Shown here: piece by piece, positions 1-36,801 of the stretch
Position numbering within the stretch: position 1 is the stretch's first letter
Layout: each line of letters begins with the position of its first letter
Source: a virus
Reading direction: 5' to 3' (one strand)
DNA length: 36,801 bases
IMG/VR virus record: IMGVR_UViG_3300030329_003531
Location: 1 to 36,801 of that record
Notes under the pieces: generated by a model
Told to the model about the DNA's origin: nothing
Databases searched by the model: none
What the model saw: only the letters and a program-made list of their open reading frames with translations
Made by a program: the position numbers and the translations under genes

Positions 1-77
1 TCTGTTGCTTGTGTATTACAAACATAAAGTGAATTTAATTTTAATGAATATTCTGATGATACAGTTAATAAAACTGC
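1..77. repeat. Terminal direct repeat, left copy (assembly overlap of a circular genome)
   Basis: The 77 bases here are identical to positions 36725-36801. Removing one copy joins the two halves of a gene in frame (161 down to 1, then 36724 down to 36487). The length equals a common assembler k-mer, so this is most likely the overlap of a circular or circularly permuted genome, not a biological terminal repeat. Confidence 0.95.
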
Positions 78-161
78 CGTTCCTGTACTTACTGAATTTA
101 AAGACCAACCACCATTTTGAAAGGCTATTGATGTTACATTTACTATATTTGGATTTGCCAT
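1..161 (-). CDS. Virion-associated protein, N-terminal part (gene crosses the circular junction)
   Basis: Starts at ATG 161, with an AGGAG-type ribosome site just upstream (177-170 on the minus strand), and runs off the window edge. It continues at 36724-36487 to give a 132-residue protein beginning MANPNIVNVTS. It has no signal peptide. It is rich in Ser, Thr and Asn and predicted to be mostly beta. Lying between two fibre-like genes (181-984 and 35300-36475), it is probably a small virion or fibre-associated protein. I do not recognise a named family. Confidence 0.8.
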   Translation of the reverse strand, partial: MANPNIVNVTSIAFQNGGWSLNSVSTGTAVLLTVSSEYSLKLNSLYVCNTQAT

Positions 162-180
162 TTTTTACTCCTATTTTTAT

Positions 181-984
181 TTAAAATATTATTCCAAAGG
201 CTATTGCTTTACCTGCCGAAATACCACCTGCACTTGCGTCTGCCCATTTGACACCTGTATCTTCACTGCTATCAGCAGTTAATATTTGGTCATTACTACC
301 TACTGCTAACATTCGTGGATTTCCACTTCCGTCACCAATTAGTATATGACCTTTAGTAGTCATATCAACAGATGTAATTGCTGATGTACCATTACCTATT
401 AAAACACCATTTGCAGTTAATGTTGATGCTCCTGTACCACCATGTGCTACTGCAACATCAGTTGCTTCCCAAGTACCTGTAGCAATAGTTCCAAGCCCTG
501 TTATATTAGATTGATTAGCAACTGCAACTAACCCTGCATTTGTTAAAGTGGCAGTACTACCCATAGTTAAAGTACCATGAATAGTTACACTTGAACTAGC
601 AACTGTAGAATTAGGTGTTACTGTCATGTGTGTTGCATAAGAACCGCCTATAAAACTATCGTAAGTTAAAGTACCACCATCAGCTACACTAACTCGCCAT
701 TTATCTGCCGCATCTTCACCTGCATCAGCAAACCAATATTGAGTCATAGCCGAACCACTAGCCCCTTGAATTGTAATATCTTGTACCCATTCGGGTATAT
801 TAGAACCGCCCATTTGTAAAAATGTATTATCGGCACCTTTTGCTAATCTTGATAATTGTGTACTTGAACTTGCATAAGCTATATCGCCTGTGGCTTGTGA
901 TTCAAACACATGAAGCCCTACACCTTCAAATTCTGATTGTGTTAATTCTGTTCCTACTGAACCATGTTTTAATTCATTTGCCAT
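181..984 (-). CDS. Tail fibre-like protein, 267 aa
   Basis: A Gly/Ser/Thr-rich, low-charge protein with the repetitive beta-structure typical of marine phage tail fibres. The stretch around residues 180-250 (GGTGASTLTANGVLIGNG, then the similar HILIGDGSGNPRML) is a two-fold degenerate repeat of a kind I associate with receptor-binding fibres. It follows the tape measure gene by 12 bases and precedes the junction-spanning gene, so it sits at the tail-tip end of the late operon. The assignment rests on composition, repeats and position, not on a catalytic motif. Confidence 0.65.
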   Translation of the reverse strand: MANELKHGSVGTELTQSEFEGVGLHVFESQATGDIAYASSSTQLSRLAKGADNTFLQMGGSNIPEWVQDITIQGASGSAMTQYWFADAGEDAADKWRVSVADGGTLTYDSFIGGSYATHMTVTPNSTVASSSVTIHGTLTMGSTATLTNAGLVAVANQSNITGLGTIATGTWEATDVAVAHGGTGASTLTANGVLIGNGTSAITSVDMTTKGHILIGDGSGNPRMLAVGSNDQILTADSSEDTGVKWADASAGGISAGKAIAFGIIF

Positions 985-996
985 TTTATACCTACT

Positions 997-2661
997 TTAA
1001 TTTCCTAATCCTCTTGTTTCGCCATCTGATAATATTTTTGTTACATGAGAGCTAGTTATTGCATTTACATTTGTTATATTATGCGTTGTTCCACTCATAC
1101 CGCCAATATTACTGAATGCACCATGTTTTGCTACTTCTGCGTCAATATCTATTGGTCCATCACCCGCACCTACTCGCCTACTTGCCATCATTGCTAATGC
1201 CGCACGATATTCTGATTGTGCTTGTCCACTATGCAAACTTGGAAATGCTGCCATCATTGCTCCCATACTAACACCTGCACTACCACCACCGCCACCAAAA
1301 CCACCGCCACCGCCTAATGACATTCCACCAAATCCTAGTGAACTATTTAAATCATCAACAACTTTTTTTTGTTTTGTAGTAACTTCAATTGCTTTTACTT
1401 GTGCTTCAGTCATTTCTTCTAACATTTCTGTAGCATTATGTTGTGATTCTATAGCTTGTTCATATCCTTCACCTTGTGCAATTATTGCATCATTTTGTGC
1501 ATTTGTTACTTCAGTTAATTTATCATATACAGGAATTATTTCCATAATTTCTAATTTCAATTCGGGTATTCTAGGAATTAATTTAAACCCTAAAGCACCT
1601 GCCACAAAATTGATTGCATCTATCATGTGGTTTATATTTCTAACAAACATATTTACAAAATTTTCTACTTGCACACCAATCTTTTCTATTAAGAAATTTC
1701 CGAATTCTTTAAATTTATTTATAACTATTTGTAACGAATTTTCTGTAGTTGCAAACCAAACTCCTGCAGTAATTAAAGCCCCAATCACCATACTCATACC
1801 ACCTGTTGCCGCACTCATTGCACCACCCATCATCAACAGAGCGGTTCTTACTGCATTAATACCAATAACAACTGCCACAAAAGCAGTAGGTAAATTAATT
1901 GACATAAATTCTGAAACTGTTTTTACAATTCCCATAAATTTTTGTAATCCTATTATTATTGATGATAGTGCAGGTGCCAAATCACTTGCCATATTTATAC
2001 TTACTGCTTGTATTTGTGTTTTTAATGCAAACATTTGGTCAGTTAAAAGTGCCGCTTGATCTGCTTGTTCTTGTGTCATTCTCGAATTTTCTGTAGCTTC
2101 AGTTACCATATCTTTTAATGCTCCTGTGCCACCTGCGATCATAGGTATAACTGATGTACCCATTCTGTTACCAAACACTGCCATTGCCGCATCAACTTGT
2201 TCGGTTTCATTTGTCATATCAGCTAGTGTAGATAATATTTTCAAAAATTGTTCTTCACTACTCAAGCCTTCTAAATCAGTTAAAGAAATTCCTAATTTTT
2301 CAAATGCTTCTACACCAATCATAGTGCCATCTCTTGCTTCATTCATTGTTATAGTTTGTCGTCTTAGCATATTTTCAACATCTTTTAAACTATTCCCCGA
2401 CAAACTAGCTACATATCCTAATCTGTCTAATGCTTCAACGGACATTCCTGTTCTTAATGCCATTTTATGTAATTCATCACCTGTTTTCATAAAACTTGTA
2501 ACAGAACCTGCAAATGTACCTGCAATTACACCACCAAGAATTGCATAAGATTTACCTAATGTACCTAATGTACCTCTTATATTACTTCCCGATTTTGCAA
2601 TTTTGTCAGATGCTTTATCATCAGCAGTCAACAATACTTTTAAATCACCTACATTTGCCAT
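997..2661 (-). CDS. Tail tape measure protein, 554 aa
   Basis: Sets tail length and is carried inside the tail tube. The N-terminal third has the usual tape-measure pattern: alternating hydrophobic helices, Gly/Ala-rich (around residues 39-60), then TGMSVEALDRLG and SLKDVENMLRR, typical of the TP901-type core. Hydrophobic segments near 255-305 could cross a membrane during DNA entry. The C-terminus has a Gly-rich stretch around 445-465. It directly follows the chaperone pair and shares its ATG with their stop (TAATG at 2661). It is short for a tape measure. At about 1.5 angstrom per residue the tail would be roughly 80 nm, an estimate from family knowledge. Confidence 0.9.
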   Translation of the reverse strand: MANVGDLKVLLTADDKASDKIAKSGSNIRGTLGTLGKSYAILGGVIAGTFAGSVTSFMKTGDELHKMALRTGMSVEALDRLGYVASLSGNSLKDVENMLRRQTITMNEARDGTMIGVEAFEKLGISLTDLEGLSSEEQFLKILSTLADMTNETEQVDAAMAVFGNRMGTSVIPMIAGGTGALKDMVTEATENSRMTQEQADQAALLTDQMFALKTQIQAVSINMASDLAPALSSIIIGLQKFMGIVKTVSEFMSINLPTAFVAVVIGINAVRTALLMMGGAMSAATGGMSMVIGALITAGVWFATTENSLQIVINKFKEFGNFLIEKIGVQVENFVNMFVRNINHMIDAINFVAGALGFKLIPRIPELKLEIMEIIPVYDKLTEVTNAQNDAIIAQGEGYEQAIESQHNATEMLEEMTEAQVKAIEVTTKQKKVVDDLNSSLGFGGMSLGGGGGFGGGGGSAGVSMGAMMAAFPSLHSGQAQSEYRAALAMMASRRVGAGDGPIDIDAEVAKHGAFSNIGGMSGTTHNITNVNAITSSHVTKILSDGETRGLGN

Positions 2662-2864
2662 TAATTATTTTCCTCATCTAATGCTTCTTGTAATTTTTTC
2701 ATAAATTTTACTTCTTCTTGTGTCATTTTACTTGCATCATCATTGAATTGCCTTTTAACATTTTGTGCCATTCTATAATCTAAAATACCGAAAACAAGTT
2801 TAGGGTCTTGCTCTAATGCTTCTTTCGGAGTGCAGTTAAATGATTCACAAATTATACTTATCAT
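2661..2864 (-). CDS. Tail assembly chaperone, T-like domain (expressed by -1 frameshift)
   Basis: A 67-residue acidic helical protein (contains ICESFNCTPKEALEQDP) lying exactly where siphoviruses keep the second tail-assembly chaperone frame, between the first chaperone and the tape measure. Its frame is -1 relative to the upstream gene and stays open back to an A AAA AAC heptamer at 2930-2924, so it is probably made mainly as the C-terminal part of a fusion of about 224 residues, like lambda gpGT. An ATG at 2864 overlaps the upstream stop (ATGA), so independent initiation is also possible. Confidence 0.8.
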   Translation of the reverse strand: MISIICESFNCTPKEALEQDPKLVFGILDYRMAQNVKRQFNDDASKMTQEEVKFMKKLQEALDEENN

Positions 2865-3334
2865 CGACTCGGAAGGTTGTTTTGTACTTCCGCCGAAGGT
2901 GTGTTCAGCGAGTCGTTTGATTCGTTTTTTTGTTCACTAGGTGTTTCGCCTGTTGAAACTGTTACCAAATACATTAATTCTTCAGTATTTATATTTTTAA
3001 ATACTTCGGGATTTTTATAAGGTTTTGCTAAAGGCTCACCTGTCATATCTGTCCAATTCCAATCCACTATTTTATTTGATAATGATATACAAATAGCTTC
3101 AAAAGATTTATTAGCATTTGTTGTATCTTCACTTAAATTTGCTACATTAAGTAATGCTATACTTTCACCCATTGTTACAATAGGAATTATTTCAATGTAT
3201 TCCCCTTCATGTACTTTGTATGGTTCCCCTTTATTGACTACTTTACCGTCTTGAATGTGTTGTCCAACATGAACAACACAATCAGACGAGTCAATTTTCT
3301 TAGGGGGTATTTTAAACTTTTTTTTATTAGTCAT
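2861..3334 (-). CDS. Tail assembly chaperone, G-like, 157 aa
   Basis: Acts with the tape measure during tail assembly and is normally absent from the finished virion. It begins MTNKKKFKIPPKK. The middle is an alpha/beta region containing VHVGQHIQDG, and the last 30 residues are a hydrophilic linker (TPSEQKNESNDS). The linker contains the slippery site at codons 135-137. Position between the tail tube genes and the tape measure, together with the frameshift arrangement, supports the call more strongly than the sequence alone. Confidence 0.75.
   Translation of the reverse strand: MTNKKKFKIPPKKIDSSDCVVHVGQHIQDGKVVNKGEPYKVHEGEYIEIIPIVTMGESIALLNVANLSEDTTNANKSFEAICISLSNKIVDWNWTDMTGEPLAKPYKNPEVFKNINTEELMYLVTVSTGETPSEQKNESNDSLNTPSAEVQNNLPSR
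2924..2930 (-). promoter_or_regulatory. Programmed -1 ribosomal frameshift site (A AAA AAC)
   Basis: In the zero frame the codons are CAA AAA AAC, giving the classic slippery heptamer X XXY YYZ. After a -1 slip the reading frame continues without a stop through the end of the upstream gene and into the frame of the 67-residue downstream gene. This is the same arrangement as lambda G/GT. The predicted fusion is 137 + 87 residues. Confidence 0.85.
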
Positions 3335-3360
3335 AGTTGCCTACCTTACCTTTTTAATTA

Positions 3361-3768
3361 TTAACTAACTGCTCTTGTTAAAGCTCCACTTACTTGAAAA
3401 TCAGCAGTATATGATGTTGCTCCGCCGACTTCTGAAGATATGCTATAACTAGAAACAAATGCTGAACCACTATATACAGGGGCATTTGTTCCTGCCGCTG
3501 CTCCTGTGGTTTCAAAAGTTGCAGTTGCTGCCCCGCTACCTATTCTTGTAAATATTGTTGCATCACCTTGCGATGCCGCAGGGTCAAAAGAACCCGCTAC
3601 AGAATAAGTAGAATTTGGTAATCCTTCAACAAATGTTGCCGCAGAATCACCAAAGGCAGTTACCTCAACAATATTAACATCAGTGGTCTGTGAGATAGAA
3701 TTTAATTCATCTTCTATTGCCACCGAGTTAAATGAAAAATCTGCTGATTTACCCGCTTGTCTTGCCAT
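3361..3768 (-). CDS. Tail tube-like protein, 135 aa (paralogue of the next gene)
   Basis: Small beta-rich protein whose first 60 residues match the neighbouring 250-residue tail protein: MAR-x-x-GKS at the start, DVN-x-x-EVT-x-FGD near residue 33, then ATFVEG. It contains many Ala, Ser, Thr and Gly and little charge, as in tail tube subunits. It lies between the larger paralogue and the chaperones. Either it or its neighbour could be the main tube subunit, with the other a minor or alternative form. Confidence 0.7.
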   Translation of the reverse strand: MARQAGKSADFSFNSVAIEDELNSISQTTDVNIVEVTAFGDSAATFVEGLPNSTYSVAGSFDPAASQGDATIFTRIGSGAATATFETTGAAAGTNAPVYSGSAFVSSYSISSEVGGATSYTADFQVSGALTRAVS

Positions 3769-3814
3769 AAGTTACTCCTATTTTTGAATAAATAAATAAA
3801 TTTTAATAAACATA

Positions 3815-4567
3815 TTATGTACCACTATCTACACCAAATGTTACTACACAATTAAAATTAGTTAATCCACTATATTGTGTTACATTAATTTGTAAATATC
3901 GATTACAAGCATCTGTTGTGCTTACTGTCTGTGTTGATACCCCACTTATTTGAGAAAAAGCAACAAAATCAGCATACCCACTTCCGCTTGATGCTGAGTC
4001 TTGTATTTTAATAGTAGCAGTACCACTGCCACTTACTGCCGTTACTCTTAATGTTGCCCTTTTAGTAGTACCCGCAGATAAACTACCTACTATTGATGTG
4101 CTTCCTGTATCTACTCTTGAAGCAGTTACTGCCCCTGTTGCCGATAAAGCAGTTGAACCCGCAGTATATAAAACTGCATGACGACCAAAGTTACTACTAC
4201 CTTGACCACTTACATTTAAAGCAGTTGCTCCGTCAACAGGATTGTCAATTGTCCTACTTGTTAAATTAGTTTGAAAATGATACCCAATATTACCAATTGT
4301 CATTCCACTTGGTGTATAAAATATTTCACTAGTACCTGTCAAAGCATCATTGATTATTTCATCTGATTCATTATCTGTAGGACTGAAAAAAGCATTCATA
4401 TCAAATGTTGGGTTTGCTTTTCCTTCTACAAAAGTTGCTCCTGTATCACCAAATGTAGTCACTTCGGGCAAATTAACATCAACCCCTATATTGAAAGAAT
4501 TTGCATATCCTTCTACTGCATGAGTATCAATGTATATATCTGTACTTTTTCCACTTAATCTTGCCAT
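3815..4567 (-). CDS. Major tail protein, 250 aa, with C-terminal beta-sandwich extension
   Basis: Probable tail tube subunit. Residues 1-125 are the tube domain (MARLSGKSTDIYID, DVNLPEVTTFGDTGATFVEG). From about residue 130 a Ser/Thr/Gly-rich second domain looks like an exposed beta-sandwich (for example RATLRVTAVSGSGTATIKI), common as surface decoration on siphovirus tails. It stands after the tail terminator and a 65-residue protein, the standard place. The gene is preceded by a weak GGAAT ribosome site and followed by the shorter paralogue. Confidence 0.8.
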   Translation of the reverse strand: MARLSGKSTDIYIDTHAVEGYANSFNIGVDVNLPEVTTFGDTGATFVEGKANPTFDMNAFFSPTDNESDEIINDALTGTSEIFYTPSGMTIGNIGYHFQTNLTSRTIDNPVDGATALNVSGQGSSNFGRHAVLYTAGSTALSATGAVTASRVDTGSTSIVGSLSAGTTKRATLRVTAVSGSGTATIKIQDSASSGSGYADFVAFSQISGVSTQTVSTTDACNRYLQINVTQYSGLTNFNCVVTFGVDSGT

Positions 4568-4570
4568 ATA

Positions 4571-4768
4571 TTATTCCTTCTTTTTTCTTGGTTTTCTAAT
4601 TTCTTTCAAAAATTTATTTGCAATTAAAGAATCTATATCATATCCATTATCTATATCAGCTTGACCAAGTACAACCACATCACCTTTTTCAACAACTGTT
4701 TTCCCAAAATCAAATTTCAACCTACCTTGTAATACTTCATAATATTTATCTTTTCTTTTTTCTGTCAT
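4571..4768 (-). CDS. Small conserved-position protein, 65 aa
   Basis: Hydrophilic protein with Lys-rich ends (MTEKRKDKYYE and RKPRKKKE), between tail terminator and major tail protein and separated from each by fewer than 10 bases. I do not recognise a family. The centre contains VVEKGDVVVLGQADI, predicted to be beta strands. Its place suggests a minor head-tail or tail assembly function, but nothing in the sequence proves it. Confidence 0.7.
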   Translation of the reverse strand: MTEKRKDKYYEVLQGRLKFDFGKTVVEKGDVVVLGQADIDNGYDIDSLIANKFLKEIRKPRKKKE

Positions 4769-4776
4769 AATTACTC

Positions 4777-5181
4777 CTAATCTACCATTACTTGAAAATC
4801 AACTTTTGCCCCAATAAATGGGGTACCATTAAACTCTAAGCCACCATAATCTCTATATCCTATAACCATAATATCAGAGCCATGTGTACTTAAGGTTGAT
4901 GATTCTATATATGCGGGTATTGAACCACTACCTGTTGGCTCCAATAAATCATCTAATGTATCTTGTACTTCATCTAAATTCCCACCTCTTGCAACTAATA
5001 TTGTAACTTCGAAATCATGTGTCATACCACTTGTAAAAGTATCATTATAACTCCCTGCATTTGGTTTTACCCAACAAGCAGGTAATTCTTGTATTTGGTC
5101 GGGAACAGTATCGTATACCCTTAGATTGTTAATATTATCTAAAGAAGTTTGAACTGCATCTCTAATCCCTTTTAAACTCAT
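4777..5181 (-). CDS. Tail terminator-like protein, 134 aa
   Basis: Fits the small alpha/beta tail terminator (lambda gpU / HK97 gp10-neighbour class): N-terminal amphipathic helix (LKGIRDAVQTSL), then strands with LPACWVKPN, HDFEVTILVARG, and a helix DEVQDTLDDLLEP. It caps the tail tube and joins it to the head connector. It overlaps the upstream gp10-like gene by four bases (ATGA). The family call rests on length, fold pattern and order in the operon. Confidence 0.7.
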   Translation of the reverse strand: MSLKGIRDAVQTSLDNINNLRVYDTVPDQIQELPACWVKPNAGSYNDTFTSGMTHDFEVTILVARGGNLDEVQDTLDDLLEPTGSGSIPAYIESSTLSTHGSDIMVIGYRDYGGLEFNGTPFIGAKVDFQVMVD

Positions 5182-5567
5182 TTTTTCTTGTATTCCTTTT
5201 CTATTTCTTTACCTAGTGATCTATTCATATTATTTAATTTTGTTAAAACAGTATCAACTGCAGGTCTTAAAAACGGAATCACACCCGAAGCCCTAGGTTT
5301 ATAACCACTAAATTCTAATATTGGGGCATAGAAAACTGCACTACTTACAGTTGCCGTCATAGGATTTCTGTTTGTTTGCACTTCAGCGGTCCAACTACCT
5401 TGTAAAAACCCTGTATCTACAGGTGAATTTTCTTTTGCTTCATTTGCAACACTTCTTGAAAAAAAATCTAAATATTTGGCTACAGGCTCCTTTACTCTTG
5501 ATGTATCATTAAACTTTTTTTCAAGTTCTTTATCGCCTGTTATTTTTGCTTTTATCTTTATAGTCAT
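5178..5567 (-). CDS. HK97 gp10-type neck protein, 129 aa
   Basis: Head-tail joining protein. The pattern of an N-terminal strand and helix, then ANEAKENSPVDTGFLQGSW near residues 55-75 is the recognisable signature of the HK97 gp10 / tail-completion family (SPVDTG-x-L-x-x-S). It begins MTIKIKAKITG and ends with a Lys-rich helix. It overlaps both neighbours by four bases, consistent with tight translational coupling of the neck genes. Confidence 0.85.
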   Translation of the reverse strand: MTIKIKAKITGDKELEKKFNDTSRVKEPVAKYLDFFSRSVANEAKENSPVDTGFLQGSWTAEVQTNRNPMTATVSSAVFYAPILEFSGYKPRASGVIPFLRPAVDTVLTKLNNMNRSLGKEIEKEYKKK

Positions 5568-6397
5568 GTGATACGCATTCTTTTAAATTTCATTAATAAT
5601 CTTTGTACATCACCATCTAAATTTGTTGATACTTCAAATGAACTCATTTCGGGTGCTCCTATAGAAGTAGCATAGGCAGTTTGCCATCTTTTTGAAATTC
5701 TACCTGCTTGTAAATAACAAGCATTAACTATTTCTTGCGGATATTGATATACATAAATACTAGCCCCTGTACTATGTGAAGCCCCTGTTGTTCCATTCAT
5801 AGCCCTTTGCACTGTTATTGTGTTGCTTGATATTCCTGTAATATACATTTGTTCACTATCAATTAATATTGTTTCACCAATATTTAAACTTGAACCTGCC
5901 GTTGCAGTGAATGTAGTATCACTTGCACTAAAACTTCCATCATTAGTTGTTGTTGCTTCCGTATATGGTGTATTAGAATTCCCATTTCCATAACCAAATA
6001 ATCCTGCTATTTGAACACCTCTTTTAATACCACTAGCAAATGAACCTGCGGTAGTATTATCAGCTAATTCAATAAATTCTTTAGGATATACTGTATCACC
6101 TAGTGGGAATAATTCATAATCAGTTGATGCCCATGTTTTGTCTGTACTTCTATCATCTTTTAAAGTAGTGAAAGTTGTTATAGATAATAAATCATCAGTT
6201 AAAAATAATCTGTTACCCGAACCACGATATTGTTTTGTTTCTGATGTAACATAAAAATATCTGTTACAAAAAGAATCAATAGACCTAGAAGCCATTTCAA
6301 GTGATTGTAATAAAGAAGTATCATCATTAGTTCCACTTATTCCTAATTGGGTTTTAAGTGTAGTTAAATTTCCATAACTGTTTCCGTCTTTTCTCAT
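5564..6397 (-). CDS. Head-tail connector (gp6-like adaptor) with insertion, 277 aa
   Basis: The N-terminal 100 residues match the helical adaptor of HK97 gp6-type connectors: DDTSLLQSLEMASRSIDSFCNR, then strands with YRGSGNRLFLTDDLLSI. The usual adaptor is about 100-200 residues. Here a Thr/Ser-rich stretch (about 145-215, containing GSSLNIGETILIDSEQMYI) looks like an inserted beta domain before the C-terminal helices (YLQAGRISKRWQTAYAT). It docks on the portal and receives the neck. Position upstream of the gp10-like gene agrees. Confidence 0.75.
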   Translation of the reverse strand: MRKDGNSYGNLTTLKTQLGISGTNDDTSLLQSLEMASRSIDSFCNRYFYVTSETKQYRGSGNRLFLTDDLLSITTFTTLKDDRSTDKTWASTDYELFPLGDTVYPKEFIELADNTTAGSFASGIKRGVQIAGLFGYGNGNSNTPYTEATTTNDGSFSASDTTFTATAGSSLNIGETILIDSEQMYITGISSNTITVQRAMNGTTGASHSTGASIYVYQYPQEIVNACYLQAGRISKRWQTAYATSIGAPEMSSFEVSTNLDGDVQRLLMKFKRMRIT

Positions 6398-6561
6398 TGA
6401 CTACTCCTATAATCACCAATTGGGCAATTTAAAACCCCTTGTTCATTTTCATCAAGTGGGGCTTGACCACAATTTGGACAAGCCACCACTTTTCTTTGAC
6501 TTTCTTCTTGTTGTAACTCTATATTAGCTTTTTTAATTTCAAGTAAGTCATTCCAAGGCAT
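6394..6561 (-). CDS. Small zinc-ribbon protein, 55 aa
   Basis: Begins MPWNDLLEIKKANIELQQEE, an amphipathic helix, followed by a half zinc ribbon with CPNCG (residues 29-33) and one further Cys (46). The stop overlaps the start of the connector gene (ATGA). The position between decoration-type genes and the connector suggests a head-completion or assembly role. With three cysteines only, metal binding by a single chain is uncertain. Confidence 0.8.
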   Translation of the reverse strand: MPWNDLLEIKKANIELQQEESQRKVVACPNCGQAPLDENEQGVLNCPIGDYRSSQ

Positions 6562-6562
6562 A

Positions 6563-6940
6563 TTACATTTCCCTTACAAGAACTGTAACTATACACCCTT
6601 TTGCATTACCTAAATTAGATACGACTAAATCGTAACTACCTTCCTCTATAAATACAGGGAAATATGTACTTAAAGCGGGTACTACATAAGTATGTGTACT
6701 GTTTGAAAGGTTTGCCCCTGTGCCTGTTAAAATGTCAACTGAATTACTGTCATTCATTACAACATCATAATTGTCACTTGGAGTTGTGCTACTAGGTGAA
6801 TAATGTACTGATATTATTTCGCCTTGTACCATTGGTATAGCATCAACATCAACATCACCACTTGCATCACTTGTGCAGGTCATTTGATATTTTACTACAC
6901 CACCTACTTTGCTCGTTACTGTGCTTATACTTCCTGCCAT
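6563..6940 (-). CDS. Probable head structural protein, 125 aa
   Basis: Beta-rich protein with few charged residues (MAGSISTVTSKVGG, then VQGEIISVHYSPSSTTP and a C-terminal GCIVTVLVREM). No recognised catalytic motif. The ATG overlaps the previous gene's stop by one base (TAATG). Order (capsid, decoration genes, this gene, connector) suggests a virion protein, for instance a head decoration or stopper-associated protein. Confidence 0.7.
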   Translation of the reverse strand: MAGSISTVTSKVGGVVKYQMTCTSDASGDVDVDAIPMVQGEIISVHYSPSSTTPSDNYDVVMNDSNSVDILTGTGANLSNSTHTYVVPALSTYFPVFIEEGSYDLVVSNLGNAKGCIVTVLVREM

Positions 6941-7113
6941 TAGTCACCTACCTTTTTTGGTCGCCCTGCTTTTTTCTTTGTTGTAGTTTCTGCTTTTACT
7001 TTAGGTTTTGTAGCTTTGGTTCCTTTAGGTTTTTTTGTTCTATTAGAACCTATGCCATTTTCCACCCAAGTTCCTGCACGACTACTTCCAAATTTTCCAT
7101 TAAATTCTGCCAT
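6940..7113 (-). CDS. Lys-rich small protein with AT-hook-like tail, 57 aa
   Basis: Starts MAEFNGKFGSSRAGTW and becomes very Lys-rich after residue 25 (KKPKGTKATKPKVKAET). The C-terminus has KAGRPKK, which matches the AT-hook core GRP flanked by basic residues. It may bind DNA or the inner capsid. It is embedded in the head gene cluster, one base overlapped with the next gene and two bases from the previous one. Function is inferred from composition only. Confidence 0.75.
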   Translation of the reverse strand: MAEFNGKFGSSRAGTWVENGIGSNRTKKPKGTKATKPKVKAETTTKKKAGRPKKVGD

Positions 7114-7115
7114 AC

Positions 7116-7829
7116 TTACCTACCTATTTGGATACATCTTATCCAATCAATAGTACAAGTGTTAGCCGTAGCTTCACCTGTTAAGAAATGAACAGATACT
7201 CTCATTTGGGTAGCAGGTATGTTTGTTGTGCTTGTTGCAACAGATGTGCCGTCTACAAAAAATTCAACTGTAGTGCCGTCCCAATAAAATTCCAATTCAA
7301 TTTCTGTGGCATCAGCAAGAGTGCCAACAGAGTCTGATTGTGTTTCTGTTGAACTTGCTTCTGTTACTGCTGATAAACTAGCAGAACCATCAACTGATTC
7401 GAAATAAATTGCATCTGCAACTCCACCCAATAATGTAGTGTCAGTAACTGCTAACCCAATAAATAAATCTGTTTGGTCTGCATCATTAATAGCAAGTTTT
7501 GTACCAAAATACAAATCTTGGTCTGATGTAGTTTCAAAAGATTCACCATTCAATTGATAGTTACCACCATCATCTTCATTACCTGCAGTAGTTATTATTG
7601 CCTTACCACCACTTGCATCTGTTGAAGCAAAAGTAGTTGTTCCACTTCCTGCTTCCACTACTGTGGTTGACCAAGCCAATGGGTCACCTGTTGTGTCATC
7701 TACAGGAAAATTTACAAAATCTTCATGATAGGAAACAACATTTTCCCCTACTGCTCTTAATATTCTTTTTTGGTGTGTACTCCATTCACACACCGCACCT
7801 TTAATTCTTCTTCCATGTACTTGTGGCAT
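7116..7829 (-). CDS. Lectin-like head decoration protein, 237 aa
   Basis: After a short basic N-terminus (MPQVHGRRIKGAVCEW) the rest reads as a single beta-sandwich resembling concanavalin/laminin-G-like domains: YFGTKLAINDADQTDLFIGL, EIELEFYWDGTTVEFFVDG, and MRVSVHFLTGE. Such domains are often displayed on marine phage capsids. Its place three genes after the major capsid protein supports a decoration role. Sugar binding is possible but not shown. Confidence 0.65.
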   Translation of the reverse strand: MPQVHGRRIKGAVCEWSTHQKRILRAVGENVVSYHEDFVNFPVDDTTGDPLAWSTTVVEAGSGTTTFASTDASGGKAIITTAGNEDDGGNYQLNGESFETTSDQDLYFGTKLAINDADQTDLFIGLAVTDTTLLGGVADAIYFESVDGSASLSAVTEASSTETQSDSVGTLADATEIELEFYWDGTTVEFFVDGTSVATSTTNIPATQMRVSVHFLTGEATANTCTIDWIRCIQIGR

Positions 7830-7834
7830 CGATA

Positions 7835-8008
7835 TTACTCCTTATTATGAATATCGCATTTTACAGCGATGCCTTTATTAATTTGTGCCTTTTTAATTTG
7901 TTTGTGCCTTATAGGGTTAGATATGGCCTTAGATTCTAAACAACAATAATCCGTAGGAGGTTTATTTGAATGTATATTATCAACCTTATCTTTATGTACT
8001 AAAGCCAT
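7835..8008 (-). CDS. Small hypothetical protein, 57 aa
   Basis: Reading frame from ATG 8008 to TAA 7835, filling the gap between two head genes. The protein begins MALVHKDKVDNIHSNKPP, contains a CC pair and one later Cys (residues 22-23 and 51), and is rich in Lys, Ile and Asn. The ribosome site is weak (AAGGGTCC, about 8 bases upstream). I do not recognise a family. Its location suggests a minor virion or assembly protein. Confidence 0.6.
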   Translation of the reverse strand: MALVHKDKVDNIHSNKPPTDYCCLESKAISNPIRHKQIKKAQINKGIAVKCDIHNKE

Positions 8009-8027
8009 ATCATTGGACCCTTAATTT

Positions 8028-8498
8028 TTAGCTTTTATAATAAACTTTACTACCCGAAGTTGCGGCACCTGCCAATTCTTTAGCAGGGTATTTTGCCCCA
8101 TATCTTAATAGTATTAAAGTTATATTATCTGTTCCACTATTACCTGCTTCAGCGGCAGTACCTCTGATATGTGTAAACCCATTATCTGTATCAAGGTCTT
8201 CTGCATTAATTTCAATATATGCAAAATCGCCGTCAGCATCTAAAGGTGCATCTGTATCATAGTTTCCGCCACTTGCTGAAGTGGTTAAATCTTTAGCTGA
8301 AGTGCCGCTTGAATCTGTGGCTTGTTGAATTTTAAGTGTGTCAACATCATCACCACTATCCCAAGTACCAACCTCTGCATACAAAGTTGCCTTTGCAAAG
8401 TTTTTCATTGATACCCAAGAAGTGTTTACTGAAGTTCCACCAATGTCAGCAGTTTCTGCTAAAGTGATTATTCCGTTTTCAGAAAAAAATCCGTTCAT
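8028..8498 (-). CDS. Probable capsid decoration protein, 156 aa
   Basis: Acidic, Gly/Thr/Ser/Asp-rich protein immediately after the major capsid gene, the usual place of a decoration (head fibre or cement) protein. It shows alternating strands (ATLYAEVGTWDSGDDVDTL, FAYIEINAEDLDTDNGF, ITLILLRYGAKYPAKEL). No enzyme motif. A clear ribosome site (AGGAG) sits seven bases before the ATG. Confidence 0.65.
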   Translation of the reverse strand: MNGFFSENGIITLAETADIGGTSVNTSWVSMKNFAKATLYAEVGTWDSGDDVDTLKIQQATDSSGTSAKDLTTSASGGNYDTDAPLDADGDFAYIEINAEDLDTDNGFTHIRGTAAEAGNSGTDNITLILLRYGAKYPAKELAGAATSGSKVYYKS

Positions 8499-8508
8499 AA
8501 TTTACTCC

Positions 8509-9696
8509 TTAACTTCTTGTAGCTAATGCTACGAATGGACTTATAGTATTACTTCCGTGTTGCGGGGTAATTGCTGAGTCTAACCAAGGGGCACCATCTA
8601 GTCTTTCAGTAAATCGCCATACAGTTTCGCCGTTTGCGAATCTATAGTGATCTGAAGAAGCTATAGTAATACCTTGTCTGTCACCAATTACATAGTAACT
8701 CAAGTCTGCATAATAAATGTCCCCAACTGTACCAAGTGTTTGTGCATGTTCAGTAAAGAATATTGGTCGCCCAAATATGCTCATTGGAACTTCAGCACTT
8801 GCATTGTTCACAAATATAGCTGAACCACCTGTACCAACATTAAGAGCCATAGTCATAAGCTGTGGCATAACATCGGGGTGAGCAATCCAAACTGCATTTT
8901 TATGTGAACTTGGTATCATTCTTGAATACATTTTCACAAGGTTTTCATAAACTATTGTTGTTGCCGCTTGTCCTGTTTCTTTTGCAACAGAAATTAGTGC
9001 ATCTGCATTTTTGATTCCAAGCGGTTCACCTGCTCCATCACCATTGATAAAAGCATTTTCTTCGTAGAATCTAATTGCATCACCAAACATTCCTGTAAGT
9101 AAAGATTCAAGTGCAATAGCTGAATCTTGTGCTAATTCATTACTTGCTTGTGTATATCCTGTTAATTTTTTAGCAACTAATTGGAATTGTGCAAAGTCGG
9201 GTTCACTAGCTGTGTAGCTACCACTTTCTTCAACCCAATATCCAACCACTCCACCAAAAACAGAACTTGCATGGGAAGTATCTTTAACTCTAGGAAGTTT
9301 GATTGTATTACTTGCCATAGGAATTGTTTTTGCTCTTGGTCGTATAATTGCTTCTTCCAAAGGTATTCTTAACAACTCTGCTTGGAATTCTTCGGGTACT
9401 AGGAATCCGCCTGTTTCACCACTTGCTTCACCTAATGCCTTTAATCTAACATCATTATTTTTACCTTTATTTTTATCATCAATAGCTTTTATATATTCAC
9501 CGAAAGATTTAAAATTATTTTCATTTTCTTTTTGTGTATTTTCTGCTATTGGTAATCTCTGTTCGGGTATTCTAGCTTTAAGTTGTTTGTCGATTTCTTC
9601 AGTAATTACATTTTGTGCATACTTTTCGACTTCAGCTTGTTGCTCTTTGAAATCCTTTTCAGAGATCGGCTCAACTCGTATTTCATCGTCTGCCAT
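8509..9696 (-). CDS. Major capsid protein, HK97 fold, 395 aa
   Basis: Residues 1-85 are the charged, coiled-coil delta (scaffold) domain. The body begins near SGETGGFLVPEEFQAELL (92-109), followed by IRPRAKTIPMASNTIKLPR, the typical N-arm/E-loop start of HK97-type capsids. Later elements include NAVWIAHPDVMPQL and AYLDSAITPQ-like terminal sequence (APWLDSAITPQ). The prohead protease encoded just upstream probably removes the delta domain near residues 85-95. Length is typical. The gene lies two bases after the protease gene. Confidence 0.93.
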   Translation of the reverse strand: MADDEIRVEPISEKDFKEQQAEVEKYAQNVITEEIDKQLKARIPEQRLPIAENTQKENENNFKSFGEYIKAIDDKNKGKNNDVRLKALGEASGETGGFLVPEEFQAELLRIPLEEAIIRPRAKTIPMASNTIKLPRVKDTSHASSVFGGVVGYWVEESGSYTASEPDFAQFQLVAKKLTGYTQASNELAQDSAIALESLLTGMFGDAIRFYEENAFINGDGAGEPLGIKNADALISVAKETGQAATTIVYENLVKMYSRMIPSSHKNAVWIAHPDVMPQLMTMALNVGTGGSAIFVNNASAEVPMSIFGRPIFFTEHAQTLGTVGDIYYADLSYYVIGDRQGITIASSDHYRFANGETVWRFTERLDGAPWLDSAITPQHGSNTISPFVALATRS

Positions 9697-9698
9697 TT

Positions 9699-10619
9699 TT
9701 ACACCTCATTATTTTTTTTATTTTGTAAATTTTTAAAAGCATTAGCAACTATTTCTTCAGTATTAATAGATGAATATTCAACATCATCAATTTTATTTTT
9801 CTGATTAATAATTTCTACTGCTTTCATTAGTTTTGCTTTTTCTTTATCTGTAAGCATAACAGTGTAGTTTGTAGAACCTTTTCCATGTTCATCACCATAT
9901 CCATCGGGGTCATCAGTAGTTAGTTCATCATATTCTTCATGGGTATTACATGGCATATACAAAGTATTTCCATCTTCATCTTCCATTGTATGACTTCCTA
10001 CACAACCAATTTCTTCAGCTCTTGCTTCAGCTTCTTCTTCGGTTGTAAATTGATCTGCTACATCTACAGGGGCTTTTTCATCTAAAATTTCTTTTGCAAT
10101 TTCTTCTGCTATAACATCTATTCCTTTACTTCGCATTTCAACTAGTGCTTCACGATTGCTAGGAACTGATACTTGGGAAATTTCTAATAATTCAACATCT
10201 GTGTATGTCCGTTTGGGGTCATAACCATTTTGAGTAGTTCCGCCTTCAACATAATCTTTAGACATAAAACCAACAGAGAATGCCGCTTGACCTCTTTTTG
10301 CTAACTCGTAGCCCCAATCGGCTTCGGCATTACCTTTATTAATATAATATTTGGCAGTACCTTCAAGACCATTGTCTGTAACTTTTAAATCAACCCATTC
10401 ACCAAGTTGCTTGGTTAAATCGTTATAATCATGTGATGAAAGTAGTACAGGGTGTTTCATAAATTCACCAATAGTATTTCCCCATGCTTTAGATAAAATG
10501 ACTTCGCCATCTCTGTCTATAGCTTCAGTAGATACTACTGCTTTTATATAACCTTGTTCACCTTCTACTTCTTTTGTTTCGGCTCTATAACTTTTATAAA
10601 TTTTTTTACCGAAAGGCAT
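9699..10619 (-). CDS. Prohead serine protease, HK97 gp4-like, 306 aa
   Basis: Cleaves the capsid delta domain during maturation. Family features are visible: SSHDYNDLTKQLGEW with the catalytic His at 63, FSVGFMSKDY with the catalytic Ser at 115, and LLEISQVSVPSN (144-155), the conserved strand before the end of the domain. The protease domain ends near residue 165. A C-terminal half rich in Asp and Glu (170-306) is a long extension, often self-cleaved or scaffold-like. Preceded by a GAGGT ribosome site and by a leader with a promoter and terminator-like hairpin. Confidence 0.9.
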   Translation of the reverse strand: MPFGKKIYKSYRAETKEVEGEQGYIKAVVSTEAIDRDGEVILSKAWGNTIGEFMKHPVLLSSHDYNDLTKQLGEWVDLKVTDNGLEGTAKYYINKGNAEADWGYELAKRGQAAFSVGFMSKDYVEGGTTQNGYDPKRTYTDVELLEISQVSVPSNREALVEMRSKGIDVIAEEIAKEILDEKAPVDVADQFTTEEEAEARAEEIGCVGSHTMEDEDGNTLYMPCNTHEEYDELTTDDPDGYGDEHGKGSTNYTVMLTDKEKAKLMKAVEIINQKNKIDDVEYSSINTEEIVANAFKNLQNKKNNEV

Positions 10620-10652
10620 ATTTTACCTCATCTGTTTGGTCTCTTTTTAAAC

Positions 10653-10678
10653 AAAAAAAGACCTAGAATTTAAAGGTC
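10653..10678 (-). terminator. Intrinsic terminator-like hairpin in the protease leader
   Basis: On the minus strand GACCT and AGGTC form a 5-bp stem with a 9-base loop, followed at once by seven T. It lies after the promoter at 10756-10785 and before the protease gene, so it would act as an attenuator or as a stop for upstream transcription. The stem is short. Confidence 0.5.
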
Positions 10679-10741
10679 GGTTTTCTTTAAATTTCGGTCT
10701 ATATAACTCACGATTGGCATTGGTTTAATAACTCTAGCCAT
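10670..10741 (-). CDS. Possible leader peptide, 23 aa
   Basis: A short frame MARVIKPMPIVSYIDRNLKK followed by TDL, ATG at 10741, between the promoter and the terminator-like hairpin. Its stop codon lies inside the hairpin, the geometry seen in translation-coupled attenuators. No strong Shine-Dalgarno site is visible (only AGAAA), and the predicted transcript start is about 8 bases upstream. It may not be translated. Confidence 0.3.
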   Translation of the reverse strand: MARVIKPMPIVSYIDRNLKKTDL

Positions 10742-10755
10742 ATTTAATTTCTATT

Positions 10756-10785
10756 ATTATGGCACAGAGTTTATTATTTTGTCAA
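10756..10785 (-). promoter_or_regulatory. Sigma70-type promoter before the protease/capsid genes
   Basis: TTGACA (10785-10780), 18-base spacer, CATAAT (10761-10756). The only TTGACA-type -35 I found here with proper spacing. It would start transcription near 10749 and drive the head genes. Confidence 0.6.
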
Positions 10786-10944
10786 TTGTTTTTTCTTTTT
10801 TGTATTATATTCTACTTTAGCAAAAGCAAAATCTTGTTGATTGTTTTTAATTGCAGTATCAAAATATTTTATTGCTTGATCTTGATGTGTAGTAATAATA
10901 TCTTTTAATATTTGCTTTTTCCAATTTCTATAATTAGGTAACAT
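10774..10944 (-). CDS. Small basic protein, 56 aa
   Basis: Frame from ATG 10944 to TAA 10774 with a good ribosome site (AAAGGAA, spacing about 7). It starts MLPNYRNWKKQILKDII, helical, and ends with a Lys-rich tail (NTKKKKQLTK). The end of the gene contains the TTGACA element of the next promoter. I do not recognise a family. It sits between a strong intergenic hairpin and the capsid operon leader. Confidence 0.65.
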   Translation of the reverse strand: MLPNYRNWKKQILKDIITTHQDQAIKYFDTAIKNNQQDFAFAKVEYNTKKKKQLTK

Positions 10945-10966
10945 TTTTAATTCCTTTTAAAGTTAT

Positions 10967-10986
10967 GGGGGGTATTTCTACCCCCC
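10967..10986 (-). other. Strong intergenic hairpin with GAAA tetraloop
   Basis: On the minus strand GGGGGGTA and TACCCCCC pair perfectly (8 bp) around a GAAA loop, a GNRA tetraloop, which indicates that the RNA of this strand is the functional one. No T run follows, so it is more likely an RNA processing or stability element than an intrinsic terminator. Confidence 0.7.
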
Positions 10987-10997
10987 CTGTTTATTAT

Positions 10998-11186
10998 TTA
11001 TAACTGTAGTATGTCGTCTAAAGTAATTCCGCCCCGTGCTTCACATTCTTTGCTGAATATTACTTGGCGAACATTTTTTATTGCTCGTTGAAGAACAAAG
11101 TCAACTCTGTTTAATCTGTTTTGGACTTTCGATAATTCTTCTAAATCCATTTGTATAATTTCGGTTAGTGTAGGTATTTCATTCAT
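10998..11186 (-). CDS. Small hypothetical protein, 62 aa
   Basis: Helical protein starting MNEIPTLTEIIQMDLEE, with heptad-like spacing of Leu and Val in the middle (SKVQNRLNRVDFVLQRA). It has its own promoter (11228-11256) and a strong ribosome site (AAAAGGAG). No family recognised. The strong promoter inside the head block suggests it is made at a different time or level from its neighbours. Confidence 0.7.
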   Translation of the reverse strand: MNEIPTLTEIIQMDLEELSKVQNRLNRVDFVLQRAIKNVRQVIFSKECEARGGITLDDILQL

Positions 11187-11227
11187 TTTTAACTCCTTTT
11201 AAGTTAATTAATTTAATTTATATATAT

Positions 11228-11256
11228 ATTATAAGTTATACATTAAAGAATGTAAA
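11228..11256 (-). promoter_or_regulatory. Promoter TTTACA-17-TATAAT
   Basis: TTTACA at 11256-11251 and TATAAT at 11233-11228 with a 17-base spacer, just after the portal stop codon. One of a family of near-identical promoters in this genome. Confidence 0.75.
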
Positions 11257-11293
11257 GTATAATATACTATATATTTAACAAAATTAAAGGAAT

Positions 11294-13528
11294 TTATTGT
11301 ATTTTAGCACTTTTTTCTTTATTATTACTGAATTTAATCTCAACTTTACACCTATTACAGTATAAATTAACAGTTCCTAACACTTTTTTGCCTAATAGTT
11401 TAGAACATTGAGGACATCTAGCTTCACTTAATGGGTAAGAATAATTATCTTTGCTAACTATATCTAAATCGTTTGCTGATAACTGTGCATTTTCTTCTTG
11501 GTCTAGTATTTGATTTATAGTATCAAAATCAAGAACATCTGTCATAGTACATCTGCAATTAATATTTTCTTCGGGCAAACTGCCTTGAGCAGGGGCTAAC
11601 ATAGAATCACCACCAACAATAAATTCTTGTTCAAGTTTCCTTTCTTGTCTGTGTGCAAATTCGTGGGTTTCTCTTGTACTTTCATCAAGTGCCGCCAACC
11701 ATCTTTTTCCTGTTACTACTTGACTTTGTTTTGCTGATTGTAAATGCCCAAAATTAACTGCTGATACTGTTTCTGTTCTTGCTATTTTCAATGCTCTTTC
11801 TTTAGACAATATTCCTCTTTTCGTAATTTTCTCTGCAACAGCATTAGCCCCTAAACCTTCATTTCTTGATGCCAATAATATTGCATTCAATTCTTTAGCA
11901 GTTTTTCGGTTAATTCCTTTTGCGTGTTTAAGTCCTTCATTATCAAGATAATGTTGAAATTCTGATGTATCAGTATCTATATCAAAACCAAATTGTACTT
12001 TAGGTTCTTGCTTTGTAATACTTCGCCTTTGCCTGTTGGCTTGATCTTCTATATATTCTTTTTCGTCATTTGCTCCTTTCATTAATGATTTTAATATCAA
12101 TGGTCGAATAGCAATATATAATTTTTCATTCCAATTATTTTCATCAAACACATCTTCGTCTTTGTAATCAGTTTTGTTTATATTTGCTATTATTACTTTT
12201 TCTTGTTGTTCTAATATATTTGATATAACATCAGTAAATTCATTTTCAAGTGGTGTTGTTGCATCTACAAATGCTTTCCACATAATTTCTCTGCTATCAT
12301 GGTTATGTGTTTTTATTTCCTTATTATAATTTCTCATAACATTTTCAGATTGCGAAGATAAAGGTTCCATAAATATATCACCATCTGCCATAGGCTCAAG
12401 TCCTACTTTTATTCTTGCTTCATTTCTAGTTATATATCCACTTTTAAAACCTTGATCTGCTATAGACAAATTTCTGTCTATGTCAGCAGGAACAGGGGTA
12501 TCATAATCTATAAATAATGTTTTATCGTTATACAACGGAATAAATTGTTCGTTTAATTTTGCTTTTATTCTTTCAAGTCTTGGTTTCAATACCCACCTAG
12601 CAAAAGTATATTCACTTGCTTCAGCATTTGCTCTGTTTACATCTTCAGCTATTCCTAAAATATGCTTTGGCATACCATAAACTCCCATTATGACATCACG
12701 ATTCATAACTCTTAAATCTCTAAATTGCATATCCCTTTGAGTTAAAGTATTTGTATGCCAACTTGCTCCACCTTCTAGTATTGCCACTTTATGCGAATTT
12801 GTAGTTCCTTGATGTTGTCTGTTCCATTGATATCGTAATCGTTCATATTGTGAATCTGTTAAAGTTCCTTCAAATTGTATGACTCCATTAGGTTCTGCTG
12901 AATTTTGGAAAAAAGCTCTGTTATATTGGCTACTAAATTTTTCTGCTTCAACATCACTACTTACTGAACCCAATGGTGATTGACCACGAAACGGATTTTT
13001 AGGATTAGGTAATTTAATATGAACTATATCTTCAATGCTTAATGGTATTTCGTCATTACCATTTTTATATACATATCCTTTTATGTACATTTTTCTATCG
13101 GGAACAACTTTGATTTTATTAGGATTCATAACCCAAATTTCAGCAGGTTGTCCTGCCGTATCTTTTAATACTAACCAAAAAACTTCACCTGTTAAATCTA
13201 TATAAGTTTGTGTTTGTTCCATCATTTCTAATCCTGTATGGAATGGATTAACAAAATCAAATAATTCTAATAAAGGGTGTTCAATAATTTCTTCTATATC
13301 ATTTCCGTTTTTCTTTGAATACAATCGCCATTTTGTTTCAGCTATTGCACTTGATATTCTTGACACACAAGCAAACACCCAACCTACTTGACCATAAGTA
13401 TTTACAAAATCTGAAGGGCTAGTTGTTCCTTGTGCAAATACATAAGGACTATAACTAAACGAATCATCAAAACTTGGTTGTTTGATTTCTGTTTTTATAA
13501 ATGGATTTATTTTTTCATACCATGCCAT
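11294..13528 (-). CDS. Portal protein fused to MuF-like domain and C-terminal zinc ribbon, 744 aa
   Basis: Residues 1 to about 420 are an HK97-type portal (VFACVSRISSAIAETKWRLY, YIDLTGEVFWLV, VNRANAEASEYTFARWVLKP). A helical linker follows, then a MuF-like head-morphogenesis domain around 560-690 (KIARTETVSAVNFGHL, KRWLAALDESTRETH, NCRCTM). The last 45 residues form a zinc ribbon, CPQC at 705-708 and CNRC at 724-727, resembling the Mu Com protein. Portals are normally 400-500 residues. Portal-MuF fusions are known in marine phages, and the Com-like end is the unusual part. It forms the vertex through which DNA is packaged. Confidence 0.93.
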   Translation of the reverse strand: MAWYEKINPFIKTEIKQPSFDDSFSYSPYVFAQGTTSPSDFVNTYGQVGWVFACVSRISSAIAETKWRLYSKKNGNDIEEIIEHPLLELFDFVNPFHTGLEMMEQTQTYIDLTGEVFWLVLKDTAGQPAEIWVMNPNKIKVVPDRKMYIKGYVYKNGNDEIPLSIEDIVHIKLPNPKNPFRGQSPLGSVSSDVEAEKFSSQYNRAFFQNSAEPNGVIQFEGTLTDSQYERLRYQWNRQHQGTTNSHKVAILEGGASWHTNTLTQRDMQFRDLRVMNRDVIMGVYGMPKHILGIAEDVNRANAEASEYTFARWVLKPRLERIKAKLNEQFIPLYNDKTLFIDYDTPVPADIDRNLSIADQGFKSGYITRNEARIKVGLEPMADGDIFMEPLSSQSENVMRNYNKEIKTHNHDSREIMWKAFVDATTPLENEFTDVISNILEQQEKVIIANINKTDYKDEDVFDENNWNEKLYIAIRPLILKSLMKGANDEKEYIEDQANRQRRSITKQEPKVQFGFDIDTDTSEFQHYLDNEGLKHAKGINRKTAKELNAILLASRNEGLGANAVAEKITKRGILSKERALKIARTETVSAVNFGHLQSAKQSQVVTGKRWLAALDESTRETHEFAHRQERKLEQEFIVGGDSMLAPAQGSLPEENINCRCTMTDVLDFDTINQILDQEENAQLSANDLDIVSKDNYSYPLSEARCPQCSKLLGKKVLGTVNLYCNRCKVEIKFSNNKEKSAKIQ

Positions 13529-13538
13529 ATTTTACTCC

Positions 13539-14819
13539 TTATAGCCAACGGATAGCAGGATTCCCTGCTCCGCTTAATTCTGTTAATGACCACACCAAAG
13601 CATCTAATCTATCGGGGGAAGGGTCACCACTTAATGCTTCCCAATTACACAATTGATCTTCTAAAGCCGTAAACATACCACAATGAAATACTTTTTTTTG
13701 TTCATATAATGATGCTATTGGTTCTGCTCTGACTCTTTTACCTCTACTTGCATGAACTGCCTTATAGGGAACATCATCAGATTTTGTTTTTAATGTATGT
13801 TCAACTAATTGTCCGCCATTATTTGTTTCGGCAACTATTTTATCAGCTTTATATAATTCATATAATGAAATAGCAAGTTCTGCCCATTCTTTAGGACTAT
13901 ATCTTCCGCTTTTATCATCTAACAAATAATATTTACCTTCTGTATCTTTTCCCGCAACTACAATTCCTGTTTCATCACTTGTGTTTTTGTTAGTAACCGC
14001 AGGGTCAATAGCAACAATAACTCTTTCTAAATCTTCGGGTTTATCTTCCAACCTAAGTTCATCAAACCATTCTCGCTTCCATAATGCTCCTTCAGATTCT
14101 TCAAGTATTTCTGCATATATTTCCTGCATACCTAATCTTGTATTTTTATATTTAGATAATATAGCTTCAAAAAAATTATCACTTAAATTTTTTTTGTTTT
14201 CATAACTTGAACCTGTAGTCATAACAGTGTTTTTCATATCTCTTATATCTTTCAATAATTGTGTTGGTCTAGGAGTTGTTGTAATACATACTTGTGGTTT
14301 GTTACCTAATCTTAATCCAAACATTAAGTTATCCCAAGTGTCTTGTACATATTCCCAAGATGCTAATTCGTCACACCAAGCAGTATCAAACTGCGGACCA
14401 CGAAGCTGATCGGGTTCGTATGAAGAGAAAATATGTGCAACTGCCCCATTTTTCCATACCAATCTTCGTCTTGAAGGTTGATAATCGGGTTTATTCCATG
14501 GTGGGCTAATAGTTATAATTCCACTTTCACCCTCAATCATTACATCACGAACATCAGCAGGGGTTTTACCAACAATAGCAATTCTTTTTGCTTCGCCTGT
14601 TTCTACTCTTTCCCTTATCCATTCAGCTCCTGTTCTTGTTTTTCCAAATCCTCTTCCCGCTAATATTAACCAATTTGTCCAATTACCTTTAGGTGCAATT
14701 TGTTTAGGTCTAGCATTAACAGGTAATCGCCAATTATAAAAATCCTTGATTAAATCTAAATCAGTTTTTTTATCAATATTATTTATTTCTTTTTCAACTT
14801 GTTGTGGAGTCAACGACAT
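13539..14819 (-). CDS. terL: Terminase large subunit, 426 aa
   Basis: Packaging motor. The ATPase has Walker A AGRGFGKT (residues 54-61), Walker B region FDTAWCDELASWE, and coupling motif ITTTPRPTQLL. The nuclease half has VIVAIDPAVT (first catalytic Asp), an ETNNGG segment, and DRLDALVWSLTEL (last Asp). Length is typical. I place the start at ATG 14819. A GTG at 14828 is also in frame and lies at a better distance from a GGA, so the start is uncertain by three codons. The gene overlaps the small subunit gene by 26 bases. Confidence 0.93.
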   Translation of the reverse strand: MSLTPQQVEKEINNIDKKTDLDLIKDFYNWRLPVNARPKQIAPKGNWTNWLILAGRGFGKTRTGAEWIRERVETGEAKRIAIVGKTPADVRDVMIEGESGIITISPPWNKPDYQPSRRRLVWKNGAVAHIFSSYEPDQLRGPQFDTAWCDELASWEYVQDTWDNLMFGLRLGNKPQVCITTTPRPTQLLKDIRDMKNTVMTTGSSYENKKNLSDNFFEAILSKYKNTRLGMQEIYAEILEESEGALWKREWFDELRLEDKPEDLERVIVAIDPAVTNKNTSDETGIVVAGKDTEGKYYLLDDKSGRYSPKEWAELAISLYELYKADKIVAETNNGGQLVEHTLKTKSDDVPYKAVHASRGKRVRAEPIASLYEQKKVFHCGMFTALEDQLCNWEALSGDPSPDRLDALVWSLTELSGAGNPAIRWL

Positions 14820-15270
14820 TATCTTCACTAATTAAATTTTTCCATTTCTTTTTCAATTCTTCTTTATAATTGAAATTTTCATCAATAGTAAATGTCTGTT
14901 GCCTAGCATCTATATTAATATCAGTTTGTTCGCTATCTATACCAAATAATTTTCTTTGCCCTTCTATAATTTTTAAAATAGCAGTTAAAGCATTATAATC
15001 TATAGGTTCTGACATTACTTTAGGATATAACTTTGCCAATAATGCTTCATATCTATGGTGTGTAGTATCTCGAACAGTTTTAACCGCATCAGAAGTTTCA
15101 TCATTCATTTCTTTCAAAGCAAGTTTAAATTCTTTCCTAACTCTATAAGTAGTTAACCCTAAATTCTCTGCTATTTGGTTTTCGTTTAAACCAAATAATT
15201 TCAATTTTAATATTTGATTTTTTCTTGCATTTGATGCTAATTGTTTTGTTGATTTCTTTTTAGTTACCAT
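14794..15270 (-). CDS. terS: Terminase small subunit-like, 158 aa
   Basis: Basic N-terminus (MVTKKKSTKQL) followed by a helix-turn-helix (LFGLNENQIAENLGLTTYRVRKEF, about residues 26-50), then helices with YEALLAKLYP and a C-terminal acidic tail. This is the layout of small terminase subunits that recognise phage DNA for packaging. It lies directly upstream of the large subunit and overlaps it. Family sequence similarity cannot be judged by eye, so the call is from HTH, size and position. Confidence 0.7.
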   Translation of the reverse strand: MVTKKKSTKQLASNARKNQILKLKLFGLNENQIAENLGLTTYRVRKEFKLALKEMNDETSDAVKTVRDTTHHRYEALLAKLYPKVMSEPIDYNALTAILKIIEGQRKLFGIDSEQTDINIDARQQTFTIDENFNYKEELKKKWKNLISEDNVVDSTTS

Positions 15271-15301
15271 AGTTTAAAATTTTTTTAAATCATATTATAT
15301 A

Positions 15302-16057
15302 CTATTTTATACATATCCATGCAGTAAAATTATTCCACTTCCAAAAAATTTCACTATGCTTGAACCCTGCATTCTTAAATAATAAATTATTTTGTTCAAT
15401 AGTTAAAGGTACTAAAACACCTTCAAGTGATGCTTTTTTCCTGTCTATTTCTTCAGTACTATATCCGTTATCTTCTTTCATTGATAAATATTGTTCCACC
15501 ATTGATTGATTAGTTTCGGGAGTTGACCCAAGTACTTTTTCCACTATTATGAAAGCCCCGCCTTCTTGCAACATTTGGTAAACACATCTTAATAAATTTT
15601 GTCTATGCTCCATAGGAACAAACATTAAAGTTAATATAGAAGTTATTAAATTAATTTTTTTTGGATTAAATTTAGATTTGTCTAATGCTATTGGTCCTGC
15701 ATATAAATCATGTAAACAACCATTATTGAATCTTAAATCCCAATTATAAACATGAATATTGTTTTTGGTATTAGGAATCAATAATAATTCTTCTAACATA
15801 GGGTCACTTATTTCAGTTGCTATAAAATCATTGTTGGTACCTAAGTGCATTAGTGATTTAATAGCTTCACCACGAGAACTGCCTAAATCAATTATTACTT
15901 CATCATTTCCTATATAATTTTCCGCCCATTTCACTACAAGTTCCCTCATAACTCTATATTGCGGTATTGATCTATCAAGCATATTGTCAAACACTTTGGT
16001 TACTTCAGCATCAAATTCCCATTTGTCTTTAGGCATGGTCTTATCTAACTTTTCCAT
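15302..16057 (-). CDS. CmoA-like carboxy-SAM synthase, 251 aa
   Basis: CmoA converts SAM and prephenate into carboxy-SAM. Similarity to E. coli CmoA (from memory) is clear along the whole length: FDAEVTKVFDNMLDRSIPQY near the start, SAM motif IIDLGSSRGEA (55-65), EGGAFIIVEK (165-174), NGYSTEEIDRKKASLEGV (197-214) and the end GFKHSEIFWKWNNFTAWICIK split as in CmoA. Length 251 against 247. The E. coli Arg199, which holds the carboxylate, aligns with Lys208. No CmoB (the tRNA partner) is present. It follows a cytosine methyltransferase by 22 bases with its own AAAGG ribosome site, suggesting that its product feeds that enzyme. An ordinary methyltransferase of this fold is the alternative. Confidence 0.85.
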   Translation of the reverse strand: MEKLDKTMPKDKWEFDAEVTKVFDNMLDRSIPQYRVMRELVVKWAENYIGNDEVIIDLGSSRGEAIKSLMHLGTNNDFIATEISDPMLEELLLIPNTKNNIHVYNWDLRFNNGCLHDLYAGPIALDKSKFNPKKINLITSILTLMFVPMEHRQNLLRCVYQMLQEGGAFIIVEKVLGSTPETNQSMVEQYLSMKEDNGYSTEEIDRKKASLEGVLVPLTIEQNNLLFKNAGFKHSEIFWKWNNFTAWICIK

Positions 16058-16079
16058 ATTAACAACCTTTAAAATAATT

Positions 16080-17135
16080 TTATAATTTATATAATATATC
16101 TTTTTTTATACTCAATGCAACTTCTTTCATCATTAGAGGTGGTACTGCTCTTCCGATTCTTTCCCATTGTTTTGTAAAACTGCCTGTCAGTTTAAAATCT
16201 GTTGGGAAACTTGATATTGCTTTGATTTCGGGAATTGTTAATGTTCTAGGATATTTGTGATGATAATGACTTGGTTTAGTAGTAAGTGTGTTGCAAGATT
16301 TATTAGGAAATACAATTCTATGCGAAAAATATCTATCTTTACCATAATATTTTTTTGATATTGCCGCTAAGCTTGAATTATTTTCTTTAACTGCTCTTGC
16401 CCATAACATTTTTGCAAAATTATGTACTTCGTGATGTTCACCTTGTATTTCATCTTCGTAAGCATCAGCAACTATTCTTTTATAATTTTTAGGTTTAGGA
16501 AAAGCAGGGTCAATATTTAAATCATTTCTTGTAGCTACAAAAATCAATCTTTCCCGCATAGTAGGAACACCTAGTCTATCGGCTTTTAATATTTTAGCTT
16601 TAACATTATATCCAATATTTTTAAATTCTTGTAATATTAATTTGAAATATCCTTTGGCTTTACCTGTAACAAGACCTTTAACATTTTCGCCTATTATAAC
16701 TTTAGGTTGTAACCCTTCAGCTATCCTTAAAAATTCAAAAAACAAATCATCAACATATTGTTTGGTATCTGAATAACTACGAATTTCATTCCACCCTTTT
16801 TGTCTTTGTCCACTCATAGAAAATGAAGCACATGGTGGGGAACCATCAAGTATATCTATATCACCTACATCAAGATTTGTTTCTTGTAATATATTTTCGG
16901 GGGCAAGTGTTCTGATATCTTCTTTATTTAAAATAGTATTTTTGTGATTAAGTTTGTATACTTCTCTTGCCGCTTCTACAAATTCATTTGCCCATATAAC
17001 ATTCAATCCTGCCATTTTGTAACCAAGAGAAGAACCACCACAACCACTAAAAGTAGAAACAACTTTAAATTCTTTTTTAACTTCGTTTATTTCCCCCATA
17101 GAAGGAATTACATATGGTGGGTTAATTAGCTCCAT
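16080..17135 (-). CDS. C5-cytosine DNA methyltransferase with motif X Asn-to-Arg change, 351 aa
   Basis: All catalytic motifs are present: motif I FSGCGGSSLGYKMAG (29-43), motif IV GSPPCASFS with catalytic Cys102, motif VI ENVKG with Glu150, motif VIII RERLIFVATR (194-203), target-recognition region about 204-295, and motif IX RTLTIPEIKAISSFP (297-311). Motif X reads ERIGRAVPP, where the usual sequence is IGNAVPP, so Arg329 replaces the conserved Asn near the SAM pocket. The codon AGA is at 16151-16149. With a CmoA-like gene next in the operon, I infer that it transfers a carboxymethyl group from Cx-SAM to cytosine. Plain 5-methylcytosine formation is the alternative. Overlaps the ParB-like gene by 10 bases. 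Confidence 0.93.
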   Translation of the reverse strand: MELINPPYVIPSMGEINEVKKEFKVVSTFSGCGGSSLGYKMAGLNVIWANEFVEAAREVYKLNHKNTILNKEDIRTLAPENILQETNLDVGDIDILDGSPPCASFSMSGQRQKGWNEIRSYSDTKQYVDDLFFEFLRIAEGLQPKVIIGENVKGLVTGKAKGYFKLILQEFKNIGYNVKAKILKADRLGVPTMRERLIFVATRNDLNIDPAFPKPKNYKRIVADAYEDEIQGEHHEVHNFAKMLWARAVKENNSSLAAISKKYYGKDRYFSHRIVFPNKSCNTLTTKPSHYHHKYPRTLTIPEIKAISSFPTDFKLTGSFTKQWERIGRAVPPLMMKEVALSIKKDILYKL

Positions 17136-17635
17136 TCAAATTTACATTTAGGACATATATTTTTAGTTTCTATATGTTCATCATATTCATCAAAATCGTC
17201 AATGTCATTAGTGTCATCTATTATTTCAGTATTTTCACTTCTTGAAATGATGCTCAATAATTCTTTTATCGAATCATTTTCGACATTAGCATTATCCATT
17301 AATTCTAATAATTTACTGTCATCTTTGTGTGCCAATTCTGATAATGGGTCTAATGTCATTAATAATTTGTCAGCTTCTTCTTCGGTAACATCTAGTATCA
17401 ATACAGGTACTTTGTCTTGTGATTTTAATGTGTCTTGTCTTAAGTGTCCATCAATTAAAACTAATTCACCATTTTTTTCGTAAGCAATAAGTGCATTAGC
17501 AATTCCGATTTCATCTAATACCCCTTGCATAACTTCTTGTTGAAAAGGTGAATGTAACCGCCAATTTTTAGGATTAGCTTTTATTTCATTAGGATTAATT
17601 TGTCTTAATTCTTTGATTCGATTTTTTATTGCCAT
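17126..17635 (-). CDS. ParB/sulfiredoxin-domain protein with C-terminal zinc knuckle, 169 aa
   Basis: ParB-like N-terminal domain: INPNEIKANPKNWRLHS (13-29), VMQGVLDEIGIANALI (35-50), and the signature IDGHLRQDTLKS (61-72), then VPVLILDVTEEEADKL. The C-terminus ends CPKCKFEW (161-168), a half zinc knuckle after an acidic linker. Such proteins often accompany phage DNA methyltransferases and may guide or regulate them; some have nuclease activity. First gene of the modification operon. Its ATG coincides with the expected transcript start of an extended -10 promoter, and no Shine-Dalgarno site is visible. Confidence 0.85.
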   Translation of the reverse strand: MAIKNRIKELRQINPNEIKANPKNWRLHSPFQQEVMQGVLDEIGIANALIAYEKNGELVLIDGHLRQDTLKSQDKVPVLILDVTEEEADKLLMTLDPLSELAHKDDSKLLELMDNANVENDSIKELLSIISRSENTEIIDDTNDIDDFDEYDEHIETKNICPKCKFEWS

Positions 17636-17641
17636 GCAAAT

Positions 17642-17650
17642 ATTATAGCA
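17642..17650 (-). promoter_or_regulatory. Extended -10 promoter giving a leaderless mRNA for the modification operon
   Basis: TGCTATAAT (17650-17642): TGn plus a perfect TATAAT. The A of the ParB-like ATG (17635) is seven bases past the -10, the usual initiation point, so the mRNA would begin at its start codon. A TTGACA at 17658-17653 is only 4 bases from the TG and cannot be a -35. Confidence 0.55.
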
Positions 17651-17673
17651 GAAATGTCAAGAATAATTTTTGA

Positions 17674-17702
17674 GGGCGGTAAACAAATTGGAAAAACCGC
17701 CC
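17674..17702 (-). other. GC-rich intergenic hairpin
   Basis: GGGCGGT and ACCGCCC (7 bp) enclose a 15-base loop between the end of the 83-residue gene and the modification operon. No T run follows on either strand, so it is a weak terminator candidate or an mRNA end-protecting element. The most GC-rich spot of the area. Confidence 0.55.
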
Positions 17703-17736
17703 CCAAATTCAAAGGAACTAGGGTATGAAAAAACCC

Positions 17737-17988
17737 TTATTTAAATAATAGCCTTCGAGCAGTTTCTCGGTCTATCTGATCTAATTCTAATTTACAATTT
17801 TGGTCAATTAAATCTTGTGCCGCCAAACTTACCCATGGAATATCTGCTTTGGATATTCTAGTTAACCATTCAGCATCTAATTTTTTTAATGATTTTTTTA
17901 TTGGTTGTAATTGCTTTTTGGTAACTGTAAGACCTCTGAAGTCTTCGAATTCGTTTTGTAATTTTATTAATAATTGCTCGTTATTCAT
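17737..17988 (-). CDS. Hypothetical protein, 83 aa
   Basis: Mostly helical: MNNEQLLIKLQNEFEDFRG, a Lys-rich segment (KKQLQPIKKSLKKLD), and a C-terminal helix DQIDRETARRLLFK. No family recognised. It is the last gene of the small operon that begins at the promoter near 18216-18244, and its start overlaps the 44-residue gene (ATGA). The hairpin at 17674-17702 follows it. Confidence 0.7.
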   Translation of the reverse strand: MNNEQLLIKLQNEFEDFRGLTVTKKQLQPIKKSLKKLDAEWLTRISKADIPWVSLAAQDLIDQNCKLELDQIDRETARRLLFK

Positions 17989-18119
17989 TTTGATTCCTTT
18001 TGCATTGCAATTTTTTTATTGTAATATTCTGTTTGTATTTTTTTCATGAATTTTTTATCTTGTAAATTTTTCAATACTTCTGCTCTGATTTTTTTCTTTG
18101 TTTCTAAATTGCCTTTCAT
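17985..18119 (-). CDS. Small basic protein, 44 aa
   Basis: ATG at 18119 with a perfect ribosome site (AAAAGGAG, spacing 6). The protein begins MKGNLETKKKIRAEVLKN and is Lys-rich throughout. Stop overlaps the next start (ATGA). It follows a promoter and a leader with a long-range 9-bp stem. Very basic small proteins with dedicated promoters are often early host-takeover factors in phages, but that is only a possibility. Confidence 0.75.
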   Translation of the reverse strand: MKGNLETKKKIRAEVLKNLQDKKFMKKIQTEYYNKKIAMQKESK

Positions 18120-18137
18120 TTTAACTCCTTTTAACTT

Positions 18138-18201
18138 GCTAATCAGCGGGTCACTTTATTATATTGTAATTTCTTTGCTATCAACCAATTCACTGATTAG
18201 C
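18138..18201 (-). promoter_or_regulatory. Structured 5' leader (9-bp closing stem)
   Basis: GCTAATCAG (18201-18193) and CTGATTAGC (18146-18138) are perfect complements that close a 46-base loop, ending 11 bases before the ribosome site of the 44-residue gene. The element lies just after the predicted transcript start. Confidence 0.55.
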
Positions 18202-18215
18202 TTTAATATAAGTAT

Positions 18216-18244
18216 ATTATATAACACTATTTAAATAAAGTAAA
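18216..18244 (-). promoter_or_regulatory. Promoter TTTACT-17-TATAAT
   Basis: TTTACT at 18244-18239 and TATAAT at 18221-18216, spacer 17. It overlaps the 3' edge of the upstream gene region and drives the 44- and 83-residue genes. Confidence 0.7.
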
Positions 18245-18255
18245 GTATATATGAC

Positions 18256-18819
18256 CTAAATTCTATACATTTTTGGTCTTTTTGTAAAAAATTCAACATT
18301 TTTTAGATGTTTTAAAGGAACTTTATAGTCATCACCATGCCATTGTGGTGTCTGTTTATAGTTTTCCATATCACGAAATGATATATATCCTGCTATGTTT
18401 GCAGTAGTTATATCACTAAATTTAATCTTTTTTGTTTTTTGACATAAGCCATTAACAAAAATTTGAACACAATATTTAAAATTTTTAACTTTCGCTACTG
18501 TAAATTGGCTTTCAGAATACAATAAATTTAGATGTTTATAGCTATCAGCATAGGCACTTGTCTTTATTTCAATCTTATCATAGCCAATTTGGAAATCCAT
18601 ATCATCATATTGTCCTGCTTGAAATTCAAAATCATATTTAACATTATTAATTTCTAGAAACTGTTGAAACATTAACTCGCCAATCGAACCAATCAGAATC
18701 ATTTCTTTTCTCTTAGATTGGGAAAAGTTAAAGCGGTTATATTCGTATTTGAATCTTTTGTTTGAGTATATAACCGCTTGTTCTTTTATAGCTTCTGATA
18801 TGGTTAAACTTACTTCCAT
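18256..18819 (-). CDS. PD-(D/E)XK nuclease-like protein, 187 aa
   Basis: Shows the core of the restriction-endonuclease fold: helix with GSIGELMFQQFL (Glu48), strand FEFQAGQYDDMDFQIG with Asp75, then IEIKT with Glu84 and Lys86. These would form the metal site. The rest includes a Tyr/Phe-rich region and a C-terminal basic tail. I choose ATG 18819 because it overlaps the previous stop, rather than an upstream TTG. It may degrade host DNA or act in recombination. The modification operon next to it could protect phage DNA from it. Confidence 0.7.
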   Translation of the reverse strand: MEVSLTISEAIKEQAVIYSNKRFKYEYNRFNFSQSKRKEMILIGSIGELMFQQFLEINNVKYDFEFQAGQYDDMDFQIGYDKIEIKTSAYADSYKHLNLLYSESQFTVAKVKNFKYCVQIFVNGLCQKTKKIKFSDITTANIAGYISFRDMENYKQTPQWHGDDYKVPLKHLKNVEFFTKRPKMYRI

Positions 18820-18983
18820 TGATCCCAACCGCCCCAATTAACTCCACCACTTCTAGTTTTACTGTAAAATTTTCTAACTTTTTTAAGTGAATCTTCAGCT
18901 ATGGCTCTTTTCTTGGCTTGGTCTTGTTCGTAATCGTTTTGGAAATCTTGTTGTAATTTTTTTAGGTTTAATTTCTTAGTCAT
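18810..18983 (-). CDS. Small charged protein, 57 aa
   Basis: Starts MTKKLNLKKLQQDFQNDYEQ, a charged helix, and ends with GGVNWGGWDQWK, a Gly/Trp-rich tail. The ATG at 18983 overlaps the end of the preceding gene by eight bases. A TTG six codons upstream is less likely. The function is unknown. It sits between a small early-type protein and the nuclease-like gene. Confidence 0.65.
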   Translation of the reverse strand: MTKKLNLKKLQQDFQNDYEQDQAKKRAIAEDSLKKVRKFYSKTRSGGVNWGGWDQWK

Positions 18984-19251
18984 CACTAACACCATACTCA
19001 ATTTTGATATTATTGAGCCTAGAATTTTCTGCTATGTCGTCCATTTCTACATCTTCAACATCAGCAACCTTGTAACCTAACTCACTCGCTACATAATTGA
19101 TATGCTTTGAAGTAGTAGCACTCCAATAACCTAATCTTACAACTTGTTCGTTCTTGTGATCTATTACCGCAACCCTAGTTACATAAGATATAACATCAGT
19201 ACCCTCTACTGTTAGGTTATCGAAATATCGTTTTTGTTTAAAAATTTTCAT
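18976..19251 (-). CDS. Hypothetical early protein, 91 aa
   Basis: An alpha/beta protein (YFDNLTVEGTDVISYVTRVAV, then VVRLGYWSATTSKHINYVASE) with an acidic C-terminus. The spacing resembles small phage proteins of unknown function that follow strong early promoters. It has a dedicated promoter (19286-19314) and a good AAAGGAG ribosome site. No family recognised. Confidence 0.75.
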   Translation of the reverse strand: MKIFKQKRYFDNLTVEGTDVISYVTRVAVIDHKNEQVVRLGYWSATTSKHINYVASELGYKVADVEDVEMDDIAENSRLNNIKIEYGVSDD

Positions 19252-19285
19252 GATTATTAACTCCTTTAAGTTATCATTTATATAT

Positions 19286-19314
19286 ATATTAATACAATTA
19301 TTAAATATTGTAAA
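19286..19314 (-). promoter_or_regulatory. Promoter TTTACA-17-TAATAT
   Basis: TTTACA at 19314-19309, TAATAT at 19291-19286, spacer 17, upstream of the 91-residue gene and its two followers. Confidence 0.7.
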
Positions 19315-19343
19315 GCTATTTACAGGGGTTTTCTATATATTTT

Positions 19344-20129
19344 TTATACTTTGCCTTTAACAACTGCATTTAATATACCTTTAACTGATTTAAAATTACC
19401 AATATTCCAATCGGTATAGATTAAACTATGGAACAAATCGTCTATTCCCGAATCACCTTTTTGTAAATTTACATGCAAAGTGGGTTGGCTTATCTTAAAC
19501 CATTCGGGATATGTGTCACGAATAGGTTGTTTTTGTTTAGGTTTGTTTATCTCGTCCCATGTTGTACCTCTAAAATGTTTCCTAACATTACTTCCTAAAT
19601 AAGGAAACCATATTGTTTTATTATATTTTTTAGCTAGAGCAGTATGTGTATTTATCTGTACAACCTTTGGGTCATTAAACATCATATCCCTAAAATCGTC
19701 TAAACGATCTTTATAATGCAACATTCCTTTTTTCGATAAACAGAAATTAGCATCAGCTGCCATTCCCGATGCAACAATTTCTTCTTTTATAGTGGGATAA
19801 GCATATAACATAGGAAAACCACACTCAAAATCTACTTTATTTGTAGCTCCATAATTCTTCAATCTCTTTAAATCCATCTTGAGTATATCTAAATTCGTTG
19901 GCAATATTATAGGAACAAATTTTAAATTGAATTTCCTAGCTACCTCTTTAGCTTTTAAATAATCTTTAGATTCATGATTGTCTAATGTAAAAGAATAAAC
20001 AACAGGTTTATTACCTACACTTAATAAAGAAAATAAAACAGATTGACTATCTACACCCGCAGATAATAATACTCCTACTGAATTATTTTTATATTGTTTA
20101 GCTTCGGATTCTAAAATTTCTTTTAACAT
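19344..20129 (-). CDS. PP-loop ATPase, asparagine synthetase-like, 261 aa
   Basis: The N-terminal PP-loop reads VLLSAGVDSQSVLFSLL (20-36), matching the SGGxDS adenylation motif, followed by a Rossmann-like strand VVYSFTLDN and a KAKEVARKFNLKF helix. This is the fold of asparagine synthetase C-terminal domains and related enzymes, which activate a carboxylate with ATP and join it to an amine. No glutaminase domain is present, so ammonia or another amine would be the partner. Substrate unknown. The gene has no clear ribosome site. It precedes the iteron array in genome order and may work with the carboxymethylation genes, which is speculation. Confidence 0.75.
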   Translation of the reverse strand: MLKEILESEAKQYKNNSVGVLLSAGVDSQSVLFSLLSVGNKPVVYSFTLDNHESKDYLKAKEVARKFNLKFVPIILPTNLDILKMDLKRLKNYGATNKVDFECGFPMLYAYPTIKEEIVASGMAADANFCLSKKGMLHYKDRLDDFRDMMFNDPKVVQINTHTALAKKYNKTIWFPYLGSNVRKHFRGTTWDEINKPKQKQPIRDTYPEWFKISQPTLHVNLQKGDSGIDDLFHSLIYTDWNIGNFKSVKGILNAVVKGKV

Positions 20130-20260
20130 TGTAAATTATTTTTAAGTTTTTTCATATTATAAATAGCTATTCTGTCCACCCCCCATTAAACCTATTAAAA
20201 TTGCATACCCCCTATACCCTATTATATATAGCCTTATTTATATACCCCCTATAATACTAG
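20130..20260. other. Noncoding AT-rich spacer beside the tandem repeats
   Basis: No convincing gene. It contains two copies of ATACCCCCTATA (about 20211-20222 and 20242-20253), a polypurine/polypyrimidine CCCCCC tract, and degenerate extensions of the 20-bp repeat array that follows. Confidence 0.6.
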
Positions 20261-20480
20261 GATTGAGCCATAAATAATAGGAGTAGACCACAAATGATAG
20301 GCTTGAGCCATACATACAGGGCTTGAGCCATGCATAATAGGATTAAGCCGTGAATAATAGGCATAGGCGATAAATAGTAGGCATAGGCCATTAATACTAG
20401 GACTAGGCCACTAATATTAGGCACAAGCCATCAACATTTGGCACAAGCCATCAATACTTGGCTCAGTCCTATCAATACTT
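20261..20480. repeat. Array of eleven 20-bp tandem repeats (iteron-like)
   Basis: Eleven units at an exact 20-base period starting at 20261, e.g. GCTTGAGCCATGCATAATAG. Consensus on the plus strand is roughly G-C/A-x-T-x-A-G-C-C-A followed by an AT-rich T-x-A-A-T-A-x-T-A-G. Conserved core is AGCCA or GGCCA. Units differ by several bases. The period is not a multiple of three and the array overlaps only the last codons of the 92-residue gene. Two helical turns per unit fits protein binding sites on one face of DNA. Confidence 0.9.
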
Positions 20481-20750
20481 GCCTTTGCCATTTCCTTTTT
20501 GTTTGTTCAACTTATCTCTATATACTTTGTACTTACTCTTAACATAATCATAGTCTAGGTTAGATACACTGAACCACCATTCAGTCATTGGGTACTTGAA
20601 GTATGTGTAGCCTTCGTTCTTCAAACCACTCTTGATTACTTCAGCTATTAGCCATAGCAGGTTTCCATAGATATGAGGGTCTGTGACATCACCAATTAGT
20701 TGCTTGTTAGGGTTAGCTTCCCGCCAAGTAGGTTCATTATTGTACCCCAT
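20472..20750 (-). CDS. Hypothetical protein, 92 aa
   Basis: Soluble protein beginning MGYNNEPTWREANPNKQL, with Trp- and Tyr-rich middle (YTYFKYPMTEWWFSV) and a basic C-terminus (NKQKGNGKGKY). The last codons overlap the first iteron-like units. Good ribosome site (AAGGAAATTTT before ATG). The family is not recognised. Its placement beside the repeat array would suit a protein that binds it, but there is no HTH that I can see. Confidence 0.7.
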   Translation of the reverse strand: MGYNNEPTWREANPNKQLIGDVTDPHIYGNLLWLIAEVIKSGLKNEGYTYFKYPMTEWWFSVSNLDYDYVKSKYKVYRDKLNKQKGNGKGKY

Positions 20751-20835
20751 AAAATTTCCTTAGTTAGTATTCAATATATAGCTAATAAGAGCATTAGATG
20801 TATTTTTCAGTATAAACTACTACTAATCAATCACT

Positions 20836-21013
20836 ATTAACTGTTAATGGATTGTTAATCTTTAATACATAATATTAATTAACATATATATATATATATA
20901 TATATGTTAATTATTATATTAAATTATAATATATATTATAGAGTATATGGTTGTTAATTAACAAATAGTAACTGTTATCTATATATCATTAACAGTTAAT
21001 TAACTATGGATAA
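20836..21013. other. Candidate replication origin: nested palindromes and DnaA-like box
   Basis: Within about 180 AT-rich bases: a perfect 36-bp palindrome of alternating AT with TTAAC ends (20877-20912), a 14-bp inverted repeat flanking it (ATTAACTGTTAATG at 20836-20849 and its complement at 20987-21000), a 14-bp palindrome TTGTTAATTAACAA (20951-20964), and TTATCCATA on the minus strand (21013-21005), one mismatch from the DnaA box TTATCCACA. The stretch 20751-21066 holds no gene that I can support. Confidence 0.55.
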
Positions 21014-21066
21014 CTGTTAACAAGTAGCATATAAAAGGTTCTATATATTCTACTTATTCTATAAAT

Positions 21067-21435
21067 CTATTCTTTATGTTCATTAAGTATGTACATTAAG
21101 ACATAATCCCATTCGTGTAGCTTGATTAGTGATTTAAGGTATTCTTCTTCTGTTATATTGTTAGTAGCAAATTGTAATTGGGCTAATTGGTCACTAAGAT
21201 TAGATAGCCACATGGTATGTTCTTTTTGTACATATTTACTTGTATAATCGACTTCATCTTTCTCAATCATAATATATATAGTTTCGCATCTGATTTGGGC
21301 TTCTCTAGTAGTTAAGAAAGTTAATTCAAAAAACTCTTTTGCATTCTTTGGTTGTTCAAGCTTTTCGCATTGCTCTTGTATATGTTTTATTCTATCCCTT
21401 ACCTTTTTAGGATAAGGAAAGTTATAATTTTTCAT
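21067..21435 (-). CDS. Hypothetical helical protein, 122 aa
   Basis: Charged helical protein starting MKNYNFPYPKKVRDRIKHI with further helices (KNAKEFFELTFLTTREAQIRC, TMWLSNLSDQLAQLQFA). It has one long Leu-rich segment compatible with coiled coil. It overlaps the previous zinc-ribbon gene by 14 bases. No family recognised. It is the last gene before the candidate origin. Confidence 0.7.
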   Translation of the reverse strand: MKNYNFPYPKKVRDRIKHIQEQCEKLEQPKNAKEFFELTFLTTREAQIRCETIYIMIEKDEVDYTSKYVQKEHTMWLSNLSDQLAQLQFATNNITEEEYLKSLIKLHEWDYVLMYILNEHKE

Positions 21436-21673
21436 TAGTAATCCCTGTTGTTATAATGGCACAATATGCACATAGCTTAATAGTCATATTATAGCTATAT
21501 ACGGCTTCTTGTATGTTACCATTATTAATTTCTAACATTCGATCATAACTTCGCCCTTGTACATATTTAGGGCTACCTACTCGTACTGACTTTCTGTGAT
21601 ACTGATCATTCTTGTTAATAACACCTTTACACTCTTGGCATTCGTATTGTTTCCTAGCTTTTATGAATTTCAT
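21422..21673 (-). CDS. Zinc-finger protein, 83 aa
   Basis: Begins MKFIKARKQYECQECKGVI with CQEC, later CAYC, giving two CxxC knuckles about 49 residues apart (a treble-clef or zinc-ribbon arrangement), plus a basic middle (QYHRKSVRVGSPKY). I choose ATG 21673 (GGAG eight bases upstream, right after the previous stop) because the upstream extension overlaps the glycosylase gene in a different frame. Possibly a DNA- or RNA-binding early protein. Confidence 0.75.
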   Translation of the reverse strand: MKFIKARKQYECQECKGVINKNDQYHRKSVRVGSPKYVQGRSYDRMLEINNGNIQEAVYSYNMTIKLCAYCAIITTGITNEKL

Positions 21674-21674
21674 A

Positions 21675-22100
21675 TTAAACACTCCATATATAAGGCAACC
21701 AAATAGGAATATTAGTGCCATATAACAAACTATAATAATCATAATCTTTTCGTAATAAATTAGACTTATGTGACAAATGTAGTGACTCACTATAAACCCA
21801 TTCGGGCTTTTTGTGAAAACACTCTAATATACCTTGATAATCAGAACAACATTCAATTAATTCCATTGTGTTGTTATAACCACGACTAATCCATTCGTTA
21901 ATCATAGCATTAGTATATTCAGCTAATGATGATTCGTAACCCTTCCACATAGCATTAATCGGGTGGTGTTTATAGCCACCTTTACCCTTAGTGAGTTGAT
22001 TATGTGTTTGCATACCTTCAACTCGTTGTTTGCCTAATCGCCTGTAATCTAACTCTTTGGCTACTGTTCTGTAATCGTATGTTGTCATAAATGTTTGCAT
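21675..22100 (-). CDS. Pyrimidine-dimer DNA glycosylase-like protein (MSMEG_6728 type), 141 aa
   Basis: The family signature is plain: MQTFMTTYDYRTVAKELDYR, then RLGKQRVEGMQ, a conserved KHHPINAMWKGYESSLAEY segment, EWISRGY, and SLHLSHKSNLLRKD before the end LPYIWSV. This family is related to T4 endonuclease V, which cuts cyclobutane pyrimidine dimers. In a phage it would repair UV damage before replication. Its leader has a 10-bp hairpin (22122-22155) and a good AAGGAG site. Confidence 0.85.
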   Translation of the reverse strand: MQTFMTTYDYRTVAKELDYRRLGKQRVEGMQTHNQLTKGKGGYKHHPINAMWKGYESSLAEYTNAMINEWISRGYNNTMELIECCSDYQGILECFHKKPEWVYSESLHLSHKSNLLRKDYDYYSLLYGTNIPIWLPYIWSV

Positions 22101-22121
22101 TGTATTAACTCCTTATATTGC

Positions 22122-22155
22122 GGGGCAGTAGTGAAGAGAGGTTAACTACTACCCC
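22122..22155 (-). other. Strong intergenic hairpin
   Basis: GGGGTAGTAG and CTACTGCCCC pair over 10 bp (one G-U) around a 14-base loop, between two genes and just before a ribosome site. No T run follows on the minus strand. It resembles the hairpin at 10967-10986 in position, suggesting RNA processing or mRNA protection. Confidence 0.65.
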
Positions 22156-22164
22156 TTTATTTAT

Positions 22165-22437
22165 TTATTTAAGACCTTCTGACCATGCTTCCACATATTT
22201 ATCATTCCATACTTGTAAATCTGATAATTCTAATTTTTGTGTTTCATAAGTACTAAGACTGTAATAAATATCATATAAAATACCAAAATTGTGACCTACA
22301 ATATCAAAATATTCTGTCTTAGTTATAAAGTCAGTATTGATAAGTGTAGCAACTGCTAATTTGAATTGCTTTAAGTTAGTATCGTAATCTGCATTTGGCA
22401 AGTAGGCATCGTTCGGGAAAGTTAATAAGTTATTCAT
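22165..22437 (-). CDS. Hypothetical early protein, 90 aa
   Basis: Acidic helical protein starting MNNLLTFPNDAYLPNADYD, containing FKLAVATLINTDFITKTEYFDIVG. It follows a strong TTTACA promoter (22468-22496) and an AAAGGAG ribosome site. No family recognised. It is the first protein gene after the tRNA-like region. Confidence 0.75.
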   Translation of the reverse strand: MNNLLTFPNDAYLPNADYDTNLKQFKLAVATLINTDFITKTEYFDIVGHNFGILYDIYYSLSTYETQKLELSDLQVWNDKYVEAWSEGLK

Positions 22438-22467
22438 AATTTTTACTCCTTTTAATTAATTATGTAT

Positions 22468-22496
22468 ATAATAACACTTTCTTTAATACTTGTAAA
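22468..22496 (-). promoter_or_regulatory. Promoter TTTACA-17-TATTAT with ACCCTTTACA motif
   Basis: TTTACA at 22496-22491, TATTAT at 22473-22468, spacer 17. The -35 is embedded in ATAACCCTTTACAA, the same 14 bases as at the plus-strand promoter (27537-27551), pointing to a shared regulator. Confidence 0.75.
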
Positions 22497-22528
22497 GGGT
22501 TATATTACTTGTTTTATTTACATTATTG

Positions 22529-22615
22529 CGACCCCACTAGGATTCGAACCTAGATTTCCGACTTCAACTCGTATGTTACTACAAGCGGGTGTCCTTACCG
22601 TTAGACGATGGAGCC
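22529..22615 (-). tRNA. tRNA-like gene with abnormal anticodon arm, isotype undetermined
   Basis: Acceptor stem GGCTCCA/TGGGGTC pairs fully (with two G-U), the D arm GTCT/GGAC with GGT loop and the T arm CTAGG-TTCGAAT-CCTAG are canonical. The anticodon region is not: 36 bases separate A26 from the T stem where a normal class I tRNA has about 22. A hairpin CTTGT/ACGAG with an 8-base loop AGTAACAT lies inside CCG/CGG, so no standard 7-base anticodon loop forms. CCA is not encoded. It could be a class II tRNA, a tRNA with inserted bases, or a tRNA-like RNA. Confidence 0.7.
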
Positions 22616-23056
22616 TTTAGCGAATGGGTAAGTTGTTAAAGGGATAAGGTCATTTTACAGTAGTGTAGAGGTTCTTGGGCTTCATTCAGCCTAAACATAC
22701 TAACCGACTTATCAGAAGATCCTATTAATTATTTAAGTTAATAAGGTACCGCACTTTTCCTTTTTCTTACCCATTCACTTCTTCTTCTTATTAAATGGGG
22801 AAAGGTTCATTTGATATTAGCCTAGACTTTTAGAATGATACATTTAGAATGTTTGATTTAAAATCTCTTTCTAAGTTCAGACCGAATATTTTTTGCCTTA
22901 CTTTCTCGTTCACCCTTCGCCCATTTAACTTCTTCTTTTTATAAGTTAAGTCATTGGTAAACTTGTCTAGTTCTATTGAAACCCAATATCTACTTGCTGT
23001 TATTTCACCACTTTTGTGAAACCCAATAAGTTTTGATTAACTTAACTTATATATAT
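22616..23056 (-). ncRNA. Transcribed, structured noncoding region upstream of the tRNA-like gene
   Basis: A strong promoter (23057-23085) starts transcription near 23050. ATAAGTTAAG (23050-23041) and CTTAACTTAT (22950-22941) pair over 10 bp around 90 bases; GAATGGGTAAG (22776-22766) and CTTACCCATTC (22632-22622) pair over 11 bp just before the tRNA-like gene; and GGCT/AGCC forms a small hairpin near 22690. TATTGGGTTTCA occurs twice (near 22985 and 23020). It may be a precursor RNA of the tRNA-like gene or a regulatory RNA. No normal gene was found except the weak frame listed separately. Confidence 0.45.
22830..23027 (-). CDS. Possible 65-aa protein with a non-standard start
   Basis: An open frame of 66 codons ending in TAA, with protein-like content (SRYWVSIELDKFTNDL, then a KKKK cluster and ERDFKSN). 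It has no ATG, GTG or TTG near its 5' end. ATT at 23027 is the first plausible start, and no Shine-Dalgarno site is visible. It may be a decayed gene, an ATT-initiated gene or chance. Confidence 0.25.
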   Translation of the reverse strand: MGFHKSGEITASRYWVSIELDKFTNDLTYKKKKLNGRRVNEKVRQKIFGLNLERDFKSNILNVSF

Positions 23057-23085
23057 ATTATAAGTTATTTATTAAACATTGTAAA
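23057..23085 (-). promoter_or_regulatory. Promoter TTTACA-17-TATAAT before the structured RNA
   Basis: TTTACA at 23085-23080, perfect TATAAT at 23062-23057, spacer 17. The nearest downstream features are the structured region and tRNA-like gene. Confidence 0.75.
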
Positions 23086-23125
23086 GTGTTAAATGGCATA
23101 AAACACTTAATTTTTAAAGATTTTT

Positions 23126-23149
23126 TAAAAAAATGCTAATTTAAAGCAT
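23126..23149 (-). terminator. Intrinsic terminator after the helicase gene
   Basis: On the minus strand ATGCT and AGCAT pair (5 bp, 7-base loop), followed by a run of T. About 80 bases past the helicase stop. The stem is AT-rich and short, so strength is uncertain. Confidence 0.5.
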
Positions 23150-23227
23150 ATTTTGTTATGGAATTACATAAATAGGTAATATATATCACTAAAAGTATCA
23201 ATAACACTATCTTTACATCATTTCCCA

Positions 23228-24589
23228 TTACTTATCCCATGGCATAATATTATCTTCTACAATAGCTTTGATTTCTTCATTTATTGTATTATCTTGTATA
23301 TTGTAATTTTTACCTACTAAACCATAATAACCTTCACCACTATGTATTATCTCTTTAGCTACACCACTTGTTCTTGATATCATTGCACGAACACTTGCTT
23401 CTTTCTTACTTGGTATTTCCAATGCTTCTACAATATCTTTTATTGTTTTTTGCTCATTACTATCTCTTAAATAGTTATAAACTCGTTTAATCATAGGTAT
23501 TTGTGTATTTAAAGTATCACTATCGCTAATATCAAATCCATTTATATTTATCTCATTAGAAAGAAATTGTATTTGATAACCAATTGGGTCATGTAGATAT
23601 CCATTATTCACTTTTCTATGAAATAATCCTACATTTTGTTGGTATTTATTATCACTAGTGTTGCTTTCTTCTCTTTTAACTTCCCATACTGATCTAGCCC
23701 AATAAGACCAAAATGCACTACCAAATGGTGTTTTCTTCTCACTATCTGCTTTAGTTGTATGTGCTAAAGTTAAAACAGTTACATCATCACCAAATCCACG
23801 AATAGCTGAATAATAATCAGTAGTAGCTTTTGCTGATTCGGGTTCTGCACCACAAGCCATTGCGGCACTATCTACTATAACAAAACCAATTTCTTTCTCA
23901 TCTATTTCTTTTCTGATAATCTCAGCTATACTTATCATTGGCTCATTTGTTCTTCTGTAAAATATACCCGAAGGGTTATCTAATCCCATTCCATTAGCTA
24001 ACTTGTTATTTCTTATCAAATATTCTCTTAAATTGGTTTCATAATCTATATATAAAACATTCTTTTTAATAGCTGATATCCAATCAGTTTTAACACCTTG
24101 ATGCACTAAATTAGCTAACCATAAAGATATTATTGATTTACCACTACCACCTTCACCATACATTAATGATGCTTCACCAAATGGTATTATAGGATTAACT
24201 AAATTACCCCTATCATTAGGCATTTCTATCTTTGATAAATCAACTGTAGCTTCACCTTCACGATATTCTGTTATTACAGTTACACAAATGTATTCAAGAA
24301 TTCTATCCCATTCTTTTATTTCGGGTTCTAAATTCCTTAAATGATTCATTAATGTCAATCTACCATTTGTACCACCAAGCTGATTAATAGCTATCTGACT
24401 ACTGTGTATATGCACTTTATCAAATATAGGATTTAAATAACTAAAGGTTATTTCACCACTTATATAATGATAACTTTTAATATTATCAACTTTTACTCTT
24501 AAATTAATATTAGATAATTCAAAATAAAAAGTGTTACCAAATCTTTTAATATTGGAATTCTCGAATATATCATGTGTTTGCTCTTCCAA
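23228..24589 (-). CDS. RepA-like replicative helicase (RecA-fold ATPase), 453 aa
   Basis: Residues 1-125 form an N-terminal domain without known motif. The RecA-like core has Walker A GEGGSGKS (145-152), Walker B FVIVDS (236-241), and VTVLTLAHTTKAD (about 274-286) with the sensor His. The C-terminal part has a winged-helix-like region (QKTIKDIVEALEIPSKKEASVRA). This is the pattern of RSF1010 RepA-type hexameric helicases used by phages and plasmids without their own DNA polymerase. The start is TTG 24589, chosen because GGAG lies six bases before it and no nearby ATG is in frame. Confidence 0.85.
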   Translation of the reverse strand: MEEQTHDIFENSNIKRFGNTFYFELSNINLRVKVDNIKSYHYISGEITFSYLNPIFDKVHIHSSQIAINQLGGTNGRLTLMNHLRNLEPEIKEWDRILEYICVTVITEYREGEATVDLSKIEMPNDRGNLVNPIIPFGEASLMYGEGGSGKSIISLWLANLVHQGVKTDWISAIKKNVLYIDYETNLREYLIRNNKLANGMGLDNPSGIFYRRTNEPMISIAEIIRKEIDEKEIGFVIVDSAAMACGAEPESAKATTDYYSAIRGFGDDVTVLTLAHTTKADSEKKTPFGSAFWSYWARSVWEVKREESNTSDNKYQQNVGLFHRKVNNGYLHDPIGYQIQFLSNEININGFDISDSDTLNTQIPMIKRVYNYLRDSNEQKTIKDIVEALEIPSKKEASVRAMISRTSGVAKEIIHSGEGYYGLVGKNYNIQDNTINEEIKAIVEDNIMPWDK

Positions 24590-24860
24590 TTGGTACTCCT
24601 TTTTTTCTATTGTTGCCTAACAAGAAGTCAATATTCCCTTCTAGTTTTTCAATCTTTTTTTCTAATTTACTAACTGTACTAAAAGCCATTCTTGATTCAG
24701 TACATGATTTTTGTATTTGATCAGCTAAATATATATTGTTCCTCAAAGAGTCTGCTAACATTCTTGCTATAGACTCTTTATATAAATAGGAATTCTGATA
24801 CCAATCTAGATTCAAATTTTTTTCTAGTTGATCAACTTGTTCATAACTTAAATCACCCAT
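24570..24860 (-). CDS. Coiled-coil protein in the replication operon, 96 aa
   Basis: Helical protein: MGDLSYEQVDQLEKNLNLDW, then a coiled coil (MAFSTVSKLEKKIEKLEGNI). Overlaps the previous gene by eight bases and the helicase gene by 20, so the three are translated together. A role as helicase loader or partner is possible by position, but unproven. Confidence 0.7.
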   Translation of the reverse strand: MGDLSYEQVDQLEKNLNLDWYQNSYLYKESIARMLADSLRNNIYLADQIQKSCTESRMAFSTVSKLEKKIEKLEGNIDFLLGNNRKKGVPIGRANT

Positions 24861-25710
24861 TTTTGTTTATTTCCTGTTCTAAATTGTTTGATATACCCTT
24901 ACCATCTAAAAAATGATGGTAAACATCTTTTAATTCGTCTACTTGTTCGCCCTGTATTGCTCTTGATAATATGTTCACCTGCATACCAATATGAATTATA
25001 TCTGTGTATTCTTCCATTTGCGGAAACCTACCTGCTTTCCATAATTCAGTAATTATGTTTCCTGCTATGCTATCAGAATTGTTAACATTCCTAGCATCTC
25101 TGTCAGCCTGTCTTTCATCTTGTACTTTGACAACTTGCTTTTTTACTAAGTCTTGACTAGATTTACTGAGTTTATAAACCACATCTTTGTCTTTGAAACT
25201 TTCCTGTTGTGTATCTACAACTTTTAACTCAGCTTGTGTATTACCATTGTTTTGGCTATGCGGTTGTCCTTCTACAAATTGCCAAGAACTCCAATTGACA
25301 GAATATATAAAATGATTATCATATTCGCCTGTTTTAAGTCCAATAACATTTTCTCTATTACTATCCATATCTGCTTTTAAATATTTTCTAGTAATTTCTG
25401 CCCTAAAAGTATCACCTACTTGATGCGGAAATTCTTCGGGGGTAGGGAAAAAACTTTCCATACTTGCTAAATTATGTTTAGGCGGATAATTACCACCTAA
25501 CTCTATAAATTCAGCTACCACTTTTAATGTTCCATTAGCAGTAGGTTTTCTTTCTAATATTCTTATATTAGTTTGAAATTGTTTATCAAGTAATTGCTTT
25601 TGCTCTTCTTCTAGACTTGTTAAAGGTATACATGGTATTCCCTTGTTTGTAAAAGTGTCTGTTTTATAAGCCCCTAACCATATTAAATTAGGTAATGTTG
25701 TTTCATTCAT
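24853..25710 (-). CDS. Replication-operon protein of unknown function, 285 aa
   Basis: N-terminal half is alpha/beta (LPNLIWLGAYKTDTFTNKG, then TLKVVAEFIELGG, VGDTFRAEITRKYLKADM), which could be an OB-like fold such as a single-stranded DNA-binding domain. The middle is a Gln/Lys/Asp-rich linker (about 155-215), and the C-terminus is helical. Ribosome site AAAGGAG. The order, directly before the helicase, favours a replication or recombination role. I do not recognise the family. Confidence 0.65.
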   Translation of the reverse strand: MNETTLPNLIWLGAYKTDTFTNKGIPCIPLTSLEEEQKQLLDKQFQTNIRILERKPTANGTLKVVAEFIELGGNYPPKHNLASMESFFPTPEEFPHQVGDTFRAEITRKYLKADMDSNRENVIGLKTGEYDNHFIYSVNWSSWQFVEGQPHSQNNGNTQAELKVVDTQQESFKDKDVVYKLSKSSQDLVKKQVVKVQDERQADRDARNVNNSDSIAGNIITELWKAGRFPQMEEYTDIIHIGMQVNILSRAIQGEQVDELKDVYHHFLDGKGISNNLEQEINKNG

Positions 25711-25743
25711 AATAACTCCTTTAAAAATGAATGTTAATTAAAA

Positions 25744-26178
25744 TTATCTTCTGTCTTTTGTAACAAATCTTTTTGTTTCACCAATAACTGATTTATCAAT
25801 ATATTTTTGTATATCTTCACCATACTTGGCAAAAGGTTTTAGATTTGTCATATTCCATTGTTCTTCTTGCACTATTGTTTGCTCGGGTATCAATGCTTTT
25901 CTACGAATTAAATCTTCCAAATTTACCAATTCTTTAATTGGTTTCAATCTTGTTTTATCGTAAATAGGTTTTTTATCCAAAACTAATTCTTTGGCATCAC
26001 CTTGTATAATGGTTGAACCTCTTTCTTCCATTATTCTTAATGCTTTTTGTTCTAATGCAAATTTTTTCTTTTTAATTTCTTCTAACTGATCTTTTATTTT
26101 TATGTAATTATCTACTAATTCAACATCATTTAAATTACCAAGATCAAATATGTTTTGTTCTAAATTATCGTGCATCAT
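25744..26178 (-). CDS. Coiled-coil/alpha-beta protein, 144 aa
   Basis: After an acidic start (MMHDNLEQNIFDLGNLND), residues 20-55 form a Lys-rich coiled coil (IKDQLEEIKKKKFALEQKAL). The rest contains LVLDKKPIYDKTRLKPIKEL and ends with a Lys/Arg-rich tail. Recurrent in phage replication operons as far as I recall, but without an assigned function. Two bases separate it from the next gene upstream. Confidence 0.7.
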   Translation of the reverse strand: MMHDNLEQNIFDLGNLNDVELVDNYIKIKDQLEEIKKKKFALEQKALRIMEERGSTIIQGDAKELVLDKKPIYDKTRLKPIKELVNLEDLIRRKALIPEQTIVQEEQWNMTNLKPFAKYGEDIQKYIDKSVIGETKRFVTKDRR

Positions 26179-26180
26179 AA

Positions 26181-26360
26181 TTATAACCCTAATGAAATGT
26201 CTTTTGTATTACTCGCTATTTTTCTTAAACTCTGATTAATGTTTTTTACATAATCCATAGCTGAATCATCTTTTAATGATTTATCTATACTTTTTAAAAC
26301 CTTAACTAAATCTTCTAAGTTATTTGAAATAGCATCTAAAACTTCTATTTGCCTATCCAT
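26181..26360 (-). CDS. Small helical protein, 59 aa
   Basis: ATG 26360 follows the preceding stop directly (TAAATG) with AAGGAG nine bases before it. The protein begins MDRQIEVLDAISNNLEDLVK and is a single amphipathic helical bundle (VLKSIDKSLKDD, INQSLRKIAS). Function unknown. Probably translationally coupled to the upstream HTH gene. Confidence 0.75.
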   Translation of the reverse strand: MDRQIEVLDAISNNLEDLVKVLKSIDKSLKDDSAMDYVKNINQSLRKIASNTKDISLGL

Positions 26361-26693
26361 TTATGAACTCCTTATTCCTTGTAAATATTTTTTTGCTCCT
26401 ATCTCTGCTCGTTGTTTTGCTCGTAATTCTTTCGGTAATTTCATATAGCAATCTCTACACATACCCCATGCAACAGGATAATGTTTATAACTAGCATAAC
26501 CACGACCACATCTTTTACAATAATACTTCTGCTTATTTGTCTTGGTTCTTGTAGGTCTGTTATTCTCTGTTAATATCTGACCTACCCTTGCTCTGCTTAT
26601 ACCGAAAATTCTACTTATTTCAGCATTGGTAATATCGGGATTTTCATCTCGATACTTAACAACAAGATCGTTATTAATTTTTGTTCTTGGCAT
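26361..26693 (-). CDS. HTH and zinc-finger DNA-binding protein, 110 aa
   Basis: Residues 1-50 hold a helix-turn-helix (NAEISRIFGISRARVGQIL). Residues 57-85 hold two CxxC knuckles (CKRCGRGYA and CRDC), and the tail is basic. Such small regulators occur in early phage operons. I use ATG 26693, since AAGGAG lies six bases upstream; an in-frame GTG two codons earlier is less likely. Candidate regulator of the TTTACA promoters. Confidence 0.75.
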   Translation of the reverse strand: MPRTKINNDLVVKYRDENPDITNAEISRIFGISRARVGQILTENNRPTRTKTNKQKYYCKRCGRGYASYKHYPVAWGMCRDCYMKLPKELRAKQRAEIGAKKYLQGIRSS

Positions 26694-26695
26694 AA

Positions 26696-27001
26696 TCACT
26701 CCTTATTTTTTAATTCTTGTATTTCTTTTTTATTTCGTTCAAGCATTTTTACATATTTTTTTGTAGATGATTTGATTTGCTCTCTTAACTTTGCTCGTGC
26801 TTCATTTATTTCACCTATATGTTGCTGATTTAATTTTTCAATATCTTTTCTTAAACTTTTTATTTCTGTATCTTTTAACTGACAGTTATCGTCTTGAATA
26901 AGATAAAGTAAATGAAAATACCCTGTTGGGTTTTGTTGTCTGAAAATTTCTATAACTTCTTTTCTTATAGAAAAAAAATTTGTATTATTATTGTTAATCA
27001 T
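26696..27001 (-). CDS. Coiled-coil protein, first gene of the replication operon, 101 aa
   Basis: Starts MINNNNTNFFSIRKEVIEIF; from residue 45 on it is a long charged coiled coil (KSLRKDIEKLNQQHIGEIN, then MLERNKKEIQELKNKE). Good AAGGAG site. It follows the promoter at 27021-27049. The family is not recognised. Confidence 0.7.
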   Translation of the reverse strand: MINNNNTNFFSIRKEVIEIFRQQNPTGYFHLLYLIQDDNCQLKDTEIKSLRKDIEKLNQQHIGEINEARAKLREQIKSSTKKYVKMLERNKKEIQELKNKE

Positions 27002-27020
27002 GTTAACTCCTTATATAAAC

Positions 27021-27049
27021 ATTTTAAAATAAAATTTAAAATTTGTAAA
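27021..27049 (-). promoter_or_regulatory. Promoter TTTACA-17-TAAAAT for the replication operon
   Basis: TTTACA at 27049-27044, TAAAAT at 27026-27021, spacer 17, GGG directly before the -35. Confidence 0.65.
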
Positions 27050-27082
27050 CCCTGTACCTTGATATTATATTATACTTTATAC

Positions 27083-27120
27083 CATTAACATATATATATA
27101 AATATATATATATGTTAATG
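27083..27120. repeat. Near-perfect 38-bp palindrome of alternating AT
   Basis: Two 18-base arms around AA, with CATTAACA ends, strongly similar to the 36-bp palindrome at 20877-20912. It lies between the 83-residue gene and the replication operon promoter. Could extrude as a cruciform, act as bidirectional terminator, or mark an origin boundary. Confidence 0.8.
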
Positions 27121-27175
27121 ATAATATTAGATATTAATAATTGATTGGTAGATGAATGTATTAATATCTTTTTAT

Positions 27176-27427
27176 TTAGAATATTCTATCGAACTCTTCA
27201 TCTCTTGCTTGTTCACTTGCAAACCATCTGTAACTATCTGCAATCAAAGCTTCGCCTGTTTTTCCATCGATTTGGCAATAAGCAATCCCATACTCCATAG
27301 GATACCAATGGTCTGATTTAGCAAGAATGTTATTTTTAGTTTCATGCCATTGTGAATCTGTCATTTCACTTTGGAATCTTGTTTCATTTGTCCAAGTTAC
27401 TTTGAAATGTGTATATCTGATTTTCAT
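27176..27427 (-). CDS. Hypothetical early protein, 83 aa
   Basis: Alpha/beta protein beginning MKIRYTHFKVTWTNETRFQ, with several Trp (QWHETKNN, DHWYPMEYGIAYC). It has its own strong promoter (27473-27501), divergent to the protease promoter, and an AAAGGGG ribosome site. Not recognised. As the first gene leftward of the divergent control region, it is probably made very early. Confidence 0.75.
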   Translation of the reverse strand: MKIRYTHFKVTWTNETRFQSEMTDSQWHETKNNILAKSDHWYPMEYGIAYCQIDGKTGEALIADSYRWFASEQARDEEFDRIF

Positions 27428-27472
27428 TTTATAACCCCCTTTAATTTATTAATTTATTATTAATATAGGTAT

Positions 27473-27501
27473 ATTGTATCACAAAGTTTAATAGATGTAA
27501 A
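27473..27501 (-). promoter_or_regulatory. Leftward promoter TTTACA-17-TACAAT of the divergent pair
   Basis: TTTACA at 27501-27496, TACAAT at 27478-27473, spacer 17; -35 is inside ACCCTTTACA (27505-27496). Confidence 0.75.
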
Positions 27502-27550
27502 GGGTATATATGTAAATTCCCTACATAAACTTTGATTATAACCCTTTACA
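27496..27550. promoter_or_regulatory. Candidate operator: 10-bp inverted repeat over both divergent -35 boxes
   Basis: TGTAAAGGGT (27496-27505) and ACCCTTTACA (27541-27550) are perfect inverted repeats, each covering the -35 of one divergent promoter. The same motif covers the -35 at 22491-22500. Confidence 0.6.
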
Positions 27551-27573
27551 AATGTTAATAAGTATGTTATACT
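27545..27573 (+). promoter_or_regulatory. Rightward promoter TTTACA-17-TATACT
   Basis: TTTACA at 27545-27550, TATACT at 27568-27573, spacer 17. It would produce a 5' leader of about 145 bases before the protease ATG. The leader contains a 16-codon frame (27624-27674) without a clear ribosome site. Confidence 0.7.
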
Positions 27574-27723
27574 ATATACAAGTTAATTAAATTTAACCTG
27601 TAAATTAAGCAGAGTGGTCACTAATGGATTTCCACTATGAAGCCCGATTTACTAGATCTTTAAAAATAGAATAAAAGGAAAATTAGCATAGATTAATTTA
27701 GCACTTAACAAAGGAGTTAAATT

Positions 27724-28422
27724 ATGGCTAATAGAAAATACAACTTTAATAATCCGTTTTTTTCGGTACAAGCAAGAAAGTCAAGCATCAGAATAGATAC
27801 ACCGCATTTAATAAAGTATGCAGGTAGCTATAGATTCAAACATGGTGAAAGTTATTCTTTCCCATCTCATTACATTATTGATGAGGTGCGAGAGCAATTA
27901 GGTTACAAGAAGAAATTTTTACAACCTAAAACAAATAAGGCTTACAAGCAAGTTAGAAAAACATTAAATTTGTGCGATAGATTTTTTGATTCTGTAGGCA
28001 GAAAAATACAGAAAAAATATCCACAAATAGAAATAGTTAGAATGCCCGAAATAATAGTGCATTTGGTCGATAGGCCTAACTTAAACAATTACCGATCTAC
28101 AAGTAATGCTTTAGGGTGTGCAGGTAAATTCAGTAACGAAATCCAAATGAAAATAGGTTTTATAAACAAAAATTATAAAACTAATATTTGGGGGTTAGAA
28201 CATTGCATAATGCACGAATTAGGTCATGCTATATTTGGCTTAGATCATTGTAGGAAAAGAAAAAATCCTTGTCCTTTAATGGCTAAGTATGGCAGTTACA
28301 TCAAAAACGAAGATGTTAAGTTTAAGAAAAAACAACGAAGAAGGTTTAAAAGATTTATAATTGAAAGATATTATAAACAACAAATTGCCCGAATAGAGCA
28401 ACAAGAATACACTACAATTTAA
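27724..28422 (+). CDS. Archaemetzincin-like zinc protease, 232 aa
   Basis: Zinc motif HELGHAIFGLDHC (164-176), followed by Cys183 and Met186 (CPLM), which recalls the archaemetzincin motif HExxHxxGxxHCx4CxM with one extra residue before the third His and a longer Cys spacing. The Met would form the Met-turn. The distal CxxC of archaemetzincins is missing. No signal peptide; the protein is very basic (C-terminal KFKKKQRRRFKRF) and would act in the cytoplasm or on the nucleoid. One of only two plus-strand genes, with AAAGGAG site and an early-type promoter, so a host-takeover protease is possible. Confidence 0.8.
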   Translation: MANRKYNFNNPFFSVQARKSSIRIDTPHLIKYAGSYRFKHGESYSFPSHYIIDEVREQLGYKKKFLQPKTNKAYKQVRKTLNLCDRFFDSVGRKIQKKYPQIEIVRMPEIIVHLVDRPNLNNYRSTSNALGCAGKFSNEIQMKIGFINKNYKTNIWGLEHCIMHELGHAIFGLDHCRKRKNPCPLMAKYGSYIKNEDVKFKKKQRRRFKRFIIERYYKQQIARIEQQEYTTI

Positions 28423-28443
28423 AAACAAAGTTAATTTAATCTA

Positions 28444-28452
28444 TGCTATAAT
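28444..28452 (+). promoter_or_regulatory. Possible extended -10 promoter before the resolvase
   Basis: TGCTATAAT at 28444-28452, the same nine bases as the modification-operon promoter. No good -35. It overlaps one arm of the inverted repeat that flanks the protease gene. Confidence 0.4.
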
Positions 28453-28538
28453 ATCGGGGTTATTGTTTATTCATTTAAACTTAACTCCTTTAAATTATGG
28501 GAAGTGGGATTTTTTAAACATAGGAATATAATTAATGT

Positions 28539-28979
28539 ATGGTAGTTAATAAAGTTTCACTTCCTATAAAATTTCAAATGGCTTTACCGCCTTCACAAAT
28601 TCGTGGTAATAACAGATCACATCATTTTGTTTATAACAAACATTTTCAAAGCTATAAAAATAGTGCTATTGGAAATTTATTAGAAGCAATTAATATGAAG
28701 GATTTGAAATTCCCATATAAAAAAGTTTTAATTGTTTATACTTTTATGAATAACAGATTAATAGATATAGATAATTTTATTTATGGTATGAAGGCAGTGC
28801 AAGATGCTTTATCTGATATTAGAATAATAAAAGATGATGATGCTTTAACAATTAGTCCAATTGGAAAATTCGTTAAATGCCCCATAAAAGACCGCAAAGT
28901 GCTTGTAGAAGTATGGAACATAGATAACTATGCTAAAGTGTCAATTATGGGCGATTCTGAGCTTCTTTTAGTGCTTTAA
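28539..28979 (+). CDS. RusA-like Holliday junction resolvase, 146 aa
   Basis: Matches RusA in length and motif: N-terminal substrate loop LPPSQIRGNNRSHHF and the catalytic block RLIDIDNFIYGMKAVQDAL with Asp76, Asp78 and Asp89, then DDD at 99-101. RusA cleaves four-way junctions and debranches DNA before packaging. On the plus strand downstream of the protease gene. Its last 35 bases overlap the convergent 67-residue gene. Confidence 0.85.
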   Translation: MVVNKVSLPIKFQMALPPSQIRGNNRSHHFVYNKHFQSYKNSAIGNLLEAINMKDLKFPYKKVLIVYTFMNNRLIDIDNFIYGMKAVQDALSDIRIIKDDDALTISPIGKFVKCPIKDRKVLVEVWNIDNYAKVSIMGDSELLLVL

Positions 28980-29148
28980 CTAGTTTCCAATACTTAGACA
29001 TTAACCTTGATCTTTCATCATTGGTTATTTTTCCATCTTCGGTTGCTTCCTTACATTCTTCGATTAAATCGATTAATTCATCTATAGCAGAAACATTTTT
29101 TATAGCAAAATTTATTACCTTGCCCCATTTGATTTTAAACAAATTCAT
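28945..29148 (-). CDS. Small charged helical protein, 67 aa
   Basis: Begins MNLFKIKWGKVINFAIKNV, then an acidic EF-hand-like stretch ATEDGKITNDERSRLM that may be chance, and ends in a helix. Stop-start overlap with the nuclease gene (ATGA). Last gene of the late block, convergent with and overlapping the resolvase gene by 35 bases, which could limit read-through by antisense pairing. No family recognised. Confidence 0.7.
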   Translation of the reverse strand: MNLFKIKWGKVINFAIKNVSAIDELIDLIEECKEATEDGKITNDERSRLMSKYWKLVKALKEAQNRP

Positions 29149-29642
29149 TTTTTATCCTCTTTTATTCTATTTAACATTTTATCTATTTCATCAATTTCTG
29201 ATTCGTTTTTTGACCAATCTTTAATTTTTGTTCCACCATCATAAGCTACTGCTAATCCGCAATCAATCATTTTTTGTCCTGCATCTAGCCATTTATGATT
29301 GGTTATATTTCCTTCTTTGTCTAAATCAACCCCTTGATGTATGTACAATTTGCCTAGTAGCCTTCCGTACTTACCTGTTCCTTTTTTACTTATCGATTGT
29401 ATTGCCAATTGATTTGTCCCAATAAGTAATCGCAACATAGTCCTAGCTTGATAACCTTTTATTTTTTCTATTTTACTTTTTGTTCTTAATTCGGGTGTAT
29501 CGATACCTATGATTCGAAAACTGTTAATATATTTTAAATTAAAACCTAAATCAACTTGTAACTTTGATATTGTATCGCCATCATAAACTGACTCTATTCC
29601 TCTTTTATCATCTAACTTTGCCATATAGGTATAAAAATTCAT
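29145..29642 (-). CDS. Staphylococcal nuclease-like protein, 165 aa
   Basis: All catalytic positions of the SNase family can be placed: YDGDT (Asp23), FRIIGIDTPEL (Arg43, Asp48, Thr49, Glu51) and KYGRLLGKL (Arg94). No signal peptide is evident. The enzyme cuts DNA and RNA with calcium. Sits in the lysis/membrane gene cluster at the end of the late operon; it may degrade host nucleic acid or be packaged. Overlaps both neighbours. Confidence 0.85.
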   Translation of the reverse strand: MNFYTYMAKLDDKRGIESVYDGDTISKLQVDLGFNLKYINSFRIIGIDTPELRTKSKIEKIKGYQARTMLRLLIGTNQLAIQSISKKGTGKYGRLLGKLYIHQGVDLDKEGNITNHKWLDAGQKMIDCGLAVAYDGGTKIKDWSKNESEIDEIDKMLNRIKEDKK

Positions 29643-29800
29643 TATTCTGTTTCCAATACCTTCATGCCTAAAGCAATTATTCCGCCAATTGCTCCACTAG
29701 CGATTTCATTATGTCCATGAATAATACCTACAATAGATAATGTTCCTAGGACAATGATTGATAAAAAGATTTGTGGTCGTAGTTTTCCAAGCCAATTCAT
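29642..29800 (-). CDS. Small membrane protein with two hydrophobic segments, 52 aa
   Basis: Begins MNWLGKLRPQIFLSIIVLG; membrane helices at about 10-28 and 34-48 (SGAIGGIIALGMKVL), short polar ends. Overlaps the holin-like gene and the nuclease gene by one to four bases. Small two-helix proteins in this position are often holins or antiholins. Confidence 0.75.
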   Translation of the reverse strand: MNWLGKLRPQIFLSIIVLGTLSIVGIIHGHNEIASGAIGGIIALGMKVLETE

Positions 29801-30081
29801 TTGTTACCCCCAAATACTGATCCTGTTAATAAAGCTCCAAAAGATAAATGAAATAATCCTCCACCTTTCAGAGTAAATGGTTCGTGTTGTGATACAAGTT
29901 TCTTTAGATATTCCATTTGGACTAAAGGGTCTTCTATCTCTTGTAAATGTGACATATAATCAGCTAAATCTAATCCCATTCGTGCAAACCCATAGTAAAT
30001 AGGTACAACCATGAAGTCATATATACATATAGTCAAATAAACTATTAAAGCAGTCCATCGCCATTTATGTATTGCCGTCAT
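29797..30081 (-). CDS. Holin-like membrane protein, 94 aa
   Basis: Membrane helix at 11-31 (TALIVYLTICIYDFMVVPIYY) and a second at about 74-90 (GLFHLSFGALLTGSVFG), with a polar stretch between. The form FTLKGGGLFHLSFG resembles holins of gene-transfer-agent or marine phage type as I recall them. Placed in a cluster of four overlapping membrane genes. No endolysin is recognised nearby. Confidence 0.65.
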   Translation of the reverse strand: MTAIHKWRWTALIVYLTICIYDFMVVPIYYGFARMGLDLADYMSHLQEIEDPLVQMEYLKKLVSQHEPFTLKGGGLFHLSFGALLTGSVFGGNK

Positions 30082-30239
30082 TATTTGTTGCCTTTAAATA
30101 TATCTTTTATATCATCAAATTTATTTAATGTTTTATCTTCTAATCCACTATGTTTAAACCAATATTGCAATAAATATGAAACAGTTGCAGTCATAATTAT
30201 TGTACCTATACCAAATTTGATTTTTGCCTTTTTATTCAT
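30081..30239 (-). CDS. Single-pass membrane protein, 52 aa
   Basis: Starts MNKKAKIKFGIGTIIMTATV; one membrane helix at about 9-26, then a charged helical tail (LEDKTLNKFDDIKDIFKG). The positive N-terminus predicts an N-in orientation. The TAATG overlap links it to the holin-like gene, so a spanin- or holin-partner role is possible. Confidence 0.7.
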   Translation of the reverse strand: MNKKAKIKFGIGTIIMTATVSYLLQYWFKHSGLEDKTLNKFDDIKDIFKGNK

Positions 30240-30244
30240 AATTA

Positions 30245-31561
30245 TTAATTAACTGTTGTTGGCTCTGCTATAGTTACCTCAACATTCCCTGTTACATTCC
30301 AAACGGAAGCAGTTACTGTAGTGGCAACTGTAAATTCTTTAGAGTCAAAACCATTGCCTTGCCCTACTTCGTTTAATTGTATGGTAAGTGTTCCAATATC
30401 CATTTGCCTTAATGTACATGAACCACCTTTAGTCCATAGATTAGATAGTATAAGTTTATCTACTTTTCCGTTCACTGCTGAATTAGGAGCATCTATCCAT
30501 ATTCTGTCGTATGTACCACCTTTTGTTACCATAGCTTGTGCTTGATGATGACCACCACCTATTGCTCTCATTCGTGCAGTACCTGCCGTTTGAGAAATAG
30601 ATTGTCCGTCACTAGCATTACCAATAATATTAATCGTATGTGCATTTATATCTGAAAAATCTAAAGATTTACACCTAGACTTTTCAAAAATTAATTCACC
30701 GATTTCTAATCTTGTAGCAGTACCACCACTTACATCAGTACCTTCAACTAATACTGCTTCTGTTTTACCACTTGGTAAAGTTGATGAAGTGTAAGCCGTA
30801 CCTATTGTCACATCATATATTCCTATTTCAGACACAGGGGTTGAAGCTAAAACAATTCGCAAAGTGTTATCTTGTTTGTTTTCTTTTCTAAACATCATAG
30901 CTGATTCAAGGGTTTCAGAAGGTATATTGTTAGGTGCCGCATATATTCCTGCATCACCATTAGTGAAATTTCTTTCAGCTAATATAGTTTCGTTTACCAC
31001 TACACCACCACCAACAGAACCACCTACTGTCAATAAACCTAATGCCATCTGAGGACTAAATCCCATAGCACGAAGTAATGTGTACGGACTTTTAGCTATG
31101 TTAAATGCTGTTCGCCACTTCTTACTTTCGCTGTTAAGGTATTCTATTTTTTCAAATAACCAATCTCGCCATAATCGTAGTTTTTTATATGTTTTAATTG
31201 GGGCATTATAAATTGCTTTAGGGCTTGATTTAATAGCTTTAAATAATTTGCCTATACTTCTTATATGTATAATCAAACCTAATACAATTAAACCACTTGA
31301 TATACCATAGTTGTAGTATTGCAATGATTGCCACCATTGTACATCAACATACAATGTTTCTAGATTATAAATTCCATATTGTAAATTAGGGAAATACTGT
31401 GCTATATATGGTGTTGGATTTATATAACTAGCAAATGCTAATATAGAACCAATACTGATAGTGGCTATAGTAAAGGTATTTAAGATAAATTTTCCAAAAC
31501 CTTTTAATATTTTTTTTAAATTAGGCTTTTTAAATGTAGGTAATTTTATTTTCATATTCAT
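30245..31561 (-). CDS. Large membrane-anchored protein with beta-rich C-terminal domain, 438 aa
   Basis: Basic N-terminus (KLPTFKKPNLKKILKGFGK), membrane helices at about 24-46 and 86-100, a basic amphipathic region (101-165), and a third hydrophobic segment near 170-190. From about 195 on it becomes a Gly/Thr-rich beta domain resembling virion proteins (LRIVLASTPVSEIGIYDVTIG). The combination is unusual. It could be a virion membrane-penetration protein or a lysis factor. ATGA overlap with the upstream small gene. Confidence 0.65.
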   Translation of the reverse strand: MNMKIKLPTFKKPNLKKILKGFGKFILNTFTIATISIGSILAFASYINPTPYIAQYFPNLQYGIYNLETLYVDVQWWQSLQYYNYGISSGLIVLGLIIHIRSIGKLFKAIKSSPKAIYNAPIKTYKKLRLWRDWLFEKIEYLNSESKKWRTAFNIAKSPYTLLRAMGFSPQMALGLLTVGGSVGGGVVVNETILAERNFTNGDAGIYAAPNNIPSETLESAMMFRKENKQDNTLRIVLASTPVSEIGIYDVTIGTAYTSSTLPSGKTEAVLVEGTDVSGGTATRLEIGELIFEKSRCKSLDFSDINAHTINIIGNASDGQSISQTAGTARMRAIGGGHHQAQAMVTKGGTYDRIWIDAPNSAVNGKVDKLILSNLWTKGGSCTLRQMDIGTLTIQLNEVGQGNGFDSKEFTVATTVTASVWNVTGNVEVTIAEPTTVN

Positions 31562-31743
31562 AATATATACCCTATTATAATAATAATTACAAGTATCAAC
31601 GATACGATAAACATTGTACCACGAATCTTTCCTAAAGATTTATTAAAGTGATTATTCATATCTATTAATCGAAGTTTGGTTGTGTTGATATGTTTTTCTA
31701 AATTCTCAAGGTCGTGTTCAGTAATTTCTTTTTTTTCTTTCAT
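31558..31743 (-). CDS. Coiled-coil protein with C-terminal membrane helix, 61 aa
   Basis: Residues 1-40 are charged and helical (EKKEITEHDLENLEKHI), residues 42-60 a membrane helix (TMFIVSLILVIIIIIGYIL) at the very C-terminus. Tail-anchored topology. First gene of the membrane cluster after a hairpin region. Possibly a lysis accessory protein. Confidence 0.7.
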   Translation of the reverse strand: MKEKKEITEHDLENLEKHINTTKLRLIDMNNHFNKSLGKIRGTMFIVSLILVIIIIIGYIL

Positions 31744-31766
31744 AATTAAATCCTTTAGATAGGATT

Positions 31767-31807
31767 GGACTTCTATAAAATGAAGGCAACAAACATTATA
31801 GAAGCCC
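31767..31807 (-). other. Long intergenic hairpin
   Basis: GGGCTTCTATAA and TTATAGAAGTCC pair over 12 bp (one G-U) around a 17-base loop between the fibre block and the membrane block. No T run follows, so it is a processing or pausing element more than an intrinsic terminator. Confidence 0.6.
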
Positions 31808-31822
31808 TTTTCCTACAATCCG

Positions 31823-31836
31823 AATTGCGAACAATT
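31823..31836 (-). other. UUCG tetraloop hairpin after a fibre gene
   Basis: AATTG-TTCG-CAATT on the minus strand, a 5-bp stem with a TTCG loop, 12 bases past the stop of the 225-residue gene. Together with the larger hairpin it marks the boundary of the fibre genes. Confidence 0.55.
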
Positions 31837-31847
31837 TGGATATTTCA

Positions 31848-32525
31848 TTATGCTGTGTATATTTCTCTAACACTGATTGCCGCATCTAAAGTACAAGAAC
31901 CACTACCACCACCTTCTACAGTTAATTTAAAATCTTTAGAAGATGTTGCGGGGTTACTAACTGTTTGATTAAAAATTATTCTATTTTGTCCTGCCGCAAC
32001 TTGCCCCGATGATCTAGTTTCTGTTTCTATAACTGAGCCGTCAAAATATAATTTAAATGTACCTGTTAAACTTGAATGACCTGCCCTAATTGCAATAACT
32101 GCACTAGCTACATAATAACGACCTGCACCACCCGCAGTTATGCTTAATGCCGCCCCAAAATCTTTTTCGCCACTATCACTACTCATGTCGTAACTTTGCC
32201 CTGTATTTAATTCTACAATTTGACCTACTGTCAAAACATCTGATGATAAAGCTAACCTAGTTGCTGAACCACCTGTATTTCTAAAATACAAACCATCTGA
32301 TTTAAAATAAATAGTACCATGTCCACTCGCAGGAGCTGAAGGGTCTGAACCTTGATGATCAAATGTCATAGTATCAACATCTGCTAATGCTGACGAACCA
32401 TCACCTGCCGCCCCCGAATGTGTATGCCCACTTAAAGCATCAAATTGATCTTTAACATGAGCATTCATGATTGTATGTGTTATTAATTCACCACTTGACC
32501 AATCTCTTGGTGTACTCCATGCCAT
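31848..32525 (-). CDS. Tail fibre-like protein, 225 aa
   Basis: N-terminal 90 residues (MAWSTPRDWSSGELITHTIM, HTHSGAAGDGSSAL, GSDPSAPASGHGTIYFKSDG) are shared with the next gene. The C-terminal half is a jelly-roll-like beta domain (VGQIVELNTGQSYDMSS, TFKLYFDGSVIET). Typical of receptor-binding or adaptor proteins of marine phages. It ends the fibre block before the hairpins. Confidence 0.65.
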   Translation of the reverse strand: MAWSTPRDWSSGELITHTIMNAHVKDQFDALSGHTHSGAAGDGSSALADVDTMTFDHQGSDPSAPASGHGTIYFKSDGLYFRNTGGSATRLALSSDVLTVGQIVELNTGQSYDMSSDSGEKDFGAALSITAGGAGRYYVASAVIAIRAGHSSLTGTFKLYFDGSVIETETRSSGQVAAGQNRIIFNQTVSNPATSSKDFKLTVEGGGSGSCTLDAAISVREIYTA

Positions 32526-32536
32526 AATTTATTCCT

Positions 32537-32821
32537 TTAAGCAGTCAAAACTTGTACTGCACTACCACCCGCTTGTCTAATAAATACCCCACCACTTTTT
32601 ACATATAATGTACCATGATTTGCACTTGGTGCCGAAGGGTCACTTCCTTGATGATCGCAAGTAATAGTATCTAAGTTATCTAATCCACTACTACCAAAAC
32701 CACTTGCCCCTGTATGAGTATGACTACCTAATACATCAAAATTTGCTTTGATATAAGTGTCACACCATGCTTCTGTTATTTGTGTTCCTACATCTACATA
32801 AGGTACATCTGTCCATGCCAT
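32537..32821 (-). CDS. Short fibre paralogue, 94 aa
   Basis: Consists only of the N-terminal module of the neighbouring 225-residue protein: MAWTDVPYVDVGTQITEAW, HTHTGASGFGSSGLDNLDT, GSDPSAPSANHGTLYVKSGG and a GGSA ending. Either a duplicate lacking the C-terminal domain or a separate adaptor. Ribosome site is weak (AATTATG overlap). Confidence 0.65.
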   Translation of the reverse strand: MAWTDVPYVDVGTQITEAWCDTYIKANFDVLGSHTHTGASGFGSSGLDNLDTITCDHQGSDPSAPSANHGTLYVKSGGVFIRQAGGSAVQVLTA

Positions 32822-32823
32822 AA

Positions 32824-34401
32824 TTAATATCCTATATATGTTTCGCTTTCTAATAAACTAACCCCAAGTACCCAAAATTTAGTCAATGAGCCTACAGGGG
32901 ATAGTGTAAATTGTACTGTATGATTGTCTTTATTTGCAACAAAATGACTTATAGATTCAATAAAAAAATCTTTATCAGTTGCCATTAATCCTGTTTTGGT
33001 ATGAGCATCTAAAGTTACCCTATCTGATATATCTAAAGTTTGTATCGCACTTAATGTAGTATCATTTCTATTTGCGGGTATTGTAACTTTTAGCATTTGT
33101 AATGGGTCTTTATATCTAACAAGATTATATTGACACCACCTAAATGCTTCTTCACTATTTGGTACAAATGGGGCATCACCTTGATGTACTCTTTTACCAA
33201 ATGCAGTTTCGCTTGTACTGTCACTTGCAGTTATTTGTGTCATATCTGTTGATCTAGTTACTGTTGCTCTTGCTTGTAATTTAGTTATATATACTGTATT
33301 AGCATTCCCGTTTGTTAATTTGATATCCATGAAATTAGATGTTTTTGTGTTTACTATAGTTAAATCGCTTGTAGCATTAGTTCCGCTTCCGTCAGCAGAT
33401 GTGTTTGCTAAAACATCAGTTGTTACCGCAGTTGTTGTCCAAGCATTAATACTATCAGCACTTGTATATAATGTTTGTGTTGTATCGCTTGTCAATTGTG
33501 GAAAAGAAGCTCTGTATGTTCTACTTTGTCCTGCGGGTATTGCAGGGGAATCTGAACCTTTTTCTGCATGAATCCAAACTATATCAGCATCATCATCAGT
33601 ACTATAAAATTTTACATCAACAGTAACTTCATTAAAAATATTTGCCAAATTATCTTCTTGCTCAATTAAATTAAAACTAAAATTACTTGTACTAGAAGCA
33701 TCTGATAATGTTGCTTGTGATGTTGTTGCATTACTGTCAATTAACCTAGCTTGTCTTTTTTCGTATTTAATTTTTCCATCTTTTGTTTCACTTATAAATC
33801 CATTTTCGCTTTTTTCAACCATTCTTAAAGCATCAATAGTTTTAGTATTTTGAGGTATTGTAAATCTAGTTATAGTTGTATTACCTTCATCTAAATCTCT
33901 ATCACCTGCACCCCAACCTGCCGCATCTAAAATATCGCCTATAGCTTGGTCAGTTCGTCTATTTGTTTGCGGGGCAACTTTGATTGTTTTTTTATTTAAA
34001 AATGCTAATGCTCCAACCGCAGTCAATATAGCAATATTATTACCTTGCATATCGGGAAATGGAACTACTGATTCTAAATAACCAACCCATTGATCTTGAT
34101 TAAAAGATACAGGAAATGTGTAAGGAAAACTGCCACCACCCATTTGTAATTTGACTTTACGAGAAGGCAATATGCTTCCAAATAAAGCTGAATCACTATT
34201 AAATGAACTGAAAATATTTGTAGTGTTTTTCAAAACAACTTTCAATATTCCACTAACAGATGAGCCTGTTAAATTATTTGCTAAATCTCTACCTCGTTCC
34301 CATTCAATATTTTGTATATAAGAAGTAAGGTTTTCATTGGAATCTGCATAATCGCCATCATTATTCCAATCTACATATAAATTGTAATTAGTACTAGCCA
34401 T
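32824..34401 (-). CDS. Tail hub-like/distal tail protein, 525 aa
   Basis: Starts MASTNYNLYVDWNNDGDYAD, then LTSYIQNIEWERGRDLANNL, VSGILKVVLKNTTNIFSSF and, near residue 80, LPSRKVKLQMGG, a beta-rich domain like those in baseplate hub or distal tail proteins. The middle has RFTIPQNTKTIDALRMVEKSEN, resembling hub domains that contact the tail tip. Length and place among the fibre genes support a tail-tip structural role. No enzymatic motif. Confidence 0.65.
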   Translation of the reverse strand: MASTNYNLYVDWNNDGDYADSNENLTSYIQNIEWERGRDLANNLTGSSVSGILKVVLKNTTNIFSSFNSDSALFGSILPSRKVKLQMGGGSFPYTFPVSFNQDQWVGYLESVVPFPDMQGNNIAILTAVGALAFLNKKTIKVAPQTNRRTDQAIGDILDAAGWGAGDRDLDEGNTTITRFTIPQNTKTIDALRMVEKSENGFISETKDGKIKYEKRQARLIDSNATTSQATLSDASSTSNFSFNLIEQEDNLANIFNEVTVDVKFYSTDDDADIVWIHAEKGSDSPAIPAGQSRTYRASFPQLTSDTTQTLYTSADSINAWTTTAVTTDVLANTSADGSGTNATSDLTIVNTKTSNFMDIKLTNGNANTVYITKLQARATVTRSTDMTQITASDSTSETAFGKRVHQGDAPFVPNSEEAFRWCQYNLVRYKDPLQMLKVTIPANRNDTTLSAIQTLDISDRVTLDAHTKTGLMATDKDFFIESISHFVANKDNHTVQFTLSPVGSLTKFWVLGVSLLESETYIGY

Positions 34402-34409
34402 TTATTCCC

Positions 34410-34733
34410 TTATGGTTTTGTATATTTATCTTTTATTGCTTTTACTTTAGCTTTCCAATCATCAATATCTTTATAAATCATATCTAATTGGTCACCCCAA
34501 TCCCCAAGTTGTGTAGTGTATGCTTCTTTTCTTATCTCTTTATAATCAGCATGGCTACCACCATCATTAACAATTGCATCTCTATCTTCTTGTTCTTTAT
34601 CATTTGTTGCCCATATATCTATTTGAGCATTATATTCGGAATCAGATAATTTAATTCTTGCCCCATTAACTACTTTAAATATTTCGCTATGTTCGTTTTT
34701 TAATCTTGTTTTATGCTCTTCTAAAGTTGCCAT
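34410..34733 (-). CDS. Tail fibre assembly/chaperone-like protein, 107 aa
   Basis: Charged helical protein; the C-terminal half reads KEIRKEAYTTQLGDWGDQLD, MIYKDIDDWKAKVKAIKDKY, which resembles the conserved ends of phage XkdW/tail-fibre assembly proteins (R-x-x-x-Y ... DQLD-x-x-YKD ... W). Located next to the fibre genes. The family call is by this pattern only. Confidence 0.6.
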   Translation of the reverse strand: MATLEEHKTRLKNEHSEIFKVVNGARIKLSDSEYNAQIDIWATNDKEQEDRDAIVNDGGSHADYKEIRKEAYTTQLGDWGDQLDMIYKDIDDWKAKVKAIKDKYTKP

Positions 34734-34742
34734 TATTACTCC

Positions 34743-35303
34743 TTATGCCATTCCATAAATAAAAAAAGTACCATTTGAGATATTCCCACTTGCACAATGG
34801 ACACGAACTCCGTCAAATGGGGTATTGCCAATTAATTGATGTGTTCGTTCATGCCACCAATCATCACCCGCACTTCCGTAATAAGTACCGACACCACTTG
34901 TTAAAATTCTGCCCCAATCAGTAGGCATATGTGTGGGATTTGCTATATAAGAAATTACAAATGAATTTGTTTGCCTTGTAGCATCTGTTCCTGTTTCGTC
35001 TGCAGTGATATCAAAATACCCACCAACTGTTTGATTAGTCATTGTGTTTTGATTTGCTGAAGTGTTTGAACCCCTTTGCCCCATATAATCTAAAGTAGTA
35101 GTTACATCTGAGCCACTTGCTCTTCTCATTATTCTAATAGCCGTACTTGCATCATCAGTAGTTACATCAACTCCTATCAAATAATGCCAATCAAAATCGC
35201 CTTTAAAAACACCATCAAATGTAACTTCACTTACTGCTGATGTTACATCATACTTGCGAAGTAAAACAGGTCTGCCATTATTTCCTTTACCATAATAACT
35301 CAT
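34743..35303 (-). CDS. Fibre module protein, 186 aa
   Basis: Single copy of a module also found twice in the next gene: YDVTSAVSEVTFDGVFKGD near the start, WHYLIGVDVTTDDASTAI, and the ending DGVRVHCASGNISNGTFFIYG. Such beta modules with terminal FxxGxVRVxxSGNxxxGT are typical of receptor-binding proteins on marine phages. I use ATG 35303, which overlaps the previous stop (ATGA), not the longer in-frame extension. Confidence 0.65.
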   Translation of the reverse strand: MSYYGKGNNGRPVLLRKYDVTSAVSEVTFDGVFKGDFDWHYLIGVDVTTDDASTAIRIMRRASGSDVTTTLDYMGQRGSNTSANQNTMTNQTVGGYFDITADETGTDATRQTNSFVISYIANPTHMPTDWGRILTSGVGTYYGSAGDDWWHERTHQLIGNTPFDGVRVHCASGNISNGTFFIYGMA

Positions 35304-36475
35304 CTTTGCAACCCCAATATTGTAATTGTACCTTCTTCCCAATTCCCACTACTCCATGCAAACCTTACACCACCCATTGCAGTAGTTTCATCAAATAACA
35401 TTTGTCCTGCCATAAATCTTGTCATTTCATTTCTTCCTGTAACAGATGACCTTTGATGTATAGACCGAAATCTAATTTGTTTGCCTAAATTAGCACTGTT
35501 AGGATTATCACACCAAGCATACAAGTGTCCGCATTCATCATTATCAGAACCAACATTGTACATAATATTAGGATTGTTTTGATTATTAGTAAGTGCAGTT
35601 GAACTTGTGCCATTTGCGTCCATTTTTCTATAACCCTTCCAATAATCACTAGTTGTACTCTCAACTGTTCCGTCTGTTTGAATCCAAAACATTTGCAAAT
35701 TTTTATCATCAGTTGCAGGTCTGCAATTAGTTAAATAAAAATAATATCTATCATAAGCACTTGTAAATATATCTGTGAAATCAATAGATGATTCACCACC
35801 AACTGAAGTGTATTTGCCTACTTCAACCATGCCTTTCCCACTTCTAATTTGACCAATATATTTTGGTTTAACATAATTTACAGAAGGCAAAGTTTGTTTT
35901 AAAGATAATACAGAAGGTGTAGTTTCGGGATATTTATATATCCTTATATTTGCTTGATTCATAGTTGCACTTGCTTGTGTATCGTTAAATTTAATTCCGT
36001 CCATTGCAGTTGCATCTGAATAGCTAGTATTCATCTGTAGCATTAATGCTTCGCCTACAGGATACCACCCTATAGATTCCCCCCACATATATTTTTCATT
36101 AGTAGTTTTAGGAACAAAAAATGTTGAAAAACCACCTGTTTCTAATTCATCTTCACCACCACCATGACCTGCTAAAAAAGTACCCCAAGAATAATTGTCA
36201 GTAGTATTTACATCTGAATTTGCATATCTTGAAGAATTAACAGAAACATATTGTGTTGACCTATTATGTGTACCATTATCATCTGAGCCACCATTTCTAT
36301 ATGTATATCCAATTCCCCCAATATCTTTACTTCCTAAATAATGTGCTACTTCTGTAAAGTACATAGAATTAGTATCAAATATACTATCATAAGTAACACT
36401 TGAAGTTGCTGAACTTATGTCTGAAGATGCAATTATTTTTAACCCTTCTCTTGGGTCTGTTCCTATATAATTCAT
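35300..36475 (-). CDS. Two-module fibre protein, 391 aa
   Basis: Two tandem copies of the fibre module: residues 1-195 (SSDISSATSSVTYDSIFDTN, ending DGIKFNDTQASATM-like) and about 200-391 (YTSVGGESSIDFTDIFTSAY, ending GGVRFAWSSGNWEEGTITIL). A third copy is the next gene. I use ATG 36475, with AGGAG seven bases upstream; an in-frame start 12 codons earlier overlaps the junction gene. Probably a surface-exposed receptor-binding protein. Confidence 0.7.
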   Translation of the reverse strand: MNYIGTDPREGLKIIASSDISSATSSVTYDSIFDTNSMYFTEVAHYLGSKDIGGIGYTYRNGGSDDNGTHNRSTQYVSVNSSRYANSDVNTTDNYSWGTFLAGHGGGEDELETGGFSTFFVPKTTNEKYMWGESIGWYPVGEALMLQMNTSYSDATAMDGIKFNDTQASATMNQANIRIYKYPETTPSVLSLKQTLPSVNYVKPKYIGQIRSGKGMVEVGKYTSVGGESSIDFTDIFTSAYDRYYFYLTNCRPATDDKNLQMFWIQTDGTVESTTSDYWKGYRKMDANGTSSTALTNNQNNPNIMYNVGSDNDECGHLYAWCDNPNSANLGKQIRFRSIHQRSSVTGRNEMTRFMAGQMLFDETTAMGGVRFAWSSGNWEEGTITILGLQR

Positions 36476-36486
36476 ATTAACTCCTA

Positions 36487-36801
36487 TTACGCATCGTTGA
36501 ATACTTCCCAAGATGCAAACACATTTAAGTCATTATCTGATGCTCCACCAAATCCCGACATTGTATCACCTTCTACCAAATAAATTGGATTGTCTATAAC
36601 TTGAATTGTTGTATTCGCAGGAATAGCTACACCGCTTAACAAACTTGGGGTAGCAGTTGAATCATTATCATGTGAAGCCCCTGTTAATGCCCCAATACTA
36701 CCAAAAGTAATAGTGAACACTTCGTCTGTTGCTTGTGTATTACAAACATAAAGTGAATTTAATTTTAATGAATATTCTGATGATACAGTTAATAAAACTG
36801 C
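36487..36801 (-). CDS. Virion-associated protein, C-terminal part (gene crosses the circular junction)
   Basis: Reads in from the window edge and ends at TAA 36487. On the circle it joins the start at 161 to give 132 residues. The visible part is beta-rich: VFTITFGSIGALTGAS, LLSGVAIPANTTIQVID, YLVEGDTMSGFGG. The bases 36725-36801 duplicate positions 1-77. The ending overlaps nothing and is 11 bases before the two-module fibre gene. Confidence 0.8.
   Translation of the reverse strand, partial: AVLLTVSSEYSLKLNSLYVCNTQATDEVFTITFGSIGALTGASHDNDSTATPSLLSGVAIPANTTIQVIDNPIYLVEGDTMSGFGGASDNDLNVFASWEVFNDA
36725..36801. repeat. Terminal direct repeat, right copy
   Basis: Identical to positions 1-77; see the left copy. 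Unique genome length is therefore about 36,724 bp. Confidence 0.95.

Follow-up and report, generated by a model that had tools for sequence, protein, structure and literature searches.

A DNA record from a small tailed phage was found to carry four genes that very probably form a cassette for DNA hypermodification, consisting of CmoA, CmoX and CmoY together with a ParB-like accessory protein (Table 1). This reading rests on sequence identity, active-site residues and gene association, the reactions themselves having been shown for the homologues of Synechococcus phage S-B43 only. The window analysed is the whole IMG/VR virus record of 36,801 bases (G+C 32%), whose genes for head, packaging and tail are those of a tailed phage. 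In S-B43, CmoA supplies Cx-SAM, CmoX writes 5-carboxymethylcytosine (5cxmC) and CmoY, an asparagine-synthetase-like ligase, couples 5cxmC with glycine to give the glycine amide; this amide was present in the virion DNA and free 5cxmC was absent (Yang et al., Nat Commun December 2025, PMC12783734). The cassette described here is a diverged member of that published system, and the statement in a preceding sequence-only reading of this DNA that no natural example had been described is therefore outdated. What the present phage adds is an independent example of the CmoA-CmoX-CmoY cassette, in compact form and in a small phage for which the databases hold no close relative.

Table 1 Genes of the predicted cassette, and Gly-type C5-methyltransferases found beside CmoA in other loci.
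Feature	Position	Strand	Length	Features or matches
CmoA-like Cx-SAM synthase	15302..16057	-	251 aa	TIGR00740, PDB 4gek/1im8
CmoX, predicted DNA cytosine C5-carboxymethyltransferase	16080..17135	-	351 aa	Cys102 in SPPC, Arg329 in motif X
Accessory protein of ParB-CTPase fold; CPxC tail conserved at the C-terminus	17126..17635	-	169 aa	PHROG 620, AlphaFold/Foldseek
Amide ligase of the CmoY type, ATP-dependent, with one PP-loop domain	19344..20129	-	261 aa	PF00733, S-B43 CmoY homology
Gly-type C5-methyltransferases	L004 6813-7820, L012 6684-7682, L256 5165-6184, L257-L259 5983-6996			VGGVINQ, GSPC

The sequence-only reading had described three of these genes, namely the ParB-like, C5-methyltransferase and CmoA-like genes. 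All three were confirmed where it had placed them, with database matches far beyond chance, but the set was not complete, as the ligase gene had been missed, and this gene belongs to the CmoA/CmoX gene set. The ParB-like and C5-methyltransferase genes overlap by 10 bp, and the ligase gene lies about 1.7 kb upstream of the ParB-CmoX-CmoA trio, separated from it by small genes of no known function; the CmoA-like, CmoX and CmoY-type genes are all on one strand and inside 4.8 kb. Past the trio there is a gene at the position expected for the small terminase subunit, which also gives weak helix-turn-helix matches, followed by the gene for the large terminase subunit. An ORF at 18256-18837 (193 aa) resembles a PD-(D/E)XK nuclease by eye (YDDMDFQ...KIEIKTS). 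It was considered as a partner of the cassette and dropped, since no homologue was found in the loci compared, the phage collection, IMG/VR (single-sequence scan), Pfam or the PHROGs.

The C5-methyltransferase homologue matched PF00145 (E 7e-59), and its best PDB match was 8yf3, SpCmoX (E 5.5e-72, 245.8 bits), the second being the HaeIII methylase at 92 bits. In the 8YF3 structure, which is that of CmoX with Cx-SAM, Arg350 contacts the carboxylate (PMC12783734). All nine SpCmoX residues checked map to identical residues in the alignment, with R350 falling on R329, and F29, E51, F52, D73, SPPC99-102 and R329 of the phage protein are equivalent to SpCmoX residues named in the same work (PMC12783734). 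The protein thus combines the C5-methyltransferase fold, the Cys of SPPC, the motif-X Arg and the adenine and ribose contacts by which a CmoX is recognised. The target-recognition region aligned poorly with that of SpCmoX. The diverged CmoX of this phage may read another recognition sequence, which, if true, would be useful for DNA labelling. A separate observation concerns the CmoX of Erwinia phage vB_EamM_Y3 (L009 30409-32538), where an insertion of several hundred residues, intein-like in appearance, lies exactly before the catalytic Cys of PPC.

The CmoA-like protein matched TIGR00740 with E 3.6e-40 and 138.1 bits, under the 193.3-bit equivalog cut-off, which is set for the bacterial equivalog, and the protein is accordingly named CmoA-like. 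The best PDB matches of the CmoA-like protein were 4gek/1im8 (CmoA/YecO, E ~1e-21); the matches of the three-gene set also included PHROG 4752 (E 1e-64). In the alignment Tyr39, Asp62, Gly64, Ser66, Ala70, Ile118, Phe137 and Glu164 of E. coli CmoA are kept, while Asp89, Asn90, Asp117 and Asn132 are changed and Arg199, which in the E. coli enzyme contacts the Cx-SAM carboxylate (PMC3663124), is replaced by Lys208. As SpCmoA, whose activity is proven, aligns a Glu at this position, the residue found there does not decide activity. Counted against the cassette reading are this replacement of Arg199 by Lys, the score under the equivalog cut-off, the distance of the ligase gene and the poor alignment of the CmoX target region.

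The ligase scored above the cut-off of PF00733 and is 37.9% identical to S-B43 CmoY over 91% of the query; in the alignment with SpCmoY and further phage homologues, identities were 32–37%. It consists of a single PP-loop (AsnB-type) domain without a glutaminase domain, as expected of a CmoY, and therefore probably uses a free amine. The AlphaFold model (mean pLDDT 93.5) was matched by Foldseek to the beta-lactam synthetase and asparagine synthetase fold. The signatures NKPxQK and HxNLQxGDS of the small CmoY group are present, and both are absent from the longer ligase of Streptomyces phage TurkishDelight. Ligase homologues, where seen, mostly sit in CmoX/CmoA loci.

For this phage we infer from the homologues which reactions take place, which amine is accepted and that the modification is protective. 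CmoA would convert host SAM and prephenate into Cx-SAM. CmoX would flip a cytosine out of a short recognition sequence, Cys102 attacking C6, and would move the carboxymethyl group to C5 with its carboxylate held by Arg329, giving 5-carboxymethylcytosine; the CmoY-type ligase would then cap the carboxymethyl group with a small amine, the best guess for which is glycine or some other amino acid. DNA containing 5cxmC resists HhaI, as shown for the S-B43 homologues (PMC12783734). The proposal of the sequence-only reading that Cx-SAM feeds the C5-methyltransferase, which then writes 5-carboxymethylcytosine, is well supported, SpCmoX being the closest solved relative, R329 being equivalent to R350 and the Arg tracking CmoA as described below. 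Its further suggestion that 5cxmC is the final base is probably not correct, and an amide is more likely because this phage carries a CmoY-type ligase.

A pathway ending at free 5-carboxymethylcytosine, the ligase acting on something else, would agree with the ligase gene not being contiguous with the other three, and with S-CRM01 and RN05-S, in which CmoX stands beside CmoA and no ligase gene is annotated between or adjoining them. It is nevertheless improbable, given the homology of the ligase to SpCmoY with the small-CmoY signatures, the location of most of its homologues and the finding that S-B43 virion DNA held only the amide. In phage PaBG the same ParB-CmoX-CmoA order is followed by a ligase gene, and in Moraxella phage Mcat8 ParB-CmoX-CmoA-like genes adjoin a terminase gene.

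Single-sequence scans of IMG/VR with the CmoX and CmoA of this phage found no relatives, and profile scans of IMG/VR were used for this reason. The 80 sequences closest to the CmoX profile were all Arg-type at motif X, and 79 of them had CmoA in the fetched flanks; among the 80 closest to a Met-type methyltransferase, none did. Since one search pattern included the Arg, the IMG/VR Arg sample is biased, and contigs of GTDB genomes, for which the search patterns did not touch motif X, were relied on instead. There, CmoA was nearby in 34/37 Arg-type loci versus 0/41 Asn- or Met-type loci (L299 and L309 being left out of the counts), with a Fisher p of 5e-19 that overstates independence, as many of the sequences are mutually related, although the split spans several bacterial phyla. 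Two of the three Arg-type loci without CmoA are at contig ends (L277, L317), and the third has a ligase match (L316). The pairing of CmoA with the C5-methyltransferase thus tracks motif X, a relation that the sequence-only reading had proposed as a check.

These counts bear on the remaining alternative, namely a conventional SAM-dependent 5mC methyltransferase beside a CmoA-like protein that works on behalf of tRNA or to some other end. Both proteins are in broad SAM-dependent families and ordinary C5-methyltransferases are common in phages (1119 records match), but this alternative can be given very little weight in view of the Arg in place of the motif-X Asn/Met with its link to CmoA, the acceptance of Cx-SAM alone by wild-type SpCmoX (PMC12783734) and a record with neither CmoB nor tRNA genes. 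The earlier remark that no CmoB lies near the trio holds throughout the 36.8-kb record, although that record may be no more than part of a genome, and no tRNA genes were found in its 36,801 bases. As judged from the GTDB sample, which was not selected on motif X, a motif-X Arg predicts Cx-SAM use, a rule by which genome readers could separate carboxymethyltransferases from ordinary methyltransferases.

CmoX candidates have been reported in thousands (PMC12783734). In the bacterial contigs, Arg-type CmoX with CmoA (L273-L306, L308, L321, L324) was seen in Nonomuraea, Streptomyces, Verrucomicrobia, Hymenobacter, Spirosoma and cyanobacteria, and single Verrucomicrobia MAGs carry several Arg-type CmoX copies. 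Among the IMG/VR CmoA loci (L098-L175) there are many phage contigs without a CmoX-type match in the fetched flanks; C5 matches occurred in only 104 of all 176 sequences compared.

A different arrangement was found in Staphylococcus phages, vB-SscS-F1 and SPbeta-like, where CmoA adjoins a C5-methyltransferase with GSPC and a Gly at motif X. A scan disclosed four further Gly-type loci, three of them nearly identical, and all had CmoA (6/6 in total), whereas none of the Asn-type relatives (GNGWT) of these enzymes did. One of the loci, L256, also encodes a second C5-methyltransferase with Arg at the motif-X position. By this association, the Gly-type enzymes may form a second class of carboxymethyltransferase. 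They fell outside the published search because it used SPPC and Arg350 (PMC12783734), and the staphylococcal pairing of CmoA with a non-Arg methyltransferase goes beyond that report.

The ParB-like protein was matched weakly by Pfam but did match PHROG 620, with E 8e-11. Its AlphaFold model (pLDDT 84.6) was related by Foldseek to nucleotide-bound ParB/Noc structures (7bnk/6sdk, E ~1e-6), which assigns it to the ParB-CTPase fold. In the alignment the body of the protein varies, whereas conservation of the C-terminal tail, which mostly ends T-E-H-x-CPxCGYxWSG, is unusually high. A ParB-like homologue was directly upstream of CmoX in 45 of the 71 IMG/VR loci with room for one, and the CPxCxYxWS tail occurred in 64/80 CmoX loci versus 0/80 Met-type loci of IMG/VR. 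When 50,697 phage records were queried with the tail, only ParB-like genes beside CmoX were retrieved, those of TurkishDelight and Mcat8; diverged forms of the tail are present in Pseudomonas phage PaBG and Erwinia phage Y3. The idea that the tail is exclusive to CmoX systems was rejected, as four genome loci (L283, L309, L333, L339) have the tail and no CmoA match.

ParB-domain neighbours of CmoX had already been remarked upon, with no function assigned (PMC12783734); the conserved CPxC tail of these proteins goes beyond that description. A survey of the ParB-CTPase fold reported that in phages it occurs fused to methyltransferases and that CTP, ATP or GTP is bound (PMC12704722), and these two features make a nucleotide-switched ParB helper plausible. 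With rather low confidence, it is proposed that the ParB-fold protein could be a fourth component dedicated to the system. It would act as a DNA clamp switched by nucleotide and docked through its CPxC tail on either CmoX or the ligase, making the genome-wide modification processive or confining it to phage DNA. If true, enzymes that modify DNA would have a helper of a new kind.

Compared with the known systems, the cassette is closest to that of S-B43, with which it shares homology of all three enzymes (CmoX ~40%, ligase 38% and CmoA 26% identity), SPPC together with the motif-X Arg, and a single-domain ligase. It differs in that S-B43 is a large cyanophage and the present one a small tailed phage, and in that the order CmoA-CmoY-CmoX is replaced by ParB-CmoX-CmoA with the ligase gene upstream; the ParB-like neighbour and the diverged target-recognition region of CmoX are further differences. 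The bacterial tRNA cmo5U pathway (CmoA and CmoB) has a homologous Cx-SAM synthase, but its acceptor is 5-hydroxyuridine in tRNA, while here there is no CmoB and the predicted acceptor is C5 of DNA cytosine. Last, the M.MpeI N374K variant, as cited in PMC12783734, is likewise a C5-methyltransferase with a basic motif-X residue that accepts Cx-SAM; it is an engineered enzyme with Lys and CG specificity, whereas the CmoX of this phage is natural and has Arg.

Follow-up and report, generated by a model that had tools for sequence, protein, structure and literature searches.

The closest described system is that of Synechococcus phage S-B43, whose CmoX is a DNA cytosine C5-carboxymethyltransferase that makes 5-carboxymethylcytosine, with a phage CmoA supplying its cofactor, Cx-SAM, and CmoY ligating glycine to the product (Yang et al., Nat Commun 2025, PMC12783734). 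In the crystal structure of this enzyme with Cx-SAM (SpCmoX, 8YF3), the carboxylate is contacted by Arg350, which corresponds to Asn304 of M.HhaI; wild-type SpCmoX accepts Cx-SAM only, the R350N mutant is inactive with either cofactor, and the target motif is GC (PMC12783734). The same study draws on IMG/VR and other sets to list 5,615 candidates that carry both SPPC and Arg, and counts 4,257 CmoA, 2,251 ligases and 1,660 ParBc among their neighbours (PMC12783734). Cx-SAM use has also been engineered, in the N374K variant of the SAM enzyme M.MpeI, as that work is cited in PMC12783734.

The window analysed here, a 36.8-kb IMG/VR phage contig of 32% GC (positions 1-36801), carries by homology a complete set of such genes, for CmoA, CmoX, a ParB-like protein and a CmoY homologue, all on one strand (Table 1). 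The ParB-like gene shares 10 nt with the start of cmoX, cmoA follows cmoX after a gap of 22 nt, and the CmoY homologue lies ~2.2 kb upstream of cmoX. This kind of system was described in December 2025 in another phage, and the window enzyme is a further member of it; being from an IMG/VR record and passing both filters (SPPC and Arg), it is probably already within the published candidate set. The initial annotation had noted the Arg in motif X of a cytosine methyltransferase beside a CmoA-like gene and had read the pair as a sign of Cx-SAM use. That relation has been proven experimentally in the homologue SpCmoX (PMC12783734) and is predicted from sequence for the window enzyme, while the CmoY homologue and the prior publication both go beyond what had been noted.

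Table 1. Predicted DNA-modification genes of the window and the motif X codon.
Feature	Positions	Strand	Basis
cmoX-like gene, predicted DNA cytosine C5-carboxymethyltransferase, 351 aa	16080..17135	-	PF00145; 8YF3 match
Codon AGA, Arg329, motif X, predicted Cx-SAM carboxylate binder	16149..16151	-	aligned to SpCmoX Arg350
CmoA-like, predicted Cx-SAM synthase, 251 aa	15302..16057	-	TIGR00740; 4GEK
CmoY-like, predicted ATP-dependent (AMP-forming) amide ligase, 261 aa	19344..20129	-	PF00733 Asn_synthase; SpCmoY homology
ParB-like protein, 169 aa	17126..17635	-	PHROG 620 ParB-like E 8e-11; PHROG 498 E 6e-9

Motif X of the 351-aa open reading frame, which contains ...QWERIGRAVPPLMM..., reads ERIGRAVPP, with Arg329 situated in WERIGRAVPPLMM; its codon appears as TCT on the plus strand. 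Arg329 is no sequencing slip, because Arg stands at this position in 40 of 44 aligned sequences and the other four, which have Asn or Met, are controls, so that the residue first reported is borne out by both the reading frame and the alignment. PF00145 covers the full length of the protein (E 7e-59 in the Pfam profile search), and the residues of motif I (F29/G31/G33), E51 and D73, motif IV (SPPC102), motif VI (E150-N151-V152) and motif VIII (R194 and R196) are all retained. The earlier claim that all other catalytic motifs are intact therefore holds for the catalytic residues but needs one amendment at Thr192, the sole deviation, which replaces the motif VIII Gln found in 42 of 44 relatives. 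Similarly, the statement that C5-methyltransferases nearly always have Asn in motif X is too narrow, because a large group carries Met instead (GMSVPP), although Arg itself is indeed specific to the CmoA-associated group. With a C5-methyltransferase fold, the SPPC catalytic motif, Arg at the site of M.HhaI Asn304 and SpCmoX Arg350, and a phage CmoA in the neighbourhood, the window enzyme has the features by which CmoX is recognised.

Both sequence and predicted structure place SpCmoX (S-B43; A0A514ABG7) nearest to the window enzyme. In a phmmer search of the PDB, 8YF3 was the best match (E 5.5e-72; next 3.2e-25), with Arg329 aligned to Arg350. The AlphaFold2 model (pLDDT 92.3) again had 8YF3 as its best match by Foldseek (E 9e-32) and by VIA-align (Z 38.8 over 313 residues, 2.2 A rmsd; next Z 32.4). 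The two proteins are 43% identical in alignment A1 and 40% over the structural alignment, sharing the motif X Arg, SPPC, ENV, RxR and the fold, as well as a neighbouring CmoA and Asn-synthetase-like ligase. They differ in the target recognition region, which is divergent and not confidently alignable, and in gene arrangement, since in the window the ParB-like gene overlaps cmoX and the ligase is not adjacent to it. Pseudomonas phage PaBG (NC_022096) resembles the window in the order ParB-like, CmoX, CmoA with a ligase nearby; its CmoX is 42% identical by tblastn and 47% in alignment A1, and its CmoA 39%. PaBG is, however, a giant phage, and its ligase comes after CmoA, whereas that of the window comes before the ParB-like gene. 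M.MpeI N374K likewise has a basic residue in place of the motif X Asn and a known use of Cx-SAM, but it is engineered, CpG-specific and carries Lys, while the window enzyme is natural, carries Arg and belongs to another subfamily.

The adjoining CmoA-like gene, also pointed out initially, was recovered with TIGR00740 (CmoA) as the best curated model, at 138 bits against a cutoff of 193.3 that the proven S-B43 CmoA, at 116, does not reach either; E. coli CmoA (4GEK) matches the protein with E 5.5e-22. The CmoY homologue is a stand-alone Asn-synthetase-like protein that shares 38% identity with SpCmoY across 243 aa (E 8e-45) and in which the PP-loop (LSAGVDS), K98, E102, S132-K133 and R147 are conserved with the family; the nearest folds to its model (pLDDT 94) are the synthetase domains of beta-lactam and asparagine synthetase. 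Between the ParB-like and ligase genes lies a gene for a 193-aa protein (18256-18837, minus strand), which matched nothing in Pfam or PHROG and has, by eye, a PD-(D/E)XK-like stretch (DDMDFQIGYDKIEIKTSA).

The published survey was selected on Arg350 and so could not measure the association between this residue and CmoA. We collected loci with degenerate patterns that left out the motif X Arg, 80 of them viral and 80 cellular. Four isolate phages and the window completed the set, and neighbours were scored with profiles; IMG/VR was searched with an alignment query because the single-protein query P0001 gave no relatives there. The motif X position could be read in 164 loci, with Arg in 123, Asn in 12 and Met in 29. 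CmoA was present in the fetched flank of 119 of the 123 Arg loci and of none of the 41 Asn or Met loci (Fisher p 2e-34), a p-value that overstates the case because the loci are related and are treated as independent. When each 60% identity cluster was reduced to a single representative, there were 19 clusters with Arg and CmoA, 3 with Arg and no CmoA, and 20 with neither (p 3e-9, clusters treated as independent). A 44-row tree implies ~4 changes of Arg, just two of the contrasts lying on well-supported branches; in random pairings CmoA followed expectation in 1.4 contrasts on average and never went the opposite way, contrasts so few that a phylogeny-aware sign test is unable to reach significance.

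An Arg common away from CmoA, the outcome that the initial annotation had said would speak against its reading, was not what the survey found. At three of the Arg loci that lack CmoA (L090, L130 and L020) the sequence stops 35, 85 and 1481 nt past the gene, and at another, L129, the ligase is next door and a CmoA match lies elsewhere in the genome bin. The loci with Met and no CmoA in the flank are L133, L135-L136, L138-L140, L142-L163 and L165. Erwinia phage Y3 was briefly a candidate non-Arg case through a wrong regex match, but its true motif, WERLGRICVP, has the Arg; in its CmoX (L184:486-2615) SPP is separated from the catalytic Cys by an intein-like insert.

In Staphylococcus phages F1 and SPbeta-like (L192:5302-7820 and L194:4983-6682), CmoA adjoins an HhaI/MpeI-type C5-methyltransferase that has GSPCQ and a motif X Gly (DVVGGVINQ). 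The same Gly-type pairing occurs in similar viral contigs (L199-L201) and in L198, where the Gly-type and an Arg-type enzyme form a tandem. These Gly-type enzymes are a candidate second carboxymethyltransferase lineage, missed by the published filter on SPPC and Arg, and because of them Arg may not be the sole solution. Distant M.HhaI-like methyltransferases with GFPC in place of SPPC and Arg in motif X adjoin CmoA and a CmoY-like ligase (L215:4110-5165, L216:4946-6001 and L198:3098-3985), which suggests that the motif X Arg arose more than once. Among Verrucomicrobia MAGs (L102-L107, L110-L112, L116 and L118), several bins hold ~3 to 7 CmoX-like copies, and the fetched copies adjoin CmoA. In Aeromonas phage HJ05 (L196:2645-7420), a CmoA-like gene precedes a gene for DAHP synthase (PF00793) by ~2.9 kb, and the product of the latter might raise the supply of prephenate, the CmoA co-substrate.

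The window enzyme very probably adds carboxymethyl rather than methyl groups to cytosines of the phage's own DNA. What we propose beyond the observed sequence, gene order, homology to proven enzymes, fold and Arg-CmoA association concerns activity, cofactor choice, amine, target sequence and protective role. CmoA would make carboxy-SAM from SAM and prephenate; CmoX would flip a cytosine out of the phage DNA, Cys102 would attack C6 and the carboxymethyl group would be transferred to C5, with Arg329 holding the cofactor carboxylate and excluding SAM. The CmoY-like ligase would then activate the carboxyl with ATP and join it to an amine, with glycine or another amino acid the probable choice, and the resulting hypermodified cytosine would shield the phage genome from host restriction. 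We hold this joint reading, of a CmoX fed by CmoA, a product amidated by the CmoY-like ligase and a genome thereby protected, to be highly probable.

Were the Arg neutral, the enzyme would be an ordinary SAM-dependent C5-methyltransferase and the adjoining CmoA would serve tRNA modification. Its fold and catalytic motifs are as in ordinary C5-methyltransferases, but we consider this most improbable given how closely Arg tracks CmoA across the surveyed loci and given that the nearest relative has been proven to be a carboxymethyltransferase and does not accept SAM (PMC12783734); against the tRNA role, no CmoB was recognised among the proteins, from part of the window genes, that were run against Pfam. 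A decayed or dual-specificity CmoX, using both SAM and Cx-SAM, might be read from the motif VIII Thr192 and from the origin of M.MpeI N374K in a SAM enzyme (as cited in PMC12783734), yet it is very unlikely when the key catalytic residues are intact and wild-type SpCmoX is confined to Cx-SAM.

In a third alternative, 5-carboxymethylcytosine would itself be the final modification and would not be acted on by the product of the ligase-like gene. The distance of the window ligase from cmoX, and the 66 of 119 loci with Arg and CmoA that have no ligase in the fetched flank (many of these contigs being short), are in keeping with such an end product, which is nevertheless unlikely: the ligase is on the cmoX strand, is homologous to SpCmoY and retains the family's conserved residues. 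We favour a carboxymethylated and subsequently amidated cytosine.

The word content of the window suggests that this phage, besides modifying its DNA, avoids restriction sites to an extreme degree. CCAG/CTGG is absent from both strands against an expectation of 141, as are ACGT, CCGG, GCGC, CGCG, CATCC/GGATG, CCTGA/TCAGG, GGAGA/TCTCC, GAGGC/GCCTC and ACGCT/AGCGT, while GGCC and GATC are depleted. Compared with the GC motif of the S-B43 enzyme, the absence of the GC-containing words GCGC, CGCG, GAGGC and ACGCT, alongside a divergent target recognition region, gives no sign of a modification protecting every GC site. A CCDG-type modification-dependent site was considered as a link between the absent words and CmoX specificity and fails because CCTG occurs 157 times; word frequencies in the window did not pin down the motif that CmoX targets.

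Two relatives by terminase, L176 and L177 (77% and 70%), likewise lack CCGG, ACGT and GCGC, only part of the avoidance in the window being common to them. CmoX, CmoA and CmoY were not found in the fetched sequence of either, and in L176 such genes may lie further off, because just 1.4 kb is available upstream of its small terminase gene. That position is occupied by a Tet_JBP oxygenase fragment with a TET-associated glycosyltransferase in L176 (L176:2-1332) and by a ParB-N6/N4 methyltransferase fusion in L177 (L177:1737-3074). Where these relatives carry other DNA-modification genes, the window has ParB-CmoX-CmoA (15302-17635), which suggests that such genes are exchanged here.

Two secondary observations are new: that related phages carry other DNA-modification genes upstream of the small terminase gene, and that the window lacks several words resembling restriction sites. 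It is possible, though we put it forward tentatively, that this lineage makes a hypermodified cytosine other than 5-glycylcarboxymethylcytosine, at a different target motif and perhaps with a different amine, from a position at which DNA-modification modules are swapped under strong restriction pressure; three kinds of DNA-modification genes occur there in the lineage. With its divergent target recognition region, the window CmoX adds a member that is useful for finding new carboxymethylation motifs. More generally, a survey unselected for the residue supports one motif X amino acid as a mark of natural DNA carboxymethyltransferases.
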